NCBI GenBank assembly: GCA_020831525.1
Contig: JAFIGH010000032.1
Location: 1-50,879, forward strand
Direction of reading: 5' to 3'
DNA from: Opitutales bacterium
Lineage (GTDB): Bacteria; Verrucomicrobiota; Verrucomicrobiia; Opitutales; Oceanipulchritudinaceae
Length of the DNA stretch: 50,879 nucleotides
Shown: one piece after another, positions 1-50,879 of the stretch
Layout: every line of letters starts with the position of its first letter
Numbering within the stretch: the first letter of the stretch is position 1
The notes under the pieces: generated by a model
Databases searched by the model: none
Seen by the model: only the letters and a program-made list of their open reading frames with translations
What the model was told of the DNA's origin: nothing
Translations under genes and position numbers: made by a program

Positions 1-2
1 TG

Positions 3-140
3 CGCGGGGACGAAGGCCTGCGCTACCGGCGCAAGCGCGCGCCGAAGCCGGTGCCGTCGCCCGCAGGGGAAGAGACGCTTGCCTGCGCGCGGCAGTGGCT
101 GCGGGCGAAACAACCTTCTGAGCCAAGCGAAAACCGGTAA
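3..140 (+). CDS. C-terminal fragment of an unidentified protein (5' end outside window)
   Basis: An open frame enters from the left edge and stops at TAA 138-140, giving 45 residues rich in Arg, Lys, Pro and Ala. Its third codon positions are strongly GC-biased, as in the neighbouring genes; frame 2 is also open over most of the stretch but less convincing. The fragment holds no motif I recognise. tyrS starts 68 bases downstream on the same strand, so the two could be co-transcribed. It is most likely the tail of a real gene, but the identity cannot be judged from this piece. Confidence 0.45.
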   Translation, partial: RGDEGLRYRRKRAPKPVPSPAGEETLACARQWLRAKQPSEPSENR

Positions 141-208
141 ACCCGAAAGCCGAGATTGCCTTGCATCCGGCGTTGCGGGGGCGAAACCTATGCGTTTTTT
201 TCACGCAC

Positions 209-1384
209 ATGGATGCTCTTTCCCGACTGAAACAAAACGCCGCCGAAATCTACAGCGAAGACGAACTGCGCGACCGGCTCGCGACCGGTCGACCGCTGCG
301 CGTGAAGCTGGGGGTCGACCCGACCCGGCCCGACCTTACCTTCGGGCATATGGTGGTCTTCAACAAGCTCCGCCAGTTTCAGGATCTCGGCCACACCGCC
401 GTGCTTATCATAGGCGACTTCACCACCCTCATCGGGGATCCGAGCGGGCGGTCCGCGACGCGCCCGGTTCTTACCCGTGAGGAGATCGAGGCGAATGCCC
501 AGACCTATGTTGAGCAGGCGTATCTTGTTCTCGACCGCGACAAGACCGAGGTCCGCTTCAACTCGGAGTGGTTCCGGGGCATGGGCTTTGAAGACTGCCT
601 TCAGCTCGCCCGCCAGATGACCGTCGCGCGCATGCTGGAACGCGACGACTTTGCCAAGCGATACGCCGCGCACACCCCGATTTCCATCGTCGAGTTCCTC
701 TACCCCCTCGTGCAGGGCTACGATTCACTCATGATCGACGCGGACGTCGAACTGGGCGGAACCGACCAAACCTTCAACTGCCTCGTCGGCCGCCAGATCC
801 AGAAGACGGCGGGCAAGCCCGAACAGGTGGTCCTCACCCTGCCGCTCCTCGTCGGCACTGACGGCGCGAAGAAGATGTCGAAGTCGCAGGACAATTACAT
901 CGCCTTCAACGACCCGCCGGGAGAACTCTTCGGCAAGACCATGTCTATTGGCGACGACGTCATGTGGGATTACTACCGCCTGCTCCTCCTCGCCGGCGAG
1001 GAGGCGATAGCGAAGCTCAAGAACGGCCACCCGATGGACGCCAAGAAAGCCCTTGCCCGCCGCCTCACCGACCGCATCCACGGCGAAGGCACGGGACAGC
1101 GTGAGCTGGAGCAGTTCGAGAAAGTCTTCTCGAAAAATGAACTCCCCGACGAAATGCCCGCATTCGCGTGGGATCACCTCGCCGACGGAGATAGCCAAAC
1201 GCTGGTAAACATTCTTGCCGCCACCGGAATGTTTCCGAGCAAAAAAGAAGCTCGCCGCCTCATCGAGCAGGGCTCGGTGCGCTTCGGCGGAGAGCGGATG
1301 GCCAATCCGATGGAGCCGCTCCGACGACCGACCGAACCTGTCGTCATCCAAGCCGGCAAGCGGATATTCTTCCGGGTCACCTGA
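209..1384 (+). CDS. tyrS: Tyrosyl-tRNA synthetase
   Basis: Charges tRNA-Tyr with tyrosine in the cytoplasm. The 391-residue protein has a class I catalytic core: a HIGH-type motif (TFGH, residues 44-47) and the KMSKS loop (residues 222-226). The last 65 or so residues form an S4-like RNA-binding domain, giving the usual bacterial length. An in-frame TTG at 161 would add 16 residues, but the family-like N-terminus begins at the ATG at 209; no clear Shine-Dalgarno is visible for either. It stands upstream of the osmolyte operon, separated by 238 bases with a promoter candidate, so it is probably transcribed separately. Confidence 0.96.
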   Translation: MDALSRLKQNAAEIYSEDELRDRLATGRPLRVKLGVDPTRPDLTFGHMVVFNKLRQFQDLGHTAVLIIGDFTTLIGDPSGRSATRPVLTREEIEANAQTYVEQAYLVLDRDKTEVRFNSEWFRGMGFEDCLQLARQMTVARMLERDDFAKRYAAHTPISIVEFLYPLVQGYDSLMIDADVELGGTDQTFNCLVGRQIQKTAGKPEQVVLTLPLLVGTDGAKKMSKSQDNYIAFNDPPGELFGKTMSIGDDVMWDYYRLLLLAGEEAIAKLKNGHPMDAKKALARRLTDRIHGEGTGQRELEQFEKVFSKNELPDEMPAFAWDHLADGDSQTLVNILAATGMFPSKKEARRLIEQGSVRFGGERMANPMEPLRRPTEPVVIQAGKRIFFRVT

Positions 1385-1500
1385 TTCCGCGGGCATCCGG
1401 GAAGAGACTGTATGCAGCGCCGCGACGACACGGCGCCGCTGGTCTTCCGTCTCCGGAACGCGGCAAAGCAGGGACGCGGTCGCCGGAATCAAGTGAACCT

Positions 1501-1529
1501 TTGACAGTCGGACGGGCGGGCTTTGTATT
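1501..1529 (+). promoter_or_regulatory. Candidate sigma-70-type promoter of the osmolyte operon
   Basis: TTGACA (1501-1506) matches the -35 consensus fully. A 17-base spacer leads to TGTATT (1524-1529), which matches the -10 consensus at 4 of 6 positions. The element lies about 95 bases before the amidotransferase start, inside the 238-base gap after tyrS. No other clear site is seen in this gap. Confidence 0.45.
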
Positions 1530-1622
1530 GGGAGACTTTGGCGGGTTTTGTTTCCGGTCGCGGTTATCCGCGCCGGGTGCGGCGGCCCGTAATCCAAACC
1601 GATCCTCAAAGAAAGTTATCGA

Positions 1623-3395
1623 ATGTGCGGAATATGCGGTGAAATCCGTTTTGGAGAAAAGGAAGCGCGCCCCGCGGTGCTGGCGGCCATGTGCGACGCC
1701 ATGGTACCGCGCGGACCCGACGCGCACGGTATGGTCGTGCGCGGCCGCGTCGGCTTCGGCCACCGGCGGCTCAAGATCATTGATTTGAGCGAGGCCGCCC
1801 AGCAGCCGATGATCGATTCGGCTCTCGGGCTCACCATCGTCTACAACGGCGCCATCTACAATTATCCTGAGCTGCGCAAGGAGCTGGAGGGCAAGGGCCA
1901 CTCCTTTTTCAGCAACGGCGACACGGAGGTCATCCTCAAGGCCTACCATGAGTGGGGCGACCGGTGTGTGGAGCGGTTCAACGGTATGTTTGCCTTCGCC
2001 ATCAGCGAGCGCGACACCGGCCGGGTCGTCATGGCGCGCGACCGTCTGGGGATCAAGCCCCTCTACTATGCCAAGGATGCCGACGGTGTGCGCTTTGCCT
2101 CGCGCCTGCCCGCGCTTTTGAAGAGCGGCACGGTGGACACCGACCTCGATCCGGTGGCCCTGCACTACTACATGACGTTTCACGCAGTTGTGCCCGCCCC
2201 GCATACGATCATCAAGGGCGTGCGCAAGCTGCCCGCCGGCACAATCGCGACGATCGAACCGGACGGACACTGGCACGAGCGGGCCTTCTGGGATCTTTCC
2301 TACGAACCGAAAGAGGAATACAGCAACTTCACGCTCGACGATTGGAAGGCGGCGACACTCGAGGTCATGCGCAGGTCGGTCAAGCGCCGGCTCATCGCCG
2401 ACGTGCCGGTGGGCGTACTCCTCTCGGGCGGCATCGACTCGAGCCTCATTGTCGGGCTTCTTGCCGAAAACGGGGCCGCCGACGTGGAGACGTTTTCCAT
2501 CGGCTTCGAGACGGTGGGCGAAGAGAAAGGCGACGAGTTTCAGTATTCGGACATCGTGGCACAGCGCTTCGCGACCAAGCACCACAAGCTCTTCATCGAC
2601 AGCTCGCGCGCCCTCCCGGCCCTGCAAAGCTGCATCGAAAACATGTCCGAGCCCATGGTCAGCCATGACAATGTAGGTTTCTACCTGCTCTCGCAGGAGG
2701 TCGCCAAGTTTGTCAAGGTGGTGCAAAGCGGACAGGGCGCCGACGAAATCTTCGGCGGCTACCATTGGTACCCGCCCATGCTGGAGAGCCAGCACCCTGT
2801 CGATGATTACGCGAAAGCCTTCTTTGACCGCGACTTCGGTGAATACAAAGAGTTGATCGACCCGCGTTTCGTGGAGGAGGATTACGCCCGGCAATTCGTC
2901 GAGGGGCATTTCGCCGCACCGGGTGCCCCGCGGCCTATCGATAAGGCCCTGCGTATCGACACGCGGGTCATGCTCGTCGACGACCCGGTGAAGCGCGTCG
3001 ACAACAACACAATGGCTTGGAGCCTCGAAGCGCGGGTCCCCTTTCTAGACCACGAAGTTGTGGAGTTCGCGGCTTCCGTGCCCGCCGAATTGAAGATCAA
3101 GGATGGCGGCAAATACCTCCTCAAAGAGGCAGCGCGCTCCGTCATCCCCAAGGAGGTCATCGACCGGCCCAAGGGCTATTTTCCGGTTCCCGCTCTGAAA
3201 TACCTGCGCGGCGAGTTTCTCGATATGGCGCGCGACGCCGTGACCAATCAGAAGGCGCGCGAGCGCGGACTCTTCCAGAAGGCTTATACGGAAAAGCTTC
3301 TCGCCGATCCGGAGAAGCACATTACGCCGCTGCGCGGTTCAAAAGTGTGGCAGCTCACGCTCCTCGAGCTGTGGCTACAAAAACAAGGGATCTGA
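1623..3395 (+). CDS. asnO: N-acetylglutaminylglutamine amidotransferase (asparagine synthase-like)
   Basis: Last step in making the compatible solute N-acetylglutaminylglutamine amide: amidation of the dipeptide, using glutamine as nitrogen donor and ATP. The 590 residues show a glutamine amidotransferase class II domain with Cys2 directly after Met1 (MCGICG), which fixes the start. An asparagine-synthase domain follows, with the PPi-loop SGGIDSS at residues 268-274. On sequence alone this could be called AsnB. The assignment to the osmolyte branch rests on the next two genes, a GNAT/ATP-grasp fusion and an M42 peptidase, which together form the conserved trio known from Sinorhizobium and Pseudomonas. 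The next gene begins 14 bases downstream. Confidence 0.92.
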   Translation: MCGICGEIRFGEKEARPAVLAAMCDAMVPRGPDAHGMVVRGRVGFGHRRLKIIDLSEAAQQPMIDSALGLTIVYNGAIYNYPELRKELEGKGHSFFSNGDTEVILKAYHEWGDRCVERFNGMFAFAISERDTGRVVMARDRLGIKPLYYAKDADGVRFASRLPALLKSGTVDTDLDPVALHYYMTFHAVVPAPHTIIKGVRKLPAGTIATIEPDGHWHERAFWDLSYEPKEEYSNFTLDDWKAATLEVMRRSVKRRLIADVPVGVLLSGGIDSSLIVGLLAENGAADVETFSIGFETVGEEKGDEFQYSDIVAQRFATKHHKLFIDSSRALPALQSCIENMSEPMVSHDNVGFYLLSQEVAKFVKVVQSGQGADEIFGGYHWYPPMLESQHPVDDYAKAFFDRDFGEYKELIDPRFVEEDYARQFVEGHFAAPGAPRPIDKALRIDTRVMLVDDPVKRVDNNTMAWSLEARVPFLDHEVVEFAASVPAELKIKDGGKYLLKEAARSVIPKEVIDRPKGYFPVPALKYLRGEFLDMARDAVTNQKARERGLFQKAYTEKLLADPEKHITPLRGSKVWQLTLLELWLQKQGI

Positions 3396-3409
3396 TTTTC
3401 CCGGAGACC

Positions 3410-5107
3410 ATGCCTGAAGAACAACACCCCGGACGGGAGAACTCCCCAGGAGTGATCCTCGATTGCGGTTGGGGGCGCCTGCTCTTTGCCTTCACTTTTC
3501 CTTCGCCGGAGGCTGTCGCACGGGAGATTCTCCGTGAAGAGCCCGGCAAGCGGGACATCGCCTTCTATCTCACTGATCCGCACATCGTCCTCAGTTCTTC
3601 TCCACAGCAGCTCTTCCTCGATCCGTCGCACACGTTCCGTATCCGGTTTGCGGACTACAAGCCGAAAGCGGCGGGGACCAACGGATTCACCATCGGGCCT
3701 GTCACGCGGCGCGAGGAGATCGCCGAGATCAACCGAATCTACGGTTTGCACCACATGGTTTGCGTCAACGAAGAGGTTGTCTGGAAGAGCCGCCGCGACG
3801 AGCGTCTCGATTACGTTGTCGCCCGCAGCGATGAAAATGGCGCCGTCCTCGGCGTGGCGCTTGGGGTGGACCACCAAGCCTGCTTCAACGACCTTGAAAA
3901 CGGCAGCAGCCTGTGGGCGCTCGCCGTCGACCCGCAGGCGCCGATGCCCGGCGTGGGGGCTGCACTCGTGCGCTTTCTCATCGAGTTCTACAAGGCACGC
4001 GGCCGGGAGCAGCTCGACCTCTCGGTCATGCACACCAACACCAGCGCCATTGCGCTCTACGAGAAGCTCGGCTTCAAGCGAGTCGCGGTCTTTGCCGTGA
4101 AGACGCGCAATCCTCACAACGAGCCGCTCTACGTAGGCGAATTTCCGGATTCCGGATACAACCCGTACGCGCGTATCATCATCGACGAAGCTTTGCGCCG
4201 GGGCATCGCCGTCGAACCTCTCGACCCTGCGCGCGGATACTTCCGGCTCTGCCTCGGCGGGCGGCGGATCATCTGCCGTGAATCGCTCAGCGAACTCACG
4301 ACGGCTGTGGCCATGAGCCGGTGCGACGACAAAGCCCTCACGCGGTCGATCGTCGAAAAGGCGGGCATCCGCGTACCCGCCCAGGAAATCATCACCGACG
4401 AGCACGATGCGCAGGCCTTTCTCGCGAAGCACAAACGTGTGGTCGTCAAGCCTGCCCGCGGCGAACAAGGGCACGGTATCTCCGTCGACGTGCGCACCGG
4501 GGAAGAACTAACCGCCGCCCTTGAATCGGCGCGCGCCGTGTGCGACACGGTGCTGCTCGAAGAGTTTGTCGAAGGAAAAGATTTGCGCATTATCGTTATC
4601 AACAATGAAGTTGTCGCCGCGGCTGTACGGCGACCGCCGCGTGTCTCCGGCACGGGCCGCCACACCATCCGCCAACTCATCGAATCGCTCAGCCGCCGCC
4701 GCGAGGCCGCCACCGGCGGGGAGAGTCACATCCCCGTCGACGCCGAGACCGAGCGCTGCGTGCGCAACGAGGGTTTTTCCATGGATGATGTGCTGGACGA
4801 AGGGGTCAGCCTCTCCGTGCGCAAGACCGCCAACCTCCACACCGGCGGCACGATTCATGATGTTACGAAAGACCTTCACCCGGACCTCTGCAAGGCGGCC
4901 TGCCGTGCGGCGGAGGCGCTCGAAATACCTGTCGTCGGGCTCGACTTCCTCGTCCCGTCGGTGAAAGCATCCGGCTACGCCATGATCGAGGCCAATGAAC
5001 GACCCGGCCTTGCCAATCACGAACCCGCGCCCACGGCGGAGAAGTTCATCGACTTTCTCTTTCCGCACACCGCCGGTGGTGCCCATCCCGCTCTCGGCGG
5101 AAAGTAA
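3410..5107 (+). CDS. ngg: N-acetylglutaminylglutamine synthetase (GNAT plus ATP-grasp fusion)
   Basis: Makes N-acetylglutaminylglutamine from two glutamines. The 565-residue protein begins with a GNAT acetyltransferase half (about residues 95-235, with acetyl-CoA-binding-type sequence around the PQAPMPGVGAALV stretch). An ATP-grasp ligase half follows (about 290-550), with VVVKPARGEQGHGI as the nucleotide loop and EANERPGL near the end as the metal-binding segment. This domain order is diagnostic of the trio protein. The ATG at 3410 has GGAG close upstream and follows the amidotransferase by 14 bases; longer in-frame starts would lie inside that gene. The M42 peptidase gene starts one base after the stop, so the three genes are surely one operon. 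Confidence 0.92.
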   Translation: MPEEQHPGRENSPGVILDCGWGRLLFAFTFPSPEAVAREILREEPGKRDIAFYLTDPHIVLSSSPQQLFLDPSHTFRIRFADYKPKAAGTNGFTIGPVTRREEIAEINRIYGLHHMVCVNEEVVWKSRRDERLDYVVARSDENGAVLGVALGVDHQACFNDLENGSSLWALAVDPQAPMPGVGAALVRFLIEFYKARGREQLDLSVMHTNTSAIALYEKLGFKRVAVFAVKTRNPHNEPLYVGEFPDSGYNPYARIIIDEALRRGIAVEPLDPARGYFRLCLGGRRIICRESLSELTTAVAMSRCDDKALTRSIVEKAGIRVPAQEIITDEHDAQAFLAKHKRVVVKPARGEQGHGISVDVRTGEELTAALESARAVCDTVLLEEFVEGKDLRIIVINNEVVAAAVRRPPRVSGTGRHTIRQLIESLSRRREAATGGESHIPVDAETERCVRNEGFSMDDVLDEGVSLSVRKTANLHTGGTIHDVTKDLHPDLCKAACRAAEALEIPVVGLDFLVPSVKASGYAMIEANERPGLANHEPAPTAEKFIDFLFPHTAGGAHPALGGK

Positions 5108-5108
5108 G

Positions 5109-6326
5109 ATGAATCTCGACCTTGAGTACCTGCAGAAAAAGCTGCTCCACCTCCTCGGTATCCACAGCCCCACCGGCTACACGGACCCCATCGTCCGCGA
5201 CGTCTGCGGCGAACTCGACCGCCTCGGCGTTCACTACGAGTTGACCCGCCGCGGCGCCATCCGCGCCACTCTAGAGGGAAAGAGTCTTTCCCCTGCGCGG
5301 GCGGTCGTCGTTCACGTTGACACCATCGGGGCAATGACCGCGCAACTGAAAGACAACGGACGCCTCGGGATCGTGCCGGTCGGAACGTGGTCGGCCCGCT
5401 TCGCCGAAGGCGCACGCGTATCGGTCTTCAGCAAGGGTGTCATTTACCGGGGAACGATCCTGCCGCTCAAAGCCTCCGGGCATGTCTACAACGAAAAAGT
5501 GGATACGCAGCCAGTGGCGTGGAACAACCTCGAAGTGCGTATCGACGAGCGCGTGGAAACACGGCGTGATCTTGAAGCGCTCGGCGTGCGGGTGGGCGAC
5601 TTCATCGGTGTCGACGCCCAAGCGGAGTTTCTGCCCAACGGATTTCTTGTCTCCCGCCACCTCGACAACAAAGCGGGCGTTTCCATGCTTCTCACCGTTG
5701 CGAAGGCGCTTACGGAGCAGAAGGTGCAGTTGCCGGTGACAACCCATTTTCTCTTCACAATTTCAGAGGAGGTGGGCATCGGTGCCTCCGCTGTGCTCCA
5801 CGGCGACGTTGCCGAAATGGTCTCCATCGACAACGGCACCTGCGCGCCGGGCCAGGAGTCCACCGAATTCGGAGTCACCGTCGCGATGGCTGATTCCTCC
5901 GGACCGTTTGATTTCCACCTCACAAACCGGCTTCTCAAACTTTGCGAAGACAACAACATCGCCCACACGCGCGACATCTTCCGCTACTACCGCTGCGACA
6001 GTGCCTCTGCCGTCGAGGCCGGCAATGACATCCGCACCGCCCTTGCCGCCTTCGGCGTCGACGCGTCGCACGGCTATGAGCGGACTCATATCGACTCGCT
6101 GCACGCCATCGCACGGATGGTCATGGCCTATGTTCAGTCGATCCCGCTCTTCCATGACCGGGGCGAACTGGAGGCCAATCTCGATCACTTCCCCTCCACC
6201 CGCACCGTGCCCGTCGGCCCCCTCCGCCACGAAGAGGTCTCCCGCATCGCCCAGGAAGCCGAGGCCGACAAACACGGAGACGACGGGGAGCGCCGGAAAC
6301 CTGTCCGCGACAAGAAAGGCAAATGA
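5109..6326 (+). CDS. M42-family metallopeptidase of the NAGGN osmolyte trio
   Basis: A two-metal aminopeptidase-type hydrolase, third member of the osmolyte trio. Its role is not settled; turnover of the dipeptide is a reasonable guess. Over 405 residues it shows the M42 metal ligands: VVHVD, HLDNKAGV and SEEVGIG. The tail of roughly 40 residues is hydrophilic and Lys/Arg-rich, beyond the catalytic fold. The ATG at 5109 is preceded by GGAAAG and sits one base after the synthetase stop. An alternative ATG at 4995 would overlap the synthetase by more than 100 bases and add a sequence that is only the synthetase gene in another frame. Confidence 0.9.
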   Translation: MNLDLEYLQKKLLHLLGIHSPTGYTDPIVRDVCGELDRLGVHYELTRRGAIRATLEGKSLSPARAVVVHVDTIGAMTAQLKDNGRLGIVPVGTWSARFAEGARVSVFSKGVIYRGTILPLKASGHVYNEKVDTQPVAWNNLEVRIDERVETRRDLEALGVRVGDFIGVDAQAEFLPNGFLVSRHLDNKAGVSMLLTVAKALTEQKVQLPVTTHFLFTISEEVGIGASAVLHGDVAEMVSIDNGTCAPGQESTEFGVTVAMADSSGPFDFHLTNRLLKLCEDNNIAHTRDIFRYYRCDSASAVEAGNDIRTALAAFGVDASHGYERTHIDSLHAIARMVMAYVQSIPLFHDRGELEANLDHFPSTRTVPVGPLRHEEVSRIAQEAEADKHGDDGERRKPVRDKKGK

Positions 6327-6335
6327 GCGGAAGGT

Positions 6336-7979
6336 ATGGTCGTCCGTTTCATCAGACAACTGACACGGAGCCTGGTCCGGACCAACGCGGCACGGACAGG
6401 GTCTTCGATATGTCGTCGCTTCGCCTCTTTCGCTTGTCCGGCACTGATTTTGATACTCGCGGCCTGCGGTGAGCGCGCGGGCACCCCCGCCGACGCGATT
6501 GTTGTCGGCCAAGTGGCCGAGCCGCGCTCGCTCGATCCACATGTCGCCACGGCGACGAATGATTTCCGCATCCTCGCCCATGTCTACGAGGGTCTCGTGC
6601 GCTTCGAACCGGGCACACTCGACCTCGGCCCGTCTCTCGCCCGCGAGTGGTCCGTGGACGAGAGCGGTCGGCGCTACACCTTCGAGCTGCGCGACGACGT
6701 TGTTTTTCACGACGGTTCAGCCTTCGACGCGGAGGCTGTGCGCTTTAATTTCGAGCGGATGCTCGACGGGGACCATCCCTTCGGCGACACCGGTCCGTTT
6801 CCCATGGCGTTCCTCTTCTCGATGGTGGAGGGCATTGAAACTCCGGACACCCACACCGTTGTCTTCGAACTCGACGAGCCCTACGCGCCGTTTCTCTCCA
6901 ATCTGGCGTACCCGACCGGCTACATCGTCTCGCCGACGCAGGTCCGGGCGGAGGGCTCCCGCTTCGGCCGCAAACCTTCGGGCACGGGGCCATGGCGTTT
7001 CCGCGAGTGGGCGCGGCAGCGCTGGGTTTTGCTTGAGCGCTTCGACGCGCACCGCGAGGCCGTGGCGGAAACTTCCGTCAAACGCCTGCTCTTCCGTCCG
7101 CTGCCCGACGAGAATTCCCGCCTCACCGAACTGCTGGCCGGCAACATCGATCTGCTGGTCGAAGCTCCGCCCGACTTGGTCGGCTACCTGCGCGCGCACG
7201 AGGCGTTCGCCGTCGCAGAGACGGAGGGCTCGCACCTATGGTTCCTCATCCTGAACACACGCGAGCCGCCCTTCGATGATGTGCGCATGCGGCGGGCGGT
7301 GAACTACGCCGTCGACAAGGAAGCCATCACCCGCGACCTCCTGCAGGAGACGGCATCGGTCGCGCACGGTGTCATTTCGCGCGCCTTCGAATGGGCGAGC
7401 CATCCGGACGTGCATCCGTACCCGCATGATCCGGAGAAGGCGCGGCAGTTGATCGAAGAGGCGGGCCACAGCGGTGCGACGCTGCGGCTCTACGCGACCG
7501 AGAGCGGATCGGGCATGCTGGAGCCCCTGCCCATGGCGGGGGCCATTCAGGCCGACCTCGCCCGCGTCGGTCTCGATGTGAGGATTGAGGTCTTCGAGTG
7601 GAACACATTTCTCGCGCGTGTGAACGCCGGCCTCGAAGGACGTGCCGAGATGGCGCAGATGGCGTGGATTACGCACGACCCCGACACGCTGCCTTCGCTC
7701 GCCCTGAGTTCGGCCGCGCTGCCGGAGGCAGGCGGCTTCAACTCCGGCTATTTCGAGAACGAACGCCTCGACGAGTTGCTGGCCGCGGCGCGGCGGACGA
7801 CGGACTTCGACGAGCGCGGCCGCCTCTACCGCGAGATCGACCGGCTTGTGCACGAGGAGGCACCCTTCCTCTTCGTCGCGGCGTGGCGGCAGAACGCCGT
7901 GTACAGCCGCGACCTCCGCGACATGCGGCTCGAGCCGTCGTTTCTCCTCAACCTCACCGGCGTGGAGAAAGAGCGGTGA
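6336..7979 (+). CDS. Peptide ABC transporter, substrate-binding lipoprotein (SBP family 5)
   Basis: Periplasmic receptor of a dipeptide/oligopeptide importer. The 547-residue protein has a Cys-containing lipobox (LILAACG, near residue 45) after a rather long basic leader, then a typical DppA/OppA fold. Family landmarks include RSLDPH, the GLVRFEPGTLDLGPSLA stretch and TGPWRF. It starts 9 bases after the osmolyte peptidase and its stop overlaps the next start, so it belongs to the same run. AAGG lies very close to the ATG at 6336; the true start may be somewhat downstream because the leader is long for a lipoprotein. The position suggests that the importer takes up a peptide related to the osmolyte, which is inference. 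Confidence 0.9.
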   Translation: MVVRFIRQLTRSLVRTNAARTGSSICRRFASFACPALILILAACGERAGTPADAIVVGQVAEPRSLDPHVATATNDFRILAHVYEGLVRFEPGTLDLGPSLAREWSVDESGRRYTFELRDDVVFHDGSAFDAEAVRFNFERMLDGDHPFGDTGPFPMAFLFSMVEGIETPDTHTVVFELDEPYAPFLSNLAYPTGYIVSPTQVRAEGSRFGRKPSGTGPWRFREWARQRWVLLERFDAHREAVAETSVKRLLFRPLPDENSRLTELLAGNIDLLVEAPPDLVGYLRAHEAFAVAETEGSHLWFLILNTREPPFDDVRMRRAVNYAVDKEAITRDLLQETASVAHGVISRAFEWASHPDVHPYPHDPEKARQLIEEAGHSGATLRLYATESGSGMLEPLPMAGAIQADLARVGLDVRIEVFEWNTFLARVNAGLEGRAEMAQMAWITHDPDTLPSLALSSAALPEAGGFNSGYFENERLDELLAAARRTTDFDERGRLYREIDRLVHEEAPFLFVAAWRQNAVYSRDLRDMRLEPSFLLNLTGVEKER

Positions 7980-8923
7980 CGGCATACATCATCAAACGTC
8001 TGCTCTTCGGCGTGCCCGTGGTTTTCGGGGTTTCGGTCCTTGTTTTTTTGCTCATGGCGCTCGTGCCGGGCGATCCTGCGCTTGCCGTTCTCGGTCCCTA
8101 TGCCACGGATGAGAATGTCCGGGAACTGCGCGAGCGTATGGCGCTCGATGCTCCGCTCTGGGAGCGCTACGGCACATGGATCGCAAACTTGGCGCGGGGT
8201 GATTTTGGATATGCTTACAGTCTGGAGCGTCCGGTGGCCGAAGAACTGGGCGAGCGGGCCGGCGCGACGCTCCTTCTCGCCGGGGCAGCCTTTTTTATAT
8301 GTGTCCTCCTCGGCACCGCCGTCGGCGTCGCGTCGGCCGCCCGCCAATACAGCTGGACCGACCGGTTCCTTTCCCTCGGAGTCATGGTCGGTATCTCCAC
8401 GCCCGCCTTCTGGCTCGGGCTGCTCTTGATCGTCGTCTTCGCCGTACAGTTGCGGTGGCTGCCCTCCGGAGGTATGGTCTCCATCGACGGCGGCGGTTCT
8501 GTGTGGGATATTGCGCGCCACCTCATTCTGCCCGCCTTCACCCTTGGTTTTGTCGCCGCCGCTGTCGTCGCCCGCTTCGTCCGCACCCAAATGCTGGAGG
8601 TTCTGCGCCAGGACTACATCCGCACGGCCCGCGCAAAGGGCATCTGCGAGCGGCGGGTGATCCTCCGCCATGCCCTGCGCAGCGGGATCGTCGCGACAAT
8701 GCCCGTGCTCGGGCTTCAGGCGGGCTTTGTCATCGGCGGGGCGGTTTACGTTGAGACGATTTTTCAGTGGCCCGGACTCGGGCGGATGCTGGTCAACGCC
8801 ATCAGCCAGCGCGACTTGCTGCTCGTGCAGGGCGGCGTCCTCGTCGTGGCGGTGGCCTATGTGTTTGTAAACTTGCTTGCGGACGTCGTCCAGCACGCCC
8901 TTGACCCGAGGTTGAAGCGATGA
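7976..8923 (+). CDS. Peptide ABC transporter permease, DppB type
   Basis: Inner-membrane channel subunit, 315 residues, about six membrane spans. It begins with the classic DppB pattern (YIIKRLLFGVPVVFGVSVLVF, residues 4 onward). It carries the ATPase-docking loop DYIRTARAKGICERRVILRH and ends ALDPRLKR, as in the family. The GTG at 7976 overlaps the preceding TGA, and the next gene overlaps its own stop by four bases, so translation is probably coupled along the whole transporter. Confidence 0.93.
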   Translation: MTAYIIKRLLFGVPVVFGVSVLVFLLMALVPGDPALAVLGPYATDENVRELRERMALDAPLWERYGTWIANLARGDFGYAYSLERPVAEELGERAGATLLLAGAAFFICVLLGTAVGVASAARQYSWTDRFLSLGVMVGISTPAFWLGLLLIVVFAVQLRWLPSGGMVSIDGGGSVWDIARHLILPAFTLGFVAAAVVARFVRTQMLEVLRQDYIRTARAKGICERRVILRHALRSGIVATMPVLGLQAGFVIGGAVYVETIFQWPGLGRMLVNAISQRDLLLVQGGVLVVAVAYVFVNLLADVVQHALDPRLKR

Positions 8924-10665
8924 AGAAGTTCCTGCGCAATCCCCTCACCGTAGTCGGGTGCGTTCTCTTCGGAGGGATCGTCCTGCTTGCCCTGCTTGCC
9001 CCCATTCTTCCCCTCGCCGATCCCAATGAAACGAACCTGCGCGACCGTCTCCTTGCCCCCGGCAGCGACGGGTTTCTGCTCGGCACCGACACGCTCGGGC
9101 GCGACATCCTGTCGCGTCTCGTCTGGGGAACGCGAGTATCGCTCGCCGTCGCCGCCGCGGCCACGCTCATCGCGGCCTTCGTCGGCTCGCTTATCGGATT
9201 GTGCGCCGGGTTCTTCCGGGGGTGGGTCGATACCGTCCTCATGCGCGGGATCGACATGGTCCTCGCCTTTCCCTACCTCATTCTTGCCCTCGCCATTGTC
9301 GCCGTGCTCGGCCCGGGTCTGCTCAACGCGCTCATCGCCATCGCGGTCGTCAATATTCCGTTCTTTGCCCGCTCCGTGCGCGGAACGGCCCTGACCGTCT
9401 CCGCCATGCCCTTTGTCGAGGCCGCGCGCATCGGCGGACAACCGCGCCTGCGCACCCTCTTTGCCGGGGTCTTCCCCAATGTGCTTCCCGTAATTGTTAT
9501 CGCGATGTCGACGACGCTGGGTTGGATGATTCTCGAGACGGCAGGGCTGAGTTTTCTTGGTTTGGGCGCGCAGCCGCCGCAGGCCGACCTCGGTTCTATG
9601 CTGGCAGACGGGCGCAAGGTGATGCTTGTGCATCCGCATGTGGGGTTGCTCCCAGGGGTGTGCATTCTCATTCTCGTCATCGGCATCAACCTCATCGGCG
9701 ACGGACTGCGGGACTGGCTCGATCCGCGCCTCGAGGGCGGGGCGCACAGCGCGCCGGGGGCCGCCACAAGCGCAACCCGCGCGGCGGACATCGAGCCGGA
9801 CGAAACAACGGGCGATGCACTCGTGCGGGTGCGGGACCTGGAGATCGTTTTCGGTGAAGGGGAGGCGTCGGAGCCCGCGGTGCACGATGTCTCGTTCTCA
9901 CTCAAGGCGGGCGAATGTCTCGGCATCGTCGGAGAGTCGGGCTCCGGGAAGTCCGTCACGGCAATGGCGCTGGCGCGTCTCGTCGCTTCGCCCCCGGGAC
10001 GGATCACCGCAGGCTCCATACACATCGACGGAATTGATGTACTCTCCGCTTCCGAAGAAACCTTGCGGGGCCTGCGCGGCGCGCGGGTCGGCTACGTCTT
10101 TCAGAATCCTTTTGACAGCCTGCATCCCGTGATACCCGTCGGAAAGCAGCTTGCCGAAGCCGTGCGGGCGCACGGCGGCGCGGACCGAAAAGCTGCGGAG
10201 GTGCGGAAACGTGTGACCGGACTGCTCGACCAAGTCGGCATTCCGGACCCGGAGAAAGCCTGCCGGGCGTATCCCCATCAATTCTCCGGCGGCCAGTGTC
10301 AGCGGATTGCCATCGCCATGGCGCTGGCCAACGAGCCCAAAGTCCTTGTCGCCGACGAACCGACGACGGCCCTCGATGTCACGGTGCAGAAACGCGTGCT
10401 GGAACTGCTCGCCCGCATCCGCCGCGAGCACGGCCTCGCCATGGTATTCATCAGCCACGACCTCGGTGTCGTCCGCGAGGTGGCAGACAAGGTGATCGTG
10501 ATGCGCCGGGGCAAGGTCGTCGAATCCGGGAACGTCGTGGAGGTCCTGCGCAATCCGCAGCATGAGTATACGCGGCGGCTGATAGCCAGCATTCCGAGGC
10601 TCGGTGCCGGGCCAGAGCAAAGTTTGGGCTTGGACGACAGCGGCAAAACGGAGGGCGGCACATGA
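8920..10665 (+). CDS. Fused peptide ABC transporter permease (DppC) and ATPase (DppD)
   Basis: One 581-residue polypeptide combines two subunits that are usually separate. Residues 1 to about 270 are a DppC-type permease: LLGTDTLGRDILSRLVWGTR near the start, the docking loop EAARIGG and the ending WLDPRLE. A hydrophilic Ala-rich linker of about 35 residues leads to a DppD-type ATPase with Walker A (GESGSGKS), signature FSGGQCQR and Walker B (LVADEPT). No stop or frame change interrupts the join, so this is a true fusion. The ATG overlaps the previous stop as ATGA, and the next gene does the same. Confidence 0.93.
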   Translation: MKKFLRNPLTVVGCVLFGGIVLLALLAPILPLADPNETNLRDRLLAPGSDGFLLGTDTLGRDILSRLVWGTRVSLAVAAAATLIAAFVGSLIGLCAGFFRGWVDTVLMRGIDMVLAFPYLILALAIVAVLGPGLLNALIAIAVVNIPFFARSVRGTALTVSAMPFVEAARIGGQPRLRTLFAGVFPNVLPVIVIAMSTTLGWMILETAGLSFLGLGAQPPQADLGSMLADGRKVMLVHPHVGLLPGVCILILVIGINLIGDGLRDWLDPRLEGGAHSAPGAATSATRAADIEPDETTGDALVRVRDLEIVFGEGEASEPAVHDVSFSLKAGECLGIVGESGSGKSVTAMALARLVASPPGRITAGSIHIDGIDVLSASEETLRGLRGARVGYVFQNPFDSLHPVIPVGKQLAEAVRAHGGADRKAAEVRKRVTGLLDQVGIPDPEKACRAYPHQFSGGQCQRIAIAMALANEPKVLVADEPTTALDVTVQKRVLELLARIRREHGLAMVFISHDLGVVREVADKVIVMRRGKVVESGNVVEVLRNPQHEYTRRLIASIPRLGAGPEQSLGLDDSGKTEGGT

Positions 10666-11441
10666 GCGGACCAGTGTATTCGGTGCAGCGCTTGCGCAAG
10701 GTTTTCGGCGGGCGCGGATGGTTCGGCGGCGGGCGGGTGGTCACCGCGCTGGACGGAATCGACCTCGACATCCGGTCCGGTGTCTCGCTCGGTATTGTCG
10801 GCGAGTCCGGCAGCGGAAAATCCACGCTCGCGCGCATTCTCGTCGCCCTTGAAGACGCGACGGACGGGGAGGTCCGCTTCCGCGGGCAACCGGTGACCCC
10901 GTACACCATCCGGCCCCGTGAATTCTACCGCTCGGTGCAATTTGTCTTCCAGAACTCCTACGCGGCATTCAATCCGCGCCGACGTCTGGGCGCTCAACTC
11001 GACGAGCACCTGCGCTACCTTACGGATCTTGACGTTTCCGCCCGGCGCGACCGCATTGCCCGCTGCCTGGAATACGCGCAATTGGAGAGCGGTTTGCTCA
11101 CCCGCTTCCCGCACAGCCTTTCCGGCGGACAAATCCAGCGCATGGCCATTGCCCGCGGGCTACTCAGCGCGCCCGAGGCCATCGTCATGGACGAGTCGGT
11201 CTCGGCCCTCGACGTCTCCGTGCAGGCCCGAGTACTGCGCCTTCTTCGGCAGCTCCAAAGGGACCTCGGCTTCACACTCATATTCATCGCCCACGACCTC
11301 GCGGTCATTGACTACCTGTGCGCGGAGGTCGTCGTCATGCGCGTCGGGCGCATCGTCGAGCGAGGCAAAACGACGGAGGTTCTGGGCAATCCGAAATCCG
11401 ACTACACCCGCGAACTCATCAGCTCCTGCCTGACGGTATAG
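10662..11441 (+). CDS. Peptide ABC transporter ATPase, DppF type
   Basis: Second nucleotide-binding subunit of the importer, 259 residues, shorter than many DppF proteins but complete in motifs: Walker A GESGSGKS, Q-loop VFQNSYAAFNPRR, signature LSGGQIQR, Walker B IVMDESVSALD and the H-loop IAHDLAVI. A glycine-rich insertion lies near residues 14-25. It overlaps the fused permease/ATPase gene by ATGA and closes the run. The four transporter genes encode all five usual parts of a peptide importer. Confidence 0.93.
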   Translation: MSGPVYSVQRLRKVFGGRGWFGGGRVVTALDGIDLDIRSGVSLGIVGESGSGKSTLARILVALEDATDGEVRFRGQPVTPYTIRPREFYRSVQFVFQNSYAAFNPRRRLGAQLDEHLRYLTDLDVSARRDRIARCLEYAQLESGLLTRFPHSLSGGQIQRMAIARGLLSAPEAIVMDESVSALDVSVQARVLRLLRQLQRDLGFTLIFIAHDLAVIDYLCAEVVVMRVGRIVERGKTTEVLGNPKSDYTRELISSCLTV

Positions 11442-11445
11442 CCTG

Positions 11446-11466
11446 AAAAACCAAGCGACAGCTTGG
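11446..11466 (-). terminator. Intrinsic terminator of the minus-strand tRNA pair
   Basis: Read on the minus strand, CCAAGC-TGTC-GCTTGG forms a six-pair stem followed by TTTTT. It lies downstream of the two tRNA genes on that strand and just past the convergent end of the peptide transporter operon. Confidence 0.6.
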
Positions 11467-11562
11467 GCGACAGCGGCATATGAGCCCTTCCGCCGCAGCA
11501 CCCTGGAGCGCACAGGGCCATACCCGCCGCCCGCTCTCGTTCGGCGGTGAAAGCCAACAAAA

Positions 11563-11638
11563 TGGAGCCAGCTGTCGGACTCGAACCGACGACCTGCTGA
11601 TTACAAATCAGCTGCTCTACCAACTGAGCTAAGCTGGC
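11563..11638 (-). tRNA. tRNA-Thr(TGT)
   Basis: The 76-base cloverleaf on the minus strand has an acceptor stem GCCAGCT/AGCTGGC, a CTGAT/ATCAG anticodon arm with loop TTTGTAA (anticodon TGT), a GGTTCGAGTCC T-arm and an encoded CCA. It is followed by the tRNA-Lys gene on the same strand with an 8-base gap, so the two are one transcript. Confidence 0.97.
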
Positions 11639-11646
11639 GGGAATAA

Positions 11647-11722
<76 letters not shown>

Positions 11723-11834
11723 ATACACAAATTCGGAAAGTTTGGGAGAGAGCAGGCAACGGAGGGGACTGGCAAGCGAAAAGCAGCGGATTTTCCGGCA
11801 GCACCCCATTCCTCTGCGAAGAAACGTTCCGGAA

Positions 11835-11917
11835 GCGCACCCTTGACCTCCGCCGAAACTTTTGAAATCGCGCGATTTTCAGTCGCGCACCCTTGACCTC
11901 CGCCGAAACTTTTGAAA
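11835..11917. repeat. 33-bp direct repeat (two copies, 50-bp period) before tRNA-Ser
   Basis: Copies at 11835-11867 and 11885-11917 are identical and start GCGCACCCTTGACCTCC. Each contains a -35-like TTGACC. The second copy ends 21 bases before tRNA-Ser, so it may include part of that gene's promoter. A short inverted repeat (GCGCGA/TCGCGC) lies between the copies. Confidence 0.85.
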
Positions 11918-11934
11918 CACCCTACCGCTTAGGC

Positions 11935-12822
<888 letters not shown>

Positions 12823-13023
12823 TTGGTTGGGAGGGAGAGGGGCGAAGGAGGGATTGTGCGCCGGTCCAGATCCAGAGGAGCAGGCTCGCGGCGAGGAGCC
12901 ATGCGAGGGGCGAATGGAGGAGGTGGCGCATGGGGAAAGGGTGTTTTGAAATGCTGGCTTTTCCGTTTGTAAGCCTTTGCGCTCTGAGGTGGAAAAAGCC
13001 GTTGGAAGGACGGAACTCCAATC

Positions 13024-13413
13024 TCAGAAGACAACACGAATGTCATAGTTGTTGAACTTCTTATCGCCGGTGACCACAGGGATGCGCTGGAGAACCGCCG
13101 TGGCAATGATAAACCTGTCGGCGGGATCCCGGTGATGCCATGGCAGGCGATTCGCGGACATGAGCACTTCGGGAGCCAAGGGAGCCAAGACAAGGTCGTG
13201 CGCCTGCAAAACCCCTTCGAACCAGGATTCCGGGGGCATGGGCAAGATCAATTCCGAGCGGGCTGCTTTCAGACTGATTTCCCAAGCGGAAATCGCTGAG
13301 ACATAGACCATCGGCGCCTCATCGATTTGATCACGAACCTTCCGTTTCAATTTGCGGCTGCCCCCGACGAGCCAAATCAGCGCGCAGGTATCCAACAGCA
13401 AAGACTCAGGCAT
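13024..13413 (-). CDS. VapC-type PIN-domain toxin
   Basis: Predicted ribonuclease toxin of a type II toxin-antitoxin pair, 129 residues. PIN landmarks are the N-terminal LLDTCALIWL with the first acidic residue, SAWEISLK with the conserved Glu, and HRDPADRFIIATA with the two later acidic residues. The start codon overlaps the end of the upstream Phd-type antitoxin gene by eight bases, the standard arrangement. The RNA target cannot be told from sequence. Confidence 0.9.
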   Translation of the reverse strand: MPESLLLDTCALIWLVGGSRKLKRKVRDQIDEAPMVYVSAISAWEISLKAARSELILPMPPESWFEGVLQAHDLVLAPLAPEVLMSANRLPWHHRDPADRFIIATAVLQRIPVVTGDKKFNNYDIRVVF

Positions 13414-13630
13414 TGTCCCACTCCGCCTCGCTGGGTTGGGTCAAATCCCCGGTATACGATATTTTCGCGAGTTCGGGAGACCGCCGGGATCGCTTGCGCT
13501 TGCGGTAGGGGGTTATTTCCGCAACCGGCTTTCCGTAGCGACTGAGAACGACCCGTGTTCCCTTCTTTTCCACGGATTCTACCAACCCGGAGAGCTGGGC
13601 CTTGGCCTGATGTATGCTCACGCTCTGCAT
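13406..13630 (-). CDS. Phd/YefM-family antitoxin
   Basis: A 74-residue DNA-binding antitoxin, partner of the PIN toxin that follows. It has the typical N-terminus MQSVSIHQAKAQLSGLVE, then VVLSRYGKPVAEITPY, and a charged, probably disordered C-terminus that would block the toxin. The ATG at 13630 begins the recognisable fold; longer in-frame extensions read through repeats and are discarded. Such pairs usually repress their own promoter, which would lie in the repeat-filled 13631-13931 gap. Confidence 0.88.
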   Translation of the reverse strand: MQSVSIHQAKAQLSGLVESVEKKGTRVVLSRYGKPVAEITPYRKRKRSRRSPELAKISYTGDLTQPSEAEWDNA

Positions 13631-13769
13631 TATGTTGGTATGTTGGACCAAGACTTTGGCGTTGGCAAGGACAACAAGAGAGGTTTTCAGCACTTCCGTA
13701 TACGTGTCCCAGCCACGCTGTCGCCTTTGGTCGAACACGCGCCGGGGGCGGGCGATACCTTGCTGACTG

Positions 13770-13809
13770 TGGCTGATAGCTGAGGGCGGATGGCTGATAG
13801 CTGAGGGCG
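13770..13809. repeat. 19-bp tandem repeat, two copies
   Basis: TGGCTGATAGCTGAGGGCG occurs at 13770-13788 and 13791-13809, with a two-base spacer. It is part of the 300-base gene-free stretch between the antitoxin and the SDR gene, which holds only this repeat and the composite hairpin repeat next to it. Confidence 0.8.
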
Positions 13810-13815
13810 CGGCAA

Positions 13816-13943
13816 TACGTAGCGAATCTTTCCCAAAGATTCGATGAGACAACCCGCTCGCATCGGCGGTTTGCACGGACTTGCCGGGCCAACCCGCTTT
13901 GCCGCGGGTCGACGGAGGCGGGGCTCCGTCGCTACGTCGCGAG
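13816..13943. repeat. Dispersed composite hairpin repeat, copy 1 (full-length)
   Basis: Order: TACGTAG, hairpin B (CGAATCTTT-CCC-AAAGATTCG), AACCCGCTCGCATCGGCGG, GGGCCAACCCGC, then GGGT and hairpin A (CGACGGAG and CTCCGTCG around a GCGGGG loop, 13910-13931), then CTACGT. Related copies lie near 14.7, 15.9, 17.9, 20.7 and 22.7 kb. Changes in hairpin B relative to other copies keep the pairing. Hairpin A begins on the base after the SDR gene's TAG. Confidence 0.8.
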
Positions 13944-14648
13944 AAAACCGCCGTCGACGGTGAGCTGGGTGCCGGTGACGCGGGCGGCGGCGGGCGAGAG
14001 AAGGTAAGCGACGGCGGCAGCGACATCGTCGGCGGTGGGCATGCCGAGGGGGTGGCGGGCGGCCTGGGCGGCGCGCGCGCCGGGCGGCAGGGCGGCGAAG
14101 AGGCGGTCGATCATAGGGGTGTCGACGAGGCCGGGGACGACGGTGTTGACGCGGATGCCGCGCGGCGCGAGTTCACGTGCAAGTGGTTTGACAGTGGCCA
14201 TGAGCCCGGCTTTGACGGCGGTGTAGGCCGTGTTGCCCGGCTCGCCGGCGCAGGCTGCGACAGAACCGATCCATACAACCGAGGCTCCTTTTCTCAATTT
14301 CTTCGCCTTGAGGAGGGCGGCGAGAAGAAGGAGCGGCGCGTGCAGGTGCACGGCGGTGAGGTCGGCGAGTCGCTCCTCGGAGAGGGCGGCGACGGGCGTC
14401 GGGGCGTTGCCTCCGGCGGAGACGACAAGGCCGTCGAGGGGCGGAACGGCCGCCACGATGCGCGCGCGGTCGGCGGCGCAAGTGATGTCGGCGGCGGTCC
14501 AGGCGCTGTCCGGAACATCCGGGAAGGCGGTGGCAAGCTTGGCGGCGCCGCGGCCGACGGGATGCACGGCGCTCCCCTCCCCCGCCAAGCGGCGCGCGCA
14601 GGCGAGACCGATTCCCGAAGAGGCTCCGATGATGAGGTGAGTGGGCAT
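13932..14648 (-). CDS. SDR-family oxidoreductase
   Basis: A classical short-chain dehydrogenase of 238 residues using NAD(P). Seen: the dinucleotide motif GASSGIG at residues 8-14, SAGGN in the NAG position, the catalytic Ser in WIGSVA, YTAVK as the Tyr-x3-Lys pair, and VNTVVPGLVDTPM followed by the terminal TVDGGFLAT. The substrate cannot be told. The ATG at 14648 fits the family; in-frame extensions upstream read through a repeat. The TAG stop abuts hairpin A of the dispersed repeat. It lies downstream of the EpsI-like gene with a 224-base gap, so co-transcription is uncertain. Confidence 0.92.
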   Translation of the reverse strand: MPTHLIIGASSGIGLACARRLAGEGSAVHPVGRGAAKLATAFPDVPDSAWTAADITCAADRARIVAAVPPLDGLVVSAGGNAPTPVAALSEERLADLTAVHLHAPLLLLAALLKAKKLRKGASVVWIGSVAACAGEPGNTAYTAVKAGLMATVKPLARELAPRGIRVNTVVPGLVDTPMIDRLFAALPPGARAAQAARHPLGMPTADDVAAAVAYLLSPAAARVTGTQLTVDGGFLAT

Positions 14649-14697
14649 GGGATGAGGATGCGGAAGTTCGGAAGACGGGAGCAATCCGGAATACGCG

Positions 14698-14760
14698 CGG
14701 GGTCGACGGAGGCGCGGCTCCGTCGCTATACGTAGCGAATTTTCCTCGGAGATTCGATTT
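14698..14760. repeat. Dispersed hairpin repeat, copy 2 (A then B)
   Basis: GGGTCGACGGAGGCGCGGCT begins hairpin A (14704-14725), followed by CTATACGTAG and hairpin B (14736-14756). It lies in the 224-base gap between the SDR and EpsI-like genes and does not abut a stop codon. Confidence 0.75.
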
Positions 14761-14872
14761 CCGGAAGGCGTGCGCTCGATTGAAGACTCGGCAGATGGCA
14801 CTTCAAGAACACCTGTCCGTCCAAAAACCCTTCACGGGCCCGGCTTCTACGGCCTCGAATCGGCCACGTGGG

Positions 14873-15568
14873 TCAGGAATCGACGGTGGCGGTGAGTCCG
14901 CTCATTTCGAGGGAGCGGAGGACGGCGTGGAAGAAGGGCTCGTCCCAGAGAAAATCGAGCGGCTCACTGGAGGAGACTCGGATGAAGTACTGCTCGCGCT
15001 TGGTGTTGAACCCGCTCTCGAGGGGCTGGGTGACCATGCGTTTCACCCGGCCCGAGATCGACTCGCTGTAGAAGCGGAAGACTTCGCCATCGAGGAGGTG
15101 CCAGTAGTAGGTGTTGAGAACGTAGCCGTTGCGCTCGAACTCGCCCCACTGTGCGGGCTGCACCTCCATGCCCGGGGCGGTGACGTTGACGACGGGGTCG
15201 AGTTTGTTGCACTCCCAGCCCGCGAGGACCCAGCAGAGACTCGGGTTGTGCTGGTTGACGATGCGCGGCGGCATCGCGCCGGGCTTCCAGTAAGCAACGT
15301 AGACGGTGAAGGAGCGGCGGCCGCGGGTGTATTCACGGTGCACAAAGTCGTCGAACTGGAGGAGGCGCTCGGAGCGGTCGACGACCGATTCGGTCGGCCC
15401 GAGGGGGAGGTCGCGCTGTTCCCAACCGAAGTCGCCGGCGCGCGGCAACGCTTCCTTGAGGGGCTTTTCAAGCGAACCTTCGGGATACGGGCGGAACTCG
15501 CCGAAGGCCACAAGGCCGAGACTCACGACAATCGTCGCACTGATGAGGATGAAAAGAATACGGGCCAT
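14873..15568 (-). CDS. EpsI-like exosortase-associated protein (DUF3485)
   Basis: Proteins of this type accompany exosortases and extracellular polysaccharide genes; the exact role is unknown. The 231 residues begin with a membrane anchor (ILFILISATIVVSLGLVAF) and then have an exported domain containing HNPSLCWVLAGWE, resembling the family's His-Pro-Cys-Gly-Trp pattern, with the Cys as a probable key residue. No exosortase itself is in the window. Glycosyltransferases and a small membrane protein lie directly upstream on the same strand. The family call is moderate because only this motif and the topology support it. Confidence 0.7.
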   Translation of the reverse strand: MARILFILISATIVVSLGLVAFGEFRPYPEGSLEKPLKEALPRAGDFGWEQRDLPLGPTESVVDRSERLLQFDDFVHREYTRGRRSFTVYVAYWKPGAMPPRIVNQHNPSLCWVLAGWECNKLDPVVNVTAPGMEVQPAQWGEFERNGYVLNTYYWHLLDGEVFRFYSESISGRVKRMVTQPLESGFNTKREQYFIRVSSSEPLDFLWDEPFFHAVLRSLEMSGLTATVDS

Positions 15569-15626
15569 AATGGAACGAAGAAATGGAATTCTGCCGCGAT
15601 GGCAACGGAAAGCGACGAAACGGTGC

Positions 15627-15845
15627 TCAGACGAGAAAGTTCCACGCACTCAGCGCGGAAACCCCGATCAACAGCAGGCCGATGACCCGGAGTACCCAGC
15701 GGAATCGCCGGATGTCCCGTTTGCTGAAGCGGTAGCCGGTCCAGTCCTGGGCCGCATCCGCGCTCATGAAAAAGATGCGCAAGCCGATAATCGCGGGGAC
15801 GATCATGAGAAAGGCTTTGATGATATGGACGGCGATCGTAACCAT
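15627..15845 (-). CDS. Small two-helix membrane protein, twin of the one at 19330
   Basis: Unknown function. The 72 residues have two membrane helices (about 3-26 and 52-70) separated by a basic loop with QDWTGYRFS and RRFR. An ungapped alignment with the 72-residue protein at 19330-19548 gives 25 identical positions by hand count, including LMxVP, GxR and WxGxRFS. The ATG at 15845 gives exactly the twin's length, so the longer in-frame start at 15893 is less likely. It sits between a glycosyltransferase and the EpsI-like gene. Confidence 0.75.
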   Translation of the reverse strand: MVTIAVHIIKAFLMIVPAIIGLRIFFMSADAAQDWTGYRFSKRDIRRFRWVLRVIGLLLIGVSALSAWNFLV

Positions 15846-15916
15846 GGGCACAGGCAGATAAGAGGAAGGGGCATGGCGCAAGGTCACGGACAACGCAAGG
15901 ACGGAAAACGACCCAG

Positions 15917-15973
15917 GAATCGACGGAGGCGCGGCTCCGTCGCTACGTAGCGAATCTCCCCCGGAGATTCGAC
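15917..15973. repeat. Dispersed hairpin repeat, copy 3 (A then B)
   Basis: Hairpin A occupies 15921-15942 and hairpin B (CGAATCTC-CCCCG-GAGATTCG) 15951-15971. Hairpin B and the linker lie inside the 3' end of the glycosyltransferase gene and encode its last ten or so residues; hairpin A starts on the base after its TAG. Confidence 0.8.
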
Positions 15974-17073
15974 CGAAGGTCCTTCACCCCGGCGGCGAAG
16001 CGTTGTCCGACGCCGTCCCAACCGAATGCTTCTCTCACCCATGCGGCGCCGCGCGCGCCCATAGCAGCGCGTTCCGCGGCAGGAAGCGCGCAGGCGGTCT
16101 CGAGGGAACCGGCTAGCGCGTCTGTGCCAGTGGGTATGCACCACCCGCAGCCACGCCGGGGCAATTCCTCCCACGGCGTCGCCGTCGTCGTGATAACGGG
16201 CACCCCGGCGGCGAGGGCCTCACCCACGACGAGACCGAAGTTCTCGGAATAGGAAGGCAGCACAAAAAGGTCGGCGGAGCCATAGAGCGCCCACTTGTCC
16301 GTGTCGGCCACCGGCCCGTGGAAGCGGATGCGCGCGGCGGCACTAGGCTGGCGCGCGGCAAGGGCGCGGCACGCGCTCTCGTGCCCGCCGTCGTCATTGC
16401 CTGCGATGATCAGTTCCCAGTCGGGCGGAGCCGAGCGGGCGAAAGCGGTGATGAGGTCGGGCAACCCCTTCTTGGCATGGATGCGGGAAAGGAAAAGGAT
16501 GCGTCGGGGCGCGCCAGGCGGTCGTTCTGGGCGAGGGGGCGGATTCCGCGGAAAGTCGATGCCGTTGGGCACGACCATCAGCGGCCCGCCGTAGCCCGCC
16601 GCACGCACATGCCGCGCCTCGAGGTCTGCCGTGGCATGGACCGCCGCCGCACCGAGGAAATCGCGTCGGGCATAGAGCCACCAAGCCGCCCGCTTTTTCC
16701 ATCGGCGGTGCCGCAGCGCCCATGGATCCAGCATACTGCGCGACGAAGCGATCACCGGGATCCCCCGCGCCCGGCCAAGGCGAGCGACGTAGTGATTGAG
16801 CGGATCCCAAACGCCCGCATGGTAGAGAATCCGGTCGGGTCCCGCTTGGGCGGCCCAGTGCGCCAGCTCGGCCCGCAACTCCGCTCGGTTGCGGCACAAC
16901 CGGCTCCCCTCGCCCGCAAACAACCCGGGTGCCACCGTCATGCGCGGGGCCTCGACGGCGAGGACACGCGTCGGAACACCCGCCCGCGCGACAGCGCTTG
17001 CCAGCGCGGGCACGCTCCGCGCGATCCCGCCAAGGGCGGTCTCTACCGTCGTGAGGACAAATGTGATTTCCAT
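15943..17073 (-). CDS. Glycosyltransferase family 4
   Basis: A GT-B fold glycosyltransferase of 376 residues, probably adding a sugar during exopolysaccharide or O-chain synthesis at the inner membrane's cytoplasmic face. Seen: the N-terminal acceptor domain with LGGIARSVPALA, the hinge VVPNGIDFP, a donor domain starting ILFLSRIHAKKGLPDLI, and the GT4 signature SENFGLVVGEALAAGVPVI with its E-x7-E pattern. The last residues (about RSNLRGRFAT) are encoded by the dispersed repeat, so the natural C-terminus may have been replaced. Donor and acceptor are unknown. Confidence 0.93.
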   Translation of the reverse strand: MEITFVLTTVETALGGIARSVPALASAVARAGVPTRVLAVEAPRMTVAPGLFAGEGSRLCRNRAELRAELAHWAAQAGPDRILYHAGVWDPLNHYVARLGRARGIPVIASSRSMLDPWALRHRRWKKRAAWWLYARRDFLGAAAVHATADLEARHVRAAGYGGPLMVVPNGIDFPRNPPPRPERPPGAPRRILFLSRIHAKKGLPDLITAFARSAPPDWELIIAGNDDGGHESACRALAARQPSAAARIRFHGPVADTDKWALYGSADLFVLPSYSENFGLVVGEALAAGVPVITTTATPWEELPRRGCGWCIPTGTDALAGSLETACALPAAERAAMGARGAAWVREAFGWDGVGQRFAAGVKDLRSNLRGRFAT

Positions 17074-17160
17074 GGAGATTCGATAGGCAACCCGCTTAGG
17101 AGGGTGCAGACACTGACTTCCCGTGCCAACCGCTCCGTTGCTGCGTGGGCCGAACTCCCT

Positions 17161-17622
17161 TTAGCCGAAGGGCCCACTCTCCGGCGGCTCTGCAAGAAGG
17201 TTGCGCCCGGCCAACCCGAATGACGGGCAGGCAGCGAGGAGATGGCGGTCGTTCGTGAAGATTTCCATCAATCCGGCGGAGAGCGCGCACGTAAGGTGGA
17301 TCGCGTCCGCCGCCCGCAAAAACACCGAAGTCGGCAGGTCGACAATGTGCCGGGCCGCCGCATCCAACAGAAACGGAGTCACCGGAAGCCACTTCCAAAT
17401 GCCCGCTGCCTCATCTGCGTTAAACTGCTCAATGACAATTCCGAACGCCTTCCGGTCCAAACGTCCTTCGCGGAAGTGGCGTTGGAAGACGGCCATCAGT
17501 TCCACGCGCCCGATTTCACAGCAAGCGATGAGCCCCGCCGCGCGAGCGTGGGCGCGCACCGTCTCATGGCCCGTTTCCCGAAGGTAGCACTTGGCGAGAA
17601 AAGCGGTGTCGTAATAGGTCAA
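17161..17622 (-). CDS. VapC-type PIN-domain toxin
   Basis: A 153-residue PIN protein and likely ribonuclease. Landmarks: YYDTAFLAKCYL at the N-terminus, the conserved Glu in GRVELMA, RAADAIHLTCAL and a final FTNDRHLL. It starts with TTG at 17620-17622, overlapping the TGA of the antitoxin gene. The pair lies between two glycosyltransferase genes and is probably an insertion in the polysaccharide locus. Confidence 0.87.
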   Translation of the reverse strand: MTYYDTAFLAKCYLRETGHETVRAHARAAGLIACCEIGRVELMAVFQRHFREGRLDRKAFGIVIEQFNADEAAGIWKWLPVTPFLLDAAARHIVDLPTSVFLRAADAIHLTCALSAGLMEIFTNDRHLLAACPSFGLAGRNLLAEPPESGPFG

Positions 17623-17855
17623 CGACGGTCGTCCTCCAGAATCGCGCCCGAATCCGCGTCCAATGCCGGCAATTCATCAAAACCGGGAACCGCACGGCGG
17701 GCCGAAAATGATGTCTCCGCCGCGTTTTCCAGCGGCACCAACCGGGCAGCCGGACGGCCCCGGTCCATGACGATGACCGGTTCCCGCGAAACACCCGCCG
17801 CGCGCACCCACTTTCCCGTGTGCATGTGCAACTCCCGTATGGATATCGACTTCAT
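17619..17855 (-). CDS. Phd-like antitoxin
   Basis: A 78-residue partner of the PIN toxin that follows. MKSISIRELHMHTGKWVR and VIVMDRGRPAARLVPLE match the Phd/YefM pattern; the C-terminus is acidic and probably wraps the toxin. The ATG at 17855 begins the conserved segment; an in-frame start six codons earlier is possible. Its stop overlaps the toxin's TTG start. Confidence 0.83.
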   Translation of the reverse strand: MKSISIRELHMHTGKWVRAAGVSREPVIVMDRGRPAARLVPLENAAETSFSARRAVPGFDELPALDADSGAILEDDRR

Positions 17856-17910
17856 GTGTGCACAATGTGACACAAGCTGTTCGGTGAGGTCAAGCGGTTC
17901 TTCCCTTCCG

Positions 17911-18016
17911 ACAGGCGGGTTGCGCGGGCAACCCGCTATGGACGGGGGCTGGTCCGGAATCGGCAGGCCAACCCCCTCCCCCGCGGGATCGCCGGAGGCG
18001 TGGCTCCGTCGCTACG
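17911..18016. repeat. Dispersed hairpin repeat, copy 4
   Basis: GCGGGTTGCGCGGGCAACCCGC, itself palindromic, precedes GGCCAACC and hairpin A (17990-18011, with one G for A change in the stem). Hairpin B is absent. Hairpin A starts on the base after the TAG of the next minus-strand gene. Another fragment (GATTCGATAGGCAACCCGCT) lies near 17081. Confidence 0.7.
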
Positions 18017-19229
18017 TGGACTCAATAAAAGCGGCGAGTTTCGGGTATTCGCGGGCGCGGTCGAAGCGGGCTTCGGCGAGGGCGCGGGCACCGCTGCTGT
18101 GGCGGCTGAGGAGTTCCGTGTCGGCGAGATATTTCCGGAGAGCGGCGAGCATGGACGGCGGGTCGCGGAATGCGTAGGGGGTGCCCGCTTCGAATTCGTC
18201 GAGCAGAGTACCGAGTTCATTGCCGAGGCAACTGAGCATAGGCAGACCCGCCGCCGCGTAGTCCGCCGCCTTGTAGGGAACGGCCACGCCGGAAGCCGGA
18301 TCCATGGGAACGACGCCCGCGTGCGCCCGGGCGAGCAAAGCGTCGAGGGCTGGCCGGTCGAGCGGCCCATGGAAGCGCACCTGCCCCGCCTCAGTGATCC
18401 CCAGCGCTCCGCCGAGGTTCCGTAAGCCCGCCTCCATGGAGCCGCCGCCGGCGAGGTCCAAAGTGACCGCCATGCCCTCGCTCCGCGCGTCCGCCACGGC
18501 GAGCAGGAGCGTCTCCAAATCGTAGGCGCGTTCCATCGACCCGATGTAAACGAGCCGCAGGGGTTCGTCCGCTTGACGCGCGCGGGGCGGCGGCGGCGGA
18601 CCGATATCCATGCAGTGGTAGCAGAGGTGCCGCGGCGCTGTCGCTCCGTAGCTCCGGGCGAGGTCAAGGTAGGCTTGGGCCGCCCCGGTGATCGCGTCCG
18701 CCCCGCGGTAAGCGCGCCGCGCCGCACGGCGGAACGGTGCCAGGAGAGCCACCCCCGCTGCCCGCCGCACCCGCTGCGGGCCGGGAAGGATCCGTTCGAA
18801 GGTCTCCGGCCATGCGTCCATCACATCCACCACGACGCGGCACCCAAACTCGCCGCGCAGGCGCCTTGCCACCCCCGCAGTATCCAGCGGCGGCAGGCTC
18901 ACGAACACGCAGTCCGGCGGTGCGGTGCGCCCTGCCGCGATCTCCGCACGGGCGCTTTTCCACAGCCCCCGCGCGTAGTCGCGGTGGCTCAGGAACCGCG
19001 CCAGCCCCACGTTGCGCGGATAGGCGCGCACGTGGAGGAGCCGCAGCGCAAAAGGCAACCCCAACTTCGGGGGTGCCATCCGCCGCGCCTTTCGCCGGTG
19101 CGAAAAATCGGCGCTCCACCATGTGACATCATGCCCCGCTCCGGCCATGACCCGGCACAGGGTATGGTAGCGCAATGGCGGTCCCTCGCCCGGGATATCG
19201 TCAAACGGATTGCAGATCCAGACACGCAT
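18012..19229 (-). CDS. Glycosyltransferase family 4 (WbuB-like)
   Basis: A 405-residue GT-B enzyme for surface polysaccharide synthesis. The N-terminus (GEGPPLRYHTLCRVMAGAGH, then VTWWSADFSHRRK) resembles WbuB-type transferases of O-antigen clusters. The donor half starts LRLVYIGSMERAYDLE and has VPYKAADYAAAGLPML in the place of the usual GT4 signature, so the first Glu of the E-x7-E pair is not obvious. It is downstream of the small membrane protein at 19330. The stop abuts the dispersed hairpin repeat. Substrates are unknown. Confidence 0.9.
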   Translation of the reverse strand: MRVWICNPFDDIPGEGPPLRYHTLCRVMAGAGHDVTWWSADFSHRRKARRMAPPKLGLPFALRLLHVRAYPRNVGLARFLSHRDYARGLWKSARAEIAAGRTAPPDCVFVSLPPLDTAGVARRLRGEFGCRVVVDVMDAWPETFERILPGPQRVRRAAGVALLAPFRRAARRAYRGADAITGAAQAYLDLARSYGATAPRHLCYHCMDIGPPPPPRARQADEPLRLVYIGSMERAYDLETLLLAVADARSEGMAVTLDLAGGGSMEAGLRNLGGALGITEAGQVRFHGPLDRPALDALLARAHAGVVPMDPASGVAVPYKAADYAAAGLPMLSCLGNELGTLLDEFEAGTPYAFRDPPSMLAALRKYLADTELLSRHSSGARALAEARFDRAREYPKLAAFIEST

Positions 19230-19329
19230 GGGCAGTTATTTCCGATCCCGGCCGTCGTCCGGGTGAATGCCGGTAAAAACAGCAATCGGGCTCGTTCCAA
19301 GACTCCGCGGACGGAAGCACCGCGCTCAC

Positions 19330-19548
19330 TCAAAACACGTATTTGACGCCGAAATAGATCCCGGCGGCGATGAGGACGACACCGAGGAGCTGCGCGACGC
19401 GGCGCAGACGACGGCACAACGGCAGGGAGAACCGAAAGCCCGACCACTCCTGAATGTGATCGGGGTCCACGAACAACAGCCGTACCCCGAGAAACACGGG
19501 CACGACCATCAACAAGGCAAACAGGATGTAAACAAGGACGATCTGCAT
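19330..19548 (-). CDS. Small two-helix membrane protein, twin of the one at 15627
   Basis: Unknown function, 72 residues. Two hydrophobic helices (about 2-27 and 52-71) flank a loop with QEWSGFRFS and a basic RRLRR. It is paralogous to the protein at 15627-15845. The two lie outside the two glycosyltransferase genes like brackets, suggesting duplication of a glycosyltransferase/membrane-protein unit or a shared role in polysaccharide synthesis. Confidence 0.75.
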   Translation of the reverse strand: MQIVLVYILFALLMVVPVFLGVRLLFVDPDHIQEWSGFRFSLPLCRRLRRVAQLLGVVLIAAGIYFGVKYVF

Positions 19549-19782
19549 CTAGGGAACGGCGTCTGAAAGAAAGGGACAATGCTAGGGGGCTCCCTCGAAG
19601 ATCAACCAGAAATTCACCCAGTTCTGATCCTTGAAAAAGCTACGGAGAATCCGGTGACCGTCAATTGTTCATCGACGCTGCCGCCGTTGGTCGGAATCGC
19701 ACGGAAGGCGGCGAAAAACCAATCGGGAACATCGTAAATGAGTCGGTCTTCGGGTTCACCGCCGCGCGTCGTGCCACGCCGA

Positions 19783-20358
19783 TCAGGCACCGGATTCGTC
19801 ACCGCCTCCGGGGTCGATTTTCGCGCGGCGCAACGGGCGTCCAAGAAATCCCAGAACAAAGGGCAGAAGCCGCTTCGCCTTTCCCTGCCATGTGTTGAGG
19901 GCGCGCAGGCGCGCGGCAAGGATCTTGCGCTCGTCCGGCGGAAATTCATTGAGCAGCGGAGCGAGGGACTCCAGTTGCGCCGCGCCACGCCGCAAGTGGG
20001 GCGTTACCGTTTCCTGGAGCAGCCCTGTGAGGAGGCGGCGGATGGACATCTCCGGCACGTAGCGGGTGCGCCGGTCGCCCGGCTCGTAGGTCGGCTGCAC
20101 CGCGCCCACCCGCTGCAAAAGTTTCAGCCCGGAACTTGCCGAACCCTTCGAAATGGAAAGCCGCTCCACGATGTCATCGAGCGCGAGCGCGCGCGGTGAA
20201 GCGAAAAGAATCCCGAAGATGGCCCCGACCGACTTCGGCAACGAAAAGGCCTGCGCCAAGTGGATGTAGAAGTCGACCACCTCACGCTCCCATGCGCCGC
20301 CCCCGCCCGCCGCGGCGGACTCCGGCACCGGCGCGTGACTTTCAGCGGCTCCGCTCAT
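19783..20358 (-). CDS. GbsR/MarR-family transcriptional regulator
   Basis: A 191-residue winged-helix regulator. The helix-turn-helix region is about residues 52-80 (LALDDIVERLSISKGSASSGLKLLQRVGAV, described by its ends LALDD and QRVGAV), with a wing EPGDRRTRYVPE typical of the GbsR branch. It lies at the head of the minus-strand polysaccharide gene group and may control it. The ATG at 20358 is chosen because upstream in-frame sequence overlaps the tRNA-Phe region. The 234-base gap after its stop (19549-19782) shows no gene I can support. Confidence 0.85.
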   Translation of the reverse strand: MSGAAESHAPVPESAAAGGGGAWEREVVDFYIHLAQAFSLPKSVGAIFGILFASPRALALDDIVERLSISKGSASSGLKLLQRVGAVQPTYEPGDRRTRYVPEMSIRRLLTGLLQETVTPHLRRGAAQLESLAPLLNEFPPDERKILAARLRALNTWQGKAKRLLPFVLGFLGRPLRRAKIDPGGGDESGA

Positions 20359-20472
20359 CGATCCTGAAGGGACAAGATGGTTCAGAATTTTCTGAACATT
20401 CCGTTGCGTCAATTCCTTTTCGTGAAAGAATCGAGGACGGCTTCTCCGTACTGCGGAACCGCACCGGAAAAG

Positions 20473-20548
<76 letters not shown>

Positions 20549-20654
20549 AGACGGGAAAAACGAAGAAGGAGACAGTTTGCATGAAAGGGGTCAACAGCTT
20601 TTCTAGAAAAAGAAATGCGGCCTGATGCCGCCGAATCCGGCACGGCTCTCTTCG

Positions 20655-20745
20655 CGGGCCAACCCGCCCCGTTCCGGGGTCGACGGCGGCGTGGCCGCGC
20701 CGCTACACAGCAAGTCGCTCCCGGAATTTCGAGCGGAGCAACCCG
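20655..20745. repeat. Dispersed hairpin repeat, copy 5 (diverged)
   Basis: GCGGGCCAACCCGC and GGGGTCGACGGCGGCGTGGC with a following CGCGCCGCTAC are recognisable, but the hairpin A stem has changed on both arms. A further GCAACCCGCC follows. It lies in the gap between tRNA-Phe and the isomerase-like gene. Confidence 0.6.
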
Positions 20746-20764
20746 CCGGGCGCGGCACCGGGTT

Positions 20765-21589
20765 TCACCAACCGTTTGCGCGCAGGGCGGCGAGGTCGTC
20801 GCAAGCCTGCGCGAAGAGCGATTCGGGGGACTCTCCGGGGCGGCCGAGGCCGTAAACGAATTCGAGGGCGGCGGTGCCGCTGAAGCTTTGGCGGCGCAGT
20901 TCCGCGAGAGCCGCGCGCAGGGCCGGTTCCAGCGCGGCGAGCGGAGACCATTGGCGCTGGTCGTCCCTCGCCTGGATGTGGAGGTGTTCAATACGGTCGC
21001 CAAGCGCCGCGAACCACTCGCCGAGGCGTGCCGGCGGTTGCCCGAAGGTATGCACGATAGCTCCGAAGCGCTCGCGCGGCCATGCGGCGAAGGCGCGGGC
21101 GGCAGCGGCGGGCTCTTCGATGACCGTGCCCGGATGGCATTCGCAGAGGAGCCGCACGTGCTCCGGGAGTCTCTCCGCCCAGCGCAACGCGGCCTCGATC
21201 TGCGCCCCGGGATCGGCGTCTTCGTCTTTGGCCGGGCCGAGATTGAACTTCACACCGCGCAGCGCGGGAGCGAGCGCCGCGATAGCATTGTTGACGGCGT
21301 CCAGGCGCTCCGGTGCCGATTGGCCGGGGATAGCATAGGTGTTGAAGACACGGACGGGCAGCGCGGTATCGACCAGCGCATCCAGCTCTCCGGGACCGTT
21401 GAGAAAGAGGTGGTCCTCCCAGAGTTCCCACCCGGCAAACCCCGCCTCCGCGGCTTCGGCGGCGTAGTCGCCGAGCCGCAGACTGGGCCTGCGCTTGTCG
21501 CCGCTTTTCCAGCGGTTGGGCTCGAGGGCGACGCTCGCAAGGAAGATGTCGGGCAGCAACGGAGCGGCGGTGTCAGGTTGATCGGTCAT
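20765..21589 (-). CDS. Sugar phosphate isomerase/epimerase-like TIM-barrel protein
   Basis: Xylose isomerase-like (AP endonuclease 2 superfamily) protein of 274 residues, probably a cytoplasmic sugar or polyol isomerase, epimerase or dehydratase. Seen: DYAAEAAEAGFAGWELWEDH near the N-terminus, LLCECHPGTV with metal-ligand Glu and His, and IEHLHIQARDD as the later metal site. The ATG at 21589 overlaps the dehydrogenase gene by 17 bases, so the two are translated together and may act in one catabolic route. The substrate is unknown. Confidence 0.83.
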   Translation of the reverse strand: MTDQPDTAAPLLPDIFLASVALEPNRWKSGDKRRPSLRLGDYAAEAAEAGFAGWELWEDHLFLNGPGELDALVDTALPVRVFNTYAIPGQSAPERLDAVNNAIAALAPALRGVKFNLGPAKDEDADPGAQIEAALRWAERLPEHVRLLCECHPGTVIEEPAAAARAFAAWPRERFGAIVHTFGQPPARLGEWFAALGDRIEHLHIQARDDQRQWSPLAALEPALRAALAELRRQSFSGTAALEFVYGLGRPGESPESLFAQACDDLAALRANGW

Positions 21590-22604
21590 AGCGGTCGAGG
21601 TCAAAGGCATGTTCAACGGGTTCACCCGCGCGGAAGCGGTCGATGTTGTCGAGGCAGATGCGGTGAAAGTCACGTAACTCGCCCGCCGCGCCGCGCAAGG
21701 CGGCGTTCCACCCATTGGCGGCGACGGCATGGGCGGTGAGAAGAAGGTTCGGCAACTGGCGGGCGGGGTCGTCCGGCTCGAACCAGTCCTTTCCGCCGGT
21801 GTCGAGGACGTCGAGAGCGGCGCGGAGACGGCCCTGCCGCACTTCGGCGAGGAGGGCGTCCTGGTCGATGATGCCGCCGCGCGCGACGTTCACGACGATG
21901 CCGCCTTCAGGAAGCATGGCGAGGCGGCGGGCATCCACACTGCGCCGTGTCTCGTCGTTTAGCCCGGCGGCGATGACAACGGCGTCGCAACCGGTGAAGA
22001 GTTCGTCGAGGGAACCGGCCCGCCGCATGCCCTCCGGCCAGTCGGCGAGGTAGGGATCGAAGCCCGTTAGCGCGGGGTTCAACGGACGCACAAACTCGAG
22101 AAAAGCTTTCCCGATGACCCCGAGGCCGAAAACGCTGAGACGCAGGCCGTCGACCGAGCCGGACCAGTCGGGCCGCGGCAACCGCCACTCGCCGGACCGC
22201 TTCGCGATGACGTGCTCGGAGAGCTGCTTGAGGCTCCCGAGAAGAAGCGCGAGCGCCCCCTCGGCCACCCGCCGGGCGGGCGCCGGTCCCCAGTTGGAAA
22301 CCGCCATCCCCCGCTCGACCCATGCCCGCGGCACGTAGCTGCGGATCGCGCCGTTGACATGGCAGATGTAGCGCAGGCGGCCCGGATCGGCGGCGAGGGA
22401 CTCGGGCAGCGCGGGGGCGTCCCATGCCGTCACGAGCACGTCCGCGCCGCGCACCGTCTCGGCGATGCGCTCCGCATCCCAGTCGCGGGTATTGTCGAAC
22501 AGGCGGTAGTTGCCCCGGCGTTTCAGCTCCTCCTGAAACACAGGAGTCCACACACCTGCGTGGGGAACCGATTTGTGCAGGCTTAACAATTCAAGGGGAA
22601 TCAT
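21573..22604 (-). CDS. D-2-hydroxyacid dehydrogenase family protein
   Basis: NAD(P)-dependent 2-hydroxyacid dehydrogenase, 343 residues. The nucleotide motif GLGVIGKAFLEFVRPL lies in the middle. It is followed by VNVARGGIIDQDALLAEV with the catalytic Arg (conserved VARG) and a C-terminal TAHAVAANGW with the His. The ATG at 22604 starts the fold. It precedes the isomerase-like gene on the same strand with a 17-base overlap. The 250-base gap to the divergent EamA gene carries a full repeat copy and no obvious promoter. Confidence 0.9.
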   Translation of the reverse strand: MIPLELLSLHKSVPHAGVWTPVFQEELKRRGNYRLFDNTRDWDAERIAETVRGADVLVTAWDAPALPESLAADPGRLRYICHVNGAIRSYVPRAWVERGMAVSNWGPAPARRVAEGALALLLGSLKQLSEHVIAKRSGEWRLPRPDWSGSVDGLRLSVFGLGVIGKAFLEFVRPLNPALTGFDPYLADWPEGMRRAGSLDELFTGCDAVVIAAGLNDETRRSVDARRLAMLPEGGIVVNVARGGIIDQDALLAEVRQGRLRAALDVLDTGGKDWFEPDDPARQLPNLLLTAHAVAANGWNAALRGAAGELRDFHRICLDNIDRFRAGEPVEHAFDLDRYDRST

Positions 22605-22683
22605 GATCTTTTCCCGGATGCTGCACACCAGTTGCCGTAAGGCAAGGCCGCGTACCCGATGGCCTCCGCAAAGCGGCGGGCTT

Positions 22684-22812
22684 ACGTCGCGACGTAGCGA
22701 ATCTCGCCCGGAGATTCGACAGGGCAACCCGCTTGCATCGGCGGCAGGTCCTCAGTTCCCGGGCCAACCCGCTCCGGCACAGGGTCGACGGAGGCGAGGC
22801 TCCGTCGCTACG
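22684..22812. repeat. Dispersed composite hairpin repeat, copy 6 (full-length)
   Basis: Same order as copy 1: TACGTCGCGACGTAG, hairpin B (CGAATCTCGCCCGGAGATTCG), AACCCGCTTGCATCGGCGG, GGGCCAACCCGC, GGGT and hairpin A (22786-22807), CTACG. It lies in the gap between divergent genes and abuts no stop codon. Confidence 0.8.
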
Positions 22813-22854
22813 CTTGCGCACGACAACCGTCTTCGGCAACGTGCGCTCCTTTCG

Positions 22855-23778
22855 ATGGTATTTCTCGTCCTTATTTTCGGCGTCTTCTCCTGCTCGACGT
22901 CGGTCATCTTCATTCGGTGGAGTGAAACGGATCCGGTCATGCTCACGGCCTACCGTCTCATTCTCGGCGGTCTTTTCCTCCTGCCGTTTTACCTGCGCGC
23001 ACGGGAACAGCACCGCTTCCGCATGGACGCCGCCTTTGCGCGCAAGATCGTGCCCCCGGCCCTCTTTCTCGCCCTCCACTTTGTCAGCTGGATCATAGGC
23101 GCGCGTATGACCCCGGCCGCCAACGCCACCCTCATCGTCAACATGGTCCCGGTGGCGATGCCTTTCACGCTTTACTTCCTTCTGCGCGAGAGGCTCACGC
23201 GTCCGGAAGTGGCGGGCACCCTTTTCGCGCTCTCCGGCGTAGTTCTCCTCGGTGTGAGCGACTTCCGCCTCAGCGCGCAGTATGCCCTCGGCGACGCGGT
23301 CTGCTTTGTCTCCATGCTCGTCTACGCCTTATACCTCACGGCGGCCCGCCGCAACCGTGATATCCCCTCCGTCTACCTCTACGTCGTGCCGGTCTATCTC
23401 CTCGCCTCGGTCTTCGCGCTCGGCGGAGCGGCTCTGGCCTTGCCGTTCGGAGCCGTCGACAACGTCATCGGACCCGATATCCACCGCGAGCTGTTCTGCA
23501 TCCTCGCACTGGGGGCGGTGCCGACCGTCCTCGGCCACAGTATTATCAACTGGGCGCTGCGCCACATGCGCGGGCAAACGGTTGCCATCGTCAACCTGCA
23601 CCAGTTCCTCTTCGCGGGCATTCTCGCCTACATTGTCTTCGCCGAGGTGCCCGCGCCGTATTTCTGGGTCGCTTGCCTGCTCGTCATCATAGGTGCCGTT
23701 ATCGTCATACAGCAAAAACCGCCCGGCGAACCATTGCCGCGCCCGCCTCATGAAAACAAAACCGCCGCCCGGCCATAG
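22855..23778 (+). CDS. EamA/DMT-family transporter
   Basis: Inner-membrane exporter of the drug/metabolite superfamily, 307 residues with about ten membrane helices in two EamA halves. Family features: the start MVFLVLIFGVFSCSTSVIFI, WSETDPVMLTAYRLILGG in the first half, and GHSIINWALRHMRGQTVA in the second. The ATG at 22855 is chosen because the in-frame extension reads through the dispersed repeat. The substrate cannot be told. Its 3' end overlaps a hairpin that terminates the convergent cysteine-rich gene. Confidence 0.9.
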   Translation: MVFLVLIFGVFSCSTSVIFIRWSETDPVMLTAYRLILGGLFLLPFYLRAREQHRFRMDAAFARKIVPPALFLALHFVSWIIGARMTPAANATLIVNMVPVAMPFTLYFLLRERLTRPEVAGTLFALSGVVLLGVSDFRLSAQYALGDAVCFVSMLVYALYLTAARRNRDIPSVYLYVVPVYLLASVFALGGAALALPFGAVDNVIGPDIHRELFCILALGAVPTVLGHSIINWALRHMRGQTVAIVNLHQFLFAGILAYIVFAEVPAPYFWVACLLVIIGAVIVIQQKPPGEPLPRPPHENKTAARP

Positions 23779-23792
23779 AGACCGGGAGGCGG
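23753..23792 (-). terminator. Intrinsic terminator of the cysteine-rich protein gene
   Basis: On the minus strand, CCGCCTCCCGG and CCGGGCGGCGG form an 11-position stem with one mismatch, followed by TTTTGTTTTC. It lies about 60 bases past the stop of the cysteine-rich gene and overlaps the end of the EamA gene. Confidence 0.7.
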
Positions 23793-23852
23793 TGGAAAAA
23801 CGTAGATCGCGGACGCTCCGGACGAAACCGGACGGACGATAGTGTGACGGAA

Positions 23853-24590
23853 TCAGCTACCCGCTTGGGCGAGTTCCGCGGCGACTTCACAGCAGGAGGA
23901 TGCTTTGGCTTTCACCTGCGTACCTTCCGCTTTCTTTTTGCAGCAGTCGTCGCCGGCGCAGCAATCTTTGTCGCATTTGCATTCACCGCAGTCGTCACCG
24001 CTGGACACGGCGGCCAGAACGGCTTGCGCCCCGGACCCGGAGGCAGCCACCTCGTCGCCCGCACAGCAGGAAGCCGCGGCTTCCGCGCGGACTTTTTCGG
24101 CCTTGGCCGCGGTGGCGCAGCAGCCGTCGGCTTTCGCGGACGCCATTTCGACCTGGACCGAGCACGCCGTAGCACAGTCTTCCGCCTTGGCGGAGGCAGC
24201 TTGCGCTTTGTCACCGCAAGACGCACCGCAGGACGCACTCTTGGCCGAGGCGAGCACCGCCGAGGCGGAGCAGGCGGATGCCTCCGCTTTTCCGGCAGAA
24301 GCTTTCACGGGAACGGCATCACCCGCGCAGCAACCGCTTGACTTGGCGGAACCCGCTTTTTCAGCGGTCGCGGAGGCGAGAACGGCCGAGGCCGAGCAGG
24401 ACCGGGCGTCGGCTTTGACATCGTGGGCCGATGCGGGACAGGCGGAGACAGCAACAGCCGTTTCCGCTTTACCTGTGGCCGGGAAAAGAGCGGCGGCGCT
24501 GGACGCGCAGCAACCGGACCCTGTGCCGGCAGTGGTGACAACGGCGTAGGCGAGTGCAGCGCCCCCGAAGAGAATAGCGAATGATTTCAT
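23853..24590 (-). CDS. Repetitive cysteine-rich exported protein of unknown function
   Basis: No family recognised. The 245 residues start with a signal peptide-like stretch (MKSFAILFGGAALAYAVV). The remainder is dominated by Ala, Ser, Lys, Glu and Asp with 24 cysteines by hand count, many as CC pairs. Imperfect repeats are visible: ASAVLASA twice, CCAGD three times, and SAKAxxC-type segments. A dense tail (DDCGECKCDKDCCAGDDCC) suggests metal binding. It has its own promoter candidate and terminator. The other frames over this stretch are also open, but only this one has a start, a signal peptide and a regular cysteine pattern. Confidence 0.75.
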   Translation of the reverse strand: MKSFAILFGGAALAYAVVTTAGTGSGCCASSAAALFPATGKAETAVAVSACPASAHDVKADARSCSASAVLASATAEKAGSAKSSGCCAGDAVPVKASAGKAEASACSASAVLASAKSASCGASCGDKAQAASAKAEDCATACSVQVEMASAKADGCCATAAKAEKVRAEAAASCCAGDEVAASGSGAQAVLAAVSSGDDCGECKCDKDCCAGDDCCKKKAEGTQVKAKASSCCEVAAELAQAGS

Positions 24591-24701
24591 GTGCGGTAGG
24601 TGGTGTTTGTGATGATTGTTGTTTGCGAACGGGAGGAGAAGGCGGAAACCACCTGCCCCGAAGGATCAGAAGGACAAGCCGACGTCTTATTCCATGAAGT
24701 A

Positions 24702-24730
24702 ATCATCTTTATTAGATTCCCGCGTGTCAA
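24702..24730 (-). promoter_or_regulatory. Candidate promoter of the cysteine-rich protein gene
   Basis: On the minus strand TTGACA (24730-24725), a 17-base spacer and GATGAT (24707-24702, 4 of 6 matches to the -10 consensus) lie in an AT-richer patch. The predicted leader is about 105 bases. The 24591-24876 gap otherwise holds no gene I can support. Confidence 0.45.
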
Positions 24731-24876
24731 CCACGGATTCTCTTGCAAGCCCCGGTGATTCCCGCTGCAAAGAAACCATTGTGGCCAAAGACGCCTTGAG
24801 CAAATCCAACACCCGGAAAGCCCGCGCTTCCGCCGCGGAGCCGCTGCCCGCGGAAACCCGCGGCGACCTCCCGATC

Positions 24877-25437
24877 ATGCCCATGGCCGGCGATCTCGCG
24901 CGCGTGCTCGTCTCCGAGGAGGAGATCCGGCGGCGGGTGCGCGCCCTCGGGGCACAAATCAGCCGGGACTACGCCGAGGGCGGCAGCCTCACGATTATCG
25001 CGGTGATCAACGGCGCCCTTCTCTTCGTGGCCGACCTGCTGCGCGAGATCACGGTGCCGGTACAGATCGACTGTATGCGCGTCTCCAGCTACCGCAATGA
25101 CATCAACCCTGTGCAGGAACCTGAGATCATCGATATGCTGCGCCTCGATCTGCGCGGGCGCCACGTGCTGATCATCGACGACATCCTCGACACGGGGCAC
25201 ACATTCGAGCGCGTGACAGCGGAGATCCGCAAACTGGGACCGGCCACGCTGCGCTTCGGCGTCCTCCTCGAAAAGCTGGGGCGGCGCGAAGTCCCCGCCC
25301 GGCCGGACTACGTCGGATTTTCCATACCGGACGAATTTGTCGTCGGCTACGGACTCGATTTCGCCGAGCACTACCGCAACCTGCCGTGCATCGGCGTGCT
25401 CCGCGCGGACTGCCAGAACCCTCCCGAATGGGCGTGA
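24877..25437 (+). CDS. hpt: Hypoxanthine phosphoribosyltransferase
   Basis: Purine salvage enzyme converting hypoxanthine or guanine with PRPP to IMP or GMP. The 186 residues show the family N-terminus (VLVSEEEIRRRVRALGAQI), INGALLFVADL, the PRPP-binding loop LIIDDILDTGHT, and GYGLDFAEHYRNLPCIGVL near the C-terminus. In-frame starts at 24724 (GTG) and 24781 (GTG) would add a low-complexity tail foreign to the family, so the ATG at 24877 is preferred without a clear ribosome-binding site. It converges on the acyltransferase-like gene with a 21-base gap. Confidence 0.93.
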   Translation: MPMAGDLARVLVSEEEIRRRVRALGAQISRDYAEGGSLTIIAVINGALLFVADLLREITVPVQIDCMRVSSYRNDINPVQEPEIIDMLRLDLRGRHVLIIDDILDTGHTFERVTAEIRKLGPATLRFGVLLEKLGRREVPARPDYVGFSIPDEFVVGYGLDFAEHYRNLPCIGVLRADCQNPPEWA

Positions 25438-25458
25438 GGCGCGCCGACACCGGGCCGC

Positions 25459-26262
25459 TTACACGCCGAACGGACCTTCCTTGAACAAATCCGTGCGCAG
25501 CGCCGGCCGCAAAGCGTCTCGCTGCTGGAGGTAGGTGAGCCGCTCTTTGCAGTTCACCCATGAGTTTCCGTCGTGGAAGGACGCTCCCTCGACTCCCTGT
25601 GTCTTGTAGGCGCTCTGCGCGCCGTAGCCGGTGCCGAGGTAGCCGTGGCGCAGGCCTGCCTCCCGCCCCCACTCCAGCGCCTTTCCCATGAGCCACTTGC
25701 CGAGGGAGAGCTTCGTGTGGCGCGCCGAATCGTAGAACGAATACCAAAAGTGAAAGCCGTCCTCCCACCGGCAAACGAGCGCGTAGGCCACCGGACGGCC
25801 GTCGAGAGAAGCGCACAGCACAGTGTTGAGAAAGTCCTTCCCGAGCACGTATTCGAGGCGAGCGTCGTTCAGGTAGGCCTGCTCGAAGCGCTGCTCGATC
25901 CACGCAATGGCATCGGCGCGGAACCGGCGGCCCGCGCGCTTCAGGAACACGTCCTTCGCCTCCGCCCGGAACTCCACTGCCTCCTTCTCCACCGCCCGCT
26001 GCTGGTAGCGCCGCTTTTTGTCGAAACGCATCCGCTCCAGATCGACGCGCAGGCTGCGGGCCCGGTAAAAGACGTCGGCCTTCACCCGTGTGTCCCCGCT
26101 GTAGGGCAGAAAACCCTCCGCGTAGCACGGCCCCACGGACTCCCCGTCCTCCGGCTCCGCGTACTCACAGTAGCCGAAGCTGTAGGTCGTGTAATCGTTG
26201 AGGAACTCGGACCGGAATACTCGCACCCTCCTATGCAAAACGCTTCCCGCCGCTCCGCGCAA
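25459..26262 (-). CDS. GNAT-fold transferase resembling arginyl/leucyl-tRNA-protein transferases
   Basis: The second half looks like a GNAT-type acyltransferase (VLCASLDGRPVAYALVCRW, LSLGKWLMGKALEWGREAG, YLGTGYG). The first half has two Tyr/Cys-rich segments, GYCEYAEPEDG and PCYAEGFLPYSGD, and a basic RFDKKRRYQQR, recalling the ATE-type aminoacyl-tRNA-protein transferases. The call is tentative. The start is unclear: TTG at 26262 gives 267 residues; GTG at 26226 directly follows AGGAGG with no spacer. It is the last gene of the sugar-transporter operon, 48 bases after the beta-helix gene. Confidence 0.65.
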   Translation of the reverse strand: MRGAAGSVLHRRVRVFRSEFLNDYTTYSFGYCEYAEPEDGESVGPCYAEGFLPYSGDTRVKADVFYRARSLRVDLERMRFDKKRRYQQRAVEKEAVEFRAEAKDVFLKRAGRRFRADAIAWIEQRFEQAYLNDARLEYVLGKDFLNTVLCASLDGRPVAYALVCRWEDGFHFWYSFYDSARHTKLSLGKWLMGKALEWGREAGLRHGYLGTGYGAQSAYKTQGVEGASFHDGNSWVNCKERLTYLQQRDALRPALRTDLFKEGPFGV

Positions 26263-26310
26263 CCCGTCAACGGGGCAATTGTCGCGACCGCCCGCGCGAC
26301 CGGCAGTTGC

Positions 26311-27924
26311 TCAAGGCAACTCAAAGGGCCCGACGGTCGCCTCGCCGCGCCGCGACCGCCCGAGAAAATCGGCGCCGGCCTCGTCGATACAGGGCACGCG
26401 GCGCGCAAGCGGACCGTCCGGATGGGGGCGGAAATCGCCGTTGTCCGGATCGATGAAGAGCGGGCCGCGGTGCATTTCCTTCGAGTAAATACTGTGCTCG
26501 TCGAGCCCGGTCATCTCCTGCCATTCGAGGAGACGGTGGCCCCCCGCCATGGGATGCAGCGAGCGACTGTTCCAGTGGAGGTTGTAATCGCTTGTGTTGT
26601 CTGCCGTGAGGGAGGAATGAAAATCGATGCAGAGACTGCCCCCGAGGCAGTCGACGAGCACATTGTTGCGCACGTCGTTCTCCTTCACCGGATAGTCCCC
26701 GTCCGGCGCCATCCAGTCCTCCTGCCGGAACCCGTGCTTGCGCACGAACGCCTCCGGATCGGCGGGATCGTAGGGATGGATGTCACGCTGCCGCACGTGC
26801 CAGCGGAGGTGAACACCGTACCCCGCCGCGCCGTAGACGAGATTGTGGTAGATGCGGGTGCGGCTTGAGAGTTGCACAAGAATGCCGCTGCCCGAGTAGT
26901 TGGATTGCAGGGTATCGACAATGATGTTGTTGCAGACGACATTGTCATAGGAAATCTCGACCATGATCGAGCTGTGCCCGTTGCGGGAAAAGTAGTTTGC
27001 CTCGATGCGGTTGCGGAAATTGTCGATGTCGAGCCACAGCCCGGGCCCGTGCCGGTTGCCGACGAAGCGGTTGTGCCGGAAGACGCAGTCCCGCGAATAC
27101 GCCACTTTGCCGCCGCCGCTCTCCCAGACGTTCCACTCCGCCATGGGATGGTCGCAGAAATTGCGCAGGTCGTTGTCGTGGACGAAGTTCTCCTCGAAGG
27201 CGGAGCGCACCCCGAGGAAGGCGAAGCCCATCTGCCCATTGTGGTGAATCTCGTTGCGCCGGACGCTGAGGTGGCGTCCGCGGAACTTCACGCCCACCCC
27301 GCCCGCGGTCTCGGAGAAACGGCAGTCCTCCACCGTCACATGGTCGCCCCGGATCTCCGACGCCCCGACCTGCACGGAAGCCGCGCAGCGGGTCACGGTG
27401 ATACCGGAGAGCACGACGTGGTCCGCTTCGAGGCGGAGCATGTTGCCGCGTCTGGCCACCTGAACATCACTGTGCACGGGATCCACGCCCGCCTCCAGTT
27501 GCATCCACAGGTCGGTGCCGTCGTAGGCGAATGTGTTCGCCGCGAGGCCGTCAGGCGACTCCACCAACTCTAGACGGCGGCCGTCCACCCAGACCTGTAG
27601 CGGCAGTGTGATGACACCAAAATGTTTCCGCAGACGCTCCTCCGCCTCTATGCGGAACGCCGTGCGGTAGCGGTCAGCGCCCGCGAGCGTCCATGCCGCG
27701 ATCCGGTCGGATCCCGAAAACACAACCGCGCCGTCCCCGGCGGCCTCGATCCGCACGGGATTGCCGGGCTCGCCGCCGCGCTTGATGACAAGCGGCTCGC
27801 GGTAGACCCCCGCAGGAATGCGGACACACGTCCCGGGGCCCGCCGCGGCAAGTACTTCGGAGAAATCCGCCGCCCCGCTCTCCGCCGGCGCGGGCCGGAC
27901 CAATTCTTCAACAACCGTATTCAT
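26311..27924 (-). CDS. Right-handed parallel beta-helix protein (possible polysaccharide lyase)
   Basis: A 537-residue beta-helix protein. The N-terminus (GTCVRIPAGVYREPLVIKRG, GEPGNPVRIEA) matches chondroitinase B/alginate-lyase-like helices. Many coils of the type VVLSGITVTRC, VTVEDCRFSET, LSVRRNEIHHNG and CVFRHNRFVGN follow. No signal peptide is visible, so it may act in the cytoplasm on imported oligosaccharides, or be exported by another route. It follows the MalG-type permease gene by 55 bases on the same strand. Lyase, isomerase or epimerase action are all possible; no catalytic residue can be fixed. Confidence 0.82.
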   Translation of the reverse strand: MNTVVEELVRPAPAESGAADFSEVLAAAGPGTCVRIPAGVYREPLVIKRGGEPGNPVRIEAAGDGAVVFSGSDRIAAWTLAGADRYRTAFRIEAEERLRKHFGVITLPLQVWVDGRRLELVESPDGLAANTFAYDGTDLWMQLEAGVDPVHSDVQVARRGNMLRLEADHVVLSGITVTRCAASVQVGASEIRGDHVTVEDCRFSETAGGVGVKFRGRHLSVRRNEIHHNGQMGFAFLGVRSAFEENFVHDNDLRNFCDHPMAEWNVWESGGGKVAYSRDCVFRHNRFVGNRHGPGLWLDIDNFRNRIEANYFSRNGHSSIMVEISYDNVVCNNIIVDTLQSNYSGSGILVQLSSRTRIYHNLVYGAAGYGVHLRWHVRQRDIHPYDPADPEAFVRKHGFRQEDWMAPDGDYPVKENDVRNNVLVDCLGGSLCIDFHSSLTADNTSDYNLHWNSRSLHPMAGGHRLLEWQEMTGLDEHSIYSKEMHRGPLFIDPDNGDFRPHPDGPLARRVPCIDEAGADFLGRSRRGEATVGPFELP

Positions 27925-27979
27925 ATTCTGTTTAGGTAAATCAACCGGGCAACCAGCCGTAGTGCCGTGCGGCCCACGG

Positions 27980-28819
27980 TCATCCCTTCACGGCTCCGGC
28001 GGCGAGCCCCTTCACGAAGAGCCGCATGGTAAAGAGGAAGAGAACAATAAGGGGAATCGAGGCAATGGCGTAGCCCGCCATCATCTCACCCCATTGCTTC
28101 ACGTATTCCCCTTCCAGATACAGAAGACCCACGGGCACTGTGAACTTCTCTTCATCGCGCATGATGACGAGCGGGAGAATGACGTTGTTCCACACGCCGA
28201 GAAACTTCATAATGGCGACGGTGGAAAGAATGCCGCCCGACATGGGAAGGACGATGTGACGGATCTGCGACAAGTGGCCCGCACCGTCGATCTGGGCGGA
28301 CTCGAACAACTCTTTCGGGATATCCTCGATAAACTGCTTGAGAATGAAAATCCCCACGACCTGCCCGCCGGCGGCACCCACGATAATGAGCGCCCAAAGG
28401 CTGTTGATGAGGTTGAGGTTCTCGAGCAGGGCAAACAGGGTCACGAGCGTCGCCGCCGTGCTCGGCAGAAACATTGAGGCAATGACGGAATAGTACACCA
28501 CGTTGCGGCCCGGAAAACGGTACCGCGCCAACACATAGCTCGTCAGAACCGTCATGATCAGCGAGAAAATGACCGCCGCGACACTTGTGACAATCGAGTT
28601 GGCGATGTAGGTACTCACGATGTTCCACGCCACCGCCCAGTTTTGCCACTGCCATGTGTCGATTGCGTCGAAAAACCATGGGTTGAGCTGGTATTGCTCG
28701 TTCGTCTTGAAGCTCACGACCACCATCACGAACAGCGGATAAAACGCTGTGCCGAGGATGAACCAGAGGTATCCGTGCTTGAGGAACTCCGCCGTCTTGG
28801 ATCTGCGTTTGGTCGACAT
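27980..28819 (-). CDS. Carbohydrate ABC transporter permease, MalG type
   Basis: A 279-residue permease with about six membrane helices. The ATPase-docking loop is ELFESAQIDGAGHLSQIRHI followed by VLPMS, and the C-terminus FVKGLAAGAVKG is the classic MalG ending. The ATG at 28819 is two bases after the stop of the MalF-type gene. No nucleotide-binding subunit is encoded in the operon, so a shared MsmX/UgpC-like ATPase encoded elsewhere is expected. Confidence 0.93.
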   Translation of the reverse strand: MSTKRRSKTAEFLKHGYLWFILGTAFYPLFVMVVVSFKTNEQYQLNPWFFDAIDTWQWQNWAVAWNIVSTYIANSIVTSVAAVIFSLIMTVLTSYVLARYRFPGRNVVYYSVIASMFLPSTAATLVTLFALLENLNLINSLWALIIVGAAGGQVVGIFILKQFIEDIPKELFESAQIDGAGHLSQIRHIVLPMSGGILSTVAIMKFLGVWNNVILPLVIMRDEEKFTVPVGLLYLEGEYVKQWGEMMAGYAIASIPLIVLFLFTMRLFVKGLAAGAVKG

Positions 28820-28821
28820 AC

Positions 28822-30303
28822 TTACTTCTCCACGCGGACGTATTTGTTGTAGATGATCGTCAGACCAAGGACGATGAAGAACAGAACCATACCGAGGGCA
28901 CAGGCATACCCGAAGTGCCCGTCCTCGAAGGCCCGCTTGTACATGTAGAGTCCGGGCACCATGCCCTTGTTGCCGGGACCGCCGTCGGGACCGAGAAGGA
29001 GCAGGAAAAACTCATACGTCGTGAGTGTCCCGATTGTCATGAAAATCAGGTTGATGCGCACCTGCGTCATCATGAGCGGCAACTCAATGCGGAAGAGCAT
29101 TCCGATGGGGCCGACGCCGTCGAGTTCCGCCGCCTCATAGACGTCCTGGGAAATCTGCTGGAGTCCGGAGAGATAAATCAGAACCCCGATCGTCCCGACC
29201 CATGGAAATCCCCAGAATATGATGGCGGGTATGACCAGATCGGTGTTGCCCAGCCAAGCGGGTGAGCCCTCGATGAACTGACCGGTCGGGTGCGTCCAGA
29301 TCATGCCGAAGACAACGAGGAAGGACGCGGCGGTAAGCAGCATCCACGCCGTCCACCGGGCGGACTCGCGCGCCGTGAAATATTCGAGGCGCCGGTAGAG
29401 AACTTCCACAACCGCGACCGCGACCAGCGGCAACGCCGTGATGTAGATCGGCTTGTGAAACGAAACCGCGCAAAGACCCGCGATCCAGATAAACCACAGG
29501 ACCCAGAAGCCTCCCGTGATCACGGCGAGCTTGTAGAGGATGAAAATCGATACACCGAAGGTCACCAGAAATCCGCCGAAGGTGCTGCCCAGACCCGTGA
29601 CAAAGGCGAATGTCCAAACCGCCGGCAGCGCCAGCATCCAGCCCACGGCCCCGCCCCGGCTCTCGTGCGGCGCACCCCGCGAGGCCAGCGTGGCGAGAAT
29701 TGCCCCGAAGAAGAGGAAGCTCCAGATGCCTCCGAAGAGCGGGTTGATAACCATCCCGAAGACCGGCTGCAGCGCCTCGGAGATGCGCGGCATGACCCCC
29801 GGCGCGTCGTGGGTACCGTCCATCCAGGTGAGCAAGGTCATCATGCCCGTGGCATTGAGAAAGCGGTTGAGGATACCAAAATCGGGATCGTAGAAACTCT
29901 TCCAGATGAGCAGCCAGACAAGGCCGGGTACGACCATGGGCACGACGAAGAGAACCTGGTAGATGTAGCGGTGCGTCTGGTTGGCGACCCGGTGCAGGGC
30001 GACGGCGGCGAAGATGGCCGGCCACATCTTCAGCAAGTTCGTGACGAGGAGGATGAGAATGAGCTGGAAGGACTGCCAGAAGAGCGGATCCGCCGCCGCG
30101 TCCATGAAGTTCCCCAGCCCGATGTACTCCATGACGGTGGGCGGCTCCCACCGGAAGAACGACATCACGATGACGTCGATCTTCGGGTAGTAGTCAAAGA
30201 CGATCATGCCCGCGATGGTCGGGAGCATGAGGAAATAAAGGACGACCCAGAGGCGGCCCTTCTGCGCGAGAATGCGGAGGTGTTTCGCGAGGTAGTCGAC
30301 CAT
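28822..30303 (-). CDS. Enlarged carbohydrate ABC transporter permease, MalF type
   Basis: The usual MalF-like permease is near 300 residues; this one has 493. Residues 1-150 (with VVPMVVPGLVWLLIWKSFYD and GILNRFLN) and 348-493 (PAIIFWGFPW, the docking loop DVYEAAELDGVGPIGMLF, and the end MVLFFIVLGLTIIYNKYV) are a normal permease. Between them lies an extra block of almost 200 residues with five or so hydrophobic helices, beginning near GGIWSFLFFGAILATLASRG and ending near MIWTHPTG. No stop or frameshift is involved. The ATG at 30303 lies two bases after the binding-protein stop. Confidence 0.88.
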   Translation of the reverse strand: MVDYLAKHLRILAQKGRLWVVLYFLMLPTIAGMIVFDYYPKIDVIVMSFFRWEPPTVMEYIGLGNFMDAAADPLFWQSFQLILILLVTNLLKMWPAIFAAVALHRVANQTHRYIYQVLFVVPMVVPGLVWLLIWKSFYDPDFGILNRFLNATGMMTLLTWMDGTHDAPGVMPRISEALQPVFGMVINPLFGGIWSFLFFGAILATLASRGAPHESRGGAVGWMLALPAVWTFAFVTGLGSTFGGFLVTFGVSIFILYKLAVITGGFWVLWFIWIAGLCAVSFHKPIYITALPLVAVAVVEVLYRRLEYFTARESARWTAWMLLTAASFLVVFGMIWTHPTGQFIEGSPAWLGNTDLVIPAIIFWGFPWVGTIGVLIYLSGLQQISQDVYEAAELDGVGPIGMLFRIELPLMMTQVRINLIFMTIGTLTTYEFFLLLLGPDGGPGNKGMVPGLYMYKRAFEDGHFGYACALGMVLFFIVLGLTIIYNKYVRVEK

Positions 30304-30305
30304 CT

Positions 30306-32150
30306 CTAGAATTCCGGTTCCGGTTCCCCGGGGAAGAAGCGGTGCCACATCATGCGGTTGTTGAGGCCGTTGGAGAGTGTGAGGGAGCGCTGGAGGATTT
30401 GGAAATACCGCTCCTCGGCGTCGGGATCGATCCCCGAGAGGTAGCGGATTGCCTGCGTGCTCAGGGTCATCTGCGTGTTACGGTCGACCTGCCGGTCGCG
30501 CTGGAATTGCTCCGCCCAGAGGCGGTTGACGCCCATGCGCCTGTCGCCCATCGCCGCTTCCACGTTGGCGACAAATTCTTCGTAGGTGATGTCGCCGCCG
30601 ATATACAGATACAGCTGGCCGCGATAAACCGTCGCGACATTGCCGCCGAGGAAACGCAGGTGCAGCGATCCGATGATTCCCGCCGTTTCGGGCATGAACG
30701 GGCGCATCTCACGGGTCGGTTCGACGCCAATGGTGGCAGGCAGCCATCCCGAATGATCAACAAACATCTGGTTTCCCTTGTAGCTGGTGAGGTAGCGGAG
30801 AAAGTCGATGGCTTCGTCCTTCATGGAAGACAGCTTGTAGAGCGCCATGGGAACGCCGAGGGTCTGCCCCGCCTCGCTAGGCGGTTGGTTGGCAAAGCCG
30901 TGGAACCGTTCGCCCGGCCCCGGCACGGGCAAAAGGGCGACCCCCACTTCAAAGGGATCGGCCTGCTCGCGGGCCAGCTTGAAGATGCCCGAGGCGTCCC
31001 AGCCACCGGTAAGGAGCATGGCGGCGTTCTGCATGATGAAGCGCCGGTTGGCCTGCTCGCGGTCGAGCCCGAGAAATCCGCGCGGAAAGTGGGTCGCGAT
31101 CTCGCGCAGGGTCTTGAAGTAGGCACGCACTTCCTCGTCCTCGAACCGCCACTTATCCGCCGACCACGCGCCGAAGGTCTCGAGAGCACTGATGTTCGAA
31201 TCATGGTCGAGGTCGAACTCCGAGACGAGCCCGTGGTGGAAGGTCGGCGCGTAGCGGTCGGCGAACAGGTCGCGAGTGTAGCTGCTGCCGGAAATCGGAA
31301 CGAGAAAGGGAAGGTTCTGGCGGCGCGCAAGCTCCCAGACCGCGTCAGACACAAGGAGCAGGCGCCCCAGCGTATCGACAGAACGGTCGCTCCTGAGCCA
31401 TTCCCGCAGCTCCGGGGTGTCCGGCAGCCACCCGTCGTCCGTCGTGCCCCCCGGCGGGATAAGCCGCGCTTCCAGCCATGCGGGGCGGACCTCCGACTCA
31501 AGGGCTTCGAGAACAATGGCTTTCGCCTGTTTCATGTAGCCGCGGTTGTAATACAGCCGGATCGACCCCCAGTTGGAAACGGGTATGGCGTAGTAGTTTT
31601 TCAGTTGATCGTTGTAGCCGCTCTGCAGTCCGTCCGCAAATGTGTCGCGCCACGGCCCCTCGATCAATGCCCGCCGGATCTCCGCGAGGAGGTGATCCGG
31701 AACCGTCTCCTCCGTGTTGTAATGATTGGGCTCGTCAACGATGGCGGCAAGCGGCTCGTAAAACTGGTCCACCTGCGAGGCGAGACTCGCCTTGCCCATC
31801 GTGCTGAGGTCCGGGGCGGTGCCGCTGATGAGGTGCGTGTTGAGGAACTGGCTGTAAAACTTCTCCGAGATCGCAACCTGCTGGACACGGTATCCCGCCT
31901 CGCGCACATGCGGCAGGGCGTTATACTCGGCGATGACCTTATCCAGCGCCTCGCGGAAGCCGGGCTCCAATTGCCAGTGCAGAAAGCGCACCACGCGCTC
32001 CTCCCGTCCGGTGAAGCGGTCGAGTGTACCCGTCTGCACCATGACAATCCAAATACTGATAATAAAGCTGCCGAAGAGGATGACAGCTCCGAACAAATTC
32101 GCATTGAGCCACGCGGGCTTCATGGAGGGACTGGATTCGGATTCACTCAT
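30306..32150 (-). CDS. Membrane-anchored extracellular solute-binding protein of a sugar ABC transporter
   Basis: Receptor of the sugar importer, 614 residues, longer than most family 1 binding proteins. It has an uncleaved N-terminal helix (LFGAVILFGSFIISIWIVMV, about residues 17-36) instead of a lipobox. After the helix the fold starts VVRFLHWQLEPGFREALDKV, as in sugar-binding proteins, followed by GTAPDLSTMG and YAIPVSNWGSIRLYYNRGYM. The ATG at 32150 overlaps the end of the TPR lipoprotein gene by eight bases; longer in-frame readings run back through that gene in the wrong frame. The substrate is unknown; the beta-helix gene suggests an oligosaccharide. Confidence 0.87.
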   Translation of the reverse strand: MSESESSPSMKPAWLNANLFGAVILFGSFIISIWIVMVQTGTLDRFTGREERVVRFLHWQLEPGFREALDKVIAEYNALPHVREAGYRVQQVAISEKFYSQFLNTHLISGTAPDLSTMGKASLASQVDQFYEPLAAIVDEPNHYNTEETVPDHLLAEIRRALIEGPWRDTFADGLQSGYNDQLKNYYAIPVSNWGSIRLYYNRGYMKQAKAIVLEALESEVRPAWLEARLIPPGGTTDDGWLPDTPELREWLRSDRSVDTLGRLLLVSDAVWELARRQNLPFLVPISGSSYTRDLFADRYAPTFHHGLVSEFDLDHDSNISALETFGAWSADKWRFEDEEVRAYFKTLREIATHFPRGFLGLDREQANRRFIMQNAAMLLTGGWDASGIFKLAREQADPFEVGVALLPVPGPGERFHGFANQPPSEAGQTLGVPMALYKLSSMKDEAIDFLRYLTSYKGNQMFVDHSGWLPATIGVEPTREMRPFMPETAGIIGSLHLRFLGGNVATVYRGQLYLYIGGDITYEEFVANVEAAMGDRRMGVNRLWAEQFQRDRQVDRNTQMTLSTQAIRYLSGIDPDAEERYFQILQRSLTLSNGLNNRMMWHRFFPGEPEPEF

Positions 32151-33075
32151 CGGCAATTTCATGCGGCAGGAGGGTGCGTTTGATTTCCGGGAGTTCGTCG
32201 GGGAACTGCTCGCGCAAACGCGCGTAGGCCGCGAGAGACTCGTGAACGCGCGGGCTGCGCGGCGTCTCCTCGACGATCTTCGCGTAGTAGACCGCCGCCC
32301 CGAGAGGGTCATCAAGGTAGCGCTCGGCCATCCATGCCATGCGCCAGTAGGTGTGCCATGCCCGCGCGCGTTCGACCAAACCCAGCGCGATGGCACGCTC
32401 AAAAGACGCAAACGCCTTCTCCGCGTCTTCGAGATAATGCCAATACTTGTCGCCCAGAAAATACCAGAGGATGTTGGCAATGGGCGAATCCGTGCGGCGC
32501 TCCAAATACCGCTCCAGCCGCTCCAAACCCTCCCGCACCGCCTCCGGATCGCGGTAATCATGGAGAGCGCTGGCGGCGAACCGTCCCGCCGCCTCGTCCG
32601 CGAAAATCGTGTTTTCCCACTCCTCCATCACCCGCGTGTAGTAGCCGCGCGCGGTGTTCACGTCCTCCGTATCGCCCGGAAAATTCACTTGTTCGTGCAT
32701 GCGCCCGAGGCTGAGAAGCGCCCGGGGCAGGTAGGGCGAGTCGGTTGTCAATCGTTTGACAAGCTCTTCGAAGAGCGTCCGCGCCTCGACAATGGAAGCA
32801 CGGTTGGGCGGCAGGCGGTGCCACCCGGAGGTCGCCGCCCCGAATGTTGCCTCCACCCATTGATCACTCCCTACCTCCGCTATTGCGCGGGACCCGCTGT
32901 AAAGCTCATACGCACGATTGTAATTGAATACCGACGCTTCCATGTGCGCCTCGCGCAGCAGCGCTTCCGAACGCTCCGTGTCCACGACGCGGTCCCGGGC
33001 GCAACCTGTGAGCACAACCCAACAGAGCGCCGCCGCGGCGAATAGACGGATGAAGTTGTCGGTCCTGGGAGTCAT
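32143..33075 (-). CDS. TPR-repeat lipoprotein heading the sugar-transporter operon
   Basis: A 310-residue exported lipoprotein with lipobox VLTGC at about residues 21-25, then helical repeats of TPR type: for example NYNRAYELYSGSRAIAE, EDAEKAFASFERAIAL and DDPLGAAVYYAKIVEE. It is the first gene of the six-gene run, overlapping the solute-binding protein gene by eight bases, which suggests a structural role beside the receptor at the membrane. The ATG at 33075 precedes a proper signal peptide. The function itself is unknown. Confidence 0.83.
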   Translation of the reverse strand: MTPRTDNFIRLFAAAALCWVVLTGCARDRVVDTERSEALLREAHMEASVFNYNRAYELYSGSRAIAEVGSDQWVEATFGAATSGWHRLPPNRASIVEARTLFEELVKRLTTDSPYLPRALLSLGRMHEQVNFPGDTEDVNTARGYYTRVMEEWENTIFADEAAGRFAASALHDYRDPEAVREGLERLERYLERRTDSPIANILWYFLGDKYWHYLEDAEKAFASFERAIALGLVERARAWHTYWRMAWMAERYLDDPLGAAVYYAKIVEETPRSPRVHESLAAYARLREQFPDELPEIKRTLLPHEIADE

Positions 33076-33228
33076 GGAAACAGATTGTGCCGTGGTTGAG
33101 GGATAATCCACTGCTAAACCTATGTCCTATCCCGCCCGCCTCAGGGGGTGCACCTCTTTGCCAGTTTATTGTAAAACCCCGGACTGACTGCCTCCCCGAC
33201 GCAGGGGGCGCGCGAGCGCGCAGGCGGT

Positions 33229-34515
33229 CTACGCGAACGGATCCATGACCGATCCGAAGTCGGCGTCGTAGAGGCGCTTATACGCGCGTATCGCCTGGGC
33301 GTCAGTCATGTTGGCGAGAAAGTCGCAGAGGTAGCGCAGGCGCTGTGCGTCGGAATCGGCGGCGCCCACCCACGCGGCAAAGGGATCGGGCAGGATCCGC
33401 AGCCTGCGGTGCGGACCGGGCATGCCGTGCCGGAGGTAGGCCTCGTGCAAGCGTTCCAGCACGAAACCGCCCTTGAATTCGATCTGCTGGAGCGAGGCCG
33501 AACGGAAGATGAGGTCGTAAGCGATGCGCTTGTGCAGGTCGCAGACCTCGCGGACCTTGAGATCGACTTCGAGGCGGAAGCGGTGCCGGTTCGTCTTGTG
33601 CGCAAGGGGGGAATCGGAGGGAACAAGCGAGCAGGCTTTGATGAACTGGCCGATGCGGATGCCGACGCGCGGCTCGAATCCGCCGCGGCGGATCTCCTCG
33701 ATCATCTCCTCGAGAATGTTTCCCTGATAGCTCGTCAGGTCGTCCTGCGCCTCCGCCCACACGCGCAGCGACTCCGGCGAAATAAAGCGCGCCTGCACGC
33801 CGTCGACGATGTCGTGCAGGGAATACGCCGTGTCGTCCGCCCAGTCCATGATCTGGCATTCGAGGCTCTTGAGCGCGTTGAGCGCGGCTGCGCCGGAGGC
33901 ATCGACCGGCTCGTCGCCGAAAACAAACGTTCGGTAGGGTGCCTGCTCGTCATAAAGAAAGTGGTTGCCCGGCGTCGCACCGTCCGGCAGAGCGGCAAGG
34001 CACTCGCGCCGCAGCGCCTTGTATTTCATCGTGCCGTCCAGAAAGGCACGCGTGGGACGCATTCCAGAGGGACGCGAGGGGCGCGGGTAAATCAGCTCCG
34101 TGAGTATCCGGAGCGTCTGGGCATTGCCTTCGAAGCCGCCCGAGGTGGCCATCAGTTCATTGAGCTTGCGCTCGCCGATGTGCCCGAATGGCGGATGCCC
34201 GAGGTCGTGCGCAAGGCCGATCCCCTCCACAAGATCGGGGTCGATCTGAAAGTCCGGCCGCAGACGGTCGCTCGTGTGGTTGAGGTACTCCGCGATGGAG
34301 CGCCCGATGCGGGCAACTTCGATCGTGTGCGTGAGGCGGGTGCGGTAAAAATCATACTCCCCCGACTGGAAGACCTGGGTCTTCGACTGGAGTTGCCGGA
34401 AAGGTGCGGAAAACAACACCCGGTCGCGGTCCACCTGGAACGGATTGCGGTGGTCTTCCCCGGGACGCTTCCCCGGCAAATGCACATAGTCGAATTCCCC
34501 GTAAAAGCGGTTCAT
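33229..34515 (-). CDS. dgt: dGTPase-like deoxynucleoside triphosphate triphosphohydrolase
   Basis: Hydrolyses dNTPs to nucleosides and triphosphate. The 428-residue HD-domain protein shows RNPFQVDRDRVLFSAPFRQL near the N-terminus, the metal-binding RLTHTIEVARI and GLAHDLGHPPFGHIGE, and MDWADDTAYSLHDIVDG, all characteristic of the Dgt family. The ATG at 34515 is the family start. An AT-rich 198-base gap upstream probably carries its promoter. Downstream, 33076-33228 holds no gene. Confidence 0.93.
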   Translation of the reverse strand: MNRFYGEFDYVHLPGKRPGEDHRNPFQVDRDRVLFSAPFRQLQSKTQVFQSGEYDFYRTRLTHTIEVARIGRSIAEYLNHTSDRLRPDFQIDPDLVEGIGLAHDLGHPPFGHIGERKLNELMATSGGFEGNAQTLRILTELIYPRPSRPSGMRPTRAFLDGTMKYKALRRECLAALPDGATPGNHFLYDEQAPYRTFVFGDEPVDASGAAALNALKSLECQIMDWADDTAYSLHDIVDGVQARFISPESLRVWAEAQDDLTSYQGNILEEMIEEIRRGGFEPRVGIRIGQFIKACSLVPSDSPLAHKTNRHRFRLEVDLKVREVCDLHKRIAYDLIFRSASLQQIEFKGGFVLERLHEAYLRHGMPGPHRRLRILPDPFAAWVGAADSDAQRLRYLCDFLANMTDAQAIRAYKRLYDADFGSVMDPFA

Positions 34516-34615
34516 GGAGCGGGAGCCAAACGCCCCGCCCCACCGATGGCAAAGCCAATCGCGCCACCCAAAATTCCCCCGCGAACAACCATCTAGATTT
34601 CTGTCCTTTAGTTAT

Positions 34616-34690
34616 ATCTATTGACAATATTCTTATCTAATGATTAAAATAATTGACAATATATAGCATGGATTTATTGATTGACACATT
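34616..34690. promoter_or_regulatory. AT-rich upstream region of dgt with three ATTGACA motifs
   Basis: ATTGACAATAT is found at 34620-34630 and 34652-34662, and ATTGACACATT at 34680-34690, all in the same direction, in a patch far richer in A and T than its surroundings. On the minus strand, TTGTCA followed after 17 bases by ATAAGA could be a dgt promoter. The repeated motif could bind a regulator. Confidence 0.35.
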
Positions 34691-34713
34691 TGTGCGGAGT
34701 GTCAGCTGTCCAC

Positions 34714-35190
34714 CTACACCGCGGCGAGGAATCCGATGAGGAGACCGGCGGCTACGGTGGTGCGGACCAGAACCGCGGCGAGCGTTCCCGCGGTGGCGCC
34801 CGCTCCGGCACGAAGAGCCCGGCAAATGGAACGCTGCTCGATCCATTCGAAGAGAACGGCACCGAGGACGGGGCCGACAAACAAACCGATGGGGCCGAGA
34901 AGGAGAAATCCCGCGACAAGGCCGAAGACGGCTCCGATCATCCCCTGCCGCGTCCCGCCGAACAAGCGGGTTGCCGCACCGCACAGCAGAAGATCGACAA
35001 AAGCCGCCGCGGCCACGGCGGCGGCGGCAACGGCAAGAAAGGTCCATGAAACCGACCCCGGCCCGGCCAGGATTTTGTGCGCAACGAGCGCGGCAAGACC
35101 CAGCACCGGCCCCGGCAAGACCGGCACAACGGCGCCGACGACGCCGAGAACAAGAAGACCGAGAACGGCAAGATAAAGGAGTGCGTCCAT
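34714..35190 (-). CDS. DUF456-family membrane protein
   Basis: A 158-residue, very hydrophobic, Gly/Ala-rich protein with about four membrane segments. The N-terminus (LGVVGAVVPVLPGPVLGLAA) and the central GLVAGFLLLGPIGLFVGPVL contain the paired Gly/Pro hairpin motifs seen in DUF456. The molecular function is unknown. The ATG at 35190 starts the first helix. It is divergent from dapB across a 385-base gap. Confidence 0.85.
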   Translation of the reverse strand: MDALLYLAVLGLLVLGVVGAVVPVLPGPVLGLAALVAHKILAGPGSVSWTFLAVAAAAVAAAAFVDLLLCGAATRLFGGTRQGMIGAVFGLVAGFLLLGPIGLFVGPVLGAVLFEWIEQRSICRALRAGAGATAGTLAAVLVRTTVAAGLLIGFLAAV

Positions 35191-35575
35191 GCCAGTTCAA
35201 TAGGCAACATTCATTCCATGCACGCGGATCTCATGCGTATCGCACTTTCCTCCAATACCTTACGAATCTAGATTTATTTTTGCCGCCGCCTGTCCGGTCA
35301 ACTCCGCCGAACTGAGGCAGATCTTGCCGAACGCCGACGGGCGACGGCGGGCCCGACGGCTGTGTCGCCCGCCCCACCGCACAACCACCGAATATCCAGC
35401 CCGGAGATAGATAAATCATGAGATAATATATTTGACTTATTAATGAAATATAAATGTTGGCAGAGACATTGCTGAGAAAAATCACTTGACACCCGCAGGC
35501 CCGTGGGCGCGGCGGTGGTGCGGGAAGGGGAAAATCGCCATTGCCATCGGGCGGCGGATCGGTGGGATGCCGGAC
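35191..35575. other. Gene-free divergent region between DUF456 gene and dapB
   Basis: This holds no ORF I can support. It contains an inverted repeat with arms GGCGGGC (near 35349) and GCCCGCC (near 35369), and an AT-rich patch at about 35405-35480 that includes TTGACT and TATAAAT at non-standard spacing. Promoters for both flanking genes are expected here, but no convincing pair is visible. Confidence 0.4.
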
Positions 35576-36310
35576 ATGAAGGTATTGCTCAACGGTGCCA
35601 AAGGGCGCATGGGACAGACGTTGCTCCGCCTCGCCCCGGAACACAGCGTCGACTTCTCGCCGTGTCTCGACGCGGGAGACGCGCTGCCGTCCGCGCTCGA
35701 CGGGATTGTCGGCGTCATTGACTTCAGCCACCACACGGCGACCGCACCGCTCGCGGCGCTCTGCGGGGAGAGCGGTGTGCCGCTTCTCATCGGGACGACC
35801 GGCCACAACCCCGCTGAGCGCGCGCAGATCGAAAAGGCCGCGGAGCGGTGCGCCGTTCTCTGGTCGGGCAACTACTCGGTGGGCGTCAACCTCCTCTTCT
35901 GGCTGACCCGGCGGGCGGCGGAGATTCTCGACGCATCCTACGATGCCGAGGTGCTGGAGATGCACCACCGCCATAAGAAGGACGCCCCCAGCGGCACGGC
36001 GGAGAATCTTGTCGAAGCCATCCGCGAGGCGCGGTCGCTTGCCGCCGGAGTGGTCCGTCACGGCCGCGAGGGGATCACGGGCGAGCGTCCCCGCGACGAG
36101 ATCGGCGTGCATGCCGTGCGCGGCGGCGAGATCGTCGGGGAGCACACCGTCTATTTCATCAGTCCACAGGACCGCATCGAACTCACGCACCGCGCCTCCG
36201 ACCGCGCGATTTTTGCGGCGGGCGCTCTGCGCGGCATCCGCTGGCTGGCCGGCAAGGCACCGGGAGTCTACCGCATGGAAGACGTCCTCGGTCTGAGCGG
36301 CCGGGAGTGA
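35576..36310 (+). CDS. dapB: 4-hydroxy-tetrahydrodipicolinate reductase
   Basis: Lysine and diaminopimelate pathway enzyme reducing the DapA product with NAD(P)H. The 244 residues show the nucleotide motif NGAKGRMG, LLIGTTGHNPAERAQIE, NYSVGVNLLFWL and the DapB signature EMHHRHKKDAPSGTA. The ATG at 35576 begins the Rossmann strand MKVLLNGA; an ATG nine bases earlier is equally possible. ruvA follows 43 bases downstream on the same strand. Confidence 0.95.
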   Translation: MKVLLNGAKGRMGQTLLRLAPEHSVDFSPCLDAGDALPSALDGIVGVIDFSHHTATAPLAALCGESGVPLLIGTTGHNPAERAQIEKAAERCAVLWSGNYSVGVNLLFWLTRRAAEILDASYDAEVLEMHHRHKKDAPSGTAENLVEAIREARSLAAGVVRHGREGITGERPRDEIGVHAVRGGEIVGEHTVYFISPQDRIELTHRASDRAIFAAGALRGIRWLAGKAPGVYRMEDVLGLSGRE

Positions 36311-36353
36311 CCATAGCGGTGCCCCGTCCAGATATCCCGAACCACCCTACGGC

Positions 36354-36968
36354 ATGATTGTCCACCTCAGCGGAACCCTCCTCGAAGCGACCCCACTCGA
36401 AGCCGTCGTCGACGTCGGCGGCGTGGGCTACGCCGTGGCTATTCCCGTGACCACGGCGGAGAAGCTCCCCTCCCCCGGCAAGAGCGTTAGCCTGCACACC
36501 CTCGCTGTATACCGGGAGGATGCACAGACGCTCTACGGATTTCACCGTCGCGAAGAGCGCGACTTTTTCCGCCTCCTCACGGAAAAGGTCAGCGGCATCG
36601 GCCCGAAGCTGGCCCTTGCCATCATGAGTGGCCTTTCCCTCGCCAGCCTGCGCCAGGCAATCGCCACGGGAGACGCCGCAACGCTTGCGAAGTGTCCGGG
36701 TATCGGACGCAAAACGGCAGAGCGCCTGTGTCTCGAACTCAAGGATAAGGTCGGTCTCCCCGCCGCCGCTTCGCCGGGCGTAACCACTTCCGGCGCAGGC
36801 GGGGGCGCGTCCGCGGCGGGCGGCGACACCCGCGTCAGCGATGCCGTCGCAGCTCTCGTCGCCCTCGGTTTCAAGCTGGAAGCGGCGGACCGGGCAGTGC
36901 GCCGCGTCCTTGACAAGGCGGATGGCGGCGTGACCACCGAGGAGCTGGTGCGTGCCGCTCTGCGCTGA
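36354..36968 (+). CDS. ruvA: Holliday junction branch-migration protein RuvA
   Basis: DNA-binding subunit of the RuvABC resolvasome, 204 residues. Domain I begins MIVHLSGTLLE with VVDVGGVGYAVAIP. Domain II has helix-hairpin-helix motifs (VSGIGPKLALAIMSGL and CPGIGRKTAERLCLELKDK). A flexible Gly/Ala linker precedes the C-terminal RuvB-contact domain (VAALVALGFKLEAADRAV). No ruvB or ruvC follows in the window. The tRNA-Lys gene lies about 200 bases downstream. Confidence 0.96.
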   Translation: MIVHLSGTLLEATPLEAVVDVGGVGYAVAIPVTTAEKLPSPGKSVSLHTLAVYREDAQTLYGFHRREERDFFRLLTEKVSGIGPKLALAIMSGLSLASLRQAIATGDAATLAKCPGIGRKTAERLCLELKDKVGLPAAASPGVTTSGAGGGASAAGGDTRVSDAVAALVALGFKLEAADRAVRRVLDKADGGVTTEELVRAALR

Positions 36969-37170
36969 GCGCGGCTGACGGAGGGGCAGACGCCGAGGGG
37001 ACAAAACCGCTCCGGCCTTGGGCGCAAAGCAAATCACCTCTAAGGGATTGCAGGGACGTAAGAAATCCGTCATATATCCCATACATCTTGCATTTGTTCC
37101 GCTTTTTCGACTTGCTTAACACTTTCTCACGGCCCTTATCTAAACCTTCATTGATGACATGAAAAGTCGC

Positions 37171-37246
37171 GGGCGATTAGCTCAGTTGGTAGAGCAGGAG
37201 ACTTTTAATCTCTTGGTCCAGGGTTCGAGTCCCTGATCGCCCACCA
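37171..37246 (+). tRNA. tRNA-Lys(TTT)
   Basis: The 76-base cloverleaf has acceptor GGGCGAT/ATCGCCC, anticodon loop CTTTTAA (anticodon TTT), GGTTCGAGTCC T-arm and encoded CCA. TTGCTT and TTATCT 18 bases apart, about 60 bases upstream, are a weak promoter candidate. Confidence 0.97.
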
Positions 37247-37381
37247 TTTTCCAGCTGCAAATACACCAAAAATGAAGGCCACCAACCAACCACCCCAATG
37301 AAGCCGCTCTTACCGATCATACAGGGCGCAGGACGCCGAAGCCGTCGCACATTTGCTGAAAATCCAGAAACTCAGTCGCTC

Positions 37382-38044
37382 ATGAAAAAAGTTGTCATCA
37401 TCGAAGACCAAACCGCCGTGCGGGAAATGATCGCCCAGATCGTCCACGCCGAACCCGGATACGAAGTCGCGGCCGAGTGCGGCGACGGGCAAAGCGCCCT
37501 CGAAACCTGCCTGCGCCTCAAACCGGACTTCATCATCCTTGATGTGATGCTTCCGGGGCTCAATGGTGCCGAGGTGCTCCGCCGTTTTTCCAAGCAACTG
37601 CCCAACGCGCGCGTGCTCGTATTCTCCGGATACCAGGACTCCGCGCTCCTGCGCGAACTCCTCGAAGCCGGTGCCCACGGCTTTATCGGCAAATCCGCCC
37701 CGCTCACAGAACTGCAGAAAGGCATCCAGGTCGTCGCCGGCGGCGGCAGCTACTTCAGTCCCGAGGTCGCGCAGATTCTTCGCGAGGCCATGACCAACCC
37801 GGCGGGGGTGGCCAACCCGGCCGTGCACCGCCTCACCGCCCGTGAGCGCGAAATCCTGCAGCTCATCGCCGAGAGTTACAGCACCAAGGAAATCGCGAAC
37901 AAGCTGCGCATCAGCGTGAAAACAGCGGAAAACCACCGCACCAACCTGATGAAGAAGCTCGACCTGCACGATATCGCGAGCCTCACCCGTTTCGCCATCG
38001 AATACGGCATCATCGAGCCGCCCACGCGCCCGTCGCTTTCCTGA
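37382..38044 (+). CDS. NarL/LuxR-type response regulator
   Basis: A 220-residue two-component regulator. The receiver domain has the acidic pair in VVIIEDQ, the phospho-acceptor Asp54 in IILDVMLPG, and the conserved Lys in GFIGKS. The C-terminal LuxR helix-turn-helix begins [20 protein letters not shown] with [16 protein letters not shown]. The ATG at 37382 starts the receiver; a 28-residue in-frame extension is not family-like. No sensor kinase lies nearby, so its signal is unknown. Confidence 0.94.
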
Positions 38045-38296
38045 GGGGGGGGGCCGGCACCTAAAGTAACCGCCGCCCGCAAGCCACCTGCCTTTTCGGG
38101 TGCCCCGTGTCGGCGCGACCCATCAGCGGCGCCGGATTTTCGTTCTTTGTGCGGTTCGTGCTTGCACTTCCGCAAGCTATGGGAAAGCCTCCGATTCTGT
38201 CCGCCGGAGCACCTGCATTCCAGCGGCTGCGGAGGCTTGCCTCCCGTCAATTCCTCGCGGGAAACAGAACTTTCCATAAGCAATCGATACAACTCT

Positions 38297-38872
38297 ATGT
38301 TCAAGGCTTCCAGTTGGCACCGGCTCCTCTTCGCGACCGCGGCAATTCTCACCCTCGCCGCCTGCACCCAGCGTCAGGCACCTGACCCCTCCATGACAGC
38401 GGTCGCGGGCCAACGCACGGCAGGAGATTCGCTCGACTGGATCAGTCCCGAGGATGTCGCCCGCGCCGAGGCACTGGGGCTGTCCATGCGCGACGCCGCC
38501 TTCGACGCGAACGGCGACGGCGAGCGTATTGAAGGCCTCCTCCCGTCCGTCTACTTCGATTTCGACCAGTCCAACATCCGCGCGGACGACCGCCCGGCTC
38601 TGCAGGAAGCCTACGACTACCTGCAGAATAACCGCGAGGCCCGTCTCATCATCGAAGGCCACTGCGACTGGCGCGGCACCACGGAATACAACATGGCCCT
38701 CGGCGACCGCCGCGCGCGCAGCGCAAAGCAATACCTTACCCAGCTCGGAATCGCGGACGAACGGATCGAAACCGTATCCTACGGCGATCTCCAAGCCGAG
38801 ACGGAGGCGGACGAAAGGCAGATGGCCCGCGACCGACGGGCCGACCTCATTATTGTACGCGCCCGGCGCTGA
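38297..38872 (+). CDS. pal: Peptidoglycan-associated (Pal-like) OmpA-family lipoprotein
   Basis: Outer-membrane lipoprotein linking the membrane to peptidoglycan, 191 residues. The lipobox is LAAC at about residues 20-23. The OmpA-like domain shows VYFDFDQSNIRADDRPAL, IIEGHCDWRGTTEYNMALG and DRRARSAKQYL. No tol genes or tol-like neighbours are in the window, so the Pal name is by domain and length. The ATG at 38297 gives a standard signal peptide. The 252 bases before it carry a G run and no gene. Confidence 0.9.
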   Translation: MFKASSWHRLLFATAAILTLAACTQRQAPDPSMTAVAGQRTAGDSLDWISPEDVARAEALGLSMRDAAFDANGDGERIEGLLPSVYFDFDQSNIRADDRPALQEAYDYLQNNREARLIIEGHCDWRGTTEYNMALGDRRARSAKQYLTQLGIADERIETVSYGDLQAETEADERQMARDRRADLIIVRARR

Positions 38873-39038
38873 AACGTCCCCGGACTCCCTCGCCGAGGCC
38901 TGACTACGGCGGACAGGCGCAGAAATGCCCGCCTCTGCGTAAGCATAGCGTAGCATGTGGAACGGCAGTTGCACGGTCGCCGCACTTTACTCTTTTCCGC
39001 TTGAAAGAGCGCAATCGGCCTTCATTGATGGCTGCGCA

Positions 39039-41138
39039 ATGAAGCCATATCCGGGTATTCTCGCCGCCGTCGCGGTCTCAATAACCTGTCTCTTGCCCTG
39101 CGGAACGACTGCCGATTCCGGCTTTATTCCCCTGGAAGACTTGTTCCGCGACGCCGATCACGCCCGCGTAATTCTCTCCCCTGACGGAAAGTATCTTGCG
39201 GGCAGCCGCTGGGAGGAGGTCCGCCGGGACGATTGGCAGGAAATCACATTTAGTATCAATCTCGACACACGCGATGCGACCGTCCTCAACGACGGGAGAG
39301 AACAGAACATCCGCACTGTCTCGTTTGTCTCCGACAGCCGCCTTATCCTAGGCTACCTGCGGGGAACCCTCTGGAGCGGAAGCCGCTGGCTCACGGGCGA
39401 GGGCGGGTGGCGCACGGTGGACGCCGGCGGCGACAACCTGCTCGAACTCATTCCCACGGAGTCGCGGGCGCAAACCTCGCGGGTTCCCAACCGCGACCTC
39501 GTCTTTGCCAGCCATCTATACAGCCTTCCGGATGATCCCGACCACGCGGTCATGGCAATGTTCAGCTATCGACCGTACAACTCAATGATCATGCGAAGCC
39601 GCGGACGCTATCCGTTTCCACCCGCCGAGGGCGGGCTCTTCCGTGTCAACGTCCGGAATGCGGAGACCCGCCGGATCGCCACCGACACAAAGACGACGAT
39701 CAATTGGTGGTTGGACGCGGAGGGTGAGCCCGCTCTTGCCATGGCGGTGCCTACCGCCCGTGTCGACCGCTACGGCGCCATCGTCGACCGCGACTGGCGC
39801 CAGACACTGCCGCGCAGATTATTCCTCGTTGAAGGGGGAGAACCCGCCGCGCCGCTGCCCCTTGAACTTGGAACCGTGGCCGAAGACCTGCCTCTTGTCT
39901 TCGCCAGCCCTTTCTTCGCGCCCGAGCGCAAGCGGCTCTATTTCCGCTCCCAAATGCACACGGACACGGTCGCGGTCGTCGCGATGGACTTGGATTCGTT
40001 CGATGTGGAGGTTGTCCATGAGCATCCGGAGGCGGACATCGAAGCCGTCTACCTCGACCGCTTCACGCGTGAACTCATTGGCTACCGGATCGGCAAAGGC
40101 CGCGGCTCGTTCATTTACGTCGACGATGAGCTTGCCGCCCTCGCCCGCCGCATCGACGCCGCCCTGCCCGACTCCGTCAACCAAATTGTCAGCTACGACC
40201 GGGACCGCCGCCGTTTCCTCATTCGCTCCTTCACAACCGACTTTCCCGTGCTGAAGTACATTCTCGATCTCGACCGGGGATCCCTTGAGGAAGTCTACAA
40301 TCCTGCCCCGTGGCTCAGCGAGTACACCTTCAGCCCCATGGAGCCCGTTGAATTCGACGCCCGCGACGGCGTGCGGATACACGGATACCTCACGAAACCA
40401 CACCGCGCCGACCCCGGCGCGCGACATCCGCTCATTCTCCTCGTTCACGGCGGCCCGTGGCTTCGCGACAACTGGGCCTTCAGCACGCAAGTGCAGTTTC
40501 TCGCCGACCGGGGATACGCGGTGCTGCAAGTGAATTTCCGCGGATCGCTCGGCTACGGCTTTCGCTTCATGGAACTCTCGAAGCGACAATTCGGCAAGGC
40601 GATGCAGGACGACCTCACCGATGCCGTGCGCTGGGCCGTCGACGAAGGAATCGCCGACCCCGACCGCATCGGAATCATGGGCGCAAGCTACGGTGGTTAC
40701 GCCGCCATGGCGGGTCTGGCGTTTACCCCCGAACTCTACCGCGTGGGGATTTCACTCGTAGGCGTCTTCGACCTCACCCGGCAAATCAGCGACTACCGCC
40801 ACTACGGATTTGATTTCGCCCATGAATTCTGGGTCAATTGGGTGGGCGATGCCACGGACGACCGCGCCGCGCTCCGCGCCGTGTCGCCTATGTTCCACAC
40901 CGATAGGATACGGGCTCCGGTATTCCTCTACCACGGCTACCGCGACGGTCAGGCGCGCATCAATCAGGCTTTCGAATTTTCCCGGGCTTTGGAAAGAAGC
41001 GGCGTCGATGTCACCCGCGACTTCCGCCGCAACGAGGGACACGGAATCTTTGAGGAGGACAACCGCATTGATGTGTACCGGAAACTGGAGGCATTTCTTC
41101 GCAAACAAATGCCCAGCGACTTGATGAAAACGGAATAG
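39039..41138 (+). CDS. S9-family prolyl oligopeptidase-type serine peptidase
   Basis: An exported 699-residue peptidase. After a signal peptide (MKPYPGILAAVAVSITCLL) comes a beta-propeller region, then the alpha/beta-hydrolase domain: oxyanion-side LILLVHGGPWLRDNW, nucleophile GASYGGYAAM, acid YHGYRDGQARI and His in NEGHGI. It probably degrades peptides in the periplasm or outside the cell. The ATG at 39039 is chosen for the signal peptide; a start at 38955 is less likely. Converges on the dienelactone hydrolase-like gene with a 31-base gap. Confidence 0.93.
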   Translation: MKPYPGILAAVAVSITCLLPCGTTADSGFIPLEDLFRDADHARVILSPDGKYLAGSRWEEVRRDDWQEITFSINLDTRDATVLNDGREQNIRTVSFVSDSRLILGYLRGTLWSGSRWLTGEGGWRTVDAGGDNLLELIPTESRAQTSRVPNRDLVFASHLYSLPDDPDHAVMAMFSYRPYNSMIMRSRGRYPFPPAEGGLFRVNVRNAETRRIATDTKTTINWWLDAEGEPALAMAVPTARVDRYGAIVDRDWRQTLPRRLFLVEGGEPAAPLPLELGTVAEDLPLVFASPFFAPERKRLYFRSQMHTDTVAVVAMDLDSFDVEVVHEHPEADIEAVYLDRFTRELIGYRIGKGRGSFIYVDDELAALARRIDAALPDSVNQIVSYDRDRRRFLIRSFTTDFPVLKYILDLDRGSLEEVYNPAPWLSEYTFSPMEPVEFDARDGVRIHGYLTKPHRADPGARHPLILLVHGGPWLRDNWAFSTQVQFLADRGYAVLQVNFRGSLGYGFRFMELSKRQFGKAMQDDLTDAVRWAVDEGIADPDRIGIMGASYGGYAAMAGLAFTPELYRVGISLVGVFDLTRQISDYRHYGFDFAHEFWVNWVGDATDDRAALRAVSPMFHTDRIRAPVFLYHGYRDGQARINQAFEFSRALERSGVDVTRDFRRNEGHGIFEEDNRIDVYRKLEAFLRKQMPSDLMKTE

Positions 41139-41169
41139 TTGAAACCGCTACCGGCTCCACCCGCCGAAA

Positions 41170-41955
41170 TCAGCGCCCGAAGATTTCCTCGCAAAAGTCC
41201 CAGAAGATCGCCCATGAGCGGCGGGCGGCGGAGGCATCGTAGCGTGCGCCCGGAGAATCGGCCGCGGGATCGGTGAAGCTGTGCACGGCACCGCCGAATT
41301 TCACCATTTCCCAGTCGGCCCGCACCTTGCGCATCTCATCCTGGAAATCCTGCACCTCACCCTCGGGCACATACGGGTCGGAATCGCCGTGCAGCACCAG
41401 AACAACGGGCTTGACGGAGCCTTCCCGCGTGGCCGGGCGCGGCGACTCCAAATTTCCGTGAAACGAAACCACTCCCGCCAAATCGAGCCCGTCGCGCGCC
41501 ATCTCGAGGACAGCGGTCCCGCCGAAGCAAAAGCCGATGGCGATCACCTTGGACGGATCCACCCCGTCCTGCGCCTGGAGAATCTCAAGATTTTTCCCCG
41601 CGCGCGCGCGCAACTCCGAACGGTCGCCGCCGCGCAGTTTGCCCGCCGCCTGGGCGGCCTCCTGGGCATTGCCGGGGCGCGTCTCCGTCCCGTAGACATC
41701 GGCAACGTAAGCATTGTACCCCCGCTCCGCAATCTTCCGCGCCATCTCCTCGAAGTAGCTGCGCGGCCCCATCCAGTCGTGGACGATGAGAATCGCGGGC
41801 CGCGCCTCCGCCGCCTCCGCGGGCACCGCGAGGTATCCGAGGAAATCCGCCCCCTTCCACTCGAAGGGCACCGGCGCGGACGTCACGGAGGCTCCGTGGG
41901 CGACGGCGGAAAGGAGGGAGATACAAAAGATCAGAGAAGGCGGAATCCGGCGCAT
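41170..41955 (-). CDS. Exported dienelactone hydrolase-family protein
   Basis: An alpha/beta hydrolase of 261 residues with the DLH pattern: AILIVHDWMGPRSYFEEMA, nucleophile Cys in GFCFGG, acid in LHGDSDPYVPE and His in GGAVHSFTDP. It has an N-terminal signal peptide (LIFCISLLSAVAHGA), so it acts outside the cytoplasm, which is common for this branch. The natural substrate is unknown. The ATG at 41955 precedes the signal peptide. It is divergent from rpsA over a 224-base gap. Confidence 0.92.
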   Translation of the reverse strand: MRRIPPSLIFCISLLSAVAHGASVTSAPVPFEWKGADFLGYLAVPAEAAEARPAILIVHDWMGPRSYFEEMARKIAERGYNAYVADVYGTETRPGNAQEAAQAAGKLRGGDRSELRARAGKNLEILQAQDGVDPSKVIAIGFCFGGTAVLEMARDGLDLAGVVSFHGNLESPRPATREGSVKPVVLVLHGDSDPYVPEGEVQDFQDEMRKVRADWEMVKFGGAVHSFTDPAADSPGARYDASAARRSWAIFWDFCEEIFGR

Positions 41956-42179
41956 AGGAAAAGCGTGGAGATTCGTCGGCGCGGAATCAAATCCAATCCG
42001 CCCGTCATTTTTTCTTGCAAGGATGCCCGCTGTTCCCGACGTTCTTCCGTTTCCCGCGTACCGAAAACCGGGAATCCTCACACCGTAAATTCAACAACAA
42101 CCAACAAACGTCAAACCCTCAACCCGGCCGCGGCGATGCACACCGGCGGAACCGCGCACCGGCTCAGACGCATATCATT

Positions 42180-43835
42180 ATGTCCTCCGTAATGGAAGAA
42201 CTCCTGGCTGAAAGCAATCTCCAGACCCTGGAAGAAGGCCAGATCATCAAAGGCACTGTCACGGAAATCCGTGAGAACGAAGTCATCCTCGACCTTGGCG
42301 CAAAAGCCGAGGGCATCGTCCCGACAAGCGAGTTTCTCGACGTCGGCGAGCTGAACATCGGCGAAGAAATCGAAGTTTACCTCGAGAAGATCGAAGACCG
42401 CGACGGCAACCCCGTCATCTCTTATGACAAAGCCCAGCAGAAGAAAAACTGGGAGAACATCCTCTCCAAGTGCGAGGAAGGCTCTGTCATCAGCGGCCGC
42501 GTCCGCGGCAAGGTGAAGGGCGGCCTCATCGTCAACATCGGCGTCGACGCCTTCCTCCCCGCCTCGCAGATCGACATCCAGCCGCCCAAAAACCTCGATC
42601 AGTATGTAGGCCAAACCTACGACTTCAAGGTCCTCAAGATCAATCAGGAGCGGCGCAACATCGTCATCTCCCGCCGCGAACTCATCGAGGAACAGCGCCT
42701 CGAAAAGCGCCGCAAGCTCCTTTCCGAAATCAAGCCGGGCGACGTCCGCCGCGGCGCGGTGAAGAACATCACCGACTACGGTGCCTTCGTCGATCTCGAC
42801 GGTCTCGACGGTCTCCTCCACATCACCGACATGTCGTGGGGACGCATCAGCCATCCCTCCGAAATGCTCAAGGTGGGCGAGGAGATCAGCATCATGATCA
42901 TCGACGTCGACCGCGACCGCGAGCGCGTCTCCCTCGGCCTCAAGCAAACCACGGAAAACCCGTGGGACGGCATCGAGAACCGCTACCCGGTCAACGCCAA
43001 GGTGCGCGGCAAAGTCGTCAACCTCGTACCCTACGGTGCCTTCGTCGAACTGGAGGAAGGTGTCGAGGGTCTCGTGCATATCACCGAGCTTTCGTGGACC
43101 AAGCGCGTCGGCAAGCCGGGCGAGGTCCTCAAGGTGGGCGACGAAGTCGAAGCCGTCGTCCTCGGCATCCAGAAGGACGACCAGAAGATCAGCCTCTCCA
43201 TCCGCCAGCTCGAAACCAACCCGTGGGACATGGCCCGCCACAACTACCCGGTGGGCGCCCGTGTGCGCGGCAAGGTGCGCAACCTCACGAGCTACGGCGC
43301 CTTCGTCGAACTCGAGGAGGGCATCGACGGCATGGTGCACGTCTCCGACATGTCGTGGACGCGTAAGATCAACCACCCGTCCGAAGCGGTCAAGAAGGGC
43401 GACGAAGTCGACGCCATCGTCCTCGACGTCGATCCGAGCCAGCAGCGCATCAGCCTCGGCATGAAGCAGTTGACCAACGACCCGTGGGACGAAATCGACA
43501 CCCACTTCAAGATCGGCGACCTCGTCAAGGGCACCGTCAACAAGATCACCAACTACGGCGCCTTTGTGGAACTGAAGGAAGGGATCGACGGGCTTGTGCA
43601 TATCAGCCAGATCGACGAAGAGCGCGTCGAGCGCGTGAAGGACCACCTCAAGGTCGACGACGAGATCACCGCGCGCGTCATCAAGATCGACCGCGACGAG
43701 CGCCGCATCGGCCTGAGTATCAAGGCCGCCAACTACAGCGAATCCGAACTGGCGGCCGAATCCGCCGCCTTCGATTCACTCGGCGGCGACGAACTCACGA
43801 GCCTCGGCGACATCCTCGACGAAGCCACCCGCTAA
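42180..43835 (+). CDS. rpsA: 30S ribosomal protein S1
   Basis: Binds mRNA on the small ribosomal subunit. The 551 residues contain six S1 domains at about 19-85, 100-167, 185-255, 270-342, 357-429 and 443-516. Domains 3-6 show the YGAFVxL pattern in a row (DYGAFVDL, PYGAFVEL, SYGAFVEL, NYGAFVEL), as in full bacterial S1. The ATG at 42180 is preferred over an in-frame start 55 codons upstream, which has no S1-like sequence. A strong terminator follows. Confidence 0.96.
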   Translation: MSSVMEELLAESNLQTLEEGQIIKGTVTEIRENEVILDLGAKAEGIVPTSEFLDVGELNIGEEIEVYLEKIEDRDGNPVISYDKAQQKKNWENILSKCEEGSVISGRVRGKVKGGLIVNIGVDAFLPASQIDIQPPKNLDQYVGQTYDFKVLKINQERRNIVISRRELIEEQRLEKRRKLLSEIKPGDVRRGAVKNITDYGAFVDLDGLDGLLHITDMSWGRISHPSEMLKVGEEISIMIIDVDRDRERVSLGLKQTTENPWDGIENRYPVNAKVRGKVVNLVPYGAFVELEEGVEGLVHITELSWTKRVGKPGEVLKVGDEVEAVVLGIQKDDQKISLSIRQLETNPWDMARHNYPVGARVRGKVRNLTSYGAFVELEEGIDGMVHVSDMSWTRKINHPSEAVKKGDEVDAIVLDVDPSQQRISLGMKQLTNDPWDEIDTHFKIGDLVKGTVNKITNYGAFVELKEGIDGLVHISQIDEERVERVKDHLKVDDEITARVIKIDRDERRIGLSIKAANYSESELAAESAAFDSLGGDELTSLGDILDEATR

Positions 43836-43865
43836 GGACGGCAACCCGTTCCCGCGTAAGCTTTC

Positions 43866-43899
43866 AAGCCCTCCGGTATCCGCCGGAGGGCTTTCTTTT
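43866..43899 (+). terminator. Intrinsic terminator of rpsA
   Basis: AAGCCCTCCGG and CCGGAGGGCTT form an 11-pair stem with a six-base loop, followed by a T-rich tail (TTTCTTTTG), 30 bases after the rpsA stop. Confidence 0.9.
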
Positions 43900-43958
43900 G
43901 TACGGTCCGGAACGCCCCGCGACCCCTGGGGGAAGGCCGCTGCCGCCGGTGTCGGTGT

Positions 43959-45497
43959 CTATGGCTCCTCAACGTAGCGCCGCACCGTGCGCCGGTCCAC
44001 GCCGAGGCGGTGCGCCGCCGCGCCGTAGCTCCCCGCCGCCCGGTAGACCCGTCGGCAATAGGCGCGCTGCATGGCCTCCATCGAAAGCGACCCCTCCCGG
44101 AAGCCGTGAATGTCATCGCCGTCCTCTACGGTTCCGCCGCCCGCCGCGAGCGGGCGGTAGTCACCGCGGATAGCAATATTGCGCACACACTGCTCCAACT
44201 CACGGAAATTCCCCGGCCATGCGTAGGCTGCGCCGAGATGATTCCGGATCCACCGTGCGGCCTCGTCCGCCAGTTCGTCCACGTCGCCCTCCCCCGCCAC
44301 ACGGCGCGCGAGAAACCGCAGGAGATGATCCAGTTCCGCGGGATCGTCGCGCAACTGCTCCGCGAGCGGCGGTGTTTCCACCCGGTCGGAACACAAGCGG
44401 TAGTAAAAGTCCTCGCGGAACCGCCCGGACTCCACCTCCCGCCGAAGGTCCCGGTTGGTTGCCGCAATGAGCTTGCCGGGAAAGCGCCGCGAGGTCGAAT
44501 CACCGATGCGGTGAAACGTTCGCGCCTGGAGGACGCGCAACAGCTTCACCTGAATCGCGCCGTCAAGCTCCCCGATCTCGTCGAGAAACACGCTCCCGTG
44601 CGCGGGGCACGCCTCCAGCCACCCCTCGCGGTCCGTCCAGGCACCCGTAAACGCCCCCTTGCGGTGTCCGAAGAGCTCCGATTCGATGAGCGTCGGGGTA
44701 AGGGCCGAGAGATTCAGCGGGAAAAAACCCTCGGCGAAATCCTCGGCGAACCGGCCCTTCCCGGCATCGAAAGGAATGTACCGCGACAATCCGATGGCGC
44801 GGGCCACCAACTCCTTTCCCGTGCCCGTCGGCCCGGTCACGAGAGTCGCCATGTCGCCCATGCGCGAAAACATCGACCGCCGGTAGCGGTGCAGGTCGTG
44901 CGTGAAAATCGATTGCCAGATGCCCGCGCGCAACCGCGCCATCGCGGGCGAACGACCGACCAGCGAGGAAGCAATGTGGCGGTACGCTCTCCGGACCTGA
45001 AAGAAGCACGCAAACAGGTGCGGCGTGTCTTCCTCCGCCTCCAGTACCGCACCCGCCACGCTCCGCTGCCGCTCAAACTCAGCCGCGAAACGCCGGTAGA
45101 GAACGCCGGTCGGACGCGCCGTTGCCCTCCCTTGCAGCGCGTCTTCTGTCAGCCGGTCCATATCCGCGCTGAAGCGGTGGAACAGGTGGAAAAGCACCAC
45201 ATGGCCGACAGCCCGCCGCGCCCTCTCTCCCGGCGGCCTGCGCCCGTCCTTCCGCAACGCCTCAAGTAGCTGCGCCGCCCGCTCCCGCAACGCACTCACA
45301 TTGGGGTCGTCCCCGGGCGAAAGCGTAAGATTCCATGGTTCCGGGCGGTCCTTGTACGCCGCGCCGAGTGCTTCCCGCTCCCAACGGATCCGCTCCGGAA
45401 GAAACGGATTCGCATACACCAACCGACCGACCGCCTCCGCAAAAGCTGTCGCTTCCGCGTCCAACACCGCCCGGGCCCGCTTCGAAGACACTTGCAT
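43959..45497 (-). CDS. Sigma-54-dependent transcriptional activator with novel N-terminal domain
   Basis: A 512-residue enhancer-binding protein. The AAA+ domain (about 180-420) has Walker A GPTGTGKE, the sigma-54 contact loop in ESELFGHRKGAFTGA, Walker B SVFLDEIGEL and RFREDFYYRL. The C-terminus is a Fis-type helix-turn-helix (GSYGAAAHRLGVDRRTVRRY). Residues 1-180 are helical and charged, with no receiver, GAF or PAS motif, so the input signal is unknown. It is divergent from the plsC-rhombosortase operon, whose upstream region has a sigma-54-like element; it probably controls that operon. The ATG at 45497 is clear. Confidence 0.92.
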   Translation of the reverse strand: MQVSSKRARAVLDAEATAFAEAVGRLVYANPFLPERIRWEREALGAAYKDRPEPWNLTLSPGDDPNVSALRERAAQLLEALRKDGRRPPGERARRAVGHVVLFHLFHRFSADMDRLTEDALQGRATARPTGVLYRRFAAEFERQRSVAGAVLEAEEDTPHLFACFFQVRRAYRHIASSLVGRSPAMARLRAGIWQSIFTHDLHRYRRSMFSRMGDMATLVTGPTGTGKELVARAIGLSRYIPFDAGKGRFAEDFAEGFFPLNLSALTPTLIESELFGHRKGAFTGAWTDREGWLEACPAHGSVFLDEIGELDGAIQVKLLRVLQARTFHRIGDSTSRRFPGKLIAATNRDLRREVESGRFREDFYYRLCSDRVETPPLAEQLRDDPAELDHLLRFLARRVAGEGDVDELADEAARWIRNHLGAAYAWPGNFRELEQCVRNIAIRGDYRPLAAGGGTVEDGDDIHGFREGSLSMEAMQRAYCRRVYRAAGSYGAAAHRLGVDRRTVRRYVEEP

Positions 45498-45574
45498 ATC
45501 CCGCGCAGGCTACCCGTCTGCGTCCAGCGGGCGAGCGCAAAAGCACCGGGATTATACATTTGATGTCTCCACTG

Positions 45575-45591
45575 CATACAATTTTTGTATG
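45575..45591. promoter_or_regulatory. Inverted repeat, candidate enhancer site
   Basis: CATACAA-TTT-TTGTATG is a perfect palindrome with seven-base arms. It lies 77 bases upstream of the GG of the sigma-54-like element, a usual distance for an enhancer-binding protein, and close to the start of the activator gene. Confidence 0.5.
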
Positions 45592-45667
45592 ATCAACTGA
45601 GAGCACTGATCGTAACGTATTTCTTATCTCCCTGTTCTTTATATACTTAAAATTTTATCCTGAAAAC

Positions 45668-45682
45668 TGGCACCGCCCGTGC
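45668..45682 (+). promoter_or_regulatory. Candidate sigma-54 (-24/-12) promoter of the plsC operon
   Basis: TGGCAC matches the -24 consensus and the invariant GG-N10-GC spacing is exact (GG 45669-45670, GC 45681-45682). The -12 half (GTGCG) is only a partial match. Transcription would start only a few bases before the plsC ATG at 45696, so the mRNA would be nearly leaderless. Confidence 0.5.
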
Positions 45683-45695
45683 GACGGGAGGCGGA

Positions 45696-46472
45696 ATGCC
45701 ACACAGCACAATCGATCTCCTCATCGCGACAATCGCCGCGGCTTCCGTCACAGCGCTTGCCGCGACGTTGATTTCCCGAGTGCTGGCCTCGTTGCGGGAG
45801 GGCGGCGTAGTGCGGCGCTTCCTATGCCGGACGGTCCGGACTTGCCTGCGTCTCCGGGCGACCGGCGCGGAACACATCCCCGCCCGCGGCGGCGTTCTGA
45901 TACTCGCCAATCACATCAGCTACGCCGATGCCGTGGCTGTCCAGGCCGCCGCAGGCCGAACCGTCCGTTTTCTCGGCACCCGCAAACTCCTTCGCCATCC
46001 TATCATGCGCTGGGTCTTCCGTTGCTTCCGGGTCATACCGGTCGACCCCGTCCAACCGCGCGACGCCATCCGGCGCGCGCTCCGCGCCCTGAGGGACGGT
46101 GATTGCGTGTGCATCTTTCCGGAGGGGCACATCAGCGAAGACGGACAACTCCAACCGCTGCACGGCGGATTTGAACTCCTCGCGCGCAGATCGGGCGCAA
46201 CGGTGGTTCCCGCGCGCATCGACGGCCTGTTTGGAACGGTCTTCGGGCGCGGCGCAGGCCGTGCGGCGCGTTTGACCGCAATGGGACATTCCGGCGCGTG
46301 GGTACACTTCGGGCCGCCCGTGCCCGGCGGCATCCTCACGCGGGCGACCGCCGCCCGGCTCCTCGGCGGCAACACACGCGCCGCCCGGCTAGGCAAACCG
46401 GTCTGGCCGAAGCCACCTGCCCGCCCGGCTACGCGCACCGCGGGAAAAACACAGACAACAATAAACCCATGA
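45696..46472 (+). CDS. plsC: 1-acyl-glycerol-3-phosphate acyltransferase (PlsC family)
   Basis: Adds the second acyl chain in phosphatidic acid synthesis at the inner membrane, or acylates a related lipid. The 258 residues have an N-terminal helix (LLIATIAAASVTALAATLI), the His-x4-Asp box NHISYAD, and IFPEGHISEDG as the Glu-Gly substrate motif. The C-terminus is a long basic, Pro-rich tail. GGGAGGCGGA stands directly before the ATG. The stop overlaps the next start (ATGA). Its place in a rhombosortase operon suggests a role in supplying or remodelling lipid for protein anchoring, which is inference. Confidence 0.87.
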   Translation: MPHSTIDLLIATIAAASVTALAATLISRVLASLREGGVVRRFLCRTVRTCLRLRATGAEHIPARGGVLILANHISYADAVAVQAAAGRTVRFLGTRKLLRHPIMRWVFRCFRVIPVDPVQPRDAIRRALRALRDGDCVCIFPEGHISEDGQLQPLHGGFELLARRSGATVVPARIDGLFGTVFGRGAGRAARLTAMGHSGAWVHFGPPVPGGILTRATAARLLGGNTRAARLGKPVWPKPPARPATRTAGKTQTTINP

Positions 46473-47314
46473 AAAAACACATCACGCCCCTCCTTCTCGG
46501 GACAATCCTCCTCCTCGCAGGCTGCATGTCCCTCTATGAGTCGCGGCGCAGCCAGTCGAGCAGCGTCGCCGAGTACCTCTTCCCCGGCGAAATCGAACTG
46601 GCGGAGCGGGAACGGTTGCCGCGCCTCGAACTCCCGCTGCGCGCGGGCGTGGCATTCGTGCCCGACGACCGTCCCCACCGCGCAACCCTGCCGCCGGAGG
46701 AGCGCGAAGCGCTCGCCCGGAGCGTCGCCGAGGCCTTCGAGGGCCTGCCCTTCGTCGACTCCATCACAGTCGTCCCGACAAACTACCTGCGCCCCGGCGG
46801 GAGCTTCGGAAACCTCGATCAAATCCGCCGCATGTTCGGCGTCGATATCATCGTCCTTCTCGGCTACGACCAGATGCAGGTCATCGAATCGACAACGGCG
46901 TCACTCGCCGTGTGGACCATCGTCGGGGCCTACATCGTTCCGAGCGAGCGGTCGGGCACGCACACGCTCATGGAAGCCGTGGTCTACGAAATCCCCTCGC
47001 GCAGCCTCCTTTTCCGCGCACCGGGAACAAACACGACCGGGAGCCGCTACAGCACGGCGCAGGGACAGGAGCGCCGGCTCCGGGTCGACAGTGTATCGGG
47101 CTTCAACGGTGCCACGGAATCCCTCATCGACAACCTGCACGTTTCTCTCGCGGACTTCGAGCAACGTGTGCGAGACCGGCCCGACGATTACGAGATTGTC
47201 CGGCGGCCGGGCTACTCCGGCGGGGCGGGCCTGCCGCTTGCCGGAATCGCAGCGGGCGCGCTCCTGCTCCTCGGCGGGTTGTACCAAACACATGTCAAGG
47301 GCAGGGCGCTGTGA
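46469..47314 (+). CDS. Rhombotarget-type lipoprotein with C-terminal GlyGly sorting signal
   Basis: A 281-residue exported protein. The lipobox LLLAGC lies at about residues 14-19. The C-terminus is a GlyGly-CTERM-like signal: SGGAGLPLAG from residue 250, a hydrophobic helix (IAAGALLLLGGLY), then the basic KGR end. The central domain (VVPTNYLRPGGSFGNLDQIR, FGVDIIVLLGYDQMQVIES) fits the rhombotarget lipoprotein family, which is encoded beside rhombosortase. The rhombosortase gene lies 109 bases downstream. The protein carries processing signals at both ends. The start ATGA overlaps plsC. Confidence 0.85.
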   Translation: MKKHITPLLLGTILLLAGCMSLYESRRSQSSSVAEYLFPGEIELAERERLPRLELPLRAGVAFVPDDRPHRATLPPEEREALARSVAEAFEGLPFVDSITVVPTNYLRPGGSFGNLDQIRRMFGVDIIVLLGYDQMQVIESTTASLAVWTIVGAYIVPSERSGTHTLMEAVVYEIPSRSLLFRAPGTNTTGSRYSTAQGQERRLRVDSVSGFNGATESLIDNLHVSLADFEQRVRDRPDDYEIVRRPGYSGGAGLPLAGIAAGALLLLGGLYQTHVKGRAL

Positions 47315-47427
47315 AACCCCAATGGCGCCTGGATATGCCGACCTTGCAAAGGCGTTTCCGCGCGAACAGCAGGCGGGACGCCCGCTCCACTTTCGAGTCA
47401 CCTGATCATCCGAGCGCCATCCTGTGA
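47311..47427 (+). CDS. Possible 38-residue ORF between rhombotarget and rhombosortase genes (doubtful)
   Basis: A GTG at 47311 overlaps the rhombotarget stop and the ORF ends with TGA overlapping the rhombosortase GTG, so it is perfectly coupled at both ends. The product is basic with no family features. The segment is flanked by two copies of TGTGAAACCCC (47310-47320 and 47423-47433), so it may instead be a duplication or insertion product without coding role. Confidence 0.25.
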   Translation: MKPQWRLDMPTLQRRFRANSRRDARSTFESPDHPSAIL

Positions 47428-48029
47428 AACCCCGCCGCGACCATGTACCCGCCGCCGCAACCGGACTTGCCGCCCTCCTCGCGGCAGCGGCGACAGCATG
47501 GCCCGATCCGTGGATCTATGAGCGCAGTCTTGTCCTCGGCGGGCAAGGGTGGCGCATCTTCACCGCCCATGCCGTCCACTTCGGACCGCTTCACCTGTGG
47601 ACCAACCTAGCTGTCGTTCTCCCCGCCGTCTACCTCGGCGCAAGAGAAGACGGCAGGACCCTCGCGCTCGTCCTCGCCGCCTCGGCAACCGCAGTCGGGG
47701 CGGGGCTCTTCGCCTTCGACCCCGCGCTCGCGCGCTTCGGCGGTTTGTCCGGCGTCGCCTGCGCGCTCGTGGCGTGGACGGGGCTGCGCTGGTGCGCCAC
47801 AGCCCGCCGCCGCACCGCCGGAGTCTCGTTGCTGGCGGTGCTTGCGGCAAAGCTCATGCTGTTCGACAGCCGCACAACGGACACCGCAACCCTGCCTGCC
47901 GACATCGTCCCGCTCGCCGCCGCCCATTGGATCGGCGCGGCGGCGGGCGGCGCGGTATTCATTCTTCGTTACTTCCGAGAAGAAAGGTTATCACCTCGCC
48001 CCACCACCCTGCGGCGGGATCGTAGTTGA
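47424..48029 (+). CDS. Rhombosortase (rhomboid-family intramembrane serine protease)
   Basis: A 201-residue multi-pass protease that removes GlyGly-CTERM tails from exported proteins. Seen: QGWRIFTAHAVHFGPLHLWTN with the conserved WR/H/H/N pattern of rhombosortases, nucleophile Ser109 in GGLSG and catalytic His178 in AAAHWIG. The start is GTG at 47424, with no strong Shine-Dalgarno, so it may depend on translation from upstream. Its 3' end overlaps the convergent hydrolase gene by 71 bases. The adjacent rhombotarget lipoprotein is the obvious substrate. Confidence 0.87.
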   Translation: MKPRRDHVPAAATGLAALLAAAATAWPDPWIYERSLVLGGQGWRIFTAHAVHFGPLHLWTNLAVVLPAVYLGAREDGRTLALVLAASATAVGAGLFAFDPALARFGGLSGVACALVAWTGLRWCATARRRTAGVSLLAVLAAKLMLFDSRTTDTATLPADIVPLAAAHWIGAAAGGAVFILRYFREERLSPRPTTLRRDRS

Positions 48030-48795
48030 TCGTGTTATGCCCGGCGCCGGCGTGTTTCCAGATGCGCTTCGGTCCGTCGTAGCCTTCGTAGAGGCGCACG
48101 CCCAGTTCTGTCGGCACGACCTCGTCATGCTCCGCCACGACAAAGGCGACCGGTCCGCCGTAGCCGCGCAGGGCCTCGTCGCTGGGAAAACGCTCGCGCA
48201 GGAGCATCCCGACCGGAAGAAAGCGGTAATGCGCCCGGCCCACATCGACGAGACTCGTGAACGGGGTCACCAAGAGTAGCCCCGCCACAGCCTCCGGGCG
48301 CTGCCCGGCGACATACGACGCCACCCCCGTGCCCAGCGACTCGCCGACGAGAAAGACCGGTCCGTCCGCCGCGGCGAAGAGCGGATCGAGCGCATCCAGC
48401 GCAGCCGCCTTGATGGCGTCCTCGGAGGGCCGTCCGCCGCGCGCGCCGTAACCCGGATACTCGAAAATCCGCACATCCGGCGGTCCGTCGTCCACCGCCG
48501 CGTTGAACCCGTTGACAAAATACACGCGGTGCAGGGCGAATCCCGCATTGCCGTGAAATACGACAAACACCGGTGCCTCCGGCGGCGATTCCGCTGCCGT
48601 CCGCCAACCCGCGGTTGCGCCGTCCGGCCCCTCCCACGGCATCATGCCCTCATCCGCCGCCGCCGCGCGCAAGCGGTCCTCCGGCATGTTCATGGGGTAA
48701 TACACCATGCCCCGCTGGCACCCGGCCAGCACAAGCACGACCAACAGGTAGCCCGCGATGAGGGCTACCGCGATTCGAAGAACGGAACGGCCCAT
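47959..48795 (-). CDS. Membrane-anchored alpha/beta hydrolase
   Basis: A 278-residue hydrolase of the BEM46/YfhR type. An N-terminal helix ends in a possible lipobox (VLVLAGC). The catalytic domain has VFVVFHGNAGFA, EYPGYGARGG, nucleophile VGESLGTG, acid VAEHDEVVP and His GAGHNTI. The substrate is unknown. Its last 71 bases overlap the convergent rhombosortase gene; both reading frames look real there, since the hydrolase His motif and the rhombosortase tail are both near it. Confidence 0.9.
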   Translation of the reverse strand: MGRSVLRIAVALIAGYLLVVLVLAGCQRGMVYYPMNMPEDRLRAAAADEGMMPWEGPDGATAGWRTAAESPPEAPVFVVFHGNAGFALHRVYFVNGFNAAVDDGPPDVRIFEYPGYGARGGRPSEDAIKAAALDALDPLFAAADGPVFLVGESLGTGVASYVAGQRPEAVAGLLLVTPFTSLVDVGRAHYRFLPVGMLLRERFPSDEALRGYGGPVAFVVAEHDEVVPTELGVRLYEGYDGPKRIWKHAGAGHNTINYDPAAGWWGEVITFLLGSNEE

Positions 48796-48902
48796 ACCCT
48801 CCTATATGGCAGCGCCGCCGACCCGTTGGCAAGACTTCGCCATGCGGTGCCGGAGCGAAAGAGGATCGCCAGGACCGCAATGCCCTGCATGACTGCCAAA
48901 GC

Positions 48903-49850
48903 ATGAAACCATGTGTTGCCTGTCACGTCATCTCCGGCCCGCTCGGCGCGGGCAAGACCTCGGCAATCCTGAGTTTGCTGCAGTCGATGCCGGACGCAGA
49001 CAGCGCGGTGATCGTGAACGACTTTGGCCGGACCGGACTGGACGGAGAGATCTTAAAGAGCAGCGTACGGGATATCGAGATCCGCAACATTCCCGGCGGT
49101 TGTCTGTGTTGCTCCTCCATGCCGGACCTCCACCGTGCCTTCGAAGAGCTGCTGACACGCCCCGGTCTCCGGCGGATTTTCGTGGAACCGAGCGGCTTGG
49201 CGATCATGCCGGACCTTGTGGCCTACCTCCGCCGCACCTACACCGCTCTCGGCCTTCATCCCGGACGCATCTTTGCCCTTCTCAACCCGAAACGCACCAA
49301 AGAGGCGCACTACAGGAGCCTGCCGTTTTACACCGCGCTGATCGATCACGCCGATGTGCTCGTGGCCAACCGTATCGACCAGTGCACTACGCGGGATCTG
49401 GAGTCGTTCAGAGAATGGACGGCGCGCCTCAGGCCGGCGAAGACCGCAGTCATCGAAACAACCTTCGGGAGAATCTCCCCCGAACTGCTCGCCGAAAGCA
49501 ACCCGGCGGAACAGGGCGCGGAAACAGCGGGTACCCGCTTGTACCCGGTGCACGAACACAGCGAGCACTCCGGCGGCTTCAGCACGGATGGATTGCCGCC
49601 GGTCTGCGAAACGCGCTTCGCCGAATCTCTCCGGAAATGGGTCGCGGACGGATTGAACGGCGCCGGTGTCCTTCGGTTCAAAGCGGTTCTCCCCACGACG
49701 TCCGGATGGCGGCTGTTCGAGATCGCGGAAGATTCGGTGCAGGTGCGGCCGATGCCGGAAGCGGACGCCGCGAAACTCGACTGGATCAGCAGCGCCGAGA
49801 TTCCGGCATCCGCCGTGCGCGAGGCACTCCGCGCGTGTGAAGGACCTTGA
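48903..49850 (+). CDS. CobW/G3E-family GTPase, probable metallochaperone
   Basis: A 315-residue GTPase of the COG0523 group, which delivers zinc or other metals or serves cobalamin synthesis. Seen: Walker A GPLGAGKTS at residues 12-20, VIVNDFG, the metal-binding CxCC in GGCLCCS, VEPSG and ANRID as the nucleotide-specificity motif. The C-terminal domain ends near residue 315. A His-containing HEHSEHSG segment could add metal ligands. No metal transporter or cobalamin gene is next to it, so the client is unknown. Confidence 0.9.
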   Translation: MKPCVACHVISGPLGAGKTSAILSLLQSMPDADSAVIVNDFGRTGLDGEILKSSVRDIEIRNIPGGCLCCSSMPDLHRAFEELLTRPGLRRIFVEPSGLAIMPDLVAYLRRTYTALGLHPGRIFALLNPKRTKEAHYRSLPFYTALIDHADVLVANRIDQCTTRDLESFREWTARLRPAKTAVIETTFGRISPELLAESNPAEQGAETAGTRLYPVHEHSEHSGGFSTDGLPPVCETRFAESLRKWVADGLNGAGVLRFKAVLPTTSGWRLFEIAEDSVQVRPMPEADAAKLDWISSAEIPASAVREALRACEGP

Positions 49851-49999
49851 TTCTGCTTCCCTGCATTTCCGGCCGGGCATCTCGGCGATTCGGCCCGGAC
49901 GTCACGCGGATTGCACGGTCATTGCGCCAAGGGAATTGATTCCGTGGATCTGAAAGCCGCGGGCCGCATCCCCCGCCTTTCCCGCGGGAGCCAACCGCC

Positions 50000-50361
50000 T
50001 CAGCCGAAATCCCAATCAAGGTCCAATGGGCTGACCCTCTCCTTTTTCGTCCTGCTTTGCACCGTGTGCGTGTAGATCATCGTTGTCTTGATATCGGAGT
50101 GCCCCAGCAACTCCTGGATCGTCCGCAAATCCACATTCGCCGCGCCTGTTCGCGCAACCCGGAAGACTGCCCCTTGCTCGCGAGCTTTTCCATGAAACCA
50201 TCGATCAACCGCTCCCGCGGTGCCCGACCGCCATACTTTGCCTCGTAATCCAGAAAATACCGCACCCACTTGACGTAATGCGGCATCGCCCGATCCGTAA
50301 CGCCCATCCCCTGCAGCGTCGACCGGTAGCGATGAAAAATCTCCCTATCAAGCCTTCGCAT
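50000..50361 (-). pseudogene. Decayed integron-type tyrosine recombinase (integrase) gene
   Basis: Two fragments remain in different frames. The first (from ATG at 50361) is an N-terminal SAM-like domain: [19 protein letters not shown] and [16 protein letters not shown]. The second is a C-terminal piece, [20 protein letters not shown] then YTHT and RVSPLDLDW, which resembles the end of IntI integrases, including the His of LLGH and the nucleophile Tyr of MIYTHT. The middle of the protein, including the catalytic Arg region, is missing through a deletion of roughly 200 codons, so the gene cannot be active. Confidence 0.8.
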
Positions 50362-50490
50362 AATATCTCAGGACTCCTATCTCCCCAAAACGAACGATAG
50401 ATAATTAGGAAACGCAAGAACTTTTGACGAAAAGGCTTGACCCAACCCCGCCGAATCAGATTATCTCAAATGACCTAATAACTTGTTCTG

Positions 50491-50850
50491 ATGAAAATGA
50501 ATGAGATGATTGCATCTACCCAAGTCCGGCGACTTCAGGCCAACGGGAAGGAATCAATTGTTTCTCTCCAGATTTCAAAACCCTTTCGCGTTTCGGCTCA
50601 AGAATGGTGTTGCTATGCCACCGATCCGGGAACGAAAAGAATGAAAACGATCAGTGGGAATGACGGAATCCAAGTCCTTTCGATCGCCCTGAATTTCTTC
50701 GGAAGACGAATGAGAGAATTAGAAGAAGAAGGCATTGCTTGGCGGGATCCGGAGATCGACGACGAGTTTCCAATCGATCCATACTTCTTCTTGGACACAT
50801 TTCACCGTTCACTGGAATCGAAATCAGAATCGGGTAGCGGAGGGGATTAA
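50491..50850 (+). CDS. Small cassette-like protein, DUF6968-like
   Basis: A 119-residue soluble protein. It resembles the DUF6968 type by VSLQISKPFRVSAQEWCCYA and SGNDGIQVLSIALNFFGRRM, but the family call is tentative. Codon use is more AT-rich than in the rest of the window, which suggests transfer. It points away from the broken integrase gene, as a first integron cassette would. The stop TAA lies in the loop of a hairpin. No promoter stands out in the 50362-50490 gap. Confidence 0.65.
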   Translation: MKMNEMIASTQVRRLQANGKESIVSLQISKPFRVSAQEWCCYATDPGTKRMKTISGNDGIQVLSIALNFFGRRMRELEEEGIAWRDPEIDDEFPIDPYFFLDTFHRSLESKSESGSGGD

Positions 50851-50859
50851 ACCCTCCGC
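50837..50859. repeat. Perfect hairpin at the right edge
   Basis: GCGGAGGG and CCCTCCGC form an eight-pair stem around a seven-base loop containing the stop of the preceding ORF. The following ACACCACCGGACGTAC runs into the window end. On the minus strand this resembles a motif I associate with group II introns, but the match is from memory and the element is cut off. Confidence 0.35.
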
Positions 50860-50879
50860 CCCCACACCACCGGACGTAC

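Follow-up and report, generated by a model that had tools for sequence, protein, structure and literature searches.

A putative exported cysteine-rich repeat protein from Opitutales and its narrow distribution, with a proposed role in soft-metal binding

The locus and its coding frame

The window analysed here, a stretch of 50,879 nucleotides from an Opitutales bacterium (contig JAFIGH010000032.1), encodes a cysteine-rich protein of 245 amino acids, referred to below as P0001, whose open reading frame begins with an ATG at 24590 and ends with a stop at 23853 on the minus strand (Table 1). Its composition is dominated by alanine (72 residues), serine (32), glycine (21) and lysine (20), while histidine and methionine are nearly missing. 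The 24 cysteines are held within the ∼224 residues of the predicted mature chain, and 14 of them sit in seven CC pairs; composition would predict 2.3 ± 1.4, and as many as seven arise in 7 of 2000 shuffles. The Sec-signal-like N-terminus (MKSFAILFGG...) carries no twin arginine and leads into an xxA-G junction common to all four homologues (4/4) described below; a lipoprotein reading was dropped, as the GSGC preceding the first cysteine is without the usual lipobox leucine. At the other end of the chain, the cysteines form a compact cluster with the pattern C-x2-C-x-C-x3-CC-x4-CC. An earlier sequence-only reading of this DNA had described the same length, cysteine count and signal-peptide-like start, all of which match the open reading frame.

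Table 1. Features at the P0001 locus and the DsbD gene of the same genome (window positions unless a locus is named).
Feature	Position	Strand	Basis
Coding sequence of the predicted exported Cys-rich repeat protein P0001 (245 aa)	23853..24590	minus	Open reading frame; orthologues and purifying selection
N-terminal Sec-signal-like segment, residues 1-21 (MKSFAILFGGAALAYAVVTTA, followed by G)	24528..24590	minus	Sequence, alignment, hydropathy; cleavage site placed by eye
18-residue Cys ladder, residues 107-176	24063..24272	minus	Cys 107, 121, 125, 139, 143, 157, 158, 175, 176; ASAK at 114, 132, 150
C-terminal Cys cluster, residues 201-217 (CGECKCDKDCCAGDDCC)	23940..23990	minus	Cys invariant in three same-genus proteins
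Sigma-70-like promoter, TTGACA-17-GATGAT	24702..24730	minus	10/12 matches, 0.2 expected
GC-rich hairpin and T tract, probable bidirectional terminator between the P0001 and EamA genes	23761..23793	minus	Folding energy
Phosphoribosyltransferase (Pribosyltran, PF00156), divergent neighbour	24724..25437	plus	Pfam domain
EamA-family transporter, convergent neighbour	22573..23778	plus	
DsbD	L106:910-3075	minus	Pfam

A related-locus search recovered full-length orthologues of P0001 in two Opitutales MAGs of the same genus, CSSed162cmA_196 and CSSed165cm_301R1 (genomes G001 and G002; loci L001 and L002), with 79 and 82% identity over the protein. In all three genomes the gene lies between the EamA gene and the divergent phosphoribosyltransferase gene. 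The dN/dS ratios are 0.15-0.23 (NG86, three pairwise comparisons among the window, L001 and L002), and differences at codon positions 1/2/3 of the P0001 frame number 36/24/95 between the window and L001 and 25/23/91 between the window and L002; because they concentrate at the third position, the minus-strand P0001 frame is the coding one. Cysteine columns are invariant across the three proteins in 22 of 24 cases, above the other residues (Fisher P = 0.01), and the sole loss is that of the CC at 157-158 in L002. Judged from these comparisons, P0001 is a genuine gene under purifying selection. Long open reading frames do overlap it in other frames, as a spurious frame in GC-rich DNA would have it, but the codon-position pattern refutes that reading, and with orthologues at hand, low dN/dS, a third-position bias in this very frame and cysteines that are kept, we give it practically no credence. 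The sequence-only reading had likewise taken this for what is probably a real, independently expressed gene, to be doubted if orthologues were lacking, cysteines unconserved or another frame conserved; the orthologues, the invariant columns and the conservation of the P0001 frame speak for it, together with the candidate transcription signals on either side.

Of these signals, which had also been proposed earlier and stand up to comparison, the promoter-like site is placed ∼110 nt upstream of the ATG, and its TTGACA −35 block and surrounding bases are conserved in both L001 and L002. The hairpin downstream of the gene is followed by TTTTGTT (MFE −41.2 kcal/mol over a 98-nt stretch, z −3.9), a similar hairpin is found 3' of the gene in L001 and L002, and, since it is placed between two convergent genes, it probably terminates both. 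The stretch directly ahead of the ATG (24590-24610; ACCACCTACCGCACATG) contains no Shine-Dalgarno-like sequence and is nearly identical in the two same-genus relatives. On the other side, the listed start of the phosphoribosyltransferase frame extends into the promoter region of the P0001 gene (24724-24870); since in homologues from other genera the similarity begins only at about residue 50, translation probably starts near 24870 instead. Neither a metal-transport or metal-sensor gene nor a redox gene adjoins P0001, and no Rfam match was found at the locus. Further along the window (26311-32561), a right-handed β-helix/NosD-like protein (PF13229, PF05048) is encoded beside genes for two ABC permeases and a solute-binding protein.

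A diverged relative and its 18-residue unit

As the phosphoribosyltransferase gene is conserved in the bacterial family, it was used as a landmark beside which Cys-rich open reading frames were sought in 16 family genomes. In a genome of another genus (G006), this located a protein of 264 residues with 28 cysteines and 11 CC pairs (L012:2246-3037), in the same divergent position as P0001. A profile built from the three same-genus sequences does not recover L012, even at E 1; the pair nevertheless aligns over the whole length with 40% identity in the multiple alignment, has a BLASTP E of 6e-6, and reaches a local score of 275, a value that none of 500 composition-preserving shuffles attains (142 ± 13). 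Both proteins have a signal-like N-terminus, the xxA-G junction, a GAQAVLA motif and a Cys-rich C-terminus.

The middle of L012 is an exact 18-residue repeat, CCxxxAVLASxPAVxxx, with a CC every 18 residues. Four of its units agree at 11-13 of 18 residues, and their codon differences fall 28/22/78 on positions 1/2/3 (53 synonymous vs 36 non-synonymous); because the protein sequence was kept at this level while third positions diverged, the unit is, on this reading of the codons, maintained by selection and not the product of a recent duplication. By comparison of the two sequences, L012 shows the building plan of P0001, which retains the 18-residue ladder in decayed form. The imperfect repeats described in the sequence-only reading are thus present in P0001 but faint, the unit becoming clear only by way of L012, and its expectation of orthologues with constant CC spacing but variable repeat number finds a counterpart in kind in L012, where the CC repeats are more numerous and more regular.

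In P0001, steps of 18 residues connect Cys 107/125/143, Cys 121/139/157 and the pairs 157-158/175-176, as well as the ASAK motifs at 114/132/150. Over the whole protein, seven pairs of cysteines lie exactly 18 residues apart, against 2.6 in gap shuffles, with P = 0.005 when the period is preset by L012 and P = 0.13 if any period is allowed. Eighteen residues equal five helix turns, and the ladder cysteines form i,i+4 pairs; if residues 107-176 were helical, all nine of their cysteines would lie near one face (R = 0.79; P = 0.0016 for random placement, 0.010 for gap shuffles). Such clustering is missing over the whole mature protein (R = 0.25, P = 0.19) and is weaker in L012 (R = 0.49; P = 0.011 for random placement, 0.001 for gap shuffles). 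Because several angles are in resonance with any period of 18 residues, the one-face arrangement is no proof of a helix, and it is an argument of geometry only, since the AlphaFold models are uninformative (pLDDT 34.6 for P0001 and 35.7 for L012, too low for fold searches).

Distribution and comparison with known Cys-rich proteins

P0001 has no match in Pfam, NCBIfam or PHROGs at E≤1, nor in the PDB by profile search at E≤1, and no relative was found among plasmids and phages by tblastn or in IMG/VR scans, in agreement with the sequence-only reading, which had recognised no family. The sole single-sequence PDB match, a sugar kinase at E 0.75, is not significant. When a four-protein profile was run against 384 genomes of the class, only two genera, that of P0001 and that of G006, proved to carry the family. 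Other class-wide matches at E 0.002-0.05 were dropped, as the overlapping open reading frames are Cys-poor or without CC repeats, and so was a low-scoring match in the genome of P0001 itself (L006; own-genome matches at E 0.14 and 0.18), which falls in an ATPase-like frame and not in a Cys-rich protein. Likewise, among 372 genomes of the order, G006 alone has the pattern CCxxxAVLA in an array of five, with scattered single or paired matches elsewhere, and the pattern CC-16-CC-16-CC, searched in 387 genomes of the phylum, mostly hits CTG-type repeats; among the matches read, only that in G006 is of the P0001 kind, besides an unrelated-looking protein at L102. The genomes compared are draft assemblies, and other family genomes have different genes upstream of the phosphoribosyltransferase. 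L012 escaped the first profile, and other distant relatives may likewise have gone undetected. Taken at this scope, P0001 and its relatives appear to constitute a new, narrowly distributed family of predicted exported Cys-rich proteins, for which we propose a mechanism below. The sample names of the relatives are, we take it, of soda-lake style, and by that token the window probably belongs to T3Sed10-336 (GTDB), an Opitutales family from soda lakes described in 2026 (PMC13274419).

The L102 protein (L102:200-478, G869:C104), from a distant genome of the phylum, is a lipoprotein-like Cys/Lys protein of 92 residues without a Pfam family. It is comparable to P0001 in its lipoprotein-like start and in 18-residue repeats (KKCGANCTKPCCAKKAVV) with CxxxC followed by CC, although the 18-residue CC step was itself the search pattern and only the CxxxC spacing is independent, and it differs in its Lys-rich composition, its length and the lack of an Ala/AVLAS core. 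It seems to belong to a small Cys-rich repeat family of its own, built on a similar Cys ladder.

Among known systems, three invite comparison. Cysteine pairs in CxxxC (i,i+4) spacing are a feature of copper storage proteins, and P0001 resembles the Csp1 type in its predicted export, in its many cysteines per chain and in i,i+4 cysteines on one putative helix face. Csp1 is a periplasmic four-helix bundle with a Tat signal that binds Cu(I) through inward-facing cysteines (PMC7558416), whereas P0001 has no Tat twin arginine, carries mostly CC pairs at an 18-residue period, and is longer, Ala-rich and poor in Met and His. With neither a twin arginine nor Csp homology in Pfam/NCBIfam (E≤1) or by PDB profile search (E≤1), P0001 is, by sequence, not a Csp. 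Bacterial metallothioneins (SmtA/BmtA, MymT) have a similarly high cysteine content, and the C-terminal cluster of P0001 resembles a thiolate cluster; its export-like N-terminus, its several times greater length, its repeat-built architecture and the lack of a metallothionein match in Pfam/NCBIfam nevertheless indicate that it is not a known metallothionein. By analogy, it may still work like either of them. The chlamydial OmcA and OmcB are exported Cys-rich proteins of the same superphylum, with an OmcB homologue reported in Rhodopirellula (PMC1403754), but P0001 matches no Omc family in Pfam and is on these grounds not an Omc-type protein, and in its genome the standard enzyme families of disulfide formation find no match.

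Thiol chemistry and proposed function

Extracytoplasmic disulfide enzymes were searched for in eight family genomes, that of P0001 and seven others (G000, G001, G002, G003, G004, G006, G007 and G012). None of the eight matches the Pfam models for DSBA (PF01323), DsbB (PF02600) or VKOR (PF07884), each of which matches several of 14 control genomes, while DsbD_TM (PF02683) is matched in all eight; the DsbD of the P0001 genome carries DsbD_N, DsbD_TM and a thioredoxin domain. The family thus appears to be without the usual disulfide-forming pathway, as far as three Pfam models in eight genomes can tell, with DsbA-like proteins outside PF01323 (e.g., PF13462) lying outside the search.

We propose that P0001 is a periplasmic soft-metal thiol sponge, a reading on which we are evenly divided. 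The protein would be transcribed on its own and exported via Sec to the periplasm or envelope with cleavage of its signal, its cysteines would stay reduced outside the cytoplasm, and the 18-residue ladder and the metallothionein-like C-terminal cluster would chelate soft metal ions, most likely Cu(I), with Zn, Cd, Ag, As(III) and Hg as possible ligands, so that the bound metal would be stored or detoxified. In its favour we count the density of cysteines in the mature chain, their near-complete invariance, the L012 repeat, the one-face geometry and the presence of DsbD without oxidase matches; against it, the lack of an adjoining metal gene and of metallothionein or Csp homology, the uninformative AlphaFold models, the scarcity of His and Met, and the DsbA-like proteins outside PF01323 that the search did not cover. 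Since the gene is missing from most of the family, such a function would answer no general need.

The enzyme complement also bears on the alternatives. The sequence-only reading had offered metal binding or a disulfide-rich envelope material, and because no DSBA, DsbB or VKOR match accompanies DsbD in the eight genomes, reduced, metal-binding thiols are favoured over the latter. Exported subunits that cross-link by oxidation into a sleeve or layer rich in cystine, with a function like that of OmcA/OmcB, would suit the export-like N-terminus, the low complexity, the many CC pairs and the 18-residue repeats, and Cys-rich envelope proteins of the OmcB type are found in the same superphylum (PMC1403754); yet a chain that depends on as many as 12 disulfides would be poorly placed in a periplasm that has a thiol-reducing system but no match to a standard oxidase, and, with no Omc family match either, we consider this unlikely. 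A reduced-thiol setting would equally suit a periplasmic redox buffer or sulfur-species scavenger, whose sacrificial thiols would meet oxidants, polysulfide or nitric oxide and not metal, and the sediment sample names of two named relatives fit this; the regular CC and CxxxC geometry, however, exceeds the need of a thiol pool, and with no redox gene adjoining we find this distinctly unlikely. Very unlikely, to our mind, is a metal-free repetitive surface or secreted structural protein, a solenoid of 18 residues per turn with the cysteines as core ladder residues: the exact repeat in L012 and a unit whose length fits one turn of a solenoid or five of a helix would agree with it, but the units are without the Gly/Asn/Asp turn residues usual in β-solenoids, and the AlphaFold models, at a confidence that makes them worthless here, show no solenoid.

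The thiol sponge could also be framed more broadly. P0001 would then represent a new class, thiol-ladder proteins that are exported and share no ancestry with Csp or metallothioneins, and their 18-residue CC/CxxxC repeat would form a one-dimensional metal-thiolate array in haloalkaliphilic Verrucomicrobiota with a reducing periplasm; this we regard as doubtful. If metal is bound, the few thiol storage proteins of bacteria would be joined by a periplasmic, repeat-built metal sponge, whose 18-residue unit is simple enough to be synthesised and tested. More generally, the family raises the question of what role exported Cys-rich proteins play in bacteria without the usual disulfide-enzyme matches.
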